A stretch of DNA of 64,000 nt, taken from Hydrogenovibrio halophilus DSM 15072 (GTDB taxonomy: Bacteria; Pseudomonadota; Gammaproteobacteria; Thiomicrospirales; Thiomicrospiraceae). The notes beneath the pieces are model-generated. The model saw only the letters and a list, made by a program, of their open reading frames with translations, made no database searches and was not told the origin of the DNA. Positions 1-64,000 of the stretch are shown here, one piece after another. The stretch spans positions 1,743,164 to 1,807,163 of the forward strand of contig NZ_KB913033.1 in assembly GCF_000384235.1 (NCBI RefSeq), given 5' to 3'. Every line of letters begins with the position of its first letter. Positions within the stretch are counted from its first letter, which is position 1. A program made the translations under genes and the position numbers.

Positions 1-176
1 CGACTTAATCTGGTAAACGTATCAGTGTAAACAGAGACTTGGCGTAATAAGGGCCATAGAGTAGCCGGGCAGAATGTCAAAAATTTAGTAAACTAACTGT
101 CGCCCGATAGTGAATTATGTGGCGAAGTTACACGGCTCTGCTCCAAATTTCCCCACACGGGTAAATTTCGGGCAAT
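1..176. other. Intergenic, no gene recognised
   Basis: I see no open reading frame of convincing length, no RNA fold I recognise and no clear promoter pair in this left edge. It lies downstream of the minus-strand tRNA terminator. Confidence 0.5.
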
Positions 177-226
177 AAAAAAGCCAGACTTCAAAACCTA
201 GTAAGGTGTTGAAAAATCTGGCTTTT
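177..226 (-). terminator. Terminator of the initiator tRNA gene
   Basis: An 11-base arm AAAAAGCCAGA faces TCTGGCTTTT across a 28-base loop. Read on the minus strand it lies just past the tRNA 3' end and finishes in a T run, as expected of an intrinsic terminator; the reverse direction also ends in T's, so it may work both ways. Confidence 0.7.
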
Positions 227-231
227 GAATG

Positions 232-308
<77 letters not shown>

Positions 309-353
309 TCAATGTAAATGTTATCAAGTCCGCCGTGCGTCTTGATGTGGCGT

Positions 354-381
354 ATTATAGTGCGTTACAGATTTATTGCAA
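354..381 (-). promoter_or_regulatory. Promoter of tRNA-fMet
   Basis: On the minus strand a -35 TTGCAA (376-381) and a -10 TATAAT (354-359) are separated by 16 bases. They lie about 45 bases upstream of the tRNA 5' end, with a GC-rich stretch after the -10 as in stable-RNA promoters. Confidence 0.7.
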
Positions 382-512
382 GGGGGGCTGGCGATTAAAG
401 TTGGCTTTTCAGAGAAAAAGTTATTTATTTGGTTTTTTTAAGTTTTCTATTTGCCTTCATTCCGAAAACTGGTTTAAATGGGAATCGTGTTTTGAATCAA
501 AGGAGTGTCAGG

Positions 513-1130
513 ATGATGCGTTTTCAATTGAAACCTGTGTTGGCGGGTATTGGTCTGTCTTTGGCGTCGGTGATGCTGGTTGGGTGCGGCGATCAGGGAG
601 AGGAATCCCAGCAGTCGTCACAGACTGATCCAGCCATGACGGCGCCCAACGGCGGTGAAAGCAGTACGGCGGATGTGAAGCAGAAAGTCGGCGAGACAGT
701 GGAAGCGGTGAAAGAGAAAACGGCTGAGACCACGGACAAAGTGGTTGAGGAAACGAAGGAAATGGCTGATAAAGCGTCTGATGAAATCAAACAGGCGTCT
801 GACACGGTATCCGAGAAAACGGCCAAGGTCACTCAGGATGTGAAGGAAGAAGCGTCTGAGCAAGTGCAGGAAGCGGAACAGGCCGTGGTGGAAGATGTGG
901 CTTCTGGCGGTCAGTTGTATTCCACCTGTGTTGGTTGTCACGGTGCCAACGGTGAAGGCGGCGTTGGTCCGAAATTGGCCGGTCAGGCGAAAGACGACCT
1001 GGTAAGCAAAATGCTGAAGTACAAGGCCGGAGAAGAAATCGGTCCGATGAGTGCGATGATGATTCCGCAGGCGCAGCAGTTGTCTGAACCGGAAATCGAA
1101 GCGGTGGCGCAGTACATTACCACGTTTTAA
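513..1130 (+). CDS. Lipoprotein c-type cytochrome with charged helical stalk
   Basis: A 205-residue electron-transfer lipoprotein. The signal peptide ends in a lipobox LVGC with the lipidated Cys at residue 25. Residues about 50-125 are a Lys/Glu/Ala/Thr-rich, proline-free repeat resembling LEA or YtxH helices. A class I cytochrome c domain follows with CVGCH at 139-143 and a Met-rich segment (GPMSAMMIP) that can supply the distal heme ligand. The ATG at 513 is chosen because AGGAG sits 7 bases upstream and the signal peptide starts there; an in-frame upstream start would add a tail with no ribosome site. It is monocistronic and closed by a terminator. The cytochrome call is secure; the partner enzyme is unknown. 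Confidence 0.9.
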   Translation: MMRFQLKPVLAGIGLSLASVMLVGCGDQGEESQQSSQTDPAMTAPNGGESSTADVKQKVGETVEAVKEKTAETTDKVVEETKEMADKASDEIKQASDTVSEKTAKVTQDVKEEASEQVQEAEQAVVEDVASGGQLYSTCVGCHGANGEGGVGPKLAGQAKDDLVSKMLKYKAGEEIGPMSAMMIPQAQQLSEPEIEAVAQYITTF

Positions 1131-1149
1131 ACCAACCGCTCGCAGACAT

Positions 1150-1177
1150 AAGCCCCATTGATTTGGGGCTTTTTTTT
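1150..1177 (+). terminator. Intrinsic terminator after the cytochrome gene
   Basis: Stem AGCCCCA / TGGGGCT with a small loop, followed by eight T's. Confidence 0.9.
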
Positions 1178-1214
1178 GCCCTGAATTTGGCCTTTTCAGT
1201 TAAAGGATGCCGCG

Positions 1215-2192
1215 TCACAGCTTGCAGTCCGGCTCGCAGCCCTGTAACCCGCCGGAGTGGTAAAGGATCACCCGAGCGCCGACCGGCAGGCGCTGGTTTT
1301 CCAGGTCTAGCAGAAACGCGGTGACCGTGCGGCTGGTGTAGATGGGGTCTAGCGGGATGTCGAAGTGCTGTTTTAACCAGGCCTGGTGCTTTTTGAGTTC
1401 CGGGTGGGCGCGTCCGTAGCCGCGAAATTCGGCTCCGTGATGCAAACGCCAGGAAATGGGTGCCAGCGGACTTGCCGCATAGGGATAAGGGCAGAGCGCT
1501 TGAATGACCGGGCGCAGGGAGTCGCCGCCTTTGAGGGTGTTGACCCCGATCAGGCGTTTGGGCTGGTGTGGACTGGCGTGACGGGCGGCATGCTGGGTCA
1601 ATCCGGCGAGGGTGCCGCCTGTGCCCACCGCTGTGTAAAGGTGGGTCCAGTTCGGGCATTGGGTTTGCAGTTGATCGATCGGAACGTCAAACCCTTTCAG
1701 GGCCAGGCGCGTGGTGCCGCCTTCCGGCAGTACCGTCAGGTTGGGGTAGCGCTGCCGATAGGGTGCGAGCAGCGCCTGCAGGAACGCCGGGTCCGATTTT
1801 TGCCGGTATTCGCTTCGGGAAAGAAATTGCAGTTGCATGCCCTGTTGTTGGGCGGTGGTCAGTGTGTGGCTCCATGTTTCCGGTGTTTGCGCCAGCTCGT
1901 CGCCGCGCACCAGACCGATGGTGGGAAAGCCGAAAAAATGACCGGCGGCTGCGGTGGCGGCCAGGTGATTGGAATAGGCGCCGCCAAAGGTGAGCAGCGC
2001 CGGGTGAGATTGGTGGCTCAGTTGGGCCAGAACGCCGCGCAGCTTGTGCCATTTGTTGCCTTGAATGGCGGGGTGATTGAGATCGTCCCGCTTGACCCAG
2101 ACTCGAACACCTTTTTGGGAAAAAAGCCTGTGTTGAAGGGGCTGAAGCGGCGTCATCGGCGGGTTGAAAAGAGTTTGAGCAGGGCGTGTCAT
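1215..2192 (-). CDS. PLP-dependent enzyme, ACC deaminase / D-cysteine desulfhydrase family
   Basis: A 325-residue fold-type II pyridoxal phosphate enzyme. The segment VKRDDLNHPAIQGNKWHKL contains the lysine expected to bind PLP, followed by GGAYSNHLAATAAAG, typical of this family. Members release ammonia from 1-aminocyclopropane-1-carboxylate or sulfide and ammonia from D-cysteine; the sequence alone does not settle the substrate. Length is normal for the family. It diverges from the ammonium transporter, a suggestive but unproven link through ammonia. The palindrome ACCAGGCCTGGT lies in its C-terminal third and encodes HQAWLK. The first ATG has no strong ribosome site. Confidence 0.85.
   Translation of the reverse strand: MTRPAQTLFNPPMTPLQPLQHRLFSQKGVRVWVKRDDLNHPAIQGNKWHKLRGVLAQLSHQSHPALLTFGGAYSNHLAATAAAGHFFGFPTIGLVRGDELAQTPETWSHTLTTAQQQGMQLQFLSRSEYRQKSDPAFLQALLAPYRQRYPNLTVLPEGGTTRLALKGFDVPIDQLQTQCPNWTHLYTAVGTGGTLAGLTQHAARHASPHQPKRLIGVNTLKGGDSLRPVIQALCPYPYAASPLAPISWRLHHGAEFRGYGRAHPELKKHQAWLKQHFDIPLDPIYTSRTVTAFLLDLENQRLPVGARVILYHSGGLQGCEPDCKL
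1376..1387. repeat. Iterated palindrome copy 1 (in coding sequence)
   Basis: Exact ACCAGGCCTGGT inside the PLP-enzyme gene, read in the Gln-Ala-Trp frame (HQAWLK). Flanked by TTTTA on one side. Confidence 0.9.
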
Positions 2193-2205
2193 ACCCCGGT
2201 ATAAT
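2175..2205 (+). promoter_or_regulatory. Possible promoter of amt
   Basis: A perfect -10 TATAAT at 2200-2205, with TTGAGC at 2175-2180 as a poor -35 at a long 19-base spacing. It overlaps the start of the divergent PLP-enzyme gene. The -10 is convincing, the -35 is not. Confidence 0.45.
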
Positions 2206-2263
2206 ACGGACCTTTAACGATGTGCGCAAACGCAATACAGAGATAAATCAGGGGAAAAAGGGG

Positions 2264-3487
2264 ATGGCCATGGAGCAGCTAACGCAAAGTCTTGATGTGA
2301 TGTTTGTTTTGATGGGGGCGATTCTGGTGCTGTTTATGCACGCCGGATTTGCGTTCCTGGAAGTCGGGACGGTTCAGCACAAAAATCAGGTCAACGCGCT
2401 GGTCAAAATCATGACAGACCTGGGCGTCTCCACGGTGGCCTATTTCTTTGTCGGCTATGGTGTGGCTTACGGGGTCTTTCTGGGCTTTAACCTGAATGGT
2501 GAACTGACGGCGGCGATGCTGGACAAGTCCGGTTATGAGCTGGTCAAATTCTTTTTCCTGATGACGTTTGCGGCAGCGATTCCGGCCATTGTTTCCGGCG
2601 GCATTGCGGAGAGGGCGCGTTTTTATCCGGTTCTGCTGGCCACGTTTTTAACGGTGGCGCTGGTTTATCCGTTGTTTGAAGGCATTGTCTGGAACGGCAA
2701 TTTTGCGATTCAGCAAGCGTTTGAAACCTATCTGGGCGCGCCGTTCCACGATTTTGCCGGGTCGATTGTGGTGCACGGTGTCGGCGGCTGGATTGCTTTG
2801 GCCGCGATTTTGGTACTGGGTGCCCGCCATAACCGCTACAGCAAAGACGGCAAGATGCGTCACGTTTACCCGCCTTCCAGCATTCCGTTTCTGGCGCTGG
2901 GTGCGTGGATTTTGACCGTGGGCTGGTTTGGTTTCAATGTGATGTCGGCGCAAACCGTCGAAGGCATTCAGGGGTTGGTGGCAATGAATTCGCTGATGGC
3001 CATGGTCGGGGGCATTCTGGCCGCCACCGTGATCGGTGACAAAGATCCCGGCTTTATTCACAACGGGCCTTTGGCCGGTCTGGTGGCGATCTGTGCCGGT
3101 TCGGATGTGGTCAGCCCGCTGGGCGCGCTGGTGATCGGGCTGGTGGCTGGCGGCCTGTTCGTCAAGGCGTTTACCTGGACTCAGAAAACCTTGAAAATCG
3201 ATGACGTCTTGGGCGTCTGGCCTTTGCATGGCCTTTGCGGTGTCTGGGGCGCGCTTGCGGTCGGCATTTTTGGGACCACCGCTTTGGGTGGTCTGGGCGG
3301 TGTGTCCATGGCGGCCCAAGTGGCCGGTGTGATTTTGGGCGTGTTGATCGCCTTTGTGGGCGGTTATCTGGTTTACTGGGTGATCAATCAATTCGCGCCG
3401 ATTCGGATGACCGATGAAGACCAGTATGCCGGTGCGGATCTGTCGATTCACAAAATACACGCCAACCCGCCAAGAGATGAGTTTTAA
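2264..3487 (+). CDS. amt: Ammonium transporter Amt
   Basis: A 407-residue inner-membrane ammonium channel with about eleven hydrophobic segments. The two pore histidines are present: one in DFAGSIVVH, equivalent to the E. coli AmtB DFAGGTVVH motif, and one in WPLHGLCGVWG. The C-terminal signature RMTDEDQYAGADLS is the usual cytoplasmic tail. The ATG at 2264 follows a purine-rich AGGGGAAAAAGGGG stretch; a second in-frame ATG lies two codons later. No glnK gene adjoins it. A second amt gene starts to appear at the right edge of the window. Confidence 0.93.
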   Translation: MAMEQLTQSLDVMFVLMGAILVLFMHAGFAFLEVGTVQHKNQVNALVKIMTDLGVSTVAYFFVGYGVAYGVFLGFNLNGELTAAMLDKSGYELVKFFFLMTFAAAIPAIVSGGIAERARFYPVLLATFLTVALVYPLFEGIVWNGNFAIQQAFETYLGAPFHDFAGSIVVHGVGGWIALAAILVLGARHNRYSKDGKMRHVYPPSSIPFLALGAWILTVGWFGFNVMSAQTVEGIQGLVAMNSLMAMVGGILAATVIGDKDPGFIHNGPLAGLVAICAGSDVVSPLGALVIGLVAGGLFVKAFTWTQKTLKIDDVLGVWPLHGLCGVWGALAVGIFGTTALGGLGGVSMAAQVAGVILGVLIAFVGGYLVYWVINQFAPIRMTDEDQYAGADLSIHKIHANPPRDEF

Positions 3488-3543
3488 GTTTGGCGGGACA
3501 CCTAATAATGCGTTCTTTTTAAAGCGAACAAACAAGAGTGGTT

Positions 3544-5922
3544 ATGGAAAAATTAGCACACGAGGATTTATACCGTTTTACCCGTCTGGACGAGCAGGCG
3601 TTTGCCGCCGAATCGTCGGATTCGCGCAGTTTTATGCAGCGTTTTCATCCCCGTGCGTATCAATCGCTGAATTTCGGGTTGCATTTAAAGCGTAACCAGA
3701 ACCATATTTTCATTATGGGCGAGCCGGGCGTCGGGCGGATTGGCATGACCAAGGCCATGCTGCGTGAAGCGGCCCAGCGCAAACCCATTCCGGACGATGT
3801 GGTGCTGGTGTCGGATTTCAGCGAATCCAAAAAAACCCAATACCTGACTTTCAAAGCGGGCAATGGCCTGGGATTCAAACAGGCGGTGGAAGAGCTGGTC
3901 ACTCAGTTGAAAAGCCAGTTGCCGGTGGTGTTTGATGGCCATGCCTATCAGTTGCGCAATCAACAGCTGGAAAACGAGTTGGCGCAGAAACAGGAAGAAG
4001 CGCTGACCCCGGCGCTGGATCTGGCCGATTCGCTCGACATCGAAGTGCAGCAGAACGAAAACAATTTTGTGCTGTATGCGTTGGTCGGAGACGAGCGTTT
4101 GCGCATGGCCGATCTGAAAAAGCTGGACAAGCCGCTGCGCGAACACTTTATGCAGGCGCTGGATCAGGTGGAAGAAGCGCTGAATCAGGGCTTGACCCAT
4201 TTTCCGTATCTGCAGCACGAGTACATGGAAGCCGGGCGCAAGCTCAATACCGAGGTCGCCAACGACCACCTGACCCCGTTGATCGATACGATCAAGCTGG
4301 AGTTCGGCGAAAATCAGGCCATTCGCGATTATCTGGATGCGTTGCAGAAAACCGTGGTCTCCAAGCTGCATCTGTTCTGGGATCAGTCGTCCGATCAGGT
4401 CACCAACAACGCCCAGTCATCGATGGAAGAACTTCTGGCCGAGCAGTCGACCATGTCGGTGTTTGAGGTCAATCTGCTGGTGGATCACGACGGACTGACC
4501 CATGCGCCGGTGATCTATGAGCAGAACGCAACCCTGCCGAAGCTGTTTGGTTACACCATCAATTCGGCCACGGCCAATGCCATCGATACGCTGACGCTGG
4601 CAATGAACCATCAGGCCGGGTTGTTGCAGAAAGCCCACGGCGGCTTTCTGATGCTGAACATTACCTCGGTGCTGAAAGACCCGGAAATCTGGTCGCATCT
4701 GAAAGCGGCGTTGATGAGCAAGCGCCTGACCTTTGAAATCCCGTCTTCCAGCAGTGTGGTGCCATACCATCTGCCGGATTTTCCGTTGGATGTGACCTTG
4801 GTGCTGGTCGGTGAAGCCAAGCATTTTTATGCGCTGCAGGAAATCGATTCGCAGTTTGATCTGCTGTTCAAGGTGCAGGTGGAGTTCGAGACTGAGCTGG
4901 ATCGCACCGAGCAACACGAGTTGGCGCTGGCCAAGCAGCTCAACGAAGAAGTGGCGGACTGGGAAGATTTGCCGGTGAGCCCCTGTGCGATGGCGCGGCT
5001 GGTGGAATATGCGGCGCGACTGGCCGAATCCCAGTATCGCATGGTCACCAACAAGGCGATCCTGCGCGATCTTCTGGCCGAAGCCAATGCCTATGCCCGG
5101 GCGCACGACAAGACCGAGGTCACACGCGAGATCATTGATCAGACGATTGAGCAGCGCGACTTTCATACCGGCATGGTGGAGGAATATTATCACCGTGCGA
5201 TCAGCGAAGAGCAGGTGTTGATTCATGTCACCGGGCGTCATACCGGGATGGTCAATGGCCTGACCGTGCTGACGGTGGGACGTCAGTCGTTCGGGCAGCC
5301 GGTTCGGATCACCGCTCAGGCGTCCGCCGGGGACGAAGGCGTGGTGGACATAGAACGCGAAATTGAAATGGCGGGACCGATTCATTCCAAAGGCATGCTG
5401 ATTCTGTCCGGGTATGTGCGTGGGCGTTACATGCGTCACAAATCCTGGGGCTTCAGCGCGTCGATTGTGATGGAGCAAACCTACGACGGCATCGAAGGCG
5501 ACAGTGCGTCATCGCCCGAACTGTTGGCGCTGCTGTCGTCTCTGGCCCAGGTGCCATTGCGTCAGGATATTGCCGTGACCGGATCGGTCAACCAGTTTGG
5601 CGACATTCAGCCGGTGGGTGGCATCAATGAGAAAATCGAAGGGTTTTTCAAAATCTGTCAGGCACGCGGCCTGACCGGCCAGCAAGGGGTGTTGTTGCCT
5701 CGCGCCAACGCCAAGCACCTGATGCTGTCGGCTCCGGTGCGGGACGCGGTCAAAGCCGGTCGTTTTCATCTGTACACCATGGCGCACATTGATGAAGCGC
5801 TGGATGTGCTGACCGATCTGCCGGTGGGGCAGGAAAACACGCCCGGCCGTTTCTGCGAAGGCAGCGTCAATGACCGGGTGGTTAAGGCGCTGATGGAGAT
5901 GAACCGAAAAGACGAGGACTAA
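3544..5922 (+). CDS. Lon-like ATP-dependent protease (LonB/YcbZ type, COG1067)
   Basis: A 792-residue protein with an N-terminal AAA-like region and a C-terminal Lon peptidase domain. The catalytic serine is in EGDSASSPEL and the lysine in GGINEKIEGFF, forming the Ser-Lys dyad of Lon proteases. The phosphate-loop region reads GEPGVGRIGMTK, with Arg and Ile where most P-loops have Lys and Thr/Ser; a G-x-G-R form is, to my recollection, common in this family. It probably degrades damaged or regulatory proteins in the cytosol, but its substrates are not predictable. The ATG at 3544 is preferred to the GTG two codons upstream because AAGAG precedes it. Its stop codon lies in the 4-bp flank of the MITE-like element. 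Confidence 0.87.
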   Translation: MEKLAHEDLYRFTRLDEQAFAAESSDSRSFMQRFHPRAYQSLNFGLHLKRNQNHIFIMGEPGVGRIGMTKAMLREAAQRKPIPDDVVLVSDFSESKKTQYLTFKAGNGLGFKQAVEELVTQLKSQLPVVFDGHAYQLRNQQLENELAQKQEEALTPALDLADSLDIEVQQNENNFVLYALVGDERLRMADLKKLDKPLREHFMQALDQVEEALNQGLTHFPYLQHEYMEAGRKLNTEVANDHLTPLIDTIKLEFGENQAIRDYLDALQKTVVSKLHLFWDQSSDQVTNNAQSSMEELLAEQSTMSVFEVNLLVDHDGLTHAPVIYEQNATLPKLFGYTINSATANAIDTLTLAMNHQAGLLQKAHGGFLMLNITSVLKDPEIWSHLKAALMSKRLTFEIPSSSSVVPYHLPDFPLDVTLVLVGEAKHFYALQEIDSQFDLLFKVQVEFETELDRTEQHELALAKQLNEEVADWEDLPVSPCAMARLVEYAARLAESQYRMVTNKAILRDLLAEANAYARAHDKTEVTREIIDQTIEQRDFHTGMVEEYYHRAISEEQVLIHVTGRHTGMVNGLTVLTVGRQSFGQPVRITAQASAGDEGVVDIEREIEMAGPIHSKGMLILSGYVRGRYMRHKSWGFSASIVMEQTYDGIEGDSASSPELLALLSSLAQVPLRQDIAVTGSVNQFGDIQPVGGINEKIEGFFKICQARGLTGQQGVLLPRANAKHLMLSAPVRDAVKAGRFHLYTMAHIDEALDVLTDLPVGQENTPGRFCEGSVNDRVVKALMEMNRKDED

Positions 5923-6119
5923 CCCGAATATTTCACAAATTTGCACGGATCTCGCTTGCCCCTTGATTCCACAAACAATATTTTCTCAGTCGGTCGTAAT
6001 CATAGATACGACCCTTCTTCGAAAATTTGCTTGTGAAACAGAGAACTCGACGCCCGAAGGGGTAAGTCGAGAAAACAAGTTCCTGCGCAACCTCAGCACA
6101 AATTCATGAAACATTCGGG
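5923..6119. mobile_element. MITE-like element, 197 bp, inverted ends, CTAA flanks
   Basis: The left end CCCGAATATTTCACAAATTT and the reversed right end CCCGAATGTTTCATGAATTT match at 16 of 20 positions. Both sides are bordered by the direct repeat CTAA (5919-5922 and 6120-6123), as expected of a target duplication. The interior has no ORF but holds a short stem CTCGAC/GTCGAG. It sits between convergent genes and its flanks provide both of their stop codons. No transposase is present, so mobilisation would be in trans. The interpretation is inference from structure. Confidence 0.5.
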
Positions 6120-6659
6120 CTAATTTTTTTTGCTGCGGTCCTGTCGGCGCAGTTGAATCCGCTTTTCCCAGCTGCGGGTCACATGCCAGCGCCAGAACAG
6201 GTGAATGCTGACATAGCTGACCGCGGCCAGAAAGCTGCCGACGATCAGACTGCCCAGATACAGCGGCAGCCACAGATCGCCCAGCGTGGTGGTGATCCAG
6301 TGCCAGCTCAGCTCGAATTTGAGCTCGTCACGGGGTGGGTGGCTGACCAGTAAGCTGCCGATGCGGTAGTTGAAATAAAAAATCGGTGCCATGGTAAAGG
6401 GATTGCTGACCCAGACCAGCACAATGCTCAGTGGCAGATTGGCGCGCGTAAAAATCGAGACCACGGCCGCCGCCAGCATCTGTGACGGGATCGGAATCGC
6501 CATCCAGAACAACCCATTGGCAAAGGCTCTGGCCACACTGTGACGATGCAAGTGCCAGAGGCTGGGGTTGGCCAGCAGATGGGTCACCATGCCCAAGCCT
6601 TTGATCCGACGAATCCGCTCTGGATGGGGGGTGTATTTTTTGAAAAACTTTCTGGGCAT
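6120..6659 (-). CDS. DUF2062 domain membrane protein
   Basis: A 179-residue protein with the DUF2062 pattern: a basic N-terminus, then hydrophobic helices around residues 50-125 with PIPSQM and SNPFTMAPIFYFNYRIG, and further helices near 135-160. Function is not established for the family. The start codon (complement of 6657-6659) directly abuts the comEC ATG, so the divergent pair shares CATATG with no spacer. The stop TAG falls in the CTAA repeat next to the MITE-like element, preceded by Lys/Asn codons. Confidence 0.85.
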   Translation of the reverse strand: MPRKFFKKYTPHPERIRRIKGLGMVTHLLANPSLWHLHRHSVARAFANGLFWMAIPIPSQMLAAAVVSIFTRANLPLSIVLVWVSNPFTMAPIFYFNYRIGSLLVSHPPRDELKFELSWHWITTTLGDLWLPLYLGSLIVGSFLAAVSYVSIHLFWRWHVTRSWEKRIQLRRQDRSKKN

Positions 6660-9131
6660 ATGTTTCGATTAGTCGTTATCGCTTTTCTGGCAACGGTTTA
6701 TGGATTCTATCAGTTGTCGTGGCTGCCGCAACCATCGCAGGGGTGGGGCGTGTTGGCAGGGGCGGTCGGGTTGCTGCTGGCACGGTCGTTTGTCTGTCGT
6801 CGGCCCATCTGCGGGCGGTGGGCCAACCATCTGAGCGCCCTTATTATAGGCATTGTTCTGGGGTTTTTCTGGCCTTTTTTTCTGACCGACGTGCGCACTC
6901 TGCTGGCCCCGGAAATGCTGTTTGAGCCGATCGAGGTGCGTGGCGAAGTGGTGGGCCTGACCGAAGTGACGGTGCTGGATGCCGACAGCGGGTTTCAACG
7001 CGCCACCTTTCGTCTGTCGCTGCAGCAGGCCCGGCGTCCGAATACGGAATCGGATGCCGGTTCCCCCGGTTTTGACCAGGCCTGGTCGTTTTTCCCTCCC
7101 GAAATCGAAGTCCACTGGTATGGCCCCGATGCAATGCCCCGACCCGGAGAAATCTGGTCAATGTGGGTCAAGCTCAAACCGGCGTGGGGCAGCCGCAATC
7201 CGGGCGCGTTTGATTACGAAGCCTGGTTGCTGCAACAGGGCATTGTCGCGCGCGGTTATGTGCGCAAAGAGGGTCGGCCCGAGCGCCTGACGACCGACAC
7301 GACCTGGCGCAGTCAGGTGGCCGAATCCCTGGCTCCGCTGCTGGATCGGGCCGAATTCGGGCACATTTATCGGGGCCTGATTTACGGCGACCGCAGCGGT
7401 CTTTCCGGCGAAGACTGGACGCTGCTGCGCGAGACCGGCACCATTCATCTGATGGCCATTTCCGGCCTGCACATCGGTCTGATGGCGGCCATCGGCTATG
7501 GGGTGTTTGCCTGGCTCTGGTCGCTGGCGGTGCGGGTGCGTCCTTATGCGCGGCTGGCGTTTGTGCCGCGGCCTTTGTTTGCGGCGCTGGGGGCGTTGAT
7601 GCTGGCGGGCGTTTATGCGATGCTGGCCGGTTGGGCGATCCCCACGCAGCGGGCCTGGTTGATGCTGGCGGCGGGGCTGGCGTTTCTGTTTCTGCGGCGG
7701 CGTTTTCAGCCTGTGTCCGTTCTGGCGCTGGCGGCGTTTCTGGTGGTGTGGGTGGCACCGAGTTCGATTCTGTCACAGGGGTTCTGGCTGTCGTTTGCGG
7801 CGGTGGGGCTGATTTTTGCCTTGATGCGTCAGCCCTGGGCAAGGAACGCGCCCAAATGGCAGCAGTTGTTGTTGATTCAGGCGGTGCTGACTGTGGGGTT
7901 GATGCCGCTGCTGGCGGTGTTTTATCAGCAATGGGTGCCGGGCAGCTTTGTCGCCAATCTGGTGGCGGTGCCGTTTGTGACCCTGATCGGGTTGCCGCTG
8001 TTGGCGCTGGCCACGCTGTTGGGCACGGCTTGGGAGAGTGGCGCGGTTTGGGTGCTGAGCGTCAGCGATGCGCTCTGGCAGTGGTTGTGGACGTTTTTGC
8101 AGTGGCAGCAGCATTTGTGGCAAAGCTCGGTGACCAGTCCCTGGGCGCTTTGGCAGGCGCTGGGCGTTTACGCACTGGGGTTGGCGCTTTGGCATCTGTA
8201 CCGGCGTTGGCAGACTTCGCAAACGCTTGGCGCGGGGTTGGTGGTTTCTCTGGTTTTGGCGGTGGTGGTGTTTTGGCCGCAGTCACCCGGGCGACCGGCA
8301 CCGGGCGAGGTGACGATGACGGTGCTGGATGTGGGGCAGGCGCAGGCGCTGGTGTTTGAAACGGCGAACGAAGTGGTGGTGTATGACACAGGCGCAAAGT
8401 GGGGCGCCAGACTGGATGGGACCAAACTGGCGATTTCCCCTTATTTGCAGCGCCAGCAACGTAAAAAGGTGGGCCTGCTGCTGGTCAGTCATGCCGATCA
8501 GGATCACATGGGCGGGACGGCCAGTCTGTTGGCGCAATGGCCGGTGGCGGAGGCGTTTTCCGGTCAGCCGGACCGGTTGAATCAACGTTTGAACCACCCC
8601 GGCGCGTTTACGGCCTGTGATAATGACCAGGCCTGGTGGTTTTCCGGGGTGCGTTTTGAGGTGCTGGCACCGGGACCGGACCTGCCCGAACCCGGAAACG
8701 ATAACGATGCGTCCTGTGTGTTGCGGGTTCAGGCGGGCGCGCATTCGGTGCTGGTGACCGGCGATGTGGGCAAAACCATGGAAACCGCTCTGGTCGATCA
8801 TGGGGCTGCGCTCGACAGCGATGTGCTGGTGGCGGGGCATCATGGCAGTGATACGTCCAGTGGTCGGGCATTTTTGCAGGCGGTGTCGCCGCAGACGGTG
8901 GTGTTCAGCAGCGGTTTTGCCAATCGTTATGACTTTCCCAAGGCCGAAGTGGTCGAACGGGTGGAGGCGAGCGGTGCCCGCTGGCGCAACACCGCCTGCG
9001 AAGGCGCACTGCGTTTTCACCTGACCATTGATGGCGTGGTGGCCGAACCCGGATGGCGTCAGCAGTCAAAGCGGTGGTATCATAATGCCTGTGAAGATTA
9101 TCCCTCGATTTCCTCTTTTGTTTCCCGTTGA
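6660..9131 (+). CDS. comEC: DNA uptake channel ComEC/Rec2
   Basis: An 823-residue inner-membrane protein that passes single-stranded DNA into the cytosol during natural transformation. It has N-terminal membrane helices, an OB-like DUF4131 region (about 80-230), a multi-helix competence domain (about 260-540), and a C-terminal metallo-beta-lactamase domain with SHADQDHMGG. The ATG at 6660 is chosen since the hydrophobic N-terminus begins there; the ribosome site is weak. It carries two exact copies of the ACCAGGCCTGGT palindrome, both read as DQAW. No other competence gene is nearby. lpxK follows in the same direction. Confidence 0.92.
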   Translation: MFRLVVIAFLATVYGFYQLSWLPQPSQGWGVLAGAVGLLLARSFVCRRPICGRWANHLSALIIGIVLGFFWPFFLTDVRTLLAPEMLFEPIEVRGEVVGLTEVTVLDADSGFQRATFRLSLQQARRPNTESDAGSPGFDQAWSFFPPEIEVHWYGPDAMPRPGEIWSMWVKLKPAWGSRNPGAFDYEAWLLQQGIVARGYVRKEGRPERLTTDTTWRSQVAESLAPLLDRAEFGHIYRGLIYGDRSGLSGEDWTLLRETGTIHLMAISGLHIGLMAAIGYGVFAWLWSLAVRVRPYARLAFVPRPLFAALGALMLAGVYAMLAGWAIPTQRAWLMLAAGLAFLFLRRRFQPVSVLALAAFLVVWVAPSSILSQGFWLSFAAVGLIFALMRQPWARNAPKWQQLLLIQAVLTVGLMPLLAVFYQQWVPGSFVANLVAVPFVTLIGLPLLALATLLGTAWESGAVWVLSVSDALWQWLWTFLQWQQHLWQSSVTSPWALWQALGVYALGLALWHLYRRWQTSQTLGAGLVVSLVLAVVVFWPQSPGRPAPGEVTMTVLDVGQAQALVFETANEVVVYDTGAKWGARLDGTKLAISPYLQRQQRKKVGLLLVSHADQDHMGGTASLLAQWPVAEAFSGQPDRLNQRLNHPGAFTACDNDQAWWFSGVRFEVLAPGPDLPEPGNDNDASCVLRVQAGAHSVLVTGDVGKTMETALVDHGAALDSDVLVAGHHGSDTSSGRAFLQAVSPQTVVFSSGFANRYDFPKAEVVERVEASGARWRNTACEGALRFHLTIDGVVAEPGWRQQSKRWYHNACEDYPSISSFVSR
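7075..7086. repeat. Iterated palindrome copy 2 (in comEC)
   Basis: Exact ACCAGGCCTGGT extended to TGACCAGGCCTGGTC, translated FDQAWSFF. Flanks are TTT and GTTTTT. Confidence 0.9.
8626..8637. repeat. Iterated palindrome copy 3 (in comEC)
   Basis: Exact ACCAGGCCTGGT preceded by TG, translated NDQAWWF. Second copy within the same gene. Confidence 0.9.
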
Positions 9132-9200
9132 CCGCTTGCCGCGCAGAGGGTCGTGTCGTCTGCGCCGCCGATCTGGTTGCTCGAGCGCAAGGAACCGCGC

Positions 9201-10280
9201 ATGAGCTGGCCGTCTTTCTGGCAGACCTCGTCGTTTTCCCTGTCTGGCTGGGCACTGCGTCCGCTGGGCGCTCTGGTGTGCCGGGTCGCGCGTCAGCGCC
9301 TGAAACGTTTCCGTCAGACGCCGCCAGTGTCACCGGCCCCTTGTCCGGTGTTGGTGGTGGGCAATCTGACGGTGGGTGGCAGTGGCAAAACCCCGTTTAT
9401 TCAGTGGCTGGGACAGTCGCTGCAACAAAAAGGCTGGCGCATTGGTGTGATCAGTCGCGGCTATGGCGGCCAGGCTGAAATCTGGCCGCAATGGGTGACG
9501 CCGGAGTCCGACCCGGAACAGGTGGGGGACGAACCCGTTTTGCTGGCACAGACTCTGCGCTGCCCGGTGGCCGTGGCGCCGGATCGGCCGCAGGCGCTGC
9601 AGTGCCTGATCGACAGGGCCGGTGTGTTGGATCTGATCATCAGTGACGATGGTTTGCAGCATTTTGCGCTGGCGCGGGATCTGGAAGTGGTGGTGCTGGA
9701 TGGCGCGCGCGGGCTGGGCAATGGCCGTTGCCTGCCGGCCGGGCCCTTGCGTGAACCGGCCAGCCGTCTGCAATCGGTGGATTGGGTGGTGAGCAACGGG
9801 ACGCCGCAACCGGCGTTGCAGGCGGCCGTGAGATCGCATCGGTTCCATGATGACCGTGGGGCGGGTGGCGAAGTCGATGCGCAGTTGTCGTTGCAGCCCG
9901 CTTTTTTTTACCGGGTGCGCCGACCTCAGGAGCAGGTGTCGCTGGCGACCTTTGCCGAAGCGTCGGTGCAGGCGGTGGCGGGCATTGGCCATCCCGAGCG
10001 CTTTTTCCAGACCCTGCGTCCACTGGTCAAGGCGCTGGACGCGAGTGCGTTTGCCGATCACCATGCGTATCGCGCCGACGATTTCAAAGCGTTTGATCCA
10101 CAAAAACCATTGATTATGACCGCCAAAGATGCGGTAAAATGTCAGACGTTTGCTGAAGACCATTGGTGGGCGCTGGCGGTGACGCCAAACTGCCCGCAGA
10201 CCTTGCTCGATCAAATCGAACACCGCCTGAGCGATATCAAAAAGCAGAAGCGGTCGTCGTCAAAAAGAGAGACCTCATGA
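9201..10280 (+). CDS. lpxK: Tetraacyldisaccharide 4'-kinase
   Basis: A 359-residue membrane-associated kinase that phosphorylates the 4' position of the lipid A disaccharide precursor. The P-loop is in [17 protein letters not shown], followed by the family signature VISRGYGG, and later [19 protein letters not shown]. The ATG at 9201 has AAGGA 7 bases upstream and gives the hydrophobic N-terminus common in LpxK; a GTG at 9153 would add 16 residues without support. It heads a tightly coupled run: its TGA overlaps the next ATG. Confidence 0.95.
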
Positions 10281-10486
10281 ACCCCGAATTGCTGGACATC
10301 CTTGTCTGCCCCGTGACCAAGTCCGGGTTGCAGTACGACAAAGCCAATCAGGAACTGATTTCCACGGCCGCCACTTTGGCCTATCCGATCCGTGACGGCA
10401 TCCCCGTGATGCTGGAAGACGAAGCCCGAACGCTGAGCGCCGAGGAAAAAGAACACTGGCTGAAGCAGAAGCGTCAGCAGGGTTGA
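10277..10486 (+). CDS. ycaR: Trm112-like small protein YcaR
   Basis: A 69-residue protein of the Trm112/YcaR family, with [14 protein letters not shown] and the conserved [12 protein letters not shown] segment. In many proteobacteria it lies between lpxK and kdsB exactly as here. Only one Cys is present where zinc-binding Trm112 relatives have more. The role is not settled; co-transcription suggests a link with lipid A or Kdo assembly. The start overlaps the lpxK stop (ATGA). Confidence 0.9.
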
Positions 10487-10491
10487 GTGGG

Positions 10492-11277
10492 ATGCATTTT
10501 GTTGTGGTCATTCCCGCCCGTTTTGAGTCCAGCCGTTTGCCGGGCAAGCCGCTGATGGACATCAACGGGCAGCCCATGATTCAGTGGACCTGGCAAAGAG
10601 CGGTGGCCGCCGGGGCCGATCAAGTGGTGATTGCCACCGAATCCGAAGCGGTACAGAACGCCTGCGAAGCGTTTGGCGCCAGAGTGTGTCTGACGTCCGA
10701 CCGCCACCAGTCCGGCACCGAACGCATTGCCGAAGTGATCGATCAGTTGGCCTTGCCCGAAGACACCATTGTGGTCAATGTGCAGGGCGATGAGCCGATG
10801 CTGCCGCCGACCTTGATCCATCAGGTGGCGCAGGGGCTGGCCGAGCATCCGCAGATCCCGATGGCCACGCTCTGTGAGCCGATTGACGATGTGGAAACCG
10901 TGTTTGATCCGCATGCGGTCAAGGTGGTGCGTAATGGCGAAAACCTGGCCATGAGTTTTTCCCGTGCTCCGATTCCGTGGTCGCGTGAGACCTTTGTGGT
11001 GCATCGCTGGTTGCCGGATCATTGGCCCTACCGGCGTCACATCGGGTTGTATGCCTATCGCGCCGGGTTTGTGCAGCGTTATGTGGCCTGGCCACAGTGC
11101 GCGCTGGAGCAGGTGGAGTGCCTGGAGCAGTTGCGGGTGCTTTGGCACAATGAGCCGATTCTGGTGCTGGATGCGCTGGAAGAAGCCGGGATCGGGGTCG
11201 ACACCGAAGCCGATCTGCAGAAGGTGCGCGAAAAACTGTTTGACGAATCTCTGCAAACTCCCTCGCACTCACTATGA
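10492..11277 (+). CDS. kdsB: CMP-Kdo synthetase (3-deoxy-manno-octulosonate cytidylyltransferase)
   Basis: A 261-residue cytosolic enzyme that activates Kdo with CTP for LPS core assembly. The nucleotide-binding N-terminus VVVIPARFESSRLPGKPL and the motifs ATESEAV, TSDRHQSGTERIAEV and NVQGDEPM are diagnostic. The ATG at 10492 matches the usual family start; a TTG three codons upstream is an alternative. It follows ycaR by five bases and overlaps the next small gene by ATGA. Confidence 0.95.
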   Translation: MHFVVVIPARFESSRLPGKPLMDINGQPMIQWTWQRAVAAGADQVVIATESEAVQNACEAFGARVCLTSDRHQSGTERIAEVIDQLALPEDTIVVNVQGDEPMLPPTLIHQVAQGLAEHPQIPMATLCEPIDDVETVFDPHAVKVVRNGENLAMSFSRAPIPWSRETFVVHRWLPDHWPYRRHIGLYAYRAGFVQRYVAWPQCALEQVECLEQLRVLWHNEPILVLDALEEAGIGVDTEADLQKVREKLFDESLQTPSHSL

Positions 11278-11480
11278 GTAAGTTGCTGAATCTGCTTACC
11301 ATTCTGGCGGTGTTGTATTTCATTTTCTGGGCGGTGCGTCGTCATTTCCGTCATCGGAAAATGGCCGCTCAGGGCTACGAAGTGCCCAGGCAACAGGGCA
11401 TTCGGCCGATCACATTGCTGAGCATTGTGATGGTGGCCATGTACGGCGCCTACATGCTGTATTTTTTCTGGCCGTTCTGA
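11274..11480 (+). CDS. Small two-helix membrane protein
   Basis: A 68-residue protein with hydrophobic helices at about residues 5-20 and 47-66 separated by a basic loop (RRHFRHRK). No family recognised. It is translationally coupled to kdsB by an ATGA overlap, so it belongs to the lpxK-ycaR-kdsB transcript. Its last 31 bases overlap the end of the convergent btuF-like gene. Confidence 0.7.
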   Translation: MSKLLNLLTILAVLYFIFWAVRRHFRHRKMAAQGYEVPRQQGIRPITLLSIVMVAMYGAYMLYFFWPF

Positions 11481-12376
11481 ATCGTTTCGCACAACTGAGG
11501 CAGGTGTTCGATAAAGCGCGCAGTGGGGCGTTGAAACACATCGGCTGACACACTGTGCAGACGGTCGTTACGCACCGCTTTCAATGTTCCATATTCCTGC
11601 CAGTCCTGTTTCCATTCGGCCGAAATGGTCGGCCCCCCGCCCAATAGAATCACGTCGGGATCGGCCTTGAGGACGGCTTCGTGGCTGATTTCCGGCACCA
11701 GTGGGGCAAGTCCGGCAAACACATTGCGCCCGCCACACAAACGAATCCCCTGACTGATAAAGTGCTTGCCATTGAGGGTCATCATCGGCGCGTGCCACAA
11801 CTGGTAAAACACGGTGGTCAGCTGGTCGGTCCGGTATTGTCGGAACAGCCGCACCAATGTTTGCCGCAATTGGTCGGCGCTGCGTTCGGCTATTGCTTGC
11901 GTCCCGGCCAGACGACCGATGTGTTCGATCTGTTTGGGGATGTCGGTGAGGGTTTCGGGTTCGGTGGTGACGACTTTCAGCCCCAGTTGTTTCAGGCGTT
12001 GCACCAGCTGAGGCTGGTTGCCGCTGCGCCAGGCCAGAATCAGGTCCGGCCGCTGTGCCAGAATGGCTTCCACCTGAATGCCTTGATAATTGCCGACACG
12101 GGGCAGGGTTCTGGCTTCCATGGGATGGTCGCTGTGGGCCACGGTGGCGACCAGCGCTTCCCCCGCGCCGGCACTGTAGACCAGCTCGGTCAGATGCGGG
12201 GCCAGGGTGATGATGCGATCCGCGCCGGCCCAGACGGGCGTGATCAGAGCGATCCCAAGTGTCAGTAAGGCACTTTTGACCAGGCCTGGTAAAAAACCGG
12301 TTTTGGGGCTTTGATCCGGCTGAACAAAGCGGGCCGGATTAATAGTCCAGCCCCGGTTGTGCTTGAATCCCGGCAT
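11450..12376 (-). CDS. btuF: Periplasmic cobalamin-binding protein, BtuF family
   Basis: A substrate-binding protein of up to 308 residues with the BtuF/FepB fold: RIITLAPHLTELVYSAGAGE, RVGNYQGIQVEAILAQRPDLIL, and ADPDVILLGGG. It would hand vitamin B12 to an ABC importer; no btuCD genes are in the window. It is the last gene of btuB-btuR-btuF. The only in-frame ATG (12376) overlaps btuR by 38 bases and places about 34 residues ahead of the signal-peptide core (ALLTLGIALITPVWA), an unusually long n-region. That lead encodes FLPGLVKS from a copy of the iterated palindrome. A non-ATG start nearer the core is possible. Confidence 0.85.
   Translation of the reverse strand: MPGFKHNRGWTINPARFVQPDQSPKTGFLPGLVKSALLTLGIALITPVWAGADRIITLAPHLTELVYSAGAGEALVATVAHSDHPMEARTLPRVGNYQGIQVEAILAQRPDLILAWRSGNQPQLVQRLKQLGLKVVTTEPETLTDIPKQIEHIGRLAGTQAIAERSADQLRQTLVRLFRQYRTDQLTTVFYQLWHAPMMTLNGKHFISQGIRLCGGRNVFAGLAPLVPEISHEAVLKADPDVILLGGGPTISAEWKQDWQEYGTLKAVRNDRLHSVSADVFQRPTARFIEHLPQLCETIQNGQKKYSM
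12279..12290. repeat. Iterated palindrome copy 4 (btuF N-terminal lead)
   Basis: Exact ACCAGGCCTGGT with TTTTG and AAAAA flanks. It encodes Pro-Gly-Leu-Val just before the signal-peptide hydrophobic core, a different frame from most coding copies. Confidence 0.9.
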
Positions 12377-12950
12377 GAAAGGCGTGTTTTTCCTCTTTGA
12401 TTTCCGACACGGTGTCGGCCAGTTCCCGCAAGGGCGCAATGGCCGAGCGGCCGGTGACAATCGCGTGTTGTTCCCTGGGGCGTTCGCTCAACGCATCCAG
12501 CACCCGGTCGGCCCGCAGATACCCCAGGCTCAGCAGGTAAGTCAGTTCGTCCAGTACCACCAGATCGTATTTTGCATCCGCAAGCATGGCTTCGGCAATG
12601 GCCCAGCCACGTTCGGCACTTTGAATGTCCGCGGTCCGGTCCTGGGTGTCCCAGGTGAACCCGTCGCCCAGAACGTGCCAGTCGCAGTTGGGGTGCTGGC
12701 GGAAAAACGCCTCTTCCCCCGTGTCGGTGCGCGCCTTGATAAACTGACACACGCCCACGTTCAAGTCATGCCCCAAAGCCCGGGCCACGGAGCCGAAGGC
12801 TGAGGTGGATTTGCCTTTGCCGTGGCCGGTCAGGACCAGCAACACGCCTTTTTTCTGATCGGCCCGCGCAATGGCGGCGTCCACCTGTGCCTTTTTGCGC
12901 TGCATGCGCACACGGTGGCGGGCCGCGGTGTCTGAATTGTGATCCGACAT
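12339..12950 (-). CDS. btuR: Cob(I)alamin adenosyltransferase (BtuR/CobO type)
   Basis: A 203-residue cytosolic enzyme that adenosylates cobalamin. The ATP-binding loop is LTGHGKGKSTSAFG near residue 40, followed by VGVCQFIKARTDTGEE and YDLVVLDELTYLLSLGYL, all typical of the CobO/BtuR family. The ATG at 12950 has AGGAC upstream, ten bases after the btuB stop region, so it is the second gene of the B12 operon. Confidence 0.94.
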   Translation of the reverse strand: MSDHNSDTAARHRVRMQRKKAQVDAAIARADQKKGVLLVLTGHGKGKSTSAFGSVARALGHDLNVGVCQFIKARTDTGEEAFFRQHPNCDWHVLGDGFTWDTQDRTADIQSAERGWAIAEAMLADAKYDLVVLDELTYLLSLGYLRADRVLDALSERPREQHAIVTGRSAIAPLRELADTVSEIKEEKHAFHAGIQAQPGLDY

Positions 12951-12960
12951 GGCAAGTCCT

Positions 12961-14805
12961 TTATAGGTCGGCACGCAGCCCGACAAAAAACTGTCGGCCG
13001 CCCTGGCTGTAAACATATTGGGGCGGAGTGCCGGTGGCGGGATAGTCCGCCACAGCGGTAATGTAATCGGCATTGGTGAGGTTTTCAATGCGCGCGTACA
13101 TTTTCAGTGTCTGGCCGATCTGATATTGGGCGCGCAAATCGGTGACAACGTATTCGCCGATCTGTTTGCCCTGCCGATCCTGTGCCGGGTATTGGGTGCC
13201 GGTGTAATGGCTGTCCAATCCCAGCGACAGAGCGGTGGCAGCTTGGTAATCCAGCGACAGTTGCGCGGTCTGGTCGGGCACATAGGCCGGTGTTTCCCCT
13301 TGCTCGTTGGTCACGTCCTGCCAAGTGGCCGACGCATTCACGCGCAGGTTCCAGTCAGAGAAATGGGTGCCATAGTGCAGTTCGATGCCCCGGGAACGGG
13401 TTTCCTGATCGGCGTTCACATAAACGTTGTTCGGGTAGCTGCCCTGGGATTCGATTTTGTCGCGAATGTCGGCTTTGAACCAGGTCAGAGTCCAGTCTCC
13501 CAGACCGGCGGTGATGTCGATGGAGCGTGATTGTTCCGGTTTGAGTTCTTCCGGGTTATCGGCGCTCAGCTGTGACAGCAGGGGCGCTTTGTAACCGGAG
13601 CCGACATTCATGCTGAGGTAGGTGGTTGGGGCGAATGATTTTTTGACCCCGATTTTGCCGGTCAAGGCGTTTTCAAAACGGTCAAACGCATCAAAACGCA
13701 GGGATTCGGTCACGGCCCAGCCCCGATCAAACTGGTTGTGGTTGGTCAGGCTGACCCCATTTTGAGTGAAGTCCTCGCGCTCCGAAAAGCTGCTGACGCT
13801 GTCATAGGTTTTGCGGTTGGCGCTGACTTGCACAAAATCGACCTGACGATAGGCGCGGGTCAGTGAGAGTTTCTGCTCGGACAAGGTGCCTTCGTATTCG
13901 GTGGTGCCAAACCCGGTGTGAAAGGCCCGCTCAATCCGGTTGTGATGGAGTTGTGCCCGGCCTTGCCAGGGGCCTCGTTGGTATTGGTAGCGAATCGAAC
14001 GGGTCAGTTGGTCGTATTCGTTCCAGTTGTCGGCTTCGGCGTCGCTGCCATCGTCATAGTCGGTGGTCGCGCTGGCGGTTCGAATCCGGGTTTCGATGCG
14101 ATGATGCTCGTTGAGGTTCAGGCCCAACCGGAATCCAATGTCGGTTTGCTGGTGCCCGTCGTCCTCAAAGTCTTCGGCCTCCTGATTGTATGGCCGCACG
14201 GCGGAAAAGCCGTTTGTGTCCAGCGTGAAAAAATCCACGCCGAAATCGACCCGCTCATTGCTACGCCCCAGCCCGGCGTGCAATTGCTTGTGGCCATGAC
14301 TGCCCACTTCCATGCTTGCCTGAGTGGTGTCACTTTTAGAGGTGATGATGTTGATTACGCCTGCGGCGGCATTGGCGCCCCAGACACCGGACTGGGCGCC
14401 TTTCAGGATTTCAATGCGCTCGACGTCGGCCAGCCGCAATCGATGCAGGTTGGCGCCGCTCAGGCCAGACGGGTCGGTCTGTTCCACACCATTGATCAGC
14501 ACCAGCAGGTTGTCCTGAGAAAAACCGCGCACATAGGTGCTGCTTTGCTGGCCAGTGCCACCGGCGGGTTTGACGCTGAAGCCCGGCTGGGCTTTGAGGG
14601 CGTCGTTCAGGGTCTGATATTGCTTTTGTTCGATCTCGCTTCGGGTGATGACCGTGACATTGGCGGTGACGTCATCGGCTTTTTGTGGCTGGTCGGTGGC
14701 GGTGATCACCAGGCTGCCCAGTTCGGTGGGCGCGTTTTCTGCCAACGCGGGCTGGGTGGTGGTCAGTGCAAAAATGGCGGGTGCCAGTTGTGACAGTCGG
14801 TTCAT
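12961..14805 (-). CDS. btuB: TonB-dependent vitamin B12 receptor
   Basis: A 614-residue outer-membrane receptor. Residues 1-23 are a signal peptide (ALTTTQPALA). A plug domain follows with TVITRSEIEQKQYQTLNDAL and the conserved VERIEILKGAQSGVWG, then a beta-barrel to the C-terminus (FFVGLRADL). The ATG at 14805 has AAGGA seven bases upstream; the ATG at 14820 has none. The cobalamin riboswitch upstream supports B12 as substrate over siderophores. First gene of btuB-btuR-btuF. Confidence 0.93.
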   Translation of the reverse strand: MNRLSQLAPAIFALTTTQPALAENAPTELGSLVITATDQPQKADDVTANVTVITRSEIEQKQYQTLNDALKAQPGFSVKPAGGTGQQSSTYVRGFSQDNLLVLINGVEQTDPSGLSGANLHRLRLADVERIEILKGAQSGVWGANAAAGVINIITSKSDTTQASMEVGSHGHKQLHAGLGRSNERVDFGVDFFTLDTNGFSAVRPYNQEAEDFEDDGHQQTDIGFRLGLNLNEHHRIETRIRTASATTDYDDGSDAEADNWNEYDQLTRSIRYQYQRGPWQGRAQLHHNRIERAFHTGFGTTEYEGTLSEQKLSLTRAYRQVDFVQVSANRKTYDSVSSFSEREDFTQNGVSLTNHNQFDRGWAVTESLRFDAFDRFENALTGKIGVKKSFAPTTYLSMNVGSGYKAPLLSQLSADNPEELKPEQSRSIDITAGLGDWTLTWFKADIRDKIESQGSYPNNVYVNADQETRSRGIELHYGTHFSDWNLRVNASATWQDVTNEQGETPAYVPDQTAQLSLDYQAATALSLGLDSHYTGTQYPAQDRQGKQIGEYVVTDLRAQYQIGQTLKMYARIENLTNADYITAVADYPATGTPPQYVYSQGGRQFFVGLRADL

Positions 14806-14813
14806 GCTATGTT

Positions 14814-14837
14814 CCTTCATTTGAATTCAAATGAAGG
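14814..14837 (-). promoter_or_regulatory. 24-bp perfect palindrome over the btuB ribosome site
   Basis: Half-site CCTTCATTTGAA followed by its exact complement. On the btuB mRNA the second half contains the AAGGA ribosome site, so folding would hide it. This is a plausible translational switch under the B12 riboswitch. Confidence 0.65.
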
Positions 14838-14860
14838 CAAAACGGGGAGACTTAACCTGC

Positions 14861-14916
14861 GCCTGAATCCGTGACTTCATCCACGCTGAAATCACGGATT
14901 CAGGCTGCGCTTTTTT
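14861..14916 (+). other. Strong hairpin in the btuB leader, T6 on the plus strand
   Basis: A perfect 14-bp stem GCCTGAATCCGTGA / TCACGGATTCAGGC with a 17-base loop. T6 follows on the plus strand, so it is an intrinsic terminator for transcription antisense to btuB. On the btuB mRNA it is a hairpin without a T run. Confidence 0.6.
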
Positions 14917-14959
14917 GGCAGGAATGTTTTACAAGTGTGCCGCATTGCCCTCCGCAATC

Positions 14960-15001
14960 GGTCAAACCCGGTTTTTGACCAGGCCTGGTTGTTTTCAGGC
15001 C
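14960..15001 (-). promoter_or_regulatory. Alternative stems after the B12 riboswitch
   Basis: Two hairpins flank or use the iterated palindrome: GGTCAAA (14960-14966) with TTTGACC (14974-14980), and GGCCTG (14982-14987) with CAGGCC (14996-15001). The second pairs the palindrome with the 3' strand of the riboswitch closing helix, so the two could compete with that helix. Proposed expression platform, inferred from base pairing. Confidence 0.45.
14978..14989. repeat. Iterated palindrome copy 5 (B12 leader)
   Basis: Exact ACCAGGCCTGGT with TTTTTG flank, about ten bases beyond the cobalamin riboswitch. Confidence 0.9.
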
Positions 15002-15184
15002 GGTATCCGGGCTTAAGAGCGGTTTGCCGACGCCTTCTCAAGTGCCATGTTCGGGCACTCAATGGCTGGGTGTCATACCCTTGTCGACGCTTCTCTATCA
15101 CCGTTGCGGGGGCAGCATGGGGGTTTCACCCATTTCCCGTTTAACCGAATGGCCTCTGAACACAGAAGGCCTCCGGCACCTGAA
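15000..15184 (-). ncRNA. Cobalamin (AdoCbl) riboswitch
   Basis: Read on the minus strand it shows the conserved blocks in order: GGTGCCGGAGGCC, GGGAAATGGGTGAAA, the core CTGCCCCCGCAACGGTGA, a P6-like GAGTGCC / GGCACT stem, and the B12 box AAGCCCGGATACCGGCC. It precedes btuB by about 195 bases. High cobalamin should repress btuB-btuR-btuF, probably by ribosome-site occlusion. Confidence 0.95.
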
Positions 15185-15192
15185 AAAACGCC

Positions 15193-15198
15193 ATTATA
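15193..15198 (-). promoter_or_regulatory. -10 element of the B12 operon
   Basis: TATAAT on the minus strand, placed so that transcription would start at the 5' edge of the riboswitch. No clear -35 at the right spacing. Confidence 0.55.
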
Positions 15199-15267
15199 GT
15201 GGTTTCAAAATAAATCAGGTTGATTTTGCTTCAAGCAAAGATGAATTTCATTCATGAAGCATCTGGG

Positions 15268-15795
15268 TTAAATAAACAGGCTTTGCTGGGAAGGGGAGCG
15301 GGCAAAGTAGGTGGCGGCACCGGCATAGTCGAGCCCTTCGATCAGATCGTCGCGGGTGTAGCCGAGCAGTTCCATGCTCATCTGACAGACGGTGAATTTG
15401 ACGCCCATGTCCAGGCAGATGGCACGCAGTTCGTCAAAAGGCAACTGGTTGTGCCGGGCCAGGGTTTTGTGAAACAGCCGGGTGGACAGGCCGGTCATGC
15501 CGGGCAAGGACCAGACGATGTCGGGCAGGACGCGCCAGTTGACGTTTTGCAGCCATTTTGGCCCAAAGGGCAGTTTGAGAGGCATGGCCGGATTGCCCAC
15601 AGGGGAGACGCGCAATCTGGACGTGTCTTTACGCAGGCATTCGATGCCGTAGAAGGTGAAAAAGATTTCCACTTCCTTGTCCATGGCGGCGGCGGTGCTG
15701 GCGAGAATCATGGGCGGATAGGCCCAATCCAATGTGCCTTTGGATTGAATCAGGCTGAGTTTGGCGGTTTCAGAGTTGTCAGGGGTCTCAAGCAT
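15268..15795 (-). CDS. DsrE/DsrF-like sulfur-relay family protein (DsrE2 type)
   Basis: A 175-residue protein with the DsrE2 pattern: a central Cys (FYGIECL), a late Cys followed by MGVKF and CQMSMELLGY, then the C-terminal DDLIEGLDYAGAATYF. Relatives carry or transfer sulfane sulfur in sulfur oxidisers, often with TusA and rhodanese, none of which is visible here. The ATG overlaps the end of the upstream membrane-protein gene by eight bases, so it is third in a DUF1841-membrane protein-dsrE operon. Its function in the relay is inference from family. Confidence 0.85.
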   Translation of the reverse strand: MLETPDNSETAKLSLIQSKGTLDWAYPPMILASTAAAMDKEVEIFFTFYGIECLRKDTSRLRVSPVGNPAMPLKLPFGPKWLQNVNWRVLPDIVWSLPGMTGLSTRLFHKTLARHNQLPFDELRAICLDMGVKFTVCQMSMELLGYTRDDLIEGLDYAGAATYFARSPSQQSLFI

Positions 15796-16027
15796 CACGG
15801 TCACGACTCTGGTCAGTGGGTGTTGGCTCTGGGGCGGGTTGAACCAGTTTTTGGGTGAAGCGGTAGGACAGCCACAGCGCCGGGGCAATCACCACAAACG
15901 TAAACAGGCTGTTGATCAGGGTGGTCAGTGGGGTTTCGCCCTGAAACTGGGTGACCACGGCGACCACCAGCGCAATGATCAGGGCATTGCGCAGTGCGCG
16001 TTTGTGGGGAGCGGGACGGTCGGTCAT
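15788..16027 (-). CDS. Small two-helix membrane protein
   Basis: A 79-residue protein with hydrophobic segments at about 14-28 and 36-54 and a charged, proline-rich tail. No family named with certainty. AAAGGA precedes the ATG by seven bases. It overlaps the DUF1841 stop by ATGA and the dsrE start by eight bases, so the three genes are coupled. Confidence 0.75.
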   Translation of the reverse strand: MTDRPAPHKRALRNALIIALVVAVVTQFQGETPLTTLINSLFTFVVIAPALWLSYRFTQKLVQPAPEPTPTDQSRDRDA

Positions 16028-16485
16028 GCATCGGTCCTTTTGTGATTTGGGTTCAGAATAAGCACCCGCTGTTGCAGGCATTGCAGATAGGCAATTTCGT
16101 CCGGCTGCCCCTGGGTTTGCTGGGCTTGCCACAGGGCTTCGCCCAGACATTCGAGCATTTCGTGTTCGGTGGCGTGAAAGTCGCGGGTTTTTTGGGTCAT
16201 TTGTTCATACACCGCCTGAATGCCAGCGGGGCGGTCCAGTGACACCTGTTCTTCCAGCGCCAAATGCATCCCCATGTGCAGAAACGGGTTGGTTTCACCG
16301 TCTTCGGGGGCGTAGTCATTGCCCAGGTGTGCCTGGTTTTCCAGCATGCGATGGTATTCCGGGTGCTTTTCAATCACGCGGGCAACGCGCGTTTCCATGG
16401 CGTCCAGCGTTTGATTGCTGCGGGCTTTGCGCCAGGTGTCGGCGTAGAATTGACGCATTTTGTCGCGTTCGGTGGTATAAAACAT
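16024..16485 (-). CDS. DUF1841 family protein
   Basis: A 153-residue soluble protein whose sequence fits DUF1841: an N-terminal MRQFYADTWRKA, central IEKHPEYHRML, and NPFLHMGMHLALEEQ, the conserved His/Glu-containing block. Function unknown. First gene of a three-gene minus-strand operon ending in dsrE. It diverges from the histidine kinase gene. Confidence 0.87.
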   Translation of the reverse strand: MFYTTERDKMRQFYADTWRKARSNQTLDAMETRVARVIEKHPEYHRMLENQAHLGNDYAPEDGETNPFLHMGMHLALEEQVSLDRPAGIQAVYEQMTQKTRDFHATEHEMLECLGEALWQAQQTQGQPDEIAYLQCLQQRVLILNPNHKRTDA

Positions 16486-16640
16486 GGCGGACCTGAATTT
16501 GGCAGGTTAAAAGGCTATTTTATCGGCTTTGCAGGACGAATGCGAGACGTCTGCGTGCATAGTCCTTTCACAAAGGTCGCTGATAAATACAATAGAATAC
16601 GAGTACTGTCTTAAAAAGTGGGTAAGGTGTGATTTCTAAA

Positions 16641-18059
16641 ATGCTGGGTGGGATGACGCTGCGGGTAAAATTTATCCTGCTGTTGGTGGCGTTTGGGACA
16701 TTGATGCTGGGGGTGATGACGTGGAACCACCAGTATCTGTTGCATTCGACCATGATCAAGTATGTGGACAAGCGCGATCAATTGCGTCTGGAGCGGCTGA
16801 AAAACAACCTGGAAGTCTATATGGACGAAAAGGCGATTTTTGACAGCGCCAACATTTCTCAGGATGTGTGGCAGCGCCTGCTCACGGCCTCGCACCGGGT
16901 GGATCTGACGCATACCTACATTCCGCTGGACATTTTGCTGGAACGCCAATACCCCAAGCTGCTGAAAATTCACCCGGACGTGTTTGAGCGTCGGGTCAGT
17001 CTGGTCAGTCGCGATGGCGATGTGATTTATGGCCCCGAACCCACCGAAGGCGGCCTGATGGAGTGCATCTGGGTGGATCGGGATGAGGCCGGGCACCTGG
17101 CCTACAGCCATCGTCAGGTGCTGACCGATAAAAACGACATTGAGTTTGCGGCCAACCAATCGTTTGTGTTTACCGCCTGGGCGCTGGTGATTTCGTTGAT
17201 GGCGGTGATTCTTCTGTGGCCGTTTGCGGAGCATTTCCTCAGGCCCATTACCACCATTGCACAGGGGATGCGGCGCTTGTCTCAGGGCAAGTTCGGAACC
17301 CGGTTGCCCAAAAACCGCAATGATGAGCTGGGTCAGTTGCAGCAGGATTTCAACCATCTGGCCGCCAGTCTGGAAAAAAGCCAGCAGAGCCGCAATCAGT
17401 GGATCGCCGACATTTCGCATGAACTGCGCACGCCGCTGACGGTGCTCAGAGGTCGGCTGGAAGCCATTAAGGATGGCATTTACCAGGCCGATGGCGACAA
17501 AATCCACGAGCTTTACGAAGAGGTGATGATCCTCAATCGCCTGGTGGAGGACCTGTATCAGGTTACCTTGAATGACATCGGTGGATTGAATTACAAGATG
17601 AACCAGGTAGAGTTGACGGCCTTGGTTGATCGTGCCATTGGACTGGTGGCCGAACCGATCCGACAGAAAGGTCTGGTTCTGAGCAGAGAGTTGGGCGATG
17701 AAAAACTGGTGTTGCAGGGCGACGAAGACCGTTTGCAGCAACTGTTTGTCAATCTGCTGGTCAACAGCCTGACCTATACCGACGCCGATCCCGAGGGTCA
17801 GATACGGGTTCGGTTGCAGCGTCAGGGAGCCCTGGCCCGCGTGACCATCGAAGATTCGGCGCCGGGGGTCAGTGATCAGGAATTGACGCACCTGTTCGAA
17901 CGTCTGTATCGCACCGAAGTCTCGCGCAGTCGTCGTCATGGCGGTGCCGGGTTGGGGCTGTCGATCGTTCAACAGATCGTCAGCGCTCACGGGGGCGACA
18001 TTCAGGCCGGGCATTCTGAGCTCGGAGGCATTAAAATGACGGTAACGCTCCCTTTGTAA
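16641..18059 (+). CDS. baeS: Sensor histidine kinase, BaeS-like
   Basis: A 472-residue inner-membrane kinase. A membrane helix at about 10-32, a periplasmic sensor of about 140 residues and a second helix near 180-195 precede a HAMP linker. The phosphoacceptor is in ISHELRTPLTVL, the N box NLLVNSLTYTDA, then EDSAPGVSD and GGAGLGLSIVQQI. It would phosphorylate the regulator encoded ten bases downstream. BaeS senses envelope stress in E. coli; the stimulus here is not known. GTG at 16629 is an alternative start but sits on top of the AAGG site; the ATG at 16641 has it 13 bases away, so the start is uncertain. Confidence 0.85.
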   Translation: MLGGMTLRVKFILLLVAFGTLMLGVMTWNHQYLLHSTMIKYVDKRDQLRLERLKNNLEVYMDEKAIFDSANISQDVWQRLLTASHRVDLTHTYIPLDILLERQYPKLLKIHPDVFERRVSLVSRDGDVIYGPEPTEGGLMECIWVDRDEAGHLAYSHRQVLTDKNDIEFAANQSFVFTAWALVISLMAVILLWPFAEHFLRPITTIAQGMRRLSQGKFGTRLPKNRNDELGQLQQDFNHLAASLEKSQQSRNQWIADISHELRTPLTVLRGRLEAIKDGIYQADGDKIHELYEEVMILNRLVEDLYQVTLNDIGGLNYKMNQVELTALVDRAIGLVAEPIRQKGLVLSRELGDEKLVLQGDEDRLQQLFVNLLVNSLTYTDADPEGQIRVRLQRQGALARVTIEDSAPGVSDQELTHLFERLYRTEVSRSRRHGGAGLGLSIVQQIVSAHGGDIQAGHSELGGIKMTVTLPL

Positions 18060-18069
18060 AGGAAATAAG

Positions 18070-18822
18070 ATGACAGACACCCATGGCTCGCCCCGGATTC
18101 TGATTGTGGAAGATGAGGCCAAAATTGCCGACATTGTTCAGGCGTATCTTGAGAAGGAAGGCTTTGCCACCCATCAGTTGAACCGGGGGGACGAAGTGGA
18201 ACCCTGGCTGGAAGCCCATTCGGCGGATTTGATGATACTGGACCGGATGCTGCCGGGCAAAGATGGCATTGCGGTGTGTCAGGCGGTGCGCACCTTTTCC
18301 CGAATTCCGATTATGATGCTGACGGCCAAGGTCGAAGAGGTGGACCGGGTGCTGGGGCTGGAAACCGGTGCCGACGATTATTTGTGCAAACCGTTCAGCC
18401 CCAAGGAAGTGGTGGCACGGGTCAAGGCCTTGTTGCGTCGTCGTTATGAGTACGACCTGAAAACGCACGTGACCGACTGGGAAATGGACGAGGAACGGTA
18501 TCAGGTTCATTATCAGGGCCAGCACGTGAGTTTGTCGGTGGTGGAATTTGCGATCTTAAAACTTTTGAGCCAGAGCCCCGGCCGGATTTTTTCCCGTGGA
18601 CAGTTGATCAGTTCCATCTACCCGGACAACCGGGTGGTCTCCGACCGGACGGTGGACAGCCACATCAAGAAGCTGCGCCACAAGCTGTTCGATGCTCTGA
18701 CCGAAGACGACATCATTCATTCGGTGTATGGGGTAGGGTACAAGTTTGAATTGCCGGACGCAGCAGCGGCGTCCACCGACTCTCAAAAAACCGACGATCA
18801 GAAAATCACAGAAAAGTCGTAA
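18070..18822 (+). CDS. baeR: OmpR-family response regulator, BaeR-like
   Basis: A 250-residue DNA-binding regulator. The receiver domain has the acidic pair VEDEAK, the phospho-acceptor Asp in LMILDRMLPGKDG and the Lys in DDYLCKPFSPKEV. The winged-helix output domain (about 140-235) includes SDRTVDSHIKKLRHKL and a final SVYGVGYKFEL. It is cotranscribed with the kinase. A promoter for the next, gene-free transcript begins seven bases after its stop. Confidence 0.9.
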   Translation: MTDTHGSPRILIVEDEAKIADIVQAYLEKEGFATHQLNRGDEVEPWLEAHSADLMILDRMLPGKDGIAVCQAVRTFSRIPIMMLTAKVEEVDRVLGLETGADDYLCKPFSPKEVVARVKALLRRRYEYDLKTHVTDWEMDEERYQVHYQGQHVSLSVVEFAILKLLSQSPGRIFSRGQLISSIYPDNRVVSDRTVDSHIKKLRHKLFDALTEDDIIHSVYGVGYKFELPDAAAASTDSQKTDDQKITEKS

Positions 18823-18828
18823 AAGGGC

Positions 18829-18857
18829 TTGCAAAGCCCGATTGGGATCAATACAAT
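18829..18857 (+). promoter_or_regulatory. Sigma-70 type promoter of the non-coding unit
   Basis: TTGCAA (18829-18834), 17-base spacer, TACAAT (18852-18857). It fires into a 430-base interval without a gene. Confidence 0.7.
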
Positions 18858-19118
18858 AAACCTGAATTAGAAAGAAAAAGCTAAATTCGTCGCGAGGCGG
18901 AGGCGGAAAACCACGGATCTCACTGAGATGGCCGGGTTACCTTTCTGGAAAGCATCGTTTACGATTCTCTCCGGTATGTCACTGTTTCCAGTGACACCTC
19001 TCTCCTCGCTACCAGTCGCTTTTTCCGGTTTTACAAGAACACTTTTTTCGATCGTTTAAAACGTCGATTTATGCGCATTTTGCATGGGCATTCAACGGCA
19101 TTTCAATGGGTCGCTGTC

Positions 19119-19138
19119 CGACACCCGATCGGGTGTCG
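19119..19138. repeat. 20-bp perfect palindrome
   Basis: CGACACCCGA followed by its exact complement. It can be a hairpin in the non-coding unit or a dimeric protein-binding site. Confidence 0.7.
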
Positions 19139-19262
19139 CATGGAATAAAAAGTTTTGTTGTAAAACCGAGGGCGGTTTCCGTCCTGTGTTTTACCGTGTT
19201 TCAGAGTGCAACTGAAAGCCCCCCTTCCCTGTCTGACAGGGTTACCACACTTGGGGGAATTT

Positions 19263-19291
19263 GGAGGGCCGTCCGGCCCTCACTTTTTTTT
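19263..19291 (+). terminator. Terminator of the non-coding unit
   Basis: GAGGGCC / GGCCCTC with a four-base loop, then ACTTTTTTTT. It separates the structured interval from the prfC promoter. Confidence 0.9.
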
Positions 19292-19353
19292 CTGCGTTTT
19301 TTTCTGCTTTTGTCTTTTTGCCGACGGCTTCTTTTTTCGTCCGCCCAATCGTT

Positions 19354-19359
19354 TATAAT
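19354..19359 (+). promoter_or_regulatory. -10 element of prfC
   Basis: A consensus TATAAT after the terminator and about 195 bases ahead of prfC. The -35 region is T-rich and weak. Confidence 0.5.
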
Positions 19360-19552
19360 GCCCAATATTCTAGGACAGGTCAAGTTGTGTCCTTTGCATC
19401 AGACCCAAAGCGGATAAAAACAATCCTGTTTTGATTTCGATCTGACTGTTCGCTTTTCTTTTCGGCGGCGAACTCGGTGTCTGATGCCAAAGGCTCCGTT
19501 CGTGATCTGATTTCGTCTGAACGTTCATTTTATTAAAAGCGCCATCTCATTT

Positions 19553-21127
19553 ATGTCTCACCATTTGGAAACGACCAAGCGTCGGACTTTTGCCATCATT
19601 TCCCACCCGGACGCCGGGAAAACCACGGTCACAGAAAAATTGCTGCTGTATGGGGGCGCGATACAGCTCGCCGGTTCGGTCAAGAGCCGCAAAACCGACC
19701 GGGCCGCCACCTCGGACTGGATGAAAATGGAGCAGGAACGCGGGATTTCCGTGGCCTCCTCGGTGATGCAGTTTCCTTATCGCGATGTGATGATCAACCT
19801 GCTGGACACGCCGGGGCATGAGGATTTCTCCGAGGACACCTATCGGACCCTGACCGCGGTCGATTCGGCCTTGATGGTGATCGATGTGGCCAAAGGGGTG
19901 GAAGATCGCACCATCAAGCTGATGGACGTGTGTCGTCTGCGCGATACCCCGATTCTGACCTTCATCAATAAGCTGGATCGGGAAGGCAAGGAGCCGATTG
20001 AACTGCTGGACGAAGTCGAGGAGGTGCTGAAAATCGATTGCGCGCCGGTAACCTGGCCAATTGGGATGGGCAAGCGCTTTAAAGGCATCTACCATTTGTA
20101 TGATGACACCATCCGCCTGTTTGCGGTCGCGGACGGCTTGCACGCGTCGGAAGGCGAGGTGATCGAAGGGCTGGATAACCCACGTCTGGACGACTGCCTG
20201 GGCGACCAGGCCCAGGAGTTGCGTGACGAAGTCGAGCTGGTGCGGGGCGCCAGCCACGAATTTGATCTGGACGCGTTTTTGTCGGGCAAGCTGACGCCAG
20301 TGTATTTTGGCTCGGCGGTCAATAACTTCGGTCTGCAGGAGTTGCTGGATGGGTTTCACGACCATGCGCCCGCGCCGAAAGGACGCGAAACCGCCACCCG
20401 TTATGTTGAGTCAAGCGAAGACAAGCTCACTGGCTTCATTTTTAAAATTCAGGCCAATATGGACCCCAAGCACCGGGATCGGGTCGCCTTTATGCGGGTC
20501 GTGTCCGGCACCTATGAAAAAGGCATGAGTCTCAAGCACGTCCGTCTGGGGAAGAACGTCAAAATCGCCAAAGCCATCACCTTTCTGGCCAATCGGCGGG
20601 ATCAGGCCGAGGTCGCCTATCCGGGCGACATCATTGGTCTGCACAATCACGGTACCATCAAAATCGGCGACACCTTTACCCAGGGCGAAGATCTGAAATT
20701 CACCGGCATTCCCAACTTTGCGCCCGAGCTGTTCCGTCGGGCCCAGCTCAAGGACCCGATGAAAATGAAAGCGCTGCAGAAAGGTCTGATCCAGCTTTCC
20801 GAAGAAGGGGCGACCCAGTTGTTCCGGCCAATTGCCAACAACGATCTGATTCTGGGGGCCGTTGGGATTTTGCAGTTTGAGGTGGTGGCGCAGCGACTGG
20901 TGGACGAATACAACGTCAACTGCTTTTTTGAACCGGTCAATGTGCAGACGGCGCGTTGGATCGAGGGCGACAAAGCCGAAATCGATAAATTTCTGGCCAA
21001 GGTCAAAGAGAATGTGGCTTACGACGCCGCCGATCAATTGGTGTACATTGCCCCGACCCGGGTCAACCTGAACCTCACCGAGGAGCGCTGGCCCAAGCTT
21101 CGCTTTGTCGCTACCCGGGAGCACTGA
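19553..21127 (+). CDS. prfC: Peptide chain release factor 3
   Basis: A 524-residue translational GTPase that recycles RF1/RF2 from the ribosome. G1 is [14 protein letters not shown], the switch II block [17 protein letters not shown] and the NKLD specificity motif follow, then the class-II release factor C-terminus with NINCFFEP-like [15 protein letters not shown]. Length equals that of E. coli RF3. A roughly 190-base untranslated leader precedes it. Confidence 0.97.
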
Positions 21128-21232
21128 GCGTCGGTGTCCTTTGATTCCGGTGAAAGGACACCATAAGTCTCTCATTTGCAATGTTTTTTTTATGTGTTAA
21201 GGTTGGCCTATTGATTTTATGGTTTGGTTTTT

Positions 21233-21244
21233 ACCAGGCCTGGT
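21233..21244. repeat. Iterated palindrome copy 6
   Basis: Exact ACCAGGCCTGGT with T5 before and A5 after, giving 22 bp of perfect symmetry. Located 105 bases after prfC and 19 bases before a small ORF. Confidence 0.95.
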
Positions 21245-21263
21245 AAAAAACGGGTAACCACAG

Positions 21264-21407
21264 ATGAAGCTGAAGCGTCGAGACAATATCTTTCGAACCC
21301 AAAAGAAATCGCACGGGAAGTCCTTCTTTTTGCTGTTGATCATAGTGTCTGCCGCCGGATTTTATTTTTTCGGGCAGATCAAATCGGTGTTGGCCGGTTT
21401 TTTATAA
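21264..21407 (+). CDS. Possible 47-residue single-helix membrane protein
   Basis: A short frame starting ATG: a strongly basic N-terminus (KLKRRDNIFRTQKKSHGK) then a clear membrane helix (FFLLLIIVSAAGFYFFG) and a short tail ending LAGFL. The positive-inside layout is that of a real small membrane protein. No good ribosome site is seen, and conservation cannot be judged here. Confidence 0.45.
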   Translation: MKLKRRDNIFRTQKKSHGKSFFLLLIIVSAAGFYFFGQIKSVLAGFL

Positions 21408-21465
21408 CAGAAAACGCATCCCTTGCTGGCAGTGCAGAGCCTCCGCATCCCCTCGGGTGTTCGGG

Positions 21466-22824
21466 TTAAATCAGAATGACGGTGGCCAGTCCCAGAAACA
21501 CAAAGAAGCCGAGTGAATCGGTCACTGTGGTCAGCATCAGCCCGGAAGCCAGGGCCGGATCAATTTTCATCTTCTGCAGCACCAATGGGATCATGGCACC
21601 GGCCAGAGACGCGGCGGTCAGATTGATCAGCATGGCGGCGGCAAAAATCATGCCCAGTGTCGGGTCCTGAAACCACAGGCCGGCGGCAATGCCGGTCAGG
21701 CTGGCCCAGAACAAACCGTTAAATCCTCCTACCGACGTTTCCTTCCACACCAGACTTCGACGATTTTTGCGCCCCAGTTTGCCGGTGGCCAAGGCCCGGA
21801 TCACAATGGTCGCGGTCTGGGTGCCGGCAATGCCGCCCATGCTGGCGACAATCGGCATCAGAATTGCCAGGGCAACAATTTCTTCGATGGTGGCTTCAAA
21901 CACGCCGATCACGATGGACGCAAAAATCGCGGTCAACAGGTTGATGCCCAGCCAGAAGGACCGTCGCCGTGCCGAAATCAGCGGCGGCGCAAACAGATCC
22001 TCTTCTTCGTCCAGACCGGCGCTGGCCATGGTCGCGCGATCGGCTTCTTCCCGGATGATGTCGACCACGTCATCAATGGTGATGCGTCCCAGAACATAGT
22101 CCCGCTGGTCGATGACCGCAATCGAAATCAGGTCGTTTTTCTCAAAAATGTTGGCCACGTCTGTGTCCGGCGTGAGTGCGTTGATGGCAAAACGGCTTTT
22201 GTCCACCAGATCGGCCACCAGTGTGTCTTCGTCATGGGTCAGCAGGTCGTTCAGTCTCAGGGTGCCTTCGTATTTGCCATGGCGGTCGCGTACGATCAGA
22301 TCGACCATGTCGTTGGGCAGTTCGCCGATTTTGCGTAACAGTCGCAGCACCACTTCCAGGGTGACGTCCGAGCGGACCGATATGTAATCGGTCGACATCA
22401 GTCCGCCGGCTGTGTTTTCCGGGTAGGACAGGGCGGTGATGACCGCGTCTCTGGCCGGTCCGGGCAACGCATCAATCAGATCATGCTTATCCGATTCGGG
22501 CAGGGTTTGCAGAATGTCGGCGATGTCATCGGTTTCCAGCGACTTGGTCAGGGCAATGATTTCGTCACTGGATAGCAATTTGAGCAAACTGGCACGGACT
22601 TCGTCGTTGGTGTGGCCAAGCACCGGGCCGCGGACGTCGGCAGGCAGATATTGCCACAGACCGAGGCGGTCTTTGGGTGGCGTGGCCTCGAGCGTTTCGG
22701 CGATTTCTTCCGGAACCAGGCTGAGCAGCAGTTGTTCAATGTAGTCGTGGTTCTGCTCGCTGACGGCCTGTTGCAGCTGTTCGGCAATGGCCAGTTTGTC
22801 GTGGTGGTAGTGCACTTTGCTCAT
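21466..22824 (-). CDS. mgtE: Magnesium transporter MgtE
   Basis: A 452-residue Mg2+ channel. The N domain (about 20-130) has repeats such as LPADVRGPVL and LLSSDEIIAL; two CBS domains follow (about 135-255) with DYISVRSDVTLEVVLRLL and VLGRITIDDVVDII; five membrane helices span about 285-450 with the pore segment ALAILMPIVASMGGIAGTQ. The Mg-sensing cytosolic domains gate the pore. The ATG at 22824 is preferred over a GTG three codons upstream. No M-box riboswitch seen. Confidence 0.95.
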   Translation of the reverse strand: MSKVHYHHDKLAIAEQLQQAVSEQNHDYIEQLLLSLVPEEIAETLEATPPKDRLGLWQYLPADVRGPVLGHTNDEVRASLLKLLSSDEIIALTKSLETDDIADILQTLPESDKHDLIDALPGPARDAVITALSYPENTAGGLMSTDYISVRSDVTLEVVLRLLRKIGELPNDMVDLIVRDRHGKYEGTLRLNDLLTHDEDTLVADLVDKSRFAINALTPDTDVANIFEKNDLISIAVIDQRDYVLGRITIDDVVDIIREEADRATMASAGLDEEEDLFAPPLISARRRSFWLGINLLTAIFASIVIGVFEATIEEIVALAILMPIVASMGGIAGTQTATIVIRALATGKLGRKNRRSLVWKETSVGGFNGLFWASLTGIAAGLWFQDPTLGMIFAAAMLINLTAASLAGAMIPLVLQKMKIDPALASGLMLTTVTDSLGFFVFLGLATVILI

Positions 22825-22906
22825 GATCGCCACAGAGTATCGATGGAATGAAGGTTTATTTTACCTGAAAGGCGTGACGAGGCCATGACAAGCGGGTAAT
22901 TGGCCA

Positions 22907-22936
22907 TAAAAAAAGCGCCGGAAGGCGCTTTTTTTA
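22907..22936 (-). terminator. Bidirectional terminator after hpf
   Basis: A7 then AGCGCC-GGAA-GGCGCT then T7. Symmetric, so it can stop transcription from either side, but the minus-strand hpf gene is the natural client. Confidence 0.9.
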
Positions 22937-22953
22937 TCATGCGATCACCATGA

Positions 22954-23295
22954 TCACGCTTCTTCGGCTTGATCCGCTGACATTTGACGGGCACCACCGC
23001 TTTTTTTGTGGTGGCTGCTGATTTTTTCCTTGTGCTTGATGATCTGACGGTCGAGTTTGTCGACCAATGCATCAATGGAGGCATACATGTCGTCGGTGGT
23101 GTGCTCGGCGAACAAGTCTTTACCAGACACGTGCACTGTGGCTTCGGCCTTCTGGTTCTGCTTTTCCACCGTGAGAATCACGTGCGTATTGGTCACATGG
23201 TCAAAATGGCGGGTTAATTTCTGCATTTTTTCCGTGACATAGTCGCGCAGGGCATCGGTGATTTCAACGTGGTGGCCGGTCAGATTGATTTGCAT
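22954..23295 (-). CDS. hpf: Ribosome hibernation promoting factor
   Basis: A 113-residue HPF/YfiA-type protein: QINLTGHHVEITDALRDYV at the N-terminus and the DDMYASIDALVDKLDRQIIKHKEK signature. It binds the decoding region of idle ribosomes and promotes dimers. AAGGAG precedes the ATG. It follows lptB, the usual place after rpoN, but rpoN is absent. A TATAAT inside the lptB-hpf spacer gives it a separate promoter. Confidence 0.93.
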   Translation of the reverse strand: MQINLTGHHVEITDALRDYVTEKMQKLTRHFDHVTNTHVILTVEKQNQKAEATVHVSGKDLFAEHTTDDMYASIDALVDKLDRQIIKHKEKISSHHKKSGGARQMSADQAEEA

Positions 23296-23347
23296 ACATG
23301 ACTCCTTTTGGTCGGGGTGATACGCGTGGTTCCGCGTTTTTGATTTC

Positions 23348-23378
23348 ATTATAGCATAGCCCCCGGCCGCCGATTCAA
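23348..23378 (-). promoter_or_regulatory. Promoter of hpf
   Basis: TATAAT (23348-23353) preceded on the minus strand by TTGAAT (23373-23378), 19-base spacer. It lies between lptB and hpf. Confidence 0.5.
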
Positions 23379-23382
23379 ACAC

Positions 23383-24111
23383 TCAAATCGCCTGAAAATC
23401 GTCGCCCAGATAGACGGCGCGGACCTGCGGGTCGGCCAGAATGGCTTCGGCTTCACCATGGGCGAGGATTTTGCCATCGTGCAAGATGTAGGCACGGTCA
23501 CAGACGCCGAGTGTTTCGCGCACATTGTGGTCGGTGATCAACACGCCGATGCCGCGCTGTTTGAGCTGGCGGATGATGCCTTGAATGTCTTTGACCGAGA
23601 TTGGGTCAACCCCGGCGAAGGGCTCGTCCAGCAGGATGAAAGCCGGCTCCATGGCCAGTGCCCGCGCGATTTCAACCCGGCGACGCTCTCCGCCGGAAAG
23701 GGATTGGCCCAGTTGTTCGGTAATGTGGGTGATGTGCAGGTCCTGGATCAGGGTTTGATACAGCGTTTGTCGCGCTTTCTTGTCCAGCTCGGGGCGCATT
23801 TCCAGAATGGCCATGATGTTGTCGTGCACCGTCAGGCGGCGAAAGATGGAGGCTTCCTGAGGCAGGTAACCAATGCCCAGCCGGGCGCGCTGATCGATAC
23901 TCAGTTGGGTCAGTTCCCGGTCATCCAGCCAGATTTGACCAGCGTCATTGCGCACCAGTCCGGTCATCATGTAAAAGGTGGTGGTTTTTCCGGCGCCATT
24001 GGGTCCGAGCAGGCCGACGACTTCGGCGCTGTGCACGTCCATGTCCACGGAGGTGACCACCGGGCGTTTTCTGTAGCTTTTGGCCAGTTTTCGCGCGTAA
24101 AAATGTGCCAT
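23383..24111 (-). CDS. lptB: LPS export ATPase LptB
   Basis: A 242-residue ABC ATPase powering LPS extraction from the inner membrane. Walker [18 protein letters not shown]-loop [12 protein letters not shown], signature [15 protein letters not shown], Walker [13 protein letters not shown] and H-switch TDHNVRE are all intact; the [12 protein letters not shown] block is LptB-specific. It abuts lptA with a one-base overlap at the ATG. Confidence 0.97.
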
Positions 24112-24668
24112 TACGGAGTCGGTTCGGATTGTGGTTGGTCGGGTTGATCAGAGTCAGGTGTTTGGGGCTGGTCGTTGGTTTTGGGATCAAAGATCACCTG
24201 CACCGGCTGTTTGTCAGAGCGATAGGCTTTCACTGTCTGGGCGTTGAGGTCGTAGAAAATTTCCTGGCCTTCGATGCTGTTTTTGTCGGCCTGTTTGACG
24301 TAGGCATTGCCCTGTAACAGCACGGTACGGTGCTCGGCGCTGTAGGTGATTTGATCGGCGTGGCCTTCCACCCATTGATCCTGCTCTGGCAGAAAACGGC
24401 GGAATTTGGCCGGCTGTCCCAAAACGATGGTTTTTTGCAGTTGGCGCTCGGGGTGGAACACGGTGGCCTTGTCGCCGGTGACCCAGGTTGAGCCCTGCTC
24501 CATGGTGACATGGCCGGTGTAGACGCTTTGCCCGGTTTGTTCTTCGCTGACCAGTTCGTCGGCCTGAATCGTGATTGGCTGGCGCTCATCCGGGATGGGT
24601 TCGGCCTGAAGAGTGGGGGCGCTGAGCCACAATGCACTGGTGACAATGATCAAAACGAGACGGTTCAT
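24111..24668 (-). CDS. lptA: LPS transport periplasmic bridge LptA
   Basis: A 185-residue periplasmic protein with a signal peptide (cleavage after LQA, about residue 22) and the OstA/LptA jellyroll: [37 protein letters not shown], and [19 protein letters not shown]. It forms the bridge carrying LPS between membranes. The tail is Pro/Gln/Asp-rich. Overlaps lptC by four bases. Confidence 0.93.
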
Positions 24669-25303
24669 AAGTGAGGCGCTCCGGATGAAGGGGACGGAAA
24701 TCGGTCCCGGTGGGCGTCAGGTACCTGGTCGGGCTGCGGCCAGTGATGGGTGAACACCTGATCGTGCAGGTGCAGTAGCTCGGTTTGCAGATCGGCTTCA
24801 AACCATTCGGCGCGGGCCAGTGACTGAGGCGTGTATAAATGGGTGGTGACCGGGCTGTGCAGGCGCTGCTGGGAAGGCAGGTAATGCAGGGTTTCGGTTT
24901 CCAGTTGCCGCCATTTTGACCAGGCCTGGTCAGAACCGGGTCGGAACTGGGCCAGACGGACATCGCCGGTCAGTGTCAGGCGGTTGTCGTCAAAGGTTTG
25001 TCCCTGCAGGCTCTGAATCAGTCTCAGGCTCTGGTCGGACTGTTGCAATGAGATGGGTTTGCGCATTCGGCTTTGTTGATCCGTATCGCGATAGGTGATG
25101 CGTTCGGCATACAGGACGGTTTGGGTTGTCTCGGTCGGGTCAGCCTGGTTGTGCCAGAGTTGGCTGCCAAAGGCCTGCCACTGATAGCTTTGATCCAGGG
25201 TGATTTCCGCCTGAGAGCGCGGCTCGGAACCGGGTTTCTGCCAGAGTACCCAGGCCAGAAACGGTAACGCAAGCAGTAGTGTCAGAGTCAAACGACGCAG
25301 CAT
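24665..25303 (-). CDS. lptC: LPS export component LptC
   Basis: A 212-residue bitopic protein with one N-terminal helix (about 5-18, LTLLLALPFLAWVLW) and a periplasmic LptC beta-jellyroll (SLQGQTFDDNRLTLTGDVRL). It docks LptA to the LptBFG pump. A copy of the iterated palindrome lies in mid-gene and encodes SDQAWSKW. Confidence 0.88.
   Translation of the reverse strand: MLRRLTLTLLLALPFLAWVLWQKPGSEPRSQAEITLDQSYQWQAFGSQLWHNQADPTETTQTVLYAERITYRDTDQQSRMRKPISLQQSDQSLRLIQSLQGQTFDDNRLTLTGDVRLAQFRPGSDQAWSKWRQLETETLHYLPSQQRLHSPVTTHLYTPQSLARAEWFEADLQTELLHLHDQVFTHHWPQPDQVPDAHRDRFPSPSSGAPHL
24919..24930. repeat. Iterated palindrome copy 7 (in lptC)
   Basis: Exact ACCAGGCCTGGT within TTTTGACCAGGCCTGGTCAG, read as DQAW on the minus strand. 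Confidence 0.9.
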
Positions 25304-25382
25304 TCAATGGTCCCGGTTGGTGATTGGCCGGGACACCTGGAACGCGGCCACCGGCACTGTAAGGGTTATGGTAACAGAGTTT

Positions 25383-25910
25383 TCAGCGCAGGTAGAAGTC
25401 CAACTGGACTTGCCAGCGTCCCTGGGCTTTCATCAGCAGTTCGCACACCTCGCGGACACAACCTTGCCCGCCTGGATAGCGGGAAATGTAGTCAACCCTT
25501 TGCAGCACTTCCGTATCGGCGTCGGCCGGAGCAATGGCCAGGCCCACCCGGGTCAGGAGTGGCAGGTCGAGAATGTCATCGCCCACATAGGCGATCTGAC
25601 TCATGTCCAGATTCAGCTCGTCGACCAGTTGCAAAAACGTGGGCAGTTTGTCGGGTACGCCCTGGAACAGGTGTTTGACTTTCAGGTCCTGCATGCGCTT
25701 TTCGGTCAAGGGAGAGCGTCGGCCGGTAATGATGGCAATGTCGATGCCGCTGTTTTGCAGCATGACCATACCGTGACCATCCCGGGTGTAAAAGGCTTTG
25801 CGTTCCAGTCCGTCATCGCCGTAGATCAGTTTGTTGTCGGACAGAACGCCATCGACGTCCAGAATCAGCAGGCGGATGGACTGGGCTTTGGCGGTGAGAT
25901 CATTGGCCAT
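25383..25910 (-). CDS. kdsC: Kdo-8-phosphate phosphatase
   Basis: A 175-residue HAD-family phosphatase: LLILDVDGVLSDNKL has the catalytic DxD, IITGRRSP the second motif and YVGDDILDLPLL the acidic third motif. It makes free Kdo before KdsB activation. It lies upstream of lptC as in most gammaproteobacteria. Confidence 0.95.
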   Translation of the reverse strand: MANDLTAKAQSIRLLILDVDGVLSDNKLIYGDDGLERKAFYTRDGHGMVMLQNSGIDIAIITGRRSPLTEKRMQDLKVKHLFQGVPDKLPTFLQLVDELNLDMSQIAYVGDDILDLPLLTRVGLAIAPADADTEVLQRVDYISRYPGGQGCVREVCELLMKAQGRWQVQLDFYLR

Positions 25911-25923
25911 GAGGGAACCTTTG

Positions 25924-26913
25924 TTAACCGGAAACGGTGCGGAAATAAAGCAATATCATATAGCCAATAAAACTGGCCAGCAAGAGTCCGCCTTCCACTT
26001 TGGTGATTTCGGCCTTGCCTTTGCGGGGCAGAGCCACCAGCAGCATGGCCAGCGTCAGGGCCAGCATGATCGGGTAATCCTGGATCAGCGTGCTGTTTTC
26101 GATCAGCGAAGGCGCGAGCAACGCAGGCATGGACATGACCGCCAGCAGGTTGAACAGGTTGGAGCCGAGGATGTTGCCGATCATCAGGTCGGATTCGCCT
26201 TTGCGAGCGGCCGAAATGGCGGCGGCCAACTCCGGCAGGCTGGTGCCGACCGCCACAATGGTCAGCCCGATGACCACGTCCGGGATATTGAATATCTGGG
26301 CAATGTCGACCGCGCCCCAGACCATCATTTTGGCGCTGGCAACCAGCAGGACCAGGCCGACCAGCAAAATGACAAGCGACTTTTTAAGCGACATTTTGGG
26401 CAGGTCTTCCAGTTCGTGCAGAGTTTCTTCGGCCAGAGGGTCATCGGGCTGGATTTTTTTGTTGGCCCGGATCATCCAGAAAATGACGATGAACAACAGC
26501 CCCAGAAGGATCAGGCCATCGGTCATGTCCAGATCCTTGTCTAGCATCAGAACAATGCCCAGTATCGAGATCGCCAGCAAAATCGGAAATTCGCGTTTCA
26601 ACAGAGAAGACTTGATCGCGATGGGTGCCACCAGTGCGGCCACACCCAAGACCAGGCCGATGTTGGCAATGTTGGAGCCGACCACATTGCCAATCGCCAG
26701 GCCGGGGCTGTCATCGAGCGAAGCCAGTACCGCCACGAAAATCTCCGGGGCGGATGTGCCAAACCCAAGTACCACTATGCCGATCACCAGAGGGGAGATG
26801 TTCAGATGGATGGCGGTGCTGGCGGCGCCTTCGATGAACTGATCGGAACTCCAGACCAACAAAACGAGGCCGATGAGCAGAAGGAAAGCCGGTAAAATTA
26901 GCGCTGTGGTCAT
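25924..26913 (-). CDS. yrbG: Calcium/sodium antiporter, YrbG family
   Basis: A 329-residue CaCA-family exchanger of ten helices in two inverted halves. The two alpha repeats read GFGTSAPEIFVAVLASL / GNVVGSNIANIGLVLG and AVGTSLPELAAAISA / GNILGSNLFNLLAV. It usually heads the yrbG-kdsD-kdsC-lptCAB cluster; here kdsD is missing and kdsC follows at once. Confidence 0.93.
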   Translation of the reverse strand: MTTALILPAFLLLIGLVLLVWSSDQFIEGAASTAIHLNISPLVIGIVVLGFGTSAPEIFVAVLASLDDSPGLAIGNVVGSNIANIGLVLGVAALVAPIAIKSSLLKREFPILLAISILGIVLMLDKDLDMTDGLILLGLLFIVIFWMIRANKKIQPDDPLAEETLHELEDLPKMSLKKSLVILLVGLVLLVASAKMMVWGAVDIAQIFNIPDVVIGLTIVAVGTSLPELAAAISAARKGESDLMIGNILGSNLFNLLAVMSMPALLAPSLIENSTLIQDYPIMLALTLAMLLVALPRKGKAEITKVEGGLLLASFIGYMILLYFRTVSG

Positions 26914-27152
26914 AAAGCAACTCGGTTAAAATCTGGGTTTGTGCTTGCTGGCGATTGCGGGCAGCCTGCCGAACTTAACCCAATCGGCTGCAAAAACGGT
27001 CTCAAGTCAGACTTTTTTTCGCTTCGATCGTTTAAGTCCGACAGGCTGCCAGGTGTCAAACAAGGCTCGGACTGTTACAATAGTGTAAAGTTTTCACTGC
27101 CTTCGCCTGGGTGACACAGCACCTTTGAGCGGAGACGGCAGAAGGGCTGTTA
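26914..27152. other. Divergent intergenic region with long inverted repeats
   Basis: GGCAGCCTG (26960-26968) pairs with CAGGCTGCC (27042-27050), and the first arm is itself part of GGCAGCCTGCC. T7 follows GAC at about 27011. TACAAT at 27076-27081 is a lone -10. No gene recognised. Confidence 0.4.
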
Positions 27153-27182
27153 TTGCCCCGACGAAGACATCGATTATATAAT
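27153..27182 (+). promoter_or_regulatory. Promoter of the gene at 27228
   Basis: TTGCCC (27153-27158), 18-base spacer, consensus TATAAT (27177-27182), enclosed by a GACGAA / TTCGTC inverted repeat at 27160 and 27185. Confidence 0.6.
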
Positions 27183-27227
27183 TTTTCGTCATTGAAATAA
27201 ACGTTGTTTATGAGGTAAGGGTGTGAC

Positions 27228-27893
27228 GTGTTGATTTTCGGTTCCCAGGGTTGGCATCAGGTGGGCGGTCAGACGCTCAAAACCGGTTGGGCAGACTTTT
27301 ACCCGGTCGATATGCCGCAGGATTGGCGGCTGGATTTTTATACCTCTTTTTTTGACTGTTTGTTGTTGGATCAGTCGGATTGGCAGGACGCGTCATCGGA
27401 ATGGTTGTCCATGGTGGCCGAAAGCCTCGAGGACGAGGCCTTTGACTGGGTTTTGAGCGTGGACGATTATTCGGACCAGGCACTGGATCGTTTGCAGATT
27501 CTGCTGGAACAGCCCGGTTTTGAACGGGTGCAATTGCTGTGCTGGTCGCCCGAACCAACCTGGCTGGAGCGGCTGCCCGCCTTGGTGAAGGTGACCATCG
27601 GTTTGAAAAAACCTTTGGATCTGGATCAGGTCAAGGCACAATGGCAGCCGTTTTTGGCTGGTTCGGATTGGGACTGGTGCACGCAGGAATCCTGTCTGAT
27701 TGGCTGGCCACTGGGTTACTGGCCCACCTTGCCCGATGACCCCAAGCAACAGGCCGGTTGGCTACAGACCTTTGCCGCAACCCTGCCGGAAACCCTGTCG
27801 CAGGAGCGAGTGGCCTGTGTGGCCGGTGAAGGCGTCAGCGCCAACACCCTGAGAGAGCTGAAAGTGATGGCCGATGTGTTGGGGCTGACCTGA
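27228..27893 (+). CDS. Hypothetical acidic protein upstream of mla
   Basis: A 221-residue soluble protein, rich in Trp, Asp and Leu, with no signal peptide or membrane helix. I recognise no family or catalytic motif. The GTG start has AAGGG six bases upstream and its own promoter. It is 45 bases ahead of mlaF in the same direction, so it may be cotranscribed with the phospholipid transporter; that is the only functional hint. Confidence 0.65.
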   Translation: MLIFGSQGWHQVGGQTLKTGWADFYPVDMPQDWRLDFYTSFFDCLLLDQSDWQDASSEWLSMVAESLEDEAFDWVLSVDDYSDQALDRLQILLEQPGFERVQLLCWSPEPTWLERLPALVKVTIGLKKPLDLDQVKAQWQPFLAGSDWDWCTQESCLIGWPLGYWPTLPDDPKQQAGWLQTFAATLPETLSQERVACVAGEGVSANTLRELKVMADVLGLT

Positions 27894-27938
27894 AGTGAGA
27901 CCGGTTTGAAGTGATGAAGAGCGTTGAAAGGATGCGGC

Positions 27939-28739
27939 ATGTCGACATTGATTGAAATACGGGATTTGACCTTTTCTCGCGCCGGGCGCAAGATTTTTGA
28001 CGGGTTGAATCTGGATGTGCCGGAAGGACAGATTACGGCGATCATGGGCCCCAGCGGCACCGGAAAAACCACGCTGCTCAAGTTGATTGCCGGTCAACTG
28101 ACGCCCGATTCCGGGTCGATCACCGTCAAAGGCCAGCCGGTCCACCGTCTCAGCCGGCGCAAGCTTTACCAGTTGCGTGCGGAAATGGGCATGCTGTTTC
28201 AAAGTGGGGCCCTGCTGACCGATTTGAATGTGTTCGATAATGTGGCTTTCCCCTTGCGTGAACACACCCGTCTGCCCGAAGCGTTGATCCGTCCGCTGGT
28301 TCTGATGAAACTTCAGGCCGTCGGTCTGCGCGGGGCCAGAGAGCTTAAAGCCTCCGAGCTTTCTGGCGGGATGGCGCGACGCGTGGCCCTGGCGCGGGCG
28401 ATTGCCATGGATCCGAGTATGATTTTCTATGACGAGCCGTTTGTCGGACAGGACCCGATCACCATGGGCGTGTTGATTGAGTTGATCAAGAAGCTCAACG
28501 ACAGTCTGAAGCTTTCCAGTGTGCTGGTGTCGCACGATGTGGCCGAAGTGCTGTCCATCGCCGACTTTGCCTGTGTGATTGCCAATGGCAAGGTTGTGGC
28601 CGAAGGCGATGCCGAGTCCCTTTATCAAAGCGATTCGGCGCAGGTGCAGCAGTTTCTCAAAGGCTTTCCGGACGGACCGGTGCCTTATCATTATCCGGCC
28701 AACCGCTTCGGCGACGATCTGAAAGAGAGACCGGCATGA
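27939..28739 (+). CDS. mlaF: Phospholipid transport ATPase MlaF
   Basis: A 266-residue ABC ATPase. Walker A GPSGTGKTTLLKLIAG, signature LSGGMARRVALARAI, Walker B MIFYDEPFVGQDPI, and H-switch VSHDVAEVL. The LSGGMARR form and FVGQDPI are those of MlaF. AAAGGA precedes the ATG at 27939. First gene of mlaFEDCB; overlaps mlaE by four bases. Confidence 0.95.
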   Translation: MSTLIEIRDLTFSRAGRKIFDGLNLDVPEGQITAIMGPSGTGKTTLLKLIAGQLTPDSGSITVKGQPVHRLSRRKLYQLRAEMGMLFQSGALLTDLNVFDNVAFPLREHTRLPEALIRPLVLMKLQAVGLRGARELKASELSGGMARRVALARAIAMDPSMIFYDEPFVGQDPITMGVLIELIKKLNDSLKLSSVLVSHDVAEVLSIADFACVIANGKVVAEGDAESLYQSDSAQVQQFLKGFPDGPVPYHYPANRFGDDLKERPA

Positions 28740-29521
28740 AACAGCGCATATTGAATTTTCTGGAGCAGATCGGGCAAAGTGCGATGGTGTTGCTTGCGCA
28801 ATGGGGGCGGGGGGCCATTTTTGTGGCCAACCTTCTGCCGGCCTTGCCTTATTCGTTTTATCGGCTGGAGCTGCTGATCAAGCAGGTCTATTTTACCGGG
28901 GTGCTGTCGTTGCCCATTATTCTGACGGCAGGGCTGTTTGTGGGCATGGTACTGAGTCTGCAAGGTTACAACGTGCTGGTGGATTTCAATTCCGAGGAAG
29001 CGGTTGGTACCATGACCGCATTATCACTGCTGCGAGAACTGGGGCCGGTGGTGGCGGCCTTGTTGTTTGCCGGGCGCGCCGGCTCGGCCATGACCGCCGA
29101 AATCGGTCTGATGAAGTCGACCGAACAGTTGTCCGCGCTGGAGATGATGGCGGTGGATCCGCGCAAATTTGTGTTTGCGCCACGCTTCAGTGCCACTTTG
29201 ATTGTGATGCCGCTGCTGTCATTGATGTTCATTGCCATGGGCATTTTGGGCGGCTATATGGTGGCTGTGGGCTGGCTGGGCGTGGACGAAGGCGCCTTCT
29301 GGTCGCAGATGCATGCGTCGGTAGACTGGCGTGAGGACGCGGTCAACGGCATCATCAAGTCGGTGGCGTTCGGGGTGCTGATCGCCGTGATTGCGCTGTT
29401 CCAAGGGGAGGACGCGGTGCCGACCTCGGAAGGGGTCAGTGGCGCGACCACCCGCACGGTGGTGCAGGCCTCCCTGGGCATTCTGGCGCTGGACTTTGTG
29501 CTGACGGCGGTGATGTTTTGA
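28736..29521 (+). CDS. mlaE: Phospholipid transport permease MlaE
   Basis: A 261-residue permease with the MlaE domain: TGVLSLPIILTAGLFVGMVL, LRELGPVVAALLFAGRAGSAMTAEIG and EQLSALEMMAVDPRKFVFAPR. It forms the inner-membrane channel for phospholipid movement that preserves outer-membrane asymmetry. Translationally coupled to mlaF. Confidence 0.96.
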   Translation: MKQRILNFLEQIGQSAMVLLAQWGRGAIFVANLLPALPYSFYRLELLIKQVYFTGVLSLPIILTAGLFVGMVLSLQGYNVLVDFNSEEAVGTMTALSLLRELGPVVAALLFAGRAGSAMTAEIGLMKSTEQLSALEMMAVDPRKFVFAPRFSATLIVMPLLSLMFIAMGILGGYMVAVGWLGVDEGAFWSQMHASVDWREDAVNGIIKSVAFGVLIAVIALFQGEDAVPTSEGVSGATTRTVVQASLGILALDFVLTAVMF

Positions 29522-29606
29522 TCCGGGGTCGCCATGTTTGCAGAGATAACAGACCGCAATGGTCGGTGAAGGTAATCGTAAGCTCGAATCGAGGGGAAAG
29601 CAGGTC

Positions 29607-30074
29607 ATGACGCGGAAACAACTGATCGAAATCTGGGTGGGAGTGTTTGTTCTGATGGGGGTCATTGCTCTGGCAGTGGTGGCGTTCAAGGTGAGCAACT
29701 TTCAGGGGTTGCAGGAGCGCAGCAGTTATCAGGTGCATGCGTTGTTTGACAACATAGGTGGGCTCAAGGAGCGGGCTCCGGTCAAGCTCAGCGGCGTGGT
29801 GGTTGGCCGGGTCAATGCGATTGAGGTGGACCCGGACACCTATCAGGCAAAAGTGACGATGTCCATTTTTGATGACTACGACAAATTGTCGATTGATACC
29901 TCCGCGTCGATTCTGACTTCGGGGCTTTTGGGGGATCAGTACATCGGCTTGAATGTCGGGGCGGACGACTTGTATTTGCAGCAAGGGGACCGGATTGAAC
30001 TGGTGCAGTCGGCGATTGTGCTGGAAGATCTGATCGGCCAGTTTATGACCAAATTTGCAGAAAGCGGAGATTAA
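29607..30074 (+). CDS. mlaD: MCE-domain lipid transport protein MlaD
   Basis: A 155-residue protein with an N-terminal helix (about 8-26) and one periplasmic MCE domain: ALFDNIGGLKERAPVKLSGV, VGRVNAIEVDPDTYQAKV and LGDQYIGLNVG. It forms the hexameric ring on MlaE. The ATG at 29607 is chosen because the helix begins there. An 85-base gap separates it from mlaE. Confidence 0.94.
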   Translation: MTRKQLIEIWVGVFVLMGVIALAVVAFKVSNFQGLQERSSYQVHALFDNIGGLKERAPVKLSGVVVGRVNAIEVDPDTYQAKVTMSIFDDYDKLSIDTSASILTSGLLGDQYIGLNVGADDLYLQQGDRIELVQSAIVLEDLIGQFMTKFAESGD

Positions 30075-30077
30075 AGA

Positions 30078-30722
30078 ATGAATTCAATGCAGAAGGTGTT
30101 TGCGATGCTGGTGCTTTTGGGGCTCAGTGTGTCGGGACAGGCGGCCGAGGCGGCCAGCGCCGATGACGCGGGTCAGCTGGTGCAATCGGTGTCGGAAAAA
30201 GTGGTGGCCGAGTTGAACCAGAACCGCGAGCAATATGTGAACGACCCCCAGGCGGTCAAGGCGTTTGCCGAGGAATATGTTTTGCCTTATGTCGATACCT
30301 TCCGCATGGCGCGTTATGTGATGGCGAATCACTGGAAACAGGCCAGCGAATCGCAGCAGAAAGCGTTTGCCGAGGCATTCAAAACCATGTTGCTGCGCTC
30401 TTATTCCAAAAGCCTGCTCAAGCTGGAAATCGATTCGGTCAAAGTGACTCGGGCAAAGCAGGAACGTCCGGGGCGTGCGTCGATTCAGAGCGAAGTGCTG
30501 CAAGCAGACGGCAACCGTTCCCGCGTGGATTACCGGGCCTACTACAGCGATGAAAAGCAGCGTTGGATGCTGTATGACATGACGGTGGAAGGGGTGAGTT
30601 TGCTGCTGAATTATCGCAAGACCTATGGCTCCGAATTCGGTCGCAAAGGCGTGGACAAGGTGATTGAAGAGCTGGAATCCAAAAACGCCGAAGCCTTGTC
30701 GGAAGCGGAGACCGCTGCGTGA
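30078..30722 (+). CDS. mlaC: Periplasmic phospholipid shuttle MlaC
   Basis: A 214-residue secreted protein, signal peptide about 1-23 (VLLGLSVSGQAAEA). The Tgt2/MlaC domain shows YVLPYVDTFRMARYVMANHWKQAS and QKAFAEAFKTMLLRSYSKSL. It ferries phospholipid between MlaFEDB and the outer-membrane MlaA. Its stop overlaps the mlaB GTG. Confidence 0.93.
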   Translation: MNSMQKVFAMLVLLGLSVSGQAAEAASADDAGQLVQSVSEKVVAELNQNREQYVNDPQAVKAFAEEYVLPYVDTFRMARYVMANHWKQASESQQKAFAEAFKTMLLRSYSKSLLKLEIDSVKVTRAKQERPGRASIQSEVLQADGNRSRVDYRAYYSDEKQRWMLYDMTVEGVSLLLNYRKTYGSEFGRKGVDKVIEELESKNAEALSEAETAA

Positions 30723-31015
30723 AGGCGGTGAACCTGTCTCAGGAAACCGCGGCGGTGATTGACCAGTCGCAATTGCGGCTGTCCGGGCAGATGCAGACCG
30801 AGGCGGTCACCCAGGTGTTTGAGCAGATCCTCAAAGGCCTGGATACGACCATTACCCAGGTGGATCTGTCTCAGGTCAGCGCCATGGATTCGAGCTGTCT
30901 GGCGATGTTGCTGTATTTGCAGTCACGACAGTCAGCGCCTCTGACGCTGGTCGGTCTGCCAGAGCAGGGCCGTGATCTGGTCGCCCTGTATGATCTGGAA
31001 GACATACTGGTTTAG
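30719..31015 (+). CDS. mlaB: STAS-domain protein MlaB
   Basis: A 98-residue cytosolic STAS domain; the VSAMDSSCLAMLLYL segment corresponds to the conserved DSxxL region of MlaB. It binds MlaF and stabilises the transporter. GTG start, coupled to mlaC by GTGA. Last gene of mlaFEDCB; a palindrome copy and terminator follow. Confidence 0.9.
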   Translation: MKAVNLSQETAAVIDQSQLRLSGQMQTEAVTQVFEQILKGLDTTITQVDLSQVSAMDSSCLAMLLYLQSRQSAPLTLVGLPEQGRDLVALYDLEDILV

Positions 31016-31047
31016 AACACGACACTGGGTTTGGCGGAGCAGAATTG

Positions 31048-31059
31048 ACCAGGCCTGGT
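31048..31059. repeat. Iterated palindrome copy 8 (after mlaB)
   Basis: Exact ACCAGGCCTGGT, 33 bases past the mlaB stop and ahead of the operon terminator. Confidence 0.95.
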
Positions 31060-31117
31060 TGTTGTAGGAATGGTATCAACGTTTTTTAATGCGTCCGGCA
31101 GACAGCCGGTTGGATTG

Positions 31118-31140
31118 CCCGGCCATGCGCCGGGTTTTTT
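31118..31140 (+). terminator. Terminator of the mla operon
   Basis: CCCGGC / GCCGGG with a five-base loop and six T's. Confidence 0.9.
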
Positions 31141-31178
31141 CGGCTGAGCCGGAGACGCGCAATGATTGAAAAGGAAGT

Positions 31179-32108
31179 ATGAGCATAAAACCTCCAGCCG
31201 TGTCGTTTCAGCAGGTGCAGAAACATTATGGCGACTTGCCAGCCCTCAACGGGGTGACCTTTGATGTCCGCCCCGGGTGCTTTTTCGGGCTTCTGGGTCC
31301 GAACGGTGCCGGTAAATCGACCTTGATCAATTGCATGTCGGGACTGGTCCGGCCCACAGGTGGCCAGGTTTCGGTGCAGGGGCATGATGTGATCAAAGAT
31401 TACCGTCAGGCCCGACGCCTGGTCGGGGTGGTGCCCCAGGAACTGATTGCGGACCCGTTTTTTTCGATTCGGGAATTGCTGAAAATTCAAAGCGGTTACT
31501 TTTCCCTTCGTGGCGCGGCCCAGACCCGGTGGATCGATTATTTGCTGGACCGGCTGGCGCTCAAGGACAAGGCGGATGCGCTCACCCACGAACTTTCGGG
31601 CGGCATGAAACGCCGGGTCCTGATTGCGATGGCGCTGGTACACAAACCTCAGGTGGTGGTGCTGGACGAACCCACCGCCGGGGTGGATGTGGATCTGCGC
31701 AAAACGCTCTGGGAGTTTACCAAGTCACTGCACCGCCAGGGCCACACCATTATTTTGACCACGCACTATCTGGAAGAAGCCGAAGCCCTGTGCGAAGACG
31801 TGGCGATTATGAAAGGCGGTGAACTCAAAACACTGGAGTCCACTGAAACCCTGTTGAGTCGGCACAATTACCGCTATTTGAGAGTGAAAACCGGCCAGGG
31901 CCACGGCACTGAATCCCTGGTCGATCCACTTCAGTCGAGGTTGGCCGATCAGGATGGCAACGGCTTTCTGTTGCGGCTGGAAAAAGACCTGGCCCTCAAT
32001 GATGTGTTGGCCTGGGTGGCGCAAAGCGGGGTGTCGGTACAGGGCATCACCAGCCGTGATGCCACGCTGGAAGAAGTGTTTCTGGATTTGACGGGGGAGA
32101 CGAAATGA
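31179..32108 (+). CDS. yadG: ABC exporter ATPase, YadG-like
   Basis: A 309-residue ATPase of ABC-2 type exporters. Walker [17 protein letters not shown], signature LSGGMKRRVLIAMAL, Walker B VVVLDEPTAGVD, H-switch TTHYLEEAE, and a C-terminal extension of about 80 residues. AAGGAAGT lies right before the ATG. It pairs with the permease overlapping it by four bases. Substrate unknown; the YadGH family is often near envelope genes. Confidence 0.9.
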   Translation: MSIKPPAVSFQQVQKHYGDLPALNGVTFDVRPGCFFGLLGPNGAGKSTLINCMSGLVRPTGGQVSVQGHDVIKDYRQARRLVGVVPQELIADPFFSIRELLKIQSGYFSLRGAAQTRWIDYLLDRLALKDKADALTHELSGGMKRRVLIAMALVHKPQVVVLDEPTAGVDVDLRKTLWEFTKSLHRQGHTIILTTHYLEEAEALCEDVAIMKGGELKTLESTETLLSRHNYRYLRVKTGQGHGTESLVDPLQSRLADQDGNGFLLRLEKDLALNDVLAWVAQSGVSVQGITSRDATLEEVFLDLTGETK

Positions 32109-32875
32109 TTCCCATTGCATGGTTGGGCGGCTGGTCTCTGTTTGTCAAAGAGGTTCGCCGTTTTTATTCCGTGGCCATTCAGACGGTGTTCGCGCCGGTG
32201 GTGGCGTCGTTGCTGTATCTGTTGATTTTCGGTCAGGTGATCGACACTCGCATGGAAGTGTTTTCCGATCTGGATTACAGTCAGTTTCTGATACCAGGCC
32301 TGGTGATGATGACCATTCTGCAGAACGCGTTTGCCAACACCTCCTCCAGCCTGATTCAATCAAAAATGCACGGCAATCTGACCTTTGTGCTGCTGAGTCC
32401 GGTTTCGCCTCTGGCCTTTTATCTGGCGTTTGTGGGCGCCTCGATTGTGCGCGGTCTGGCCGTGGGGGTCGGGGTGTTGCTGGTCGGCTGGATCGGGTTC
32501 GATCTGGCCTGGCAATCGCCGGGCTGGGTGCTGCTGTTTGCGGTGCTCAGTGCGGCGGTGATGGGCGCCGTGGGCATGATCGCCGGCATTGTGTCCGACA
32601 AGTTTGACCACCTGGCGGCGTTCCAGAATTTCATTATCATTCCGCTGACGTTTTTAAGCGGGGTGTTTTATTCGATCCAGGCGCTGCCGCCCTTTTGGGA
32701 AGCGGCCTCGCACTTTAATCCGTTTTTCTATATGGTCGACGGATTTCGTTATGGGTTTTTCCAGGCCTCGGATGTGTCGCCCGGATTGAGCCTGGTCGTG
32801 ACGGTGGCGTTCTTTTTGGCGGTCACGGCGATTAATCTGATTTTATTGTACAAAGGCGTTAAAATACGCGACTGA
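32105..32875 (+). CDS. yadH: ABC-2 type permease, YadH-like
   Basis: A 256-residue permease with six predicted helices and the ABC-2 signatures FLIPGLVMMTILQNAFAN and LTFLSGVFYSIQALP. It forms the membrane part of the YadG exporter. The LIPGLVMM family motif happens to contain an exact palindrome copy. Confidence 0.9.
   Translation: MIPIAWLGGWSLFVKEVRRFYSVAIQTVFAPVVASLLYLLIFGQVIDTRMEVFSDLDYSQFLIPGLVMMTILQNAFANTSSSLIQSKMHGNLTFVLLSPVSPLAFYLAFVGASIVRGLAVGVGVLLVGWIGFDLAWQSPGWVLLFAVLSAAVMGAVGMIAGIVSDKFDHLAAFQNFIIIPLTFLSGVFYSIQALPPFWEAASHFNPFFYMVDGFRYGFFQASDVSPGLSLVVTVAFFLAVTAINLILLYKGVKIRD
32293..32304. repeat. Iterated palindrome copy 9 (in yadH)
   Basis: Exact ACCAGGCCTGGT encoding Pro-Gly-Leu-Val of a conserved permease motif. 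It lacks the T/A flanks, so it may be a chance match. Confidence 0.7.
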
Positions 32876-32897
32876 TTTGCCAAGCAAGGGGCCCCTT

Positions 32898-34384
<1,487 letters not shown>

Positions 34385-34408
34385 ACTTACTCTAATAAAG
34401 GGCGATGT

Positions 34409-35059
34409 ATGGCAGACCCGTTAACAATTGCCTTGTCCAAAGGCCGCATCTACAAAGACACCTTGCCGTTGCTGGAAGCCGCTGGCATCCGCCCGGCCGA
34501 GGACCCGGCCAAATCCCGAAAGCTGATCATTCCGACCAACCATGACCACATCCGACTGCTGATCGTGCGGGCCACGGATGCGCCGACCTATGTCGCGCAT
34601 GGTGCTGCCGACCTGGGGGTGGCCGGCAAGGATGTGTTGATGGAAGCGCCCAGCGACAACATCAACGAATTGTTGGACCTGAAGATTGCGACCTGCCGAT
34701 TGATGGTGGCCGGGCCCAAAACGCCCAAGCCCACCGGGCATCGCCTGAAAATCGCCACCAAATACATTCAGTCGGCCACCGCCTACTACGCCCAGAAAGG
34801 CGAACAGGTGGATTTGATTAAGTTGTACGGGTCCATGGAAATCGCTCCGCTGATCGATCTGGCCGACAAGATTGTGGATCTGGTGGACACAGGCAATACG
34901 CTTAAGGCCAATAATCTGATGCCGGAGGAGCACATCGCCGACATCAGTTCGCGGCTGATTGTGAACGAGCATGCCTACAAAACCAAATTTGCTCAGATTG
35001 ATGCCATTGTCAAACAGTTCAAAGCGGCTGTGGACGCAACGGCCTCCCAATCAACCTAA
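34409..35059 (+). CDS. hisG: ATP phosphoribosyltransferase catalytic subunit, short form
   Basis: A 216-residue HisG that condenses ATP with PRPP in the first histidine step. [21 protein letters not shown] and the PRPP-loop region [13 protein letters not shown] are clear. It lacks the C-terminal ACT-like regulatory domain of the 300-residue form, so it should need HisZ, which is not in the window. Followed closely by hisD. Confidence 0.95.
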
Positions 35060-35076
35060 CAGTGAGTCGACTTATT

Positions 35077-36375
35077 ATGTTGAAGATTGAAACCTTATTT
35101 GCCAATGCCTCGGATTTTTATACCAAACTTGACCGGCTTCTGGCTTGGGAAGGCGTCTCAGATACCTCTGTCAATGAGGTGGTGCGCGGTGTGCTCAAGG
35201 CCGTGCGCGAACAGGGCGACCAGGCTTTGTTGCACTACACCGAGAAATTTGATCGTCTGACGCTGAAAGACGCGGCCGAGTTGGAAATTCCGGCCTCGGA
35301 AATGCATGCGGCCCTGGCACGTATTCCTGCCAAGCAGCGTGAAGCGCTGGAGTTTTCCGCCCAGCGGGTGCGTCAATACCATGAGCGGCAGGTCAGTGAA
35401 TCCTGGTCTTACACCGAAGCGGACGGCACTTTGCTGGGCCAGCAGGTCACGCCTTTGGACAAGGTTGGGTTGTATGTGCCGGGCGGCAAGGCAGCTTACC
35501 CGTCTTCCGTGGTGATGAACGCGGTGCCGGCCAAAGTGGCGGGCGTGGAGCAGTTGATTATGGTGGTGCCGACCCCGGATGGGGAAGTCAATGACATGGT
35601 ACTGGCCGCCGCTGCCATCTGCGACGTGGATCGGGTGTTTACCCTAGGCGGTGCCCAGGCCGTGGCCGCGCTGGCGTATGGCACCGAAACCGTACCACCG
35701 GTCGACAAAATCGTGGGGCCGGGCAATATTTTCGTGGCCACAGCCAAGCGCGAAGTCTTTGGCACGGTGGGCATTGACATGATTGCCGGGCCGTCCGAGA
35801 TTCTGGTGTATTGCGATGGTCAGACCGATCCGGACTGGATCGCCATGGATCTGTTCTCACAGGCCGAGCACGACGAAGACGCGCAATCGATTCTGGTCAC
35901 GCCGGACGCCGAGTTTGCCAAACAGGTCGAACAGAGCCTCAATAAGCTGATTGATCAGATGCCGCGTGAAGCGATCATTCGCAAGGCGCTGGAAACCCGG
36001 GGCGCCATCATTGTGGTTGAAAACGAAACGCAGGGCTGTGACGTGATCAATCACGTGGCGCCGGAGCATTTGGAGTTGTCGGTGGCGGACCCTCAGGCCA
36101 TGCTGCCCAGCATTCGTCATGCGGGGGCCATCTTTATGGGCCGTTACACCGCCGAAGCGCTGGGCGATTACTGTGCCGGGCCCAATCACGTGTTGCCGAC
36201 GTCCCGCACCGCGCGTTTTTCATCCCCGCTGGGCGTGTACGATTTTCAGAAACGTTCCAGTCTGATCATGTGTTCGCCCGAAGGCAGTCGGATGCTGGGC
36301 GAATACGCGGCCGAACTGGCGGACGGCGAAGGTTTGCAGGCGCATGCCCAGTCCGCACGGTATCGCTTGAAATAA
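35077..36375 (+). CDS. hisD: Histidinol dehydrogenase
   Basis: A 432-residue Zn/NAD enzyme for the last two oxidations of histidine synthesis. [57 protein letters not shown] and [18 protein letters not shown] are the family signatures. The ATG at 35077 fits the usual N-terminus; a GTG five codons earlier is possible. Confidence 0.96.
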
Positions 36376-36398
36376 TCGCATCGTCCGGTCTGTTTTTT

Positions 36399-36410
36399 AC
36401 CAGGCCTGGT
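36399..36410. repeat. Iterated palindrome copy 10 (hisD-nif3 gap)
   Basis: Exact ACCAGGCCTGGT after TTTTTT, 24 bases past the hisD stop. Confidence 0.95.
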
Positions 36411-36440
36411 GATTTCCGAACCCAACCGAAAGGAGGGAAC

Positions 36441-37181
36441 ATGGACATTCAAGCGCTGGAAACCTATCTGAACAACTACCTGTCAGTGGCCGAGTTCACC
36501 GACTATGCGCCCAACGGGCTGCAGGTGGAAGGGCGACGCACCGTCCAGACGGTGATCACCGGGGTCACGGCCTGTCAGGCGCTGGTGGATGAAGCCATTG
36601 CCCGCAAGGCGGATGCGATTCTGGTGCATCACGGTTACTTCTGGAAAAACGAACCGCAAACCATTGTGGGGATGAAACGGCGTCGGATAGCCAGTCTGTT
36701 GCAGCATGACATCAATCTTCTGGGCTATCACCTGCCGCTGGATGCGCATCCGGAAGTGGGCAACAACGCCTGCCTGGGAACCCTGTGGGGCCTGAAGGAT
36801 GTGACGCCACAGCCGGGGTTGCTGCGTCTGGGCAAGTTGCCGCAGCCCGTGTCCATGGATGACTGGGTGTTGGAAGTTGAGCGCAGTCTGCAGCGCCCGC
36901 CGCTGCATCTGCCTGGCGGGCCGGAACAGGTGGAAACCATCGCCTGGTGCAGCGGCGGGGCACAGGGAATGATTCAGCAGGCCATTGACTGGGGCGCCGA
37001 TGTGTTCATCAGTGGTGAAGTGTCAGAGCAGACCACCCATCAGGCAAAAGAAAGCGGGATTCATTATCTGGCGGCCGGACACCATGCCACTGAAACCCTT
37101 GGGGTCAAGGCACTGGGCAAGCACCTGGCGGACAAGTTCGGTCTGGATGTGACGTTTGTCGACATCCCCAATCCGGTTTGA
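36441..37181 (+). CDS. Nif3-like dinuclear metal-centre protein
   Basis: A 246-residue NIF3/YbgI family protein, which forms hexameric toroids binding two metals. Metal-ligand segments visible: LVHHGYFWK, YHLPLDAHPEVGNN and AGHHATETLGV. AGGAGG precedes the ATG. Biochemical role unsettled; roles in GTP cyclohydrolase-like chemistry or metal handling have been suggested. Confidence 0.92.
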   Translation: MDIQALETYLNNYLSVAEFTDYAPNGLQVEGRRTVQTVITGVTACQALVDEAIARKADAILVHHGYFWKNEPQTIVGMKRRRIASLLQHDINLLGYHLPLDAHPEVGNNACLGTLWGLKDVTPQPGLLRLGKLPQPVSMDDWVLEVERSLQRPPLHLPGGPEQVETIAWCSGGAQGMIQQAIDWGADVFISGEVSEQTTHQAKESGIHYLAAGHHATETLGVKALGKHLADKFGLDVTFVDIPNPV

Positions 37182-37197
37182 GAAGTTTTATTTATGC

Positions 37198-37226
37198 TTG
37201 ACATTAATTTTGTTTATAAATAAATT
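37198..37226 (+). promoter_or_regulatory. Promoter of petABC
   Basis: Consensus -35 TTGACA (37198-37203), 17-base spacer and TAAATT (37221-37226) in an unusually AT-rich stretch. A second -10-like TAGAAT lies at 37274-37279. Confidence 0.5.
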
Positions 37227-37387
37227 TTTTTAGGGCATAAATAGATATTTATGTAGGGCCGAATGGCCTTTGATAGAATCAGAAGTCTTGTATCAGGCTT
37301 CCTGGCTCCGCTTTTTGTTGCCAGGCAGTGAACGTAATCTATGCATCAAGCGACTGCGGATGCGATTCGGTTAAAGAGGAAAGCTCG

Positions 37388-38002
37388 ATGTCGTCAAACC
37401 ATGACCAACCACAGACTTCGATGACACGCCGGAAGGTGCTGACCGCAGCCACCGGTGTGCTTGGGGCCACAGGGGCGACTTTTGCCGCGGTGCCATTTGT
37501 TAGCTCGTGGCAACCCAGTGAAAAAGCGCGTGCCGCGGGTGCCCCGGTCGAATTGAATATCAGCAAAATGCAGCCCGGTCAGATGCTGACGGTTTCCTGG
37601 CGGGGCAAGCCCGTCTGGGTCGTCAGACGGACGCCGGAAATGATCGATCGACTGGATGATTTGGCCGATCGTTTGCGTGACCCGGATTCGCTGGTGTCCG
37701 AGCAGCCGGAATACTGCCAGAATCCCACCCGCTCACTGAAGCAGGAATACCTGGTTGTGGTCGGTGTCTGTACGCATTTGGGCTGTGCCCCGCTTTATCG
37801 TCCCGCAGTGGACTCGCCGGACATGGCAAAAAACTGGCAGGGCGGATTTTTCTGTCCCTGCCATGGTTCCAGTTTTGATCTGGCCGGGCGCGTCTACCAG
37901 GGCGTGCCGGCACCGACCAATCTGGTAGTTCCCCCTTACCATTTCAAAAGTGACCAGGTCGTTCGCATCGGTGAAGACCCTGAACAAGGAGGTGTGGCCT
38001 GA
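37388..38002 (+). CDS. petA: bc1 complex Rieske iron-sulfur subunit
   Basis: A 204-residue protein with a twin-Arg type N-terminus (MTRRKVLTAATGVLGATG) acting as export signal and anchor. The 2Fe-2S ligands are in CTHLGCAP and CPCHGSSFD. It takes electrons from ubiquinol and passes them to cytochrome c1. AGAGGAAA precedes the ATG. First of petABC; its stop overlaps the petB start. Confidence 0.97.
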   Translation: MSSNHDQPQTSMTRRKVLTAATGVLGATGATFAAVPFVSSWQPSEKARAAGAPVELNISKMQPGQMLTVSWRGKPVWVVRRTPEMIDRLDDLADRLRDPDSLVSEQPEYCQNPTRSLKQEYLVVVGVCTHLGCAPLYRPAVDSPDMAKNWQGGFFCPCHGSSFDLAGRVYQGVPAPTNLVVPPYHFKSDQVVRIGEDPEQGGVA

Positions 38003-39234
38003 TGGCGTCGACACAGGACAAAAAGACCAACTCATTGCTGGCCTGGCTGGACGCTCGTTATCCGCTGGTCAGCACCTGGAATGAGCATGTGGCGGAGTAT
38101 TACGCGCCCAAAAACTTCAATTTCTGGTATTTCTTTGGTTCACTGGCCCTGCTGGTGCTGGTCAATCAGTTTGTCACCGGCATCTGGCTGACCATGAGCT
38201 ACAAGCCCAGCGCTGCGGAAGCGTTCAGTTCCGTGGAATACATCATGCGTGATGTGGAATGGGGCTGGCTGATTCGCTACATGCATTCGACTGGCGCTTC
38301 GGCCTTTTTTATTGTCGTGTATCTACACATGACCCGCGCCTTGTTGTATGGGTCATACAAGGAGCCGCGTGAACTGGTGTGGCTGCTGGGCATGCTGATC
38401 TTTGTGGTGCTGATGGCCGAAGCCTTTATGGGCTATATGCTGCCTTGGGGCCAGATGTCTTACTGGGGAGCACAGGTCATTATTTCCCTGTTCGGTGCCA
38501 TCCCTGTGGTCGGTCCGGACCTGGCGACCTGGATTCGGGGTGACTTTATTATCTCGGACGCCACGCTGAACCGGTTTTTTGCCCTGCATGTGATTGCATT
38601 GCCACTGGTGTTGCTGATTCTGGTGTTCATGCACATTGTGGCACTGCACAAGGTCGGGTCCAATAACCCGGACGGTGTCGAGATCAAAAAGCTCAAAAAC
38701 GCCCAGGGCCTGCCCAAAGACGGCATTCCGTTCCATCCGTACTACACGGTAAAAGACTCTTTCGGGGCGGCGGTGTTCATGCTCTTTTTCGCATTCGTCG
38801 TCTTTTATATGCCCACGGGTGGCGGTTTCTTTATCGAACCGCCGAACTTCGAACCGGCCAATCCGCTGAAAACGCCTGACCACATTGCACCGGTCTGGTA
38901 TTTCACACCTTTCTATGCGGTGCTGCGGGCCATTCCGGACAAGTTCCTCGGGGTGATGGCGATGGGTGCGGCGATTGCCGTGCTGTTTGCGATGCCATGG
39001 CTGGACCGTTGTAAAGTGCGTTCGATCCGCTATCGCGGGCTGTCCTACAAGGTCCTGCTGACGGTGTTCATCATCAGTTTTGTGGTGCTGGGCTGGTTGG
39101 GCACGCAGCCTTCCACGCCGGAACTGACCAAATTGGCGCGCATCTTTACCGCGACCTATTTCCTGTTCTTTATCATATTGCCGTTTACGTCGGCCAATGA
39201 GAAAACCAAGCCGGTTCCAGAGAGGGTGAGATAG
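38002..39234 (+). CDS. petB: bc1 complex cytochrome b
   Basis: A 410-residue membrane subunit with eight helices. Heme ligands are the His pairs in MHSTGASAFFIVVYLH and ALHVIALPLVLLILVFMH. The Qo-site motif reads PVWY (APVWYFTPFYAVL) rather than PEWY, a variant found in beta- and gammaproteobacteria. Full length, fused b-type, no split. Confidence 0.97.
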   Translation: MASTQDKKTNSLLAWLDARYPLVSTWNEHVAEYYAPKNFNFWYFFGSLALLVLVNQFVTGIWLTMSYKPSAAEAFSSVEYIMRDVEWGWLIRYMHSTGASAFFIVVYLHMTRALLYGSYKEPRELVWLLGMLIFVVLMAEAFMGYMLPWGQMSYWGAQVIISLFGAIPVVGPDLATWIRGDFIISDATLNRFFALHVIALPLVLLILVFMHIVALHKVGSNNPDGVEIKKLKNAQGLPKDGIPFHPYYTVKDSFGAAVFMLFFAFVVFYMPTGGGFFIEPPNFEPANPLKTPDHIAPVWYFTPFYAVLRAIPDKFLGVMAMGAAIAVLFAMPWLDRCKVRSIRYRGLSYKVLLTVFIISFVVLGWLGTQPSTPELTKLARIFTATYFLFFIILPFTSANEKTKPVPERVR

Positions 39235-39891
39235 ATGAAAGTATTGCAATGGTTGACGATTTGCGTCCTGCTGGTGCCTTTGTCGCTGCGAGCGGCGGGG
39301 CCGTCTCTGCCACTGGAATCGGCCAATAACGATCTCCAGGATCTGGATTCGCTCAAACGCGGGGCAGAGTTATTCGCCGACAAATGTCTGGCGTGTCATT
39401 CAATCAAATATATGCGCTATAACCGCATTGCGGCCGACCTTGGTTGGAGCAACGAAGAAGTGGTCGAGGTCATGAGTTATGGTCAGGATCGGGCCGTGGA
39501 CGATGTGATGACCCGGATGCCGGAAGGCGTGGCCATGAACGTGTTTGGCACCAAGATGCCGGACCTGTCATTGATGGCGCGTCTCAAAGGCACCGATTAC
39601 ATTTACAGCTTTCTGCGCGGTTACGAGTACGATCCGGAAACCGAAAGCTGGGACAATCGTCTGTTGAAAGGCACGGTGATGCCGCATGTGCTGGAAAGCA
39701 TGGAACGCCACAGCACCGAAGAGTCCTACGCCCAGGCCGCCCGCGACATCAGTAACTTCCTGGAATACGCAGGCGAACCCGCCAAGCTGCAACGTTGGGA
39801 TCTGGGTTGGAAAGTGATGCTGTTTCTGCTGTTGCTGATCATTGTGACCTATCTGCTCAAAAAAGAGTACTGGCGCGACATCAAGCACTGA
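39235..39891 (+). CDS. petC: bc1 complex cytochrome c1
   Basis: A 218-residue cytochrome with signal peptide (about 1-20), heme motif CLACHSIKYMRYNR, GTKMPDLSLMAR carrying the likely Met ligand, and a C-terminal anchor helix (VMLFLLLLIIVTYLL). It starts one base after petB and is followed by a terminator, closing the operon. Confidence 0.96.
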   Translation: MKVLQWLTICVLLVPLSLRAAGPSLPLESANNDLQDLDSLKRGAELFADKCLACHSIKYMRYNRIAADLGWSNEEVVEVMSYGQDRAVDDVMTRMPEGVAMNVFGTKMPDLSLMARLKGTDYIYSFLRGYEYDPETESWDNRLLKGTVMPHVLESMERHSTEESYAQAARDISNFLEYAGEPAKLQRWDLGWKVMLFLLLLIIVTYLLKKEYWRDIKH

Positions 39892-39906
39892 ACCGCTGCT
39901 TTCTGA

Positions 39907-39928
39907 AACCCGCTTCGGCGGGTTTTTT
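39907..39928 (+). terminator. Terminator of petABC
   Basis: AACCCGC-TTCG-GCGGGTT then TTTT; a UUCG tetraloop hairpin. Confidence 0.93.
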
Positions 39929-39961
39929 CGTTGGGGCCAAATCTCTCGGGAGAACCAACGC

Positions 39962-41332
39962 ATGGCCAAAAAAATCAAAACCGCTTATGTTTGCACCGAT
40001 TGTGGGGCCGATTTTGCCCAGTGGCAGGGGCAATGCACCGCCTGTGGTCAATGGAATACCCTGAAAGAGGTGAAGTTGGGGGCCGGTCGTTCCGGGGCTT
40101 CGTCAAGCGGCGGCGGTGGTTACACCGGCCTGACTTCGCAGACAGTGCAGATCATGGATCAGGTGGATTTGTCCGAAGTGCCACGCATGGACGCGGGCAT
40201 TCAGGAACTCAATCGGGTGCTGGGCGGCGGCATGGTTCCGGGGTCGGTGGTGTTGGTCGGCGGCGATCCGGGGGTCGGCAAATCGTCGCTTTTGCTGCAG
40301 GTTTCCTGTGGCTTCAGTGCCAGGCAAAAGGTGCTGTATGTCACGGGCGAGGAATCGCTGCAACAGGTGGCCATGCGTGCCAGACGCATGCAGCTACCGG
40401 ATGACGCCTTGCGGCTGCTCACCGAAACCGATGTGGAGGCCATCACCCAGGCAGCGGCGGCAGAAAAACCGGCGATGATGGTGATCGATTCGATACAGAC
40501 CATGCAGCTGGCCGAGGTCAATTCCGCTGCGGGCGGCGTGTCTCAGGTCCGTGAGTCCGCCGCTTTTCTGACCCGCTTTGCCAAACAGAACAATATCATG
40601 ATTTTTCTGGTCGGGCATGTGACCAAGTCGGGAGAGGTGGCGGGGCCGCGTGTGCTCGAGCACATTGTCGATGCGGTGCTGTTTCTGGAAGGGCAGTCCG
40701 ACAGCCGTTTCCGGACGCTGCGTGCCATGAAAAACCGCTTTGGCGCGGTCAATGAGTTGGGCGTGTTTGCCATGACCGACAAGGGCATGAAGCAGATCAA
40801 AAACCCGTCGGCCATTTTTCTGTCGCGCGGTGACGAAGCCGCCCCCGGCTCGGTGGTGATGGTGATCTGGGAGGGCTCGCGTCCGCTACTGGTCGAATTG
40901 CAGGCGCTGGTGGACGACTCGCCCTTTGGCGCGCCTCGTCGGGTCACAGTGGGGCTGGACGGCAATCGGCTGGCGATGCTGTTGGCGGTGTTGCATCGGC
41001 ATGCCGGGGTGCAGGCCGGTGATCAGGATGTTTATGCCAATGTGGTCGGCGGGGTCAAGGTCACCGAAACCAGTGCCGATCTGGCGTTGCTGTTGGCCAT
41101 TGTGTCCAGTCTGAAAAATCAGGTGCTGCCGCAATCTTTGATCGTGTTTGGCGAGGTGGGGCTGTCGGGCGAGATCCGTCCGGTCAACAGCGGGCAGGAG
41201 CGTCTGCAGGAAGCGGCCAAGCACGGGTTTACCCAGGCGATTGTGCCGCAGGCGAATGTGCCCAAAGGCGGCATTGCCGGTATGACCATTCACGGTGTGA
41301 CCACCTTGCAGGAAGCTTTGAGCCGGATTTGA
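39962..41332 (+). CDS. radA: DNA repair protein RadA/Sms
   Basis: A 456-residue recombination helicase. N-terminal zinc motif CTDCGADFAQWQGQCTACG, Walker A GDPGVGKSSLLLQ, the diagnostic KNRFG motif in RAMKNRFGAVNELGVF, and a C-terminal Lon-like P domain. It processes branched recombination intermediates, and in other bacteria aids natural transformation. Its stop TGA is formed by the flank of a palindrome copy. Confidence 0.97.
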   Translation: MAKKIKTAYVCTDCGADFAQWQGQCTACGQWNTLKEVKLGAGRSGASSSGGGGYTGLTSQTVQIMDQVDLSEVPRMDAGIQELNRVLGGGMVPGSVVLVGGDPGVGKSSLLLQVSCGFSARQKVLYVTGEESLQQVAMRARRMQLPDDALRLLTETDVEAITQAAAAEKPAMMVIDSIQTMQLAEVNSAAGGVSQVRESAAFLTRFAKQNNIMIFLVGHVTKSGEVAGPRVLEHIVDAVLFLEGQSDSRFRTLRAMKNRFGAVNELGVFAMTDKGMKQIKNPSAIFLSRGDEAAPGSVVMVIWEGSRPLLVELQALVDDSPFGAPRRVTVGLDGNRLAMLLAVLHRHAGVQAGDQDVYANVVGGVKVTETSADLALLLAIVSSLKNQVLPQSLIVFGEVGLSGEIRPVNSGQERLQEAAKHGFTQAIVPQANVPKGGIAGMTIHGVTTLQEALSRI

Positions 41333-41343
41333 CCAGGCCTGGT
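41332..41343. repeat. Iterated palindrome copy 11 (over radA stop)
   Basis: Exact ACCAGGCCTGGT; the preceding TG with its first A is the radA stop codon (41330-41332). Confidence 0.95.
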
Positions 41344-41392
41344 TAAAACGCCTGTTTCTTTTGCTTGTGTGTTTGCCTTGGCAAAGGCGGGT

Positions 41393-42202
41393 TTATTTGA
41401 TCCGGTTGAGCCATGTCTGCCATTGCGAGAACAGTTCGGGAGAGGTGGCGGCCACGGCGGAACGTTTGATCACGCGGGGTTGCATCACGCTGTCATTGTC
41501 CAGGGTGGCGCTTTGGCCTCCGGCCTCGTTGAGAATCAGCCAGCCGGCGGCATAATCCCAGATGTTTTGTGCGCCATGCACATACACTTGGGCGCGACCG
41601 GCCGCAATCCAGCACCAGTCGAGTGCCACCGAGCCAATGCTGCGCTGGGAGGCGTAAGGGGCATTGAGCACCAGTGTCTTTGCCATTTCCGGCGGCAGTC
41701 GCTTGAAGTCCACCAGGCTGATGCAGCGATTCAGTTGCGCATGCGGACTGACGGCATTGAGCGCCCGGCCATTGAGTTCGGCCCCAAGGTCTTTGCGGGC
41801 GGCAAACATCTCATCGCGATCCGGGTCATAGACCAGCCCCAGCACAATGTCCCCCTGAATCACCAATGCCAGCGAAATGCTGTAGACCGGCAGATGACTG
41901 GCAAAGTTGCTGGTGCCGTCTACCGGGTCCAGAATCCAGCAGCCTTTGGGCGCACTGAGGGCTTCGACCTGTTCGGATTCGGTAGACTCTTCGCCCAGAA
42001 ACTGGAATTGCGGCCAGTGCTGTTGCAGAAAATCCTGACAGGCGTTCTGCATGGCGGTGTCGGCTTCGGTCAGCAGGGAACCGTCTTCCTTGCGGGTAAA
42101 ATCCACCTGCTTGAACCGGGTCAGAACTTCGTCCCGGGCGATCTGACGCACACCGTCTTTGAGCGTTTGCCATGGCTGGGTCTGAGCAAAAGGGTGCGTC
42201 AT
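41393..42202 (-). CDS. suhB: Inositol monophosphatase family protein (SuhB-like)
   Basis: A 269-residue phosphatase. Metal-binding motifs EESTE and ILDPVDGTSNFASHLPVY, and the later WDYAAGWLILNEAGG, are those of the IMPase family. In E. coli SuhB also works as a ribosomal RNA antitermination factor. The gene starts four bases after the corC-like stop, so they are cotranscribed. Confidence 0.85.
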   Translation of the reverse strand: MTHPFAQTQPWQTLKDGVRQIARDEVLTRFKQVDFTRKEDGSLLTEADTAMQNACQDFLQQHWPQFQFLGEESTESEQVEALSAPKGCWILDPVDGTSNFASHLPVYSISLALVIQGDIVLGLVYDPDRDEMFAARKDLGAELNGRALNAVSPHAQLNRCISLVDFKRLPPEMAKTLVLNAPYASQRSIGSVALDWCWIAAGRAQVYVHGAQNIWDYAAGWLILNEAGGQSATLDNDSVMQPRVIKRSAVAATSPELFSQWQTWLNRIK

Positions 42203-42206
42203 TTCT

Positions 42207-43484
42207 TCAATCCTCTACCGGAAGTTGCGTCAGTCGGATTTTTTCAATCGCGTGTTTGGAAATTTGAGTGACCTCAAGCACATATTGCTCCAGCCGGATG
42301 CAGGTGCCGACAGGCGGAATGGTTTCCAGTTCTTCCTGAATGAGGCCGTTCAGGGTTTTGGGCCCATCGGTCGGCAGGGTGAAATGGTAGGTTTTGTTGA
42401 TGTCGCGGATGAATTCCGAGGCGTCCAGCGTCATCGAACCGTCGTGGTTGAGGTGTACCTGTGTAAAGGTTTTGTTCTGCACGTCCGTGCTGAATTTGCC
42501 CACGATTTCTTCGAGCAGGTCGCTTAAAGTCAGCAAGCCCTGCAGGTTGCCGTATTCGTCCACAATCATCGCCATGTGACGTTTCTGCTGGTTGAAGTTG
42601 GACAGTTGCACATTCAGGGTCGTGGTCTCTGGAATGAAGTAGGCAGGGCGCGTGGCTTTGATGATGTCTTTCAGTGTCAGCTCTTTTTTGGGCAGCAGCG
42701 GCGTGAGCTTGCGCAGATTGACCACACCCAGCAGTTCCTGATCGATGTTGTCGCGATAGACCGGCAGGCGTGAAAACGGCGATTTGATGATGCGTTTGAT
42801 CACGGCATCAATCGGTTCGTTGACATCGACTCCGTAAATGTCCTGTTTGGGAATCATCACGTCTTCCACCGTGATGTTTTCCAGCTGCATGATGCCAGTG
42901 AGCATGGTGCGGTATTGTTTGGGCAGACGACCGGTGGCTTCATTGATCAGGGTTTGAAGTTCTTCATGGCTGAGGGCGTGGTGATCGCTGTTTTCTTTTT
43001 TGACGTTGACCCCGAATACCCGCAGGAAATTGTTGGCAAAAAAGTTGACCAGCCACACTAGTGGCGAGAAAAGCTTGAGCAGCGGGGTGAGTACATAGGC
43101 GGCCGGGTAGGCGATCTTTTCCGGATAAAGTGCGGCCAGGGTTTTGGGGGCGACTTCGGAAAAGATCAGTACCAGCATGGTCAGAATCCCCGCCGCCAGA
43201 GCGATACCGGCTTCGCCGATCAGGCGCATGGCAATGATGGTGGCAATGGACGAGGCAAAAATATTGACGAAGTTGTTGCCGAGCAGAATCACGCCCAGCA
43301 GCTTGTCGGGTGTTTCCAGGAGTTTTTGCGCCTTGAGGGCCCCTTTGTGGCCTTGTTTGGCTTTGTGCTTGAGGCGGTATTTGTTGAGCGCCATCATCCC
43401 GGTCTCGGAACTCGAGAACATCGCGGAGAGCACCAGCATAAGAGCCAGTATGGCAAACAGGGCAGACAGAGGAAGACTATTCAA
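42207..43484 (-). CDS. CNNM/CorC-HlyC family membrane protein
   Basis: A 425-residue protein: DUF21 membrane domain (about 1-190, with FSSSETGMMALNKYRL and LLGNNFVNIFAS), paired CBS domains (about 205-325) with ITVEDVMIPKQDIYGVD, and a C-terminal CorC/HlyC domain. Relatives affect Mg2+/Co2+ efflux. A TATAAT lies in the upstream gap. Same operon as suhB. Confidence 0.92.
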   Translation of the reverse strand: MNSLPLSALFAILALMLVLSAMFSSSETGMMALNKYRLKHKAKQGHKGALKAQKLLETPDKLLGVILLGNNFVNIFASSIATIIAMRLIGEAGIALAAGILTMLVLIFSEVAPKTLAALYPEKIAYPAAYVLTPLLKLFSPLVWLVNFFANNFLRVFGVNVKKENSDHHALSHEELQTLINEATGRLPKQYRTMLTGIMQLENITVEDVMIPKQDIYGVDVNEPIDAVIKRIIKSPFSRLPVYRDNIDQELLGVVNLRKLTPLLPKKELTLKDIIKATRPAYFIPETTTLNVQLSNFNQQKRHMAMIVDEYGNLQGLLTLSDLLEEIVGKFSTDVQNKTFTQVHLNHDGSMTLDASEFIRDINKTYHFTLPTDGPKTLNGLIQEELETIPPVGTCIRLEQYVLEVTQISKHAIEKIRLTQLPVED

Positions 43485-43517
43485 AATGGAACAACGAGGT
43501 TGTGAATGTAGGAGACA

Positions 43518-43523
43518 TTATAG
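43518..43523 (-). promoter_or_regulatory. -10 element upstream of the CNNM gene
   Basis: Consensus TATAAT on the minus strand 34 bases before the start codon; no good -35. Confidence 0.4.
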
Positions 43524-43631
43524 TGCTTCCGGCTCAGTGTGTCAGCCACAAATCCAGCGGAATGTACTGAAAGGCACAGGAACCCATGGGAACTCCGCGC
43601 ATCGGATGTTTTGTCATCAGGCATGAGGCGT

Positions 43632-44447
43632 TCAGGTGCTGGGCAGGGCGCCCAGCGACTGCAGCACCAGCTGGGTGCCGATGTAGCTGATTACCAGCAG
43701 CACATAGGCCCAGATGGTGTAGGTGGCTGCTTTCTGTCCGCGCCAGCCCATGCGGTAATGCCCGATCAGCAAGATCAGGTACGCCGTCCAGGCCAGGATC
43801 GCAAAAAAGGTTTTGTGGGCCAGGTGCTGGGCGAAAAAGTCCTGCAGAAAGAAGGCGCCGCTGAGCAGCGCAAAACTCAGGAACACAAATCCGAGCAACA
43901 CCAGCTGCATCAGAACCTTTTCCATGACCTGCAGCGGCGGCAGGCTTTTGAACAGGGTGTTGAGCTGGCGTTTCTGAAAACGTTTTTCCTGCAGGGCATA
44001 AAGCACGGCCTGTGCGGTGGCCAGCCCCATGACGCTGTAGGCGATGATGGAAATCAACACGTGGCTGCCCAGTTCGATCGGAAGAGGCATGGTGTCGGTC
44101 TGAAACAGGGGCAGCAGCACCGTGACCGCGCCAATGGGCAGAATGAAAATGCCCAGATTTTCGGTGGGTTTGTTAATGTTGGTCACCAGCAACAGCGCCA
44201 GGGCGACCCAGCTGATCAGGGACAGGCCGATGCTCAGATTGAAGTGGAGCCATTGGCCGTCTGTCAGCAAGGGCGCAAACGACAGAAAATGCATCACCAA
44301 CCCCAGGCAGACCAGCCAGAAAAACCGGTTGCGGCACTCGCATTCGTCTTCGCATTTCAGATCGACGCGAAAGCGTTGCCAGATGGTTTGGGTGGCATAC
44401 AGGTAGAGCAGGCAGGCCATTACGGCCAGCAAACTGGTCAGCGTCAT
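43632..44447 (-). CDS. ypjD: Cytochrome c assembly family membrane protein YpjD
   Basis: A 271-residue inner-membrane protein of the CcsA/YpjD family with about eight helices; the conserved core includes GSHVLISIIAYSVMGLATAQAVLYALQEK, KTFFAILAWTAYLILLIGHY and GWRGQKAATYTIWAY, with His in HVLIS and GHYRMGWRG. It diverges from ffh, the usual arrangement. It may handle heme, but YpjD is not a proven maturation factor. Confidence 0.9.
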   Translation of the reverse strand: MTLTSLLAVMACLLYLYATQTIWQRFRVDLKCEDECECRNRFFWLVCLGLVMHFLSFAPLLTDGQWLHFNLSIGLSLISWVALALLLVTNINKPTENLGIFILPIGAVTVLLPLFQTDTMPLPIELGSHVLISIIAYSVMGLATAQAVLYALQEKRFQKRQLNTLFKSLPPLQVMEKVLMQLVLLGFVFLSFALLSGAFFLQDFFAQHLAHKTFFAILAWTAYLILLIGHYRMGWRGQKAATYTIWAYVLLVISYIGTQLVLQSLGALPST

Positions 44448-44512
44448 GCAAAATCTCCGTTGGATTCCGGGTTGTCAGCGAGTCTCGCATCGCACTTTGA
44501 CAGTGAAACCCG

Positions 44513-44518
44513 TATAAT
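44513..44518 (+). promoter_or_regulatory. -10 element of ffh
   Basis: Consensus TATAAT. A TTGACA at 44497-44502 is only ten bases upstream, too close to be its -35. Confidence 0.4.
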
Positions 44519-44573
44519 AGCGAAAAAATTCCGCAATTGAAATGACCGCGGGCGCAGGTAGGTTTTTAATTTG

Positions 44574-44585
44574 ACCAGGCCTGGT
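44574..44585. repeat. Iterated palindrome copy 12 (before ffh)
   Basis: Exact ACCAGGCCTGGT in a 20-bp perfect palindrome, TTTGACCAGGCCTGGTCAAA, 37 bases ahead of the ffh start. Confidence 0.95.
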
Positions 44586-44626
44586 CAAAAAGCGGGCTTT
44601 CAATGCACAAAAGCACGGGGCAAACC

Positions 44627-46030
44627 ATGTTCGACCATTTATCCGACCGACTCAATCAAACGCTTAAAACCCTGACCGGTCAGGGCAAGTTGACCGAATC
44701 CAATATCAAGGATGCGCTGCGTGATGTGCGCCGCGCCCTGCTTGAAGCCGATGTGGCTCTGCCGGTGGTCAAAACCTTCATCGATCAGGTGCGTGAACGC
44801 GCGATCGGGCAGGAAGTGTCGGCCAGCCTGAATCCGGGGCAGGCATTCATCAAGATTGTGCGCGACCAGTTGACCGAGGTAATGGGCGAGGCCGCGACCC
44901 CGCTGAATTTCAATGTCGAACCGCCGGCGATTTTTATGGTCGCGGGTCTGCAGGGGGCCGGTAAAACCACCTCGGTGGGCAAGCTGGCCAAATGGCTGCA
45001 GGAAAAAGAAAAGAAAAAAGTGATGGTGGTGTCGGCCGATGTGTATCGGCCCGCGGCGATCAAACAGCTGGAAACCCTGGCCGAGCAGATTGAGGTCTCG
45101 TTTTTTCCGTCCGATGCGGATCAGGACCCGGTGGAAATTGCCAAAGCCGCGCACGCACAGGCCCGCCGCGAATTTGTTGATGTGCTGATTCTCGATACCG
45201 CCGGGCGTCTGCACGTCGATGAGACCATGATGGACGAAGTCACACGTCTGAACGCGGCGGTCAAACCGGCCGAAACTTTGTTTGTGGTCGATGCCATGAC
45301 CGGTCAGGATGCCGCCAATACGGCCAAGGCGTTTGACGAAGCTCTGCCGCTCACCGGGGTGATCCTGACCAAGACCGACGGCGATGCCCGTGGTGGGGCG
45401 GCCCTGTCGATCCGCCAGATTACCGGCAAGCCGATCAAGTTCATCGGTTCGGGCGAAAAAACCGATGCGCTGGAAACCTTCCACCCGGATCGTATGGCCG
45501 GACGGATACTGGGCATGGGCGACATGCTCAGCATGATCGAAGAAGCGGAAAGCAAAATCGATCAGAAAAAAGCCCAGAAATTTGCCAAGAAAATCAAAAA
45601 ATCCGGTCAGTTTGATCTGGTCGATTTTCTGGAACAACTGCAGCAGATCAACCAGATGGGCGGCGTTGGCGGCCTGATGGGCAAGCTGCCGGGCATGGGT
45701 CAGCTCAAGGACAAGGTGGATGAAAACGTGGTGGAAAAAGACTTCAAGCGTCTGGAAGCCATCATTTATTCCATGACCCCGCAGGAACGTTCCCACCCGG
45801 CGATCATTAAGGGATCGCGCAAAAAACGCATTGCCAATGGGTCCGGTACCTCGGTGCAGGAGGTCAACAAACTGATGAAGCAGTTTGCCCAGATGCAGAA
45901 AATGATGAAGAAAATGAAAGGCGGCGGCATGAAAAACATGATGCGCGCCATGGGCGGCATGGGAGGCGGCAAACTGCCACCCGGCATGGGCGGTGGCGGC
46001 GGAGGCATGATGCCGCCGGGCATGCGCTGA
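44627..46030 (+). CDS. ffh: Signal recognition particle protein Ffh
   Basis: A 467-residue SRP GTPase that targets nascent membrane proteins. N domain from MFDHLSDRLNQTL, G1 GLQGAGKTTSVGKL, DTAGRLHVDETMMDE, TKTDGDARGGAALS, then the Met-rich M domain and a Gly/Met-rich tail. The ATG at 44627 matches the family; an ATG eight codons upstream is less likely. A palindrome copy lies on each side of the gene, the second forming its stop. Confidence 0.97.
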   Translation: MFDHLSDRLNQTLKTLTGQGKLTESNIKDALRDVRRALLEADVALPVVKTFIDQVRERAIGQEVSASLNPGQAFIKIVRDQLTEVMGEAATPLNFNVEPPAIFMVAGLQGAGKTTSVGKLAKWLQEKEKKKVMVVSADVYRPAAIKQLETLAEQIEVSFFPSDADQDPVEIAKAAHAQARREFVDVLILDTAGRLHVDETMMDEVTRLNAAVKPAETLFVVDAMTGQDAANTAKAFDEALPLTGVILTKTDGDARGGAALSIRQITGKPIKFIGSGEKTDALETFHPDRMAGRILGMGDMLSMIEEAESKIDQKKAQKFAKKIKKSGQFDLVDFLEQLQQINQMGGVGGLMGKLPGMGQLKDKVDENVVEKDFKRLEAIIYSMTPQERSHPAIIKGSRKKRIANGSGTSVQEVNKLMKQFAQMQKMMKKMKGGGMKNMMRAMGGMGGGKLPPGMGGGGGGMMPPGMR

Positions 46031-46041
46031 CCAGGCCTGGT
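46030..46041. repeat. Iterated palindrome copy 13 (over ffh stop)
   Basis: Exact ACCAGGCCTGGT with TG before and CA after; the TGA is the ffh stop codon. Confidence 0.95.
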
Positions 46042-46060
46042 CAATTTGGCTGTTTGCGCG

Positions 46061-46732
46061 TCAGTCCGACGTTTGGTCCTGATGAAAACTCAGGCAGGGC
46101 CAATCGCGTTTTTTGGCTTCGGTGCGCAATGTCTCATCGCCATCGACCACAAAAGGGTGGCTGACCTGTTCCAGTAACGGCAGGTCATTGTGTGAGTCGG
46201 AATAAAAATGGCTTCCAGCGAGTGTTTCCGCCCGGTCTTGCAGCCATTCATGCAGGCGGGTGATTTTGCCGGCCTGAAACGACGGCGTGCCGGTGATTTC
46301 GCCGGTAAAGCGGTCGTCGACGATTTCGGGATCGGTGCCGATCAGGTTGTCGATGCCGTACAAGGCCCCGATGGGGCGGGTAATGAAGCTGTTGGTGGCG
46401 GTAATGATCAACAGGGTATCGCCTTTTTGGCGATGCGCATCGACCACTTCTTGGGCCCTGGTCTGATAAATGGGCTCAATCCAGTCGCGGACAAACTCCG
46501 CCCGCCAGTCGTTCAAGGTTGTCATGTCATAATGGATCAGCGGGGACAGGGAAAATCGCTGGTACTGAAGAATGTCCAGCGTGCCGTTGAGATAGTCCTG
46601 GTGGAACCGATGGTTGGCCTGTTCGTAAAACGCCGGGTCCACCGCGTTTTTGTGAATCAGAAACTGGCCCCAGAGAAAATCGCTGTCTCCGTGGATGAGG
46701 GTGTTGTCCAGATCAAAAATGGCCAGTGCCAT
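46061..46732 (-). CDS. HAD-IB family phosphatase (SerB-like)
   Basis: A 223-residue HAD hydrolase: FDLDNTLIHGDSD gives the catalytic DxDxT, LIITATNSF the second motif, and FYSDSHNDLPLLEQV the acidic third. The cap helices match the HAD-IB subgroup related to phosphoserine phosphatase; the natural substrate is unclear. AAGGGG precedes the ATG at 46732. Diverges from rppH. Confidence 0.88.
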   Translation of the reverse strand: MALAIFDLDNTLIHGDSDFLWGQFLIHKNAVDPAFYEQANHRFHQDYLNGTLDILQYQRFSLSPLIHYDMTTLNDWRAEFVRDWIEPIYQTRAQEVVDAHRQKGDTLLIITATNSFITRPIGALYGIDNLIGTDPEIVDDRFTGEITGTPSFQAGKITRLHEWLQDRAETLAGSHFYSDSHNDLPLLEQVSHPFVVDGDETLRTEAKKRDWPCLSFHQDQTSD

Positions 46733-46827
46733 AGGTCCCCTTTGTCGGTTGGTCAAGGTGGGTTGGTTAAAGCGGCCGGTCATGACAGCTTGAAGCCTTG
46801 GAATCAGCTATTTTAGAGAATAAAAAA

Positions 46828-46857
46828 TTGAAATAAAACCGGTTTTGTTGTCATAAT
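46828..46857 (+). promoter_or_regulatory. Promoter of rppH
   Basis: TTGAAA (46828-46833), 18-base spacer, CATAAT (46852-46857). Confidence 0.55.
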
Positions 46858-46935
46858 TAAACGCAAAATCGTGAGCAGGCAAGTGACGTTTTCATGAAAG
46901 TATACCGCGCGCCTGTGCAGACCAAAGGACATTCT

Positions 46936-47436
46936 GTGATTGATGAATCGGGATACCGGCCCAATGTCGGGATCATTATTGTGAACAAGGAAGGCCGGCT
47001 TTTCTGGGGAAAGCGTGTCAACCAGGAGGCCTGGCAGTTCCCGCAGGGAGGCATGCGAGAGCATGAAACTCCCCAGCAGGCCGTGTTTCGTGAGCTCAAG
47101 GAAGAAGTCGGCCTGGAGCCCAGCGATGTGCGCGTGCTCGGTCGCACTCAGGACTGGCTGCATTACGACCTGCCCCGGCATTTGATCCGTCAGCACAGCC
47201 AGCCGATTTGCATCGGGCAGAAACAGATCTGGTTTCTGCTGGGCATGGTCGGCGATGAAGACAGTATTGACGTGGCCGCCCACGAAGAGCCCGAATTTGA
47301 AGGCTGGGAGTGGGTGGATTACTGGGTGCCGGTACAAAAAGTGGTTTCCTTCAAGCAGGCCGTTTACCATCAGGCGTTGACCGAGCTCGAAAGTTCTCTG
47401 CATCAATTCTGGTTCAAAAACCTGTCATCCAAATAA
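46936..47436 (+). CDS. rppH: RNA pyrophosphohydrolase
   Basis: A 166-residue Nudix hydrolase that strips pyrophosphate from mRNA 5' ends to trigger decay. The Nudix box is GGMREHETPQQAVFRELKEE; WGKRVNQEAWQFPQ and YDLPRHLIR are RppH-specific. GTG at 46936 is chosen because AAAGGAC is spaced correctly and the start IDESGYRPNVGII equals the family N-terminus; the ATG at 46894 would add 14 residues. Confidence 0.94.
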   Translation: MIDESGYRPNVGIIIVNKEGRLFWGKRVNQEAWQFPQGGMREHETPQQAVFRELKEEVGLEPSDVRVLGRTQDWLHYDLPRHLIRQHSQPICIGQKQIWFLLGMVGDEDSIDVAAHEEPEFEGWEWVDYWVPVQKVVSFKQAVYHQALTELESSLHQFWFKNLSSK

Positions 47437-47781
47437 GGATGCATGCCTTATATACTGCTTTTGTCGCTGACAGAGGCCAGCCTTGCCGGGCCGTTTCTCC
47501 AAGCGCGGTTGGGCAATGCCAATTAAAAAGTGTTATCATCCCCGTTTAATTATTTCCCTGGGGCAGGCTTGGTCAAAAACAAACCGGGTTGTGTCGGCAG
47601 GGCTCTGATTTGACTCCTTCTTTCGAAAGGGGTACGTGCCGGCATACAAAGTAGCTGGACTCCGGCACGGTTCAAGTTGGCGGTGACGATAAGACCTATC
47701 CGTCGCTGAATGGTTTTCGGAAAACCCAGCCTCCGAAACACAGGGTCTCCCCTGAAACACCAACCAAAGAGGTTAACCCCT
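47437..47781 (+). other. Long leader region of aceEF-lpdA
   Basis: A 345-base gap. It has TATCAT near 47533 as a possible -10, a degenerate palindrome copy at 47562, and an eight-bp hairpin CGTGCCGG (47635-47642) / CCGGCACG (47662-47669). No ORF. Probably the promoter and untranslated leader of the pyruvate dehydrogenase operon. Confidence 0.5.
47562..47573. repeat. Degenerate palindrome copy (9 of 12)
   Basis: GGCAGGCTTGGT followed by CAAAAAC, matching the right flank of the perfect copies. Confidence 0.4.
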
Positions 47782-50442
47782 ATGAACGATAAGTTCGTTG
47801 ATCAGGATCCACAGGAAACACAGGAATGGATCGATGCATTGGAAGCCGTTGTCTCGTTTGAAGGCTCCGATAAAGCCCAACATATCATTTCAAGCTTGAT
47901 TGAAAAAGCCCGTTTGCACGGAATCGACATTCCTTATTCTGCAAACACCCCTTACATCAACACCATTGCCCCGGAAGAGCAGGAACGTTATCCCGGCGAC
48001 ATGAGCATCGAGCGTAAATTGCGCGCTCTGCTGCGCTGGAACGCGATGGCAATGGTGGCGCGCGCCAACAAACACTCCGGTGTTGGCGGGCACATTGCTT
48101 CCTATGCCTCCAGCTGTACCCTTTATGAAGTCGGTATGAACCATTTCTTTAAAGGGCCTGATCACGAACAGGGCGCGGACATGGTGTTCTTTCAGGGACA
48201 CACTGCGCCGGGCATGTATTCGCGCGCTTTCCTGGAAGGCCGTCTGGAAGCCGACCAACTCAAAAACTACCGTCAGGAAGTCGATGGCAACGGCCTGGCC
48301 TCCTATCCGCACCCCTGGTTGATGCCCGATTTCTGGCAGTTCCCAACCGTTTCCATGGGGCTGGGACCTCTGATGGCTCTGTATCAGGCGCGCTTTATGA
48401 AATACATGCAGTCGCGCGGTCTGGCCGAAACCGAAGGGCGCAAGGTCTGGGCCTTTTTGGGCGATGGCGAAATGGACGAGCCGGAATCGCGTGGGGCGAT
48501 TCAATTGGCGCGCCGCGAAAAGCTGGACAATCTGATTTACGTGATCAACTGCAACCTGCAGCGTCTGGACGGGCCGGTACGCGGCAACGACAAGATCATT
48601 CAGGAACTCGAAGGCGTTTTCCGCGGGGCTGGCTGGAATGTGATCAAGGTGCTTTGGGGCTCCGGCTGGGATGAGCTGCTGGCCAAGGACACTTCCGGCA
48701 AGCTGATTGAGCGCATGGGCGAAGTCGTGGACGGCGAATACCAGGGCTACAAAGCCAAGGACGGCGCGTTTGTGCGCAAGCATTTCTTTGGCAAATACCC
48801 GGAAACCGCCGAACTGGTCAAGGACATGACCGATGACGAAATTTTCCGTCTGACCCGTGGCGGTCATTCCCCACGCAAACTCTACAATGCTTACAAGCGT
48901 GCCACCGAGACCAAAGGCCAGCCCACCGTGATTCTGGCGAAAACGGTCAAAGGCTACGGCATGGGGCAATACGGCGAAGCCGCCAACACCGCCCACCAGC
49001 AGAAGAAACTGGACATGGACGGTCTCAAATATTTCCGCGACCGCTTCTCGGTGCCGATTTCGGACGAAGAACTGAAAAAAGACATTCCGTTTTATCGCCC
49101 CGACAAAGACTCCGACATCATCAAGTATATGACCGAGCGTCGTGAAGCCATGGGCGGTTCTCTGCCGGTCCGTCAGGACAAGGCCGATCCTTTGCCTGTG
49201 CCCGATCTGTCCGCATTCAAGATGCTGACCGACGGCACCGGCGATCGCGAAATGTCGACCACCATGGCGTTTGTCCGCATCATCTCCATTCTGTTGCGCG
49301 ACAAAAAACTGGGGCCACGTTGTGTGCCGATCATCCCGGATGAGGCGCGTACCTTCGGTATGGAAGGCCTGTTCCGCCAGGTCGGCATTTACGATCCGGC
49401 CGGTCAGTTGTATGAGCCAATGGATAGCGACCAGTTGATGTGGTACAAAGAGTCCGCCAACGGTCAGGTGTTCCAGGAAGGCATCAACGAAGCCGGCGCC
49501 ATGGCCAACTGGATTGCCGCAGCCACTGCGTATGCCAACTACGGCACCAGCATGATTCCGTTCTACATTTACTATTCCATGTTCGGTTATCAGCGCATTG
49601 GCGATCTGGCCTGGGCCGCCGGGGATTCGCGTGCGCGCGGTTTCCTGATGGGCGGTACCGCCGGTCGCACCACGCTGGAAGGCGAAGGCCTGCAGCACAG
49701 TGACGGCCACAACCTGATTCAGTTCAGCCATGTGCCCAACTGTTTGAGCTATGATCCGACCTTTGCCTATGAAATGGCGGTGATCATTCGTGACGGCATC
49801 AAGCGCATGATGCACGAAAAGGAAGACGTGTATTACTACATCACCTGCATGAATGAAAACTACAGCCATCCGGCGATGCCTGATGGGTGCGAAGAGGGCA
49901 TTCTGAAAGGGCTGTACAACTTCCGTCAATCTGAAAGCAAGCACAAAAAACGGGTACAGCTGATGGGCTCCGGCACCATCTTCCGTGAGGTGATCGCGGC
50001 GGCTGAGATGTTGGAAAGCGACTGGGACGTGGCCGCAGACCTGTGGTCGGCCCCAAGCTTTAACCTGCTGGCACGTGACGGCGATGAAACCGAGCGTCAC
50101 AACCGCTTGCATCCGACCGACAAGCCGAAAACATCCTATTGTGAAGCCACCTTGTCCGGTGCCAAAGGGCCGTTTATCGCGGCCACGGATTACATTCGGG
50201 AATACCCGAACAAAATCCGTGCCTTTGTGCCGGGTGAATTCTATGCGTTGGGCACCGATGGTTTCGGGCGTTCCGACACGCGTGAACAATTGCGTAAGTT
50301 CTTTGAAGTGGATCGCTACCATGTTGTGGTCGCTGCGCTCAAAGCGTTGGCCGATCAGGGCGAGATCAAAGCCGATGTGGTCCAGAAGGCGATTGACACC
50401 TACAAGATTGATGCGGACAAAGTCTATCCGACTCACGCATAA
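47782..50442 (+). CDS. aceE: Pyruvate dehydrogenase E1 component
   Basis: An 886-residue homodimeric-type E1 that decarboxylates pyruvate with thiamine diphosphate. The ThDP motif runs from GDGEMDEPES to about INCNLQRLDGPV; GRTTLEGEGLQHSDGH is the second family block. AGAGG precedes the ATG at 47782. First gene of aceE-aceF-lpdA feeding acetyl-CoA to the TCA cycle. Confidence 0.98.
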   Translation: MNDKFVDQDPQETQEWIDALEAVVSFEGSDKAQHIISSLIEKARLHGIDIPYSANTPYINTIAPEEQERYPGDMSIERKLRALLRWNAMAMVARANKHSGVGGHIASYASSCTLYEVGMNHFFKGPDHEQGADMVFFQGHTAPGMYSRAFLEGRLEADQLKNYRQEVDGNGLASYPHPWLMPDFWQFPTVSMGLGPLMALYQARFMKYMQSRGLAETEGRKVWAFLGDGEMDEPESRGAIQLARREKLDNLIYVINCNLQRLDGPVRGNDKIIQELEGVFRGAGWNVIKVLWGSGWDELLAKDTSGKLIERMGEVVDGEYQGYKAKDGAFVRKHFFGKYPETAELVKDMTDDEIFRLTRGGHSPRKLYNAYKRATETKGQPTVILAKTVKGYGMGQYGEAANTAHQQKKLDMDGLKYFRDRFSVPISDEELKKDIPFYRPDKDSDIIKYMTERREAMGGSLPVRQDKADPLPVPDLSAFKMLTDGTGDREMSTTMAFVRIISILLRDKKLGPRCVPIIPDEARTFGMEGLFRQVGIYDPAGQLYEPMDSDQLMWYKESANGQVFQEGINEAGAMANWIAAATAYANYGTSMIPFYIYYSMFGYQRIGDLAWAAGDSRARGFLMGGTAGRTTLEGEGLQHSDGHNLIQFSHVPNCLSYDPTFAYEMAVIIRDGIKRMMHEKEDVYYYITCMNENYSHPAMPDGCEEGILKGLYNFRQSESKHKKRVQLMGSGTIFREVIAAAEMLESDWDVAADLWSAPSFNLLARDGDETERHNRLHPTDKPKTSYCEATLSGAKGPFIAATDYIREYPNKIRAFVPGEFYALGTDGFGRSDTREQLRKFFEVDRYHVVVAALKALADQGEIKADVVQKAIDTYKIDADKVYPTHA

Positions 50443-50540
50443 AAACCTACGCTGTCGGCGCGGGTTGGAAAAAGCCCGCGACGGCCACAGAATGCATCTT
50501 TCAATGACCACGTTCATTGACTGACAAAAGGATAAGGATT

Positions 50541-51881
50541 ATGGCAACGCAAGACATTACCATTCCCGATATCGGCGACTTTGACTCGGTCGAAGTCATT
50601 GAAGTACTGATCGCCGAGGGCGATGAGGTGGCGGTTGACGACTCGTTGATCACACTGGAGTCGGACAAGGCCACCATGGAAATCCCCGCCCCGGCCTCGG
50701 GCAAAATCGAGTCACTGACGGTCAAAGTCGGCGACAAGGTGGCGGAAGGCGACGTGATCGGACAGATGTCGGCAGAAGCGGACGAGGCCTCAGGCAAAGG
50801 CGCCGCGGACACCTCTGATGCGTCGGATTCTGCCGCCGAACCCCCTCAGAAAGAAGCCGCGCCAAGCAAGGCCGAGACACCCGCAGAAGCCCCCGCGCCT
50901 GCTGCCAGCACGCCGGCAACGACCTCTGTGGATCAGGCCGCGCAGGTGGCGCGCAAACCGGTCAACGCCCAGTCCATGGGCGCGAAATCGCATGCCTCGC
51001 CTTCGGTGCGGGCTTTTGCCCGCAAGCTGGGTGTGGATCTGGGTCAGGTGACTGGCACCGGCCCCAAAGGCCGAGTTGTGCAGCCGGATGTGGAAGGCTT
51101 TATCAAGTCGGCCATGCAGGGGCAGGGCGCCGGGATGACCGGCGCGGGGATTCCGCCCGTACCGGAGGTGGATTTCTCCCAGTTCGGCGAGACCACCACC
51201 GAGGAACTGGGCCGGATCAAGAAGCTGTCGGGCAAATTCCTGCAGACCAGCTGGTTGAACGTGCCCCATGTGACCCAGTTTGATGAAACCGACATCACCG
51301 ACATGGATGCCTTCCGCAAGGACATGAAACCTCAGGCGGAAAAAGCCGGGGTCAAGCTCACACCATTGGTGTTTGTGATGAAGGCCGTGGTCAAAGCCCT
51401 GCAGGATTTCCCCAGCTTTAATGCCTCCCTGTCTGCGGATGGGCAGTCGGTGATCAAAAAGCACTATTACAACATCGGTGTCGCGGTGGATACTCCGAAC
51501 GGCCTGGTGGTCCCGGTGGTGCGCGACGTCGATCAAAAAGGCATTTTTGAGCTTTCGGAAGAATTGATGACCTTGTCGACCAAAGCACGGGATGGCAAGC
51601 TTTCGCCTAAAGACATGTCGGGCGGTTGTTTCAGCATTTCCAGCCTGGGCGGCATTGGCGGCACCCAGTTCACCCCGATTGTGAACGCCCCGGAAGTGGC
51701 GATCATGGGCTTGTCCAAAGCCAAGATGCAGCCGGTCTGGAATGGTTCGGAGTTTGAACCGCGTCTGATCATGCCGTTTAGTGTGTCCTACGACCATCGG
51801 GCGATTGACGGGGCCGAAGGGGTGCGTTTTACCACCACCGTTGGCCAGTATCTGTCCGATCTGAGACAACTGATTCTGTAA
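50541..51881 (+). CDS. aceF: Dihydrolipoamide acetyltransferase E2
   Basis: A 446-residue E2. One lipoyl domain (about 1-75, lipoyl Lys in ESDKATMEIP), an Ala/Pro-rich linker, the peripheral subunit-binding domain (ASPSVRAFARKLGVDLGQV), and the catalytic domain with YDHRAIDGAEG. E. coli AceF has three lipoyl domains; here there is one, with another on the E3 subunit. AAGGA precedes the ATG. Confidence 0.97.
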   Translation: MATQDITIPDIGDFDSVEVIEVLIAEGDEVAVDDSLITLESDKATMEIPAPASGKIESLTVKVGDKVAEGDVIGQMSAEADEASGKGAADTSDASDSAAEPPQKEAAPSKAETPAEAPAPAASTPATTSVDQAAQVARKPVNAQSMGAKSHASPSVRAFARKLGVDLGQVTGTGPKGRVVQPDVEGFIKSAMQGQGAGMTGAGIPPVPEVDFSQFGETTTEELGRIKKLSGKFLQTSWLNVPHVTQFDETDITDMDAFRKDMKPQAEKAGVKLTPLVFVMKAVVKALQDFPSFNASLSADGQSVIKKHYYNIGVAVDTPNGLVVPVVRDVDQKGIFELSEELMTLSTKARDGKLSPKDMSGGCFSISSLGGIGGTQFTPIVNAPEVAIMGLSKAKMQPVWNGSEFEPRLIMPFSVSYDHRAIDGAEGVRFTTTVGQYLSDLRQLIL

Positions 51882-51890
51882 GGAGGCGCC

Positions 51891-53657
51891 ATGAGCAAAG
51901 AAGTAGAGATCCGCATCCCGGACATTGGCGACTTCGCAGAAGTCGATGTGATCGAAGTATTGGTCGGTCCGGGCGATGAGGTGATTCAGGACGATTCGTT
52001 GCTGACACTGGAGTCCGACAAGGCCACCATGGAAATTCCGGCGCCTTACGCCGGTCGCATTACCGAGATCAATGTGTCGGTGGGCGACAAGGTACAGGAA
52101 GGCTCTTATGTCGGCAAAATCGAGATCGCCGATGAACAGAGTGTGTCCTCCAATGTGGAAACCTCGGTTGCCGCTGACGACTCTGCCAGGTCGGGTCAAG
52201 CGGCCAGCCCTGCGCCGACGGCTTCGGCCGATCCGGATGCCGATCAGCACTGCGATGTGCTGGTGTTGGGCTCAGGCCCTGGCGGTTACACCGCGGCCTT
52301 TCGCGCGGCCGATCTGGGCAAGAAAGTGGTCATGGTCGAGCGCTATGACCGCATTGGCGGGGTCTGCCTCAATGTGGGCTGCATTCCCTCCAAAGCCTTG
52401 CTGCATATGTCGGAAATCCTGAATGAAACCAAAGAGATGGCCGATCACGGCATCGCCTTTGGCAAACCGGAGATCGACATCGACAAAATCCGCGGATTCA
52501 AGGACGGTGTCATCAACAAGTTGACCGGCGGTCTGTCGGGCTTGGCCAAGGCCCGTGGGGTCGAAGTCGTTCAGGGTTATGGCAAGTTCAGCGGCGCGCA
52601 TTCGGTGACGGTGGACCTGGCCGAGGGCGGCACGAAAACCGTGTCGTTTGATCAGGCGATCATCGCCGCCGGTTCGCGAGTGGTCCGATTGCCGTTTATT
52701 CCGCATGATGACCCGCGGGTGATGGATTCGACCGATGCGCTGGAACTGGAAGAGATCCCCGGACGCATGCTGATCATCGGCGGGGGCATCATCGGGCTGG
52801 AAATGGCACAGGTCTATGATTCACTGGGAGCGAACATCACCGTGGTGGAACTGGGCGATACCATCATTCCCGGTGCCGACAAAGACATCAGCAAGCCACT
52901 GCTCAAGCGCATCAAAAAGCGCTATGAAAACATTTACCTGTCGAGCAAAGTCACGAACGTCGAAGCCAGAGACGATGGCTTGGAAGTGAGCTTTGAAGGC
53001 AAAAACTGTCCGGAAAAAGACACCTTTGATCGCATTCTGGTCGCGGTTGGGCGTCAGCCCAATGGCCTTCTGGTCGGGGCGGAAAAGGCCGGTGTGTCCG
53101 TGAACGATCACGGCTTTATTGAAGTCGATGAGCGTCAGAAAACCAATGTCGACCACATTTATGCCATCGGTGACATAGTGGGTCAGCCAATGCTGGCACA
53201 CAAAGCGGTGCACGAAGGCAAGGTGGCCGCCGAAGTCATTGCCGGGATGCCGTCTGCCTTCACGCCCATGGGCATCCCATCTGTGGCCTATACCGATCCC
53301 GAAGTCGCCTGGGCGGGCAAAACCGAAGACGAACTCAAGGCCGAAGGCATTGACTATGAAAAAGGCGCTTTCCCCTGGGCCGCGTCCGGTCGCAGCTTGA
53401 GTCTGGGCCGGGATGATGGTCTGACCAAAGCCTTGTTCTGTGCCAAAACGCACCGTCTGCTCGGTTGCGGCATCGTTGGCCCCAATGCGGGCGAGTTGAT
53501 TGCCGAAGCCATGCTGGCGATAGAAATGGGGGCCGACATGCAGGACATCGGTCTGACCATTCACCCGCATCCAACCCTGAGTGAGACGCTGGGCTTTGCT
53601 GCGGAAATGGCCGAAGGCACCATTACCGATCTGATGCCGCCGAAAAAGAAGAAATGA
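51891..53657 (+). CDS. lpdA: Dihydrolipoamide dehydrogenase E3 with N-terminal lipoyl domain
   Basis: A 588-residue flavoprotein. Residues about 1-80 are a lipoyl domain with ESDKATMEIP identical to that in AceF, then an Ala/Asp linker and a full E3: GSGPGGYTAAFRAADLG, redox pair CLNVGC, NAD site GGGIIGLEMAQVY, and the C-terminal HPHPTLSE His-Glu. Fused lipoyl-E3 forms are known in some bacteria such as Neisseria. The stop TGA comes from a palindrome copy. Confidence 0.97.
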   Translation: MSKEVEIRIPDIGDFAEVDVIEVLVGPGDEVIQDDSLLTLESDKATMEIPAPYAGRITEINVSVGDKVQEGSYVGKIEIADEQSVSSNVETSVAADDSARSGQAASPAPTASADPDADQHCDVLVLGSGPGGYTAAFRAADLGKKVVMVERYDRIGGVCLNVGCIPSKALLHMSEILNETKEMADHGIAFGKPEIDIDKIRGFKDGVINKLTGGLSGLAKARGVEVVQGYGKFSGAHSVTVDLAEGGTKTVSFDQAIIAAGSRVVRLPFIPHDDPRVMDSTDALELEEIPGRMLIIGGGIIGLEMAQVYDSLGANITVVELGDTIIPGADKDISKPLLKRIKKRYENIYLSSKVTNVEARDDGLEVSFEGKNCPEKDTFDRILVAVGRQPNGLLVGAEKAGVSVNDHGFIEVDERQKTNVDHIYAIGDIVGQPMLAHKAVHEGKVAAEVIAGMPSAFTPMGIPSVAYTDPEVAWAGKTEDELKAEGIDYEKGAFPWAASGRSLSLGRDDGLTKALFCAKTHRLLGCGIVGPNAGELIAEAMLAIEMGADMQDIGLTIHPHPTLSETLGFAAEMAEGTITDLMPPKKKK

Positions 53658-53668
53658 CCAGGCCTGGT
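53657..53668. repeat. Iterated palindrome copy 14 (over lpdA stop)
   Basis: Exact ACCAGGCCTGGT; its TGA flank is the lpdA stop, 19 bases ahead of the terminator. Confidence 0.95.
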
Positions 53669-53686
53669 TGATTTCGTTCTTCTGTA

Positions 53687-53713
53687 AAACCCGCGATTGA
53701 TTGCGGGTTTTTT
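53687..53713 (+). terminator. Terminator of aceEF-lpdA
   Basis: AAACCCGC / GCGGGTTT, eight-base loop, then T's. Confidence 0.93.
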
Positions 53714-53781
53714 GGTTGCGCCAAGCATAGGCTGGCGACAAGACATTGAGATCGACCTGTGCAATCAAAAGGAATATCGAC

Positions 53782-54111
53782 ATGGTAAACAGTTACGAAG
53801 CGTTGCATGTCATCGTGCAACAGGCGCTTTCGGATTTCGCCGATGACCATTCCGAGGCGGCCATTGCGTTTGAGATCCCCAAAGACATGCCGGAAGGCGC
53901 TTGCGCTCTGGCCAATGCGGTCAACCGAAAAAAGGCAGTGTTCATTCTGGCCCGATTCGGGGATGAGTACAAAGTGGGTTATGCGCTTTATGAGCCGGAT
54001 GAACTCAGTAAACTTCAGCCCGTGCATCTGGCCGATGTCAATCACGATGAGTTCGATGCGGCGTTCGTGATTCGTTTGATCAGGGATTTCTTGCTGGATG
54101 AGCCTGGTTGA
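53782..54111 (+). CDS. Hypothetical protein
   Basis: A 109-residue acidic soluble protein with mixed alpha/beta character (FILARFGDEYKVGYALYEPDEL, then VNHDEFDAAFVIRLIRDFLL). No signal or membrane segment and no family recognised. AAAAGGA lies upstream of the ATG. The end of the gene, GCCTGGTTGA, resembles half of the iterated palindrome. It stands alone after a terminator. Confidence 0.65.
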   Translation: MVNSYEALHVIVQQALSDFADDHSEAAIAFEIPKDMPEGACALANAVNRKKAVFILARFGDEYKVGYALYEPDELSKLQPVHLADVNHDEFDAAFVIRLIRDFLLDEPG

Positions 54112-54150
54112 AGAGGCGACTGCCTGACTTTGAATGTGTCAAAGGACGGT

Positions 54151-54414
54151 TTATTGCCCATAGTGGGTTTTCGCTCTCACCACGATGATCACGCACCGAT
54201 GATTTTCTACCCGGTAAACGATGCGATCCTGAAAGCTCAAACGAACGGAGTAATACCCCTTGAGCGCACTGATCAGTGCTTTTCCGCTTTGTGGTGACAG
54301 AGCGATTTTGTGACGTAAAATGTCCTTTAACTTGTTTCTGAGTTTGGGCGTCAGCTTGGCAATGTCTTTTTGTGCCTGTTTGGTCAGTTCTATTTGATAG
54401 TGCTGGCAGCTCAC
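54151..54414 (-). CDS. RelE/ParE-superfamily toxin, YoeB/StbE-like
   Basis: An 87-residue toxin of a type II pair. YQIELTKQAQKDIAKLTPKLRNKLKDIL and YYSVRLSFQDRIVYRVENHRCVIIVVRAKTHYGQ show the usual helix-beta layout with Arg and a C-terminal His-Tyr. It probably cleaves mRNA on the ribosome. It overlaps the antitoxin by four bases. Confidence 0.85.
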   Translation of the reverse strand: MSCQHYQIELTKQAQKDIAKLTPKLRNKLKDILRHKIALSPQSGKALISALKGYYSVRLSFQDRIVYRVENHRCVIIVVRAKTHYGQ

Positions 54415-54671
54415 AAAGCCTCTCCAAAGACCTCTTCGAAACGGTTTGTCTGGCCAGAATCCGCTTCTTTGACAGACTCGCTGAAAGCGCGATTGAAATC
54501 CGGGTCTGAGAGCAATAACAATGTTTCCTGAAGGCTCTCATATTCTTGAGCTGACATCATGACCGCATTGCCGGATTTATGTTGGATCTCGTAGATTTCG
54601 TGCGTTTGATTACTTTGCTTGATCAGTTCAAAAAACGTTTTTCTTGCTTCGGTTGCATTAAGTGTGAGCAT
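54411..54671 (-). CDS. Phd/YefM-family antitoxin
   Basis: An 86-residue antitoxin: N-terminal DNA-binding LTLNATEARKTFFELIKQSN and the MMSAQEYESLQETLLLL segment, then a disordered toxin-binding tail. It should neutralise the downstream toxin and repress the pair. An inverted repeat AAAGTG-TAC-CACTTT lies just upstream. Confidence 0.87.
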   Translation of the reverse strand: MLTLNATEARKTFFELIKQSNQTHEIYEIQHKSGNAVMMSAQEYESLQETLLLLSDPDFNRAFSESVKEADSGQTNRFEEVFGEAL

Positions 54672-54702
54672 GGCTTCAACCTTTGAAATTGATGTGTACT
54701 AC

Positions 54703-54717
54703 AAAGTGTACCACTTT
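54703..54717 (-). promoter_or_regulatory. Putative operator of the toxin-antitoxin pair
   Basis: AAAGTG-TAC-CACTTT, perfect six-base arms; a second GTGTAC lies at 54694-54699. Positioned 32 bases before the antitoxin start. Confidence 0.5.
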
Positions 54718-54880
54718 GATGTAAGGATGTTGAATCATGTCAATAAGAAAGGTTTTGACGCTTTCTCTCATTTCTAAACGATAGGGAATATAAAATGTTT
54801 TACCCTTTATCTATCGGTTATTGCCGGGATTTTTCTCTCGAACGCATTTAAGAATCTGCAATACTGTCTCATGAGAATGG

Positions 54881-54910
54881 GGCGTTTTGACCAAGCCTGG
54901 TCAAAACGCC
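54881..54910. repeat. Long-armed palindrome variant upstream of parA
   Basis: Left arm GGCGTTTTGACCA and right arm TGGTCAAAACGCC are exactly complementary; only the centre (AAGCC instead of AGGCC) breaks symmetry, so 28 of 30 bases are self-complementary. The core is an 11-of-12 match, 43 bases before the parA start. Confidence 0.75.
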
Positions 54911-54953
54911 GTTTTGGCTTATGTAAAGCTGAGTTTGAGACATTGGGAGCATT

Positions 54954-55586
54954 ATGTCGGCACAGGTTTTTGCTATCAGTAATCAAAAAGGGGGAACCGG
55001 AAAAACCACCCTGAGTATGAATTTGGCGGCGGGTCTGGCACAAAAAGGGCGAACACTGCTGATCGATGCCGACCCGCAAGGCTCAGCCACGCAATGGAGT
55101 CGTCAGGCACCTGTAGATAAGCCCTTTCCCGTCTCGGTCATCAGTGTGGGTGGTCATCTTGCCCGCGAGGTTGAAACTTTTGGCCGTGATTTCGATTATG
55201 TGGTGATCGATTGCCCGCCCACGCTGGAAACCGGTGTGATGCAAGCGGCCATGCAGGTCACCGACAGCGTCCTGATTCCGGTTTTGCCGTCGCCGGTGGA
55301 TTTGTGGGCGAGCATTCGCATTGCCGAAGCCATCGATCATGCCAGACTGCGTAACCGGAAACTGAACGCCCGCATTGTGGTCAACCAACTGGAGCCACGA
55401 AGCGCTCTGTCGACGGCCATGCAGGAGGCTCTGGAAGAATTTGATATCCCGGCGTTGCAGACGGGTCTTAGACGCCGGGCGATTTATCGGAACGCGGCCA
55501 TGGAAGGACACAGTGTGTTTGAAATGGGCAAGCGCGGCCAACCAGCCATGGAAGAAATTCAAGCCATCATTGAGGAGGTCCTATGA
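54954..55586 (+). CDS. Orphan ParA/McdA-family positioning ATPase
   Basis: A 210-residue deviant Walker ATPase: QKGGTGKTTLSMNLA, LLIDADPQGSATQW and VVIDCPPTLET. The short form without a DNA-binding N-terminus is shared by plasmid-type ParA and by cargo-positioning ATPases such as McdA. No parB follows; instead a 68-residue charged protein overlaps its stop by ATGA. The cargo is unknown. Confidence 0.85.
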   Translation: MSAQVFAISNQKGGTGKTTLSMNLAAGLAQKGRTLLIDADPQGSATQWSRQAPVDKPFPVSVISVGGHLAREVETFGRDFDYVVIDCPPTLETGVMQAAMQVTDSVLIPVLPSPVDLWASIRIAEAIDHARLRNRKLNARIVVNQLEPRSALSTAMQEALEEFDIPALQTGLRRRAIYRNAAMEGHSVFEMGKRGQPAMEEIQAIIEEVL

Positions 55587-55789
55587 CCACGACCCGCAAA
55601 ACCAACAATACTCGCAACAAACTGGCCAGCAGTGTGCGTCGTGCCAAAACCACTGCGATCGGTTCGTCTGAAAACCCGGTCAAAGCCAATGCGGAAAAGC
55701 TTCCTAGCACCCGAGAGACTCCGTCCCGGGAGGAAGGAGTAGAAAGCACGCTTTCAACCTCGACCGGTCAGCGAGTGTGGCCGGATTAG
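55583..55789 (+). CDS. Small charged, probably disordered partner of ParA
   Basis: A 68-residue protein with a basic N-terminal half (TTRKTNNTRNKLASSVRRAKT) lower-complexity Ser/Thr/Glu-rich middle and a C-terminus RVWPD carrying the only Trp. It starts inside the ParA stop codon, so the two are coupled. The layout recalls McdB-like adaptors, which pair with orphan ParA ATPases, but no sequence family is recognised. Confidence 0.7.
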   Translation: MTTTRKTNNTRNKLASSVRRAKTTAIGSSENPVKANAEKLPSTRETPSREEGVESTLSTSTGQRVWPD

Positions 55790-55875
55790 GCTGTCTGGCT
55801 CTTACGTGATTGAGCGTCTGGTGCAAAACGTGTATGCTCTGTGTCTGATTGAAATGGTTCGACAGGAGACCAAGC

Positions 55876-56529
55876 ATGGATATTGTTCAAGCCGCTCAAT
55901 GGCGTTACGCCACCAAGAAATTTGACCCAAACCGTTCCATCTCCGAGGCCGATTTCAAACCGATTAAGGATTTGTTGCGCTGGAGCCCGTCCAGCGTCAA
56001 CTCGCAACCCTGGCATTTTGTGATGGCAAACACCCCGGAAGGACGTCAGCGCATGAGCGTGGGCACTCAGGGGCCGTTCAGTGCCAATGAACCCAAAGTG
56101 CTGGAGGCTTCTCATGTGGTTCTGTTCTGTGCCAAGCTGGACATGGATGAGGCTTATCTTCAGCGCATTACAGATGTGGAGGCCGAAGATGGTCGTTTTC
56201 CCGACCCGGCGGGCAAAGACGTGGCCAATCAGGTCCGTGCGTTTTATCTGAACATTCATCGGACCGAGCTCAAGGACACGCCCCACTGGATGGAAAAGCA
56301 GCTGTATCTGAACATGGGCAATGTGTTGCTCGGAGCCGGCGCACTGGGCATCGATGCGGTGCCGATTGAAGGCATAGATCCGACTGTGCTCAACCAGGAA
56401 TTTGGCTTGAACGAAAAGGGGTATACCGCCGTGGCGTTGATTGCGTTCGGTTATCGTCACCCGGACGATTTCAATGCCAAATTGCCCAAGTCCCGTCTGC
56501 CGGAATCGGAAATTTTCACTCAGGTCTGA
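55876..56529 (+). CDS. nfsB: NAD(P)H nitroreductase, NfsB family
   Basis: A 217-residue FMN enzyme: RYATKKFDPNRSIS, LLRWSPSSVNSQPWHF and the C-terminal GYTAVALIAFGYRHPDDF are typical of oxygen-insensitive nitroreductase NfsB and dihydropteridine reductase relatives. It reduces nitroaromatics or quinones in the cytosol. AGGAG precedes the ATG. Monocistronic. Confidence 0.92.
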   Translation: MDIVQAAQWRYATKKFDPNRSISEADFKPIKDLLRWSPSSVNSQPWHFVMANTPEGRQRMSVGTQGPFSANEPKVLEASHVVLFCAKLDMDEAYLQRITDVEAEDGRFPDPAGKDVANQVRAFYLNIHRTELKDTPHWMEKQLYLNMGNVLLGAGALGIDAVPIEGIDPTVLNQEFGLNEKGYTAVALIAFGYRHPDDFNAKLPKSRLPESEIFTQV

Positions 56530-56583
56530 AGCCGACAGAGTCGCCGCCACAAACGGTCTGTTCTCAGGAAGGGATCGAAAAGG

Positions 56584-56595
56584 ACTAGGCCTGGT
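56584..56595. repeat. Palindrome variant (11 of 12)
   Basis: ACTAGGCCTGGT followed by CAAAACAG, 54 bases after nfsB. Confidence 0.75.
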
Positions 56596-56642
56596 CAAAA
56601 CAGACCTTTCAGCTGGATTCAACTCCGGCTTTAGGCGGCAGT

Positions 56643-56815
56643 TCAGCCCCGTTTACGACTCACACACATTTCAAAATCGCCAATGGCTTGTGGTTTGCCA
56701 TAGTAATAACCTTGATACAGTACCACCCATTTTCATTCGCATGGTTTCAAGCTGTTTGATTTCGTCCTGTGCCGATCTGAAAAAGATCAGCTCTGAGCGG
56801 GCGCGTGCTAGAATG
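56643..56815 (-). pseudogene. Remnant of an EAL-domain gene, frameshifted
   Basis: The minus strand encodes YQGYYYGKPQAIGDFEMCVS then a stop, the C-terminal signature of cyclic-di-GMP phosphodiesterase EAL domains (QGYYYGKP). In another frame just upstream it reads EIKQLETMRMKMGG, fitting the helix that precedes it. The two parts are joined only by a frameshift and the rest of the domain is missing, so this is a decayed fragment. Confidence 0.65.
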
Positions 56816-56885
56816 TCCAATGATGAAACTTTCTTGGTTGAAAAAACACCGCGGATGAAATTGCCGCTTCGGGAGAGCCTACGGA

Positions 56886-57383
56886 ATGAATAACAGTGAG
56901 CATGTCATCGCAGTCAGCATTCAGGTTCGCAAGTGGATTGCGCTCGGATTGATGATGGTATTGCCGACTTTGGCGGTTGGGCGCGAAGGCGAGGAAGGTC
57001 ATGAGATACCGGGCACCACAACCGTTGCATTGGATGAGCTGAAAGGCCAGGCCTTGCATGAAGAACTGGTGCGTACGGCGATGGCGTTTGATGTGTTCAA
57101 TCAGCGTTGTCGTGGTGTCTCCGCCTCCACGCAGGCATCGCAGGTCAATCGCCTGTTTGTGGAAAAATACCGGATGACGGTGAATAATTTTCTGCGGGAA
57201 TTGATGCAGGTCGATGGGCGTGAGTTGGAGCAGAAGATTGAACGCTCGGTGAATCAGACGGTGATGGGATTGGGCGGTTGCCAGAAAGCACGGGCGGATG
57301 GCATGGAACAACGCTTCAAAGAGAATTTTCGTACGCTGATTGAAAAAGCCCGCCAGTCCCCTTGGTACCCGGTTCGTCCTTGA
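56886..57383 (+). CDS. Secreted hypothetical protein
   Basis: A 165-residue protein with a signal peptide (about 14-33, WIALGLMMVLPTLAVG). The mature part is mostly helical with two Cys (FNQRCRGVS and GLGGCQKAR) that could form a disulfide. No family recognised. TAGAAT just upstream may be a -10. Convergent with the DUF2789 gene. Confidence 0.65.
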   Translation: MNNSEHVIAVSIQVRKWIALGLMMVLPTLAVGREGEEGHEIPGTTTVALDELKGQALHEELVRTAMAFDVFNQRCRGVSASTQASQVNRLFVEKYRMTVNNFLRELMQVDGRELEQKIERSVNQTVMGLGGCQKARADGMEQRFKENFRTLIEKARQSPWYPVRP

Positions 57384-57581
57384 ACCGTCCAGAATGAAAC
57401 GCTGTCTGTCTGAACCAGAACCGTCATTCTAAGCCGGGTTAGGCAGAGTCATCGGATGGCAAACTCCTTGACGGCGAACAGAGAGTGGCAGGCAAGCATT
57501 CATCCATAACAGCCACTCAAGCTGGCTGAGTTTCCTGCCAACCAACCTTTCTTTTTTGTTCTGGTTTATACTTGGGTTATC

Positions 57582-57593
57582 ACCAGGCCTGGT
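57582..57593. repeat. Iterated palindrome copy 15 (after DUF2789 gene)
   Basis: Exact ACCAGGCCTGGT with AAAAA after it, five bases past the stop of the minus-strand gene. Confidence 0.95.
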
Positions 57594-57598
57594 AAAAA

Positions 57599-57835
57599 TC
57601 AGGCTTTGCGCAGCAAAGTATCCAGATGATTGACCGCGTCCACCCATTGGGCGTCGTCGTCCACGGCTTCGGTCAGAAACTGCTTTTGCCCGGTGGACCA
57701 GAAGTCGGCATCCTGCAACAGGCAGCCGCTGGGCAGAGGGCTGTGTTCCTCAATAAAACGCTCGATCGCCGCTTCGTCATTGTCCAGCCCCAGCTGTGAA
57801 AACAGGGCTGTCAGATCGTGTTCACCCGTGTCCAT
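57599..57835 (-). CDS. DUF2789 domain protein
   Basis: A 78-residue acidic protein fitting DUF2789: LTALFSQLGLDNDEAAIERFIEEHSPLP, then DADFWSTGQKQFL and a C-terminal DDAQWVDAVNHLD. Function unknown. Small, single-domain, with AGGGAGG upstream of the ATG. Confidence 0.88.
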   Translation of the reverse strand: MDTGEHDLTALFSQLGLDNDEAAIERFIEEHSPLPSGCLLQDADFWSTGQKQFLTEAVDDDAQWVDAVNHLDTLLRKA

Positions 57836-57867
57836 ACAATACCTCCCTGTGAATCAGAACATCCACC

Positions 57868-58587
57868 TCAGTTTAGCGTGTTCCAGCGGTTTTTGCGACT
57901 GGGCAAACGAAAGAAACGTCCCAACAGTAAGCCCAGCAACAAAACGCCGGCCCCGGTCAGGAACCATTGGCGCTGAATGACGTCGCCCGACTGGTCAATC
58001 TGTTCTTTCATGATCGCGTTGTCGTTGCGCAGCGAAGCCACTTCCTGTGCCAACTGCTGGTTTTCTTCATTGAGTTTGATCGCATCGCCGGAAATGCTCT
58101 CTATTTCTTCCAGCTGTTTGTTGAGTTGAAAATTCTCTTTTTTGACTTTTTTCAGTTCGGCCTGAGTCGATTCAAAGCGTTCGTTCAGGGTGCTTTTTTC
58201 CACCTTGAGCTGATTGCGTTCTTTTTCCAGCTTGGACAGACGCTTTTCCTGTTCTTCCAGACGGATCGAGGCAATCGGTTGACTCTGAATCAGGCTGGAA
58301 GGCATCCAGCCTTCGATCTCAGTGCCCCGGTGGTTGTAGAGCAGGCGCGCCCAGCCATCGTCCTGAATTTCCAGCACCTTGACCCGCGACCCCGAAGGCA
58401 GCATGCGTTTGATTTTGTATTTGTAGCCCGCATTGGAGCGAAACGGGATGTCGATCGAATCGGTGACATAGTGGGTGTAGCCATCGTCGCCGGTTTCGGC
58501 CTGTGCCATTGGCATCCAGGCCAGACTGAGCGTCAGGCTCAGACCGATTGCGGCGACCAGGGGATTACATCTGTTCAATTTTGGCAT
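57868..58587 (-). CDS. TIGR04211 SH3-domain envelope protein
   Basis: A 239-residue protein: signal peptide (about 1-30), a bacterial SH3 domain (about 36-100, [28 protein letters not shown]), a long coiled coil (about 105-200) and a C-terminal helix (about 210-228) followed by basic residues. The layout fits a periplasm-facing anchor binding the cell wall. It overlaps the valS end by 23 bases. Confidence 0.9.
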
Positions 58588-61348
58588 ACTGATCCTTTAA
58601 ATTTTTCAATGCCGATTCGGCATCGTGACGTTTTTGCTGTTCTTTTTTGACCACGGCTTCCGGCGCTTTGCTGACAAAGCCTTCGTTGTTGAGCTTGCCG
58701 TTGAGGCGCGCCAGTTCCTTGTTCAGTTTCTGAATGTCCTTGTCCAGACGGCTGAGTTCGGCTTCCTTGTCAATCAGTCCGGCCATGGGAATGAGCACTT
58801 TCATCTCACCGACCAGCGCCACGGCGGAATCGGGTGCCTCCGCGTCGGTTGCGATCACGTCGATGCTTTCCAGTCTGGCCAGTTTTTTCAGGAACACCTG
58901 GTTGTTTTTTAACCAGGCCTGGTCGTTTTGGTTCATTTGCGCCATCAATACCGGCAGGGGTTTGCTTGGGGCGATGTTCATTTCCGAACGAATCCGGCGA
59001 ATGCCCATGATCACCTGTTTGACCCATTCCAGTTCGGCCTCGGCCGATTCGTCGATCAACGCTTCGTTGGTCAGCGGGTAGGGCTGGGTCATAATGGTGC
59101 GCTGGCTTTGGGTGTCAACGCCCGCCAAAGGCGCGACCGCCTGCCAGGCTTCTTCGGTGATGAACGGGGTGATCGGGTGCAGCAGACGCAACAGGCTTTC
59201 CAACACGCGCACCAGCGTGCGGCGGGTGCCGCTTTTTTCGGCGTCGGTCGCAGTCTCGGATTGCAGAATCGGCTTGGACAGCTCCAGGTACCAGTCGCAG
59301 TATTCGTTCCAGGTGAATTCATACAGGGCATTGGCCGCCAGATCAAACCGGTAATGCTCGAAATGCTTGTGAATCTGCTGGGTCACCGTTTGCAGGCGAG
59401 AGGTGATCCAGGTGTCCGCCAGCGACAGCGTGATTGGCTGAGTCTCGTCCAGTCCGGTGTCTTCGCCTTCGGTGTTCATCAGCACATAACGGGTGGCGTT
59501 CCACAGCTTGTTGCAGAAGTTGCGGTAGCCTTCACAGCGGTTCAAATCAAACTGAATGTCGCGCCCGGTGGAGGCCAGAGAGGCAAAGGTAAAGCGCAGC
59601 GCATCGGTGCCATAGGCCTCAATGCCGTCGGTAAACTGTCTGCGGGTGGCTTTTTCGATCTTGGCGGCTTTTTCCGGCTGCATCATGCCGGTGGTGCGTT
59701 TTTGCACCAGTGATTCCAGATCAATGCCATCGATCAGGTCAATTGGGTCAAGCACATTGCCTTTGGATTTCGACATCTTCTGGCCCTCGGCGTCGCGCAC
59801 CAGCCCGTGGACATAGACCTGTTTGAAGGGCACTTCGCCAGTGAATTTCAGGGTCATCATTATCATGCGGGCGACCCAGAAAAATATGATGTCAAAGCCG
59901 GTGACCAGTACCGAGCTGGGGTGAAATTTTTCCAGTTCCGGGGTTTTTTCGGGCCAGCCCAGGGTGGAGAAAGTCCACAGCGCCGAGCTGAACCAGGTGT
60001 CGAGCACATCCTCGTCCTGATTCAATGTCACCGAAGACGCGAGCTGGTGATTGGCCCGCACTTCGGCTTTGGTGCGCCCCACATACACGCGACCTTCGTC
60101 GTCATACCAGGCCGGGATCCGGTGTCCCCACCAGATCTGGCGCGAGATACACCAATCCTGAAGGTTGTTCATCCATTCAAAATAGGTGTTTTTCCAGTTT
60201 TTGGGCACGAATTCGATGTCGCCGTTTTTGACCGCATCGATGGCCGGTTTGGCCAGTTCTTCGACCGCCACATACCACTGATCGGTCAAAAACGGTTCGA
60301 TCACCGCATGCGAACGGTCTCCGCGTGGAACCATCAGTTTGTGCGGCTCGATTTTTTCCAGCAGGTCCAACGCTTCCAGGTCTTTGATTGCGGCCTGACG
60401 CGCCTCAAAGCGGTCCATTCCCTGGTATTTTTCCGGCACTTCGTCGTTCATGGCCGCATCAATGGTCATCACATTGAGCATGGGCAGATTGTGACGTTTG
60501 CCCATTTCATAGTCATTGAAGTCATGCGCCGGGGTGATTTTGACGCATCCGCTGCCAAAGTCTTTTTCCACATAGTCGTCGGCGATGATGGGGATTTCGC
60601 GGCCCACCAGCGGCAGGGTGACGGTTTTGCCAATCAGAGACTGATAGCGCTCATCGTCCGGATGCACGGCGACGGCCTGGTCGCCGAACAGGGTTTCCGG
60701 GCGTGTGGTTGCCACCACCAGATGGCCGCTGCCATCGCTGAGTGGGTAACGCATGTGCCAGAGGCTGCCCATTTCTTCTTCCGAAGCCACTTCCAGGTCC
60801 GACACGGCGGTGTGCAAGACCGGGTCCCAGTTGACCAAGCGTTTTCCGCGGTAAATCAGGTCCTGTTCATACAATTGCACAAACACTTCGCGGACGGCAT
60901 TGGAAAGCCCGTCGTCCATGGTGAAGCGCTCGCGGCTCCAGTCGGGCGACATGCCCAGACGGCGCAGTTGCTGAGTGATCTGACCGCCCGAGGTCTGTTT
61001 CCATTCCCAGACTTTGTCGATAAACGCTTCGCGCCCCAGGTCGTGCTTGCTCAGGCCCTTGGCCGCCAGTTGGCGCTCCACCACCATTTGCGTGGCGATG
61101 CCGGCATGATCGGAGCCAGGCTGCCACAGGGTTTCGTCGCCCAGCATCCGGTGGTAACGCGTCAGCGTATCCATGATGGTGTCCTGAAACGCATGGCCCA
61201 TGTGCAGGCTGCCGGTGACATTGGGCGGCGGGATCATAATGCTGTAATGATTGCCCGTCTGTGAGGGTGCCGGTTTGAAATAGCCCCGGTTTTCCCAGGT
61301 TTGATACCATTTGTTTTCGATCGATTGGGGGTCGAAGTGTTTGTCCAT
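58565..61348 (-). CDS. valS: Valyl-tRNA synthetase
   Basis: A 927-residue class I synthetase. [13 protein letters not shown] contains the HIGH motif, [15 protein letters not shown] the KMSKS loop, and an editing CP1 domain lies between. The C-terminal coiled coil ([18 protein letters not shown]) is typical. A palindrome copy lies near residue 810 and encodes NDQAWLKNN. No strong ribosome site precedes the ATG. Confidence 0.98.
58912..58923. repeat. Iterated palindrome copy 16 (in valS)
   Basis: Exact ACCAGGCCTGGT with TTTTTTA and CGTTTT flanks, read as DQAW on the minus strand. Confidence 0.9.
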
Positions 61349-61523
61349 GAAATACTGTGTCTTTATGTAGTAAGTTATCGTTATGCTTGTTTGTCTGGCA
61401 AGGATACCATGCGACGGTCAGAGCTTTATTTTTTTGGATTGTCTCGTGGAGCTCACTGGCGCATGGTCAGAAACTATAAGCAGAGATTATAGCAAATTCA
61501 CGTGGATAGAACCCTGTACGAGA

Positions 61524-61550
61524 GGTCAAAAACGGTCAAAAAAGGTCAAG
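61524..61550. repeat. Three tandem 10-base GGTCAAAAA repeats
   Basis: GGTCAAAAAC, GGTCAAAAAA, GGTCAAG in exact ten-base register, one helical turn each. The unit equals the right flank of the iterated palindrome. Confidence 0.7.
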
Positions 61551-61893
61551 ATTCCTAGGATTTGTATTCAAAAAATGGCTGAGTCCGCTTTTTGAATCAA
61601 AGACTGTTTGGATTGAAACGATCAGTCTGAATATTTCATAGAATCCTTGCCTGTATTGTGAAGGTTATTGGTTTTCCAGGAAATGTTTTAAGACACTGCA
61701 GTTCGGTTCTTCGTATCAGACGACGTTAACTCTCAATACGGTGCCTTCAAAGATCATGTAAGACCAATACCTTGCGCGATGTTGTCTCCCGTTTAAGGAA
61801 TGCTCGGATCAAGGGGGGGCGGGTAAATAATGGTTTTCTTTAAGAGGATGTGCAGAGGTAGGATGTTGTGCACTGTGTCACATCAGAATGGAT

Positions 61894-61945
61894 GGCCTGA
61901 ACCCAACCCGAATATTTACCTTCGGGTTGACTGAGGATTCAGGCC
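61894..61945 (-). terminator. Two-tier inverted repeat after flagellin
   Basis: Outer GGCCTGAA (61894) / TTCAGGCC (61938) encloses AACCCGAA (61905) / TTCGGGTT (61921). It lies just beyond the flagellin stop; no T run follows, so it may protect the 3' end rather than terminate. Confidence 0.45.
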
Positions 61946-61956
61946 GAAATAGCGCG

Positions 61957-62751
61957 TTAATTCAATAATGCCAATACGTCGCTTTGACTTTGGTTGGATT
62001 GTGCTTGCATGGCAATCTGGGCCTGCTGTAGAACTTGCTCTCGTGTCTGTTCTGTGACGGCTTTTGCATAATCTGTGTCATTTATTTGTGCACGACTGGC
62101 TTGTGTGTTGACGTTTTGGTTCATTAAGTTATCGGCAGCGGTTGTCAGGGCATTTTGCTGTGCTCCCATGGAAGATCGGGTCTCTTGTAATCCTTCCATC
62201 ACGGTTGTCAGCATTTCATTGGCTGCTCTGGCGTCATCAGCAGAATTCAAGCTCAGGCCGGAAAGTCCGGTTGACCCATTGGTCATGTCGGCTAATTGCA
62301 ATTCGTTTTGACTGCCACCCAAGGCAATATTGACGCTGGCATTTTCGCCATTCAACAGGTTCATGCCATTAAACTGAGTTGTCTGAGCAATTTGGTCAAT
62401 GCCTTGCAGGGTTTGGGTGAATTGTTGATTCATAGCCTGACGTTGGCTGTCATTGTAAGTGCCGTTCATTGCTTGCACAGACAACCCCGTCAAGGTTTGA
62501 ATTTGAGATTGAATGTTTTCCAAAGCACCGTCAGCAGTTTGCATGAGGTTGACACCGTCATTGGCGTTACGCACTCCCTGATCCTGCACATTGATTTGCG
62601 AGGTCATGGCTGTCACAACAGCCTGTCCCGCAGGGTCATCGGCACTGCGGTTAATGCGACTGCCTGATGCCAGTGATTCATTGGTGGAATCCAATTGGCG
62701 ATTGTTGAAGTTGGCGTAAGAGTTGTTGGTGCTGATAGAGTCAATAGCCAT
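61957..62751 (-). CDS. fliC: Flagellin
   Basis: A 264-residue filament subunit with conserved D0/D1 ends: SLASGSRINRSADDPAGQAV near the N-terminus, and QTREQVLQQAQIAMQAQSNQ at the C-terminus. The central variable region is very short. No other flagellar gene adjoins. GGGAGG precedes the ATG; no clear sigma-28 promoter was found in the 200 bases upstream. Confidence 0.95.
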   Translation of the reverse strand: MAIDSISTNNSYANFNNRQLDSTNESLASGSRINRSADDPAGQAVVTAMTSQINVQDQGVRNANDGVNLMQTADGALENIQSQIQTLTGLSVQAMNGTYNDSQRQAMNQQFTQTLQGIDQIAQTTQFNGMNLLNGENASVNIALGGSQNELQLADMTNGSTGLSGLSLNSADDARAANEMLTTVMEGLQETRSSMGAQQNALTTAADNLMNQNVNTQASRAQINDTDYAKAVTEQTREQVLQQAQIAMQAQSNQSQSDVLALLN

Positions 62752-62949
62752 GGGAACCTCCCGTTTTGGCAGAACTTATGAGTTTTGATCTTGGTTGCAG
62801 GCAATTAAGATGACTTCAAGCAAAAAACTCAGCGAAAAAGCATTGCTTTCACTATGTTTATCTTTTATTTTACGGGTTTTAAATAAAAATGGAACCATTA
62901 AAAGCTTGAGATGGTTCAAGCCTTTTTCAGAAGGGTTTCAGGAGCATGC
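62752..62949. other. AT-rich divergent gap
   Basis: Upstream of flagellin and of the next gene. A/T tracts are frequent (AAATAAAAATGG, TTATTTTACGGG). No sigma-28 consensus at the correct spacing and no ORF seen. Confidence 0.4.
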
Positions 62950-63399
62950 ATGAGTTGTTGCGGCAAGCAGTTTTGTCAGTTTGAGTTCCCTCCGGGGCCC
63001 GCTCTGGTCGATGCCCCGGTGGCGAGTCTGGAGGCGCGTTACCTGTTTTTGCCCTATGGCACCTTGCTGGCAGAAGGCGAAGTGATTCGCATCTGGACCG
63101 AGGGCGGCAAAACCAAAAGCGTGGTGCTGGAACACAAGTGGCCCTTGCAGGCGGTCAACGGTCAGTTGGCGATGGACCAGGCATTGATCGGTCGGGAGAC
63201 GGCGGGCGATTCTGTGCCCTGGCAGTTGGTGGCCATGGATTCCGGTATGGAAGAATCCGAGCTTCGGCATTGGCCGCAGCATCCGTTGCACAACCCGGAA
63301 ACCCAGCCGGTCATTCTGGTGTTCAATCATCCGATCACGCCCAAGCCCTCTTTGAAAATGCGCTGGCTGGGGTTTTTGTACTGGCTTCGGAATCTTTGA
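62950..63399 (+). CDS. Hypothetical protein with Cys-rich N-terminus
   Basis: A 149-residue protein beginning MSCCGKQFCQF, three Cys in ten residues, suggestive of metal or redox chemistry but not a known motif. The rest is mixed, with ARYLFLPYGTLLAEG and a C-terminal aromatic, basic end (KMRWLGFLYWLRNL) that may touch a membrane. AGGAG lies seven bases before the ATG. No family recognised. Confidence 0.65.
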   Translation: MSCCGKQFCQFEFPPGPALVDAPVASLEARYLFLPYGTLLAEGEVIRIWTEGGKTKSVVLEHKWPLQAVNGQLAMDQALIGRETAGDSVPWQLVAMDSGMEESELRHWPQHPLHNPETQPVILVFNHPITPKPSLKMRWLGFLYWLRNL

Positions 63400-63451
63400 T
63401 TTCGCGATTCTTCCCCTGTTCATTTTTCAGATAACCACGGTTTTCAGACAC

Positions 63452-63476
63452 AAAAAAACCCGGCCGAGGCCGGGTT
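63452..63476 (-). terminator. Terminator of the second amt gene
   Basis: AACCCGGCC / GGCCGGGTT with a two-base loop; T7 on the minus strand. Confidence 0.92.
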
Positions 63477-63497
63477 GTGTTTCAGAGTGATGATCGC

Positions 63498-64000
63498 TTA
63501 CTTGGTAAATTCGGGGTAAGCTTCCATGCCACATTCGGACTGGTCTGCGCCTGCAAACTCATCTTCCTCTGTAATACGGATCCCCATGATCGCTTTGAGG
63601 ATCAACCACACAATCAAGCTGGTGATGAAGACCCAAGCAAAGATCGCCAGTGCGCCCAGTAGCTGAGCACCCAGGGTGGCATCGCCGTTGGAGAAGATCA
63701 CCGCGATCAGGCCGAAGACACCGACCACACCGTGGACCGAAATGGCACCGACCGGATCGTCAATCTTGAACTTGGTGTCCAGGATCAGGATGGAGAAGAC
63801 CACAATCACGCCACCCATCAGGCCGATGAATGAAGCCATCAGCGGGCTTGGTGCCAAAGGTTCGGCCGTGATCGCCACCAGACCGGCCAGAGCACCGTTC
63901 AGCATCATGGTCAAATCCGCTTTGCCGAACTTCAGCTTGGACACGATCAGAGCGCCGACCACACCAGCTGCAGCGGCAAGCAAGGTGTTCACAAAGATCA
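63498..64000 (-). CDS. amtB: Ammonium transporter AmtB, C-terminal part (runs off the window)
   Basis: The last 167 or so residues of an Amt channel; the 5' end lies beyond the window. The second pore His is in GAISVHGVVGVFGL and the tail reads GIRITEEDEFAGADQSECG, the usual cytoplasmic C-terminus that PII/GlnK contacts. Sequence differs clearly from the amt at 2264, so they are paralogues. Confidence 0.92.
   Translation of the reverse strand, partial: IFVNTLLAAAAGVVGALIVSKLKFGKADLTMMLNGALAGLVAITAEPLAPSPLMASFIGLMGGVIVVFSILILDTKFKIDDPVGAISVHGVVGVFGLIAVIFSNGDATLGAQLLGALAIFAWVFITSLIVWLILKAIMGIRITEEDEFAGADQSECGMEAYPEFTK

Follow-up and report, generated by a model that had tools for sequence, protein, structure and literature searches.

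A predicted noncoding RNA joining a class I c-di-GMP aptamer to a conserved 3' module beside a BaeSR-like gene pair in Hydrogenovibrio halophilus

The window considered here is a 64,000-nucleotide stretch of the Hydrogenovibrio halophilus DSM 15072 genome, which is 2.36 Mb long and assembled as a single contig. Positions 18829-19291 of the window form a unit that lies between the gene for a BaeR-like response regulator (upstream) and prfC (downstream), and that opens with a sigma-70-type promoter and closes with an intrinsic terminator (Table 1). Judging from the promoter, a transcript is expected to start near 18864-18866, and the RNA predicted on this basis is about 430 nt long, strongly structured and ORF-free. 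The fold energy of 18864-19291 is -163.2 kcal/mol; 100 dinucleotide-shuffled versions give -124.9 +/- 6.2 kcal/mol and never fold as low (z = -6.2). Sense ORFs in the unit do not exceed 43 aa, none of them has a recognised ribosome-binding site ahead of it in this genome, and no ORF between the aptamer described below and the terminator is kept across the seven orthologs of the unit. A hidden small protein was ruled out on the last of these grounds, a loose ribosome-binding match being present for one short ORF only, in G010. The initial annotation had described a gene-free promoter-to-terminator unit dense in RNA structure, and the promoter, the terminator, the fold energy and the want of a conserved ORF bear this out.

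Table 1. Features of the unit and of the adjoining regulator gene (window coordinates)
Feature	Position	Strand	Details
Response regulator ORF	18070-18822		promoter -35 six bases past stop codon
Sigma-70-type promoter	18829-18857	+	TTGCAA-N17-TACAAT; 9/12 consensus matches
Class I c-di-GMP riboswitch aptamer	18871-18945	+	RF03167 59.5 bits (GA 59), E 1.6e-11; RF01051 53.3 bits (GA 35)
Predicted aptamer-off state	18874-19025	+	GAAAAAGC 18874-18881 (including G20) with GCTTTTTC 19018-19025
Off-state helix, arm of aptamer (predicted)	18892-18897/19004-19009	+	GCGAGG with CCTCGC
Linker arm	19026-19168	+	closed by CGGTTTTACAA 19026-19036 / TTGTAAAACCG 19158-19168
Conserved 3' module	19202-19259	+	about 58 nt
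Invariant 11-mer	19202-19212	+	CAGAGUGCAAC; all seven genomes
Proposed module pseudoknot	19202-19208/19232-19235, 19248-19250		CAGA 19202-19205 with UCUG 19232-19235; GUG 19206-19208 with CAC 19248-19250
Module stem M1	19220-19224/19253-19257	+
Module stem M2	19227-19230/19238-19241	+
Module 7-nt loop	19231-19237	+	with UGAC in all seven
Invariant CCACAC	19245-19250	+	3' side of module
Intrinsic terminator	19264-19291	+	GAGGGCCGTCCGGCCCTC then ACTTTTTTTT

The unit had been matched to no known RNA family, which for its 5' part proved mistaken: a cmscan search against Rfam places a class I c-di-GMP aptamer there, with two models of one clan above their cut-offs. The best-scoring model, RF03167, passes its cut-off by 0.5 bit, and the canonical RF01051 lies well above its own. 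P1 is formed by 18869-18874 paired with 18941-18946, and a GNRA tetraloop is present (GCGA, 18892-18895). In Vc2 numbering, the mapping to which draws on the alignment and on the Vc2 positions, the predicted ligand contacts read from the alignment are G18880 (G20), A18907 (A47) and C18940 (C92). The c-di-GMP-I-GGC variant described by RF03167 presumably has G in place of A47, going by the middle letter of its name, and at this position A18907 is aligned with a consensus G. Since this position holds A and not G, the RNA has the canonical set of ligand residues, G20/A47/C92, which predicts c-di-GMP as the ligand; these are the contact residues named for c-di-GMP-I in PMC11218506. By homology, then, the segment 18871-18945 belongs with the class I c-di-GMP aptamers, sharing the GNRA tetraloop and ligand-residue equivalents with the GEMM-I riboswitches of RF01051 and RF03167. 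Those riboswitches are normally part of a gene's 5' leader, whereas here the unit ends at its terminator with no gene reached, and in no ortholog does a conserved ORF that could be the regulated one lie between aptamer and terminator. With no gene between aptamer and terminator, the signal seems to control an RNA and not a neighbouring gene.

RF03167 matches occur in 10 of the 12 genomes of the genus, and the full arrangement of aptamer, linker, module and terminator is found between the response regulator and prfC in seven of them (G000, G002, G003, G005, G006, G009 and G010). A U-tailed terminator hairpin follows the module in all seven. A -35/-10-like pair comparable to that in Table 1 was located by scoring 22-24 nt upstream of aptamer G20 in G000, G003, G005 and G006, and a weaker pair (TTGTGT/TAATAT or TTGTTT/TAGTAT) was read by eye at the same place in G002, G009 and G010. 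The linker varies from 94 to 252 nt and retains 17-48% identity to that of G000, as against 87-95% for the aptamer and 59-96% for the module, so that both ends are under selection while the middle drifts. In G001, G004 and G011 the only aptamer is at another site, in the prfC-mgtE interval, where an ORF for a small membrane protein follows it. The prfC tree is compatible with the seven unit-bearing genomes forming one lineage (77/91 support). A MITE-like element without an obvious ORF, its ends formed by long inverted repeats (GGGCATCTCGATTAACCCC ... GGGGTTAATCGAGGTGCCC), was seen in only two of them (G010 and G002; loci L005 and L006), in the roughly 390 nt that separate the regulator gene from the aptamer and ahead of the promoter region of the RNA.

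A model built on the module (R1) found exactly seven copies of it among 56 relatives, all within the genus; in Rfam itself the module has no match, so for this part the earlier statement holds. Even at a permissive cut-off, other Rfam families scored only at chance level in the 3' part (atoC 17.5 bits against 50, suhB 15.8 against 41 and tfoR 14.1 against 70). The exact module pattern, a kind of search blind to diverged forms, is present in 7 of 63 genomes of the order, adding no carriers to the seven, in one of 369 genomes of a class sample, namely the source genome and none of the 368 others, and in no viral contig. No second copy was found in the source genome, and no report of this RNA was found among open-licence papers.

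Two nested stems and a proposed pseudoknot organise the module (Table 1). When the six distinct module sequences are aligned by hand, 95% of the stem cells are paired, against 49-71% in slid versions, and six pairs have changes on both sides; when the 3' letters were shuffled among the sequences, the both-sides count was matched in 10% of trials and the percentage paired in none. With only seven genomes the covariation is thin, and the changes on both sides lend support to the two stems covarying and do not amount to proof. The pseudoknot pairings are nearly invariant and can hardly be tested by covariation, the loop UCUG changing to UUUG in G005 with its pairing to CAGA preserved. On this model the module likely forms a compact pseudoknot.

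The linker had to be approached differently, since direct alignment of the full unit is poor in this region, and pairs of lineages were therefore folded separately. The sequence of the linker arm is poorly conserved; its long helix is also found in G005, with compensating changes. In the unliganded fold predicted for each of the seven RNAs, the P1 pair G14-C93 has a probability of 0.00 and the 5' strand of the aptamer is engaged in long-range downstream helices. Holding the aptamer in place costs 8.6-18.2 kcal/mol across the seven, in fold energies that leave out both the pseudoknot and the ligand. In five genomes this cost exceeds that of most dinucleotide-shuffled linkers (3, 0, 6, 7 and 2 of 100 shuffles reach it), and in G010 and G002 the excess is not significant (34 and 28 of 100). 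The best partner of the aptamer 5' strand lies 20-23 nt upstream of the module in five genomes, and in G000 and G005 within the linker, where the pairing includes G20. The closed multi-branch domain at 18892-19019, noted in the initial annotation, is present in the minimum-energy fold, and comparison suggests that it belongs to the other state, the one without a folded aptamer.

The unit could in principle serve prfC as a long leader in which c-di-GMP sets read-through of the terminator. The next gene is always prfC, on the same strand, and long expression platforms are known in some c-di-GMP-I riboswitches (Bc1, PMC11218506). However, the terminator hairpin is predicted in both folds of every ortholog, no antiterminator for it is predicted in any of them, and a separate prfC -10 (TATAAT at 19354) lies past the terminator and recurs in 7/7 genomes, in line with the separate prfC promoter that the initial annotation had placed there. 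In G001, G004 and G011, moreover, prfC is retained without the unit, the gene 5' of it encoding SecF as read by eye. The hairpin common to both folds and the conserved -10 of prfC make control of this gene less likely, and we regard it as quite improbable.

The reading that we prefer, with a probability of roughly 0.6, is that the unit is a standalone c-di-GMP-switched noncoding RNA which acts in trans through its 3' module. As the first domain of the RNA, the aptamer would fold first during transcription and, with c-di-GMP bound, would keep its own 5' strand; without c-di-GMP, downstream linker strands would capture this strand together with the A47-bearing arm, and the aptamer would be lost. 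The switch would alter how the linker presents the probably pseudoknotted module, which as the effector might act in trans on mRNAs or on a protein. Hfq is encoded in the genome, which we count in favour of a trans-acting RNA. Against it, the search for an mRNA target gave none: the exact complement of the invariant 11-mer occurs at no site common to the seven genomes besides the RNA, the few additional sites being unshared. It is a more tentative proposal, at somewhat under even odds, that the module stands for a class of structured effector RNA not described before, with a c-di-GMP aptamer on the same transcript as its gate; c-di-GMP would then have an RNA acting in trans among its outputs, in bacteria where proteins otherwise do most of the sensing.

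Among the closest known systems is merRNA of Bdellovibrio bacteriovorus, a 445-nt RNA with a c-di-GMP riboswitch and no conserved ORF (PMC3627812). Like the RNA predicted here, it is a standalone molecule of similar length whose aptamer is followed by no conserved ORF; compared by description, merRNA is known for massive, phase-specific expression and reported as not conserved outside Bdellovibrio, and the present unit differs from it in its conserved 3' module, predicted two-state linker, fixed genomic position and unrelated lineage. By this precedent the unit could be a sponge or reservoir, as proposed for merRNA, an abundant RNA that buffers c-di-GMP and whose remainder only stabilises it. 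The shared layout favours this, as does the fact that the aptamer is the sole RF01051/RF03167 match in the genome and has no gene under its control, but a pure sink needs neither a strongly conserved module nor linkers that unfold the aptamer, and the -35/-10 match is an ordinary one, with nothing that points to massive expression. We consider a sponge unlikely.

Few riboswitches control an RNA that acts in trans. One RNA with distal mRNAs as its targets and one system directed at a protein are named in a 2020 review (PMC7266159), which cites Loh et al. 2009 for a trans-acting riboswitch. The cobalamin riboswitch sRNAs EutX and Rli55 (PMC7602753) resemble the present unit in having a metabolite aptamer ahead of an sRNA near a two-component system, and their action in trans would be an analogue of the action proposed here. 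They differ in their ligand, in a riboswitch that works by termination ahead of the effector, and in the ANTAR sites carried by this effector; in the present unit an early terminator was not recognised, and the adjacent regulator, with Response_reg and Trans_reg_C domains, is a DNA-binding protein of the OmpR type. An RNA of the EutX/Rli55 kind, whose module would sequester the adjacent regulator or some RNA-binding protein, would fit the position of a riboswitch-bearing RNA next to a two-component system, and the invariant unpaired CCACAC and the loop could serve as a protein site. Against it stand the Trans_reg_C domain of the regulator, which has no ANTAR domain, and the genome's lack of a second module copy to act as titrated target, so that sequestration appears very unlikely.

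For the preferred reading, of a trans-acting RNA switched by c-di-GMP, the aptamer is already known, as is the standalone riboswitch RNA in kind (merRNA, EutX/Rli55 and the example of Loh et al. 2009). What is new is the conserved 3' module, the presence of a c-di-GMP aptamer in the same unit, and a linker predicted to have two states. The only precedent that we found for c-di-GMP is merRNA, whose role is a proposal. About 48 GGDEF matches in the genome feed the signal, and the aptamer of the unit is the only class I c-di-GMP riboswitch detected in it. Because the seven orthologs combine a sensor that is defined with a switch that is predicted and an effector part that is conserved, a direct c-di-GMP-to-RNA output becomes testable.

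The initial annotation had also suggested an sRNA tied to a BaeSR-like envelope response. The sRNA-like, self-contained character of the unit is supported by its conserved position, promoter-like sequence, terminator, structure and lack of a conserved ORF; the tie to the gene pair is only weakly supported. BaeS and BaeR are the best matches of the adjoining kinase and regulator, both of which stay below the curated cut-offs. Within the genus, all seven genomes with the RNA have an ortholog of the regulator (63-100% identical), and no genome without the RNA has one. Of the five that lack the RNA, one, 82% complete, gave no hit, and the rest gave nothing closer than distant paralogs at about 40% identity or below. 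This co-occurrence is weak evidence of function, since the seven may be one lineage and an unrelated palindrome shows the same 7/5 split, and 15 loci around BaeR-like genes of other bacteria gave no Rfam match.

The palindrome in question, the 12-bp ACCAGGCCTGGT, is present in 93-515 copies in exactly the seven RNA-bearing genomes of the genus and absent from the other five. There are 515 exact copies in the source genome, often flanked by TTTTGACCAGGCCTGGTCAAAA, and 16 in the window (for example at 1376, 7075, 14978, 21233, 44574 and 58912), where 23 matches with up to two mismatches compare with 2.8 expected. It is perhaps a HIP1-like or uptake-like repeat. The copy at 14978 overlaps the edge of a cobalamin riboswitch (RF00174, 90.3 bits, 14981-15198, minus strand), which lies upstream of a TonB-dependent receptor-like ORF (12961-14820, minus strand).

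Downstream of the unit, between prfC and mgtE, an ORF at 21264-21407 (plus strand) encodes a basic, apparently membrane-spanning protein of 47 aa (MKLKRRDNIFRTQKKS...), for which no Pfam or NCBIfam family was matched. Similar small ORFs occupy this position in all ten genomes of the genus that were examined; a c-di-GMP-I riboswitch lies directly 5' of them in G001, G002, G004, G009, G010 and G011, and none was detected there in the source genome, G003, G005 or G006. At L012/L021 (G026) and L019/L030 (G009), two c-di-GMP-I aptamers stand in tandem, less than 200 nt apart, and the small ORFs that follow them have about 106 and 131 aa.
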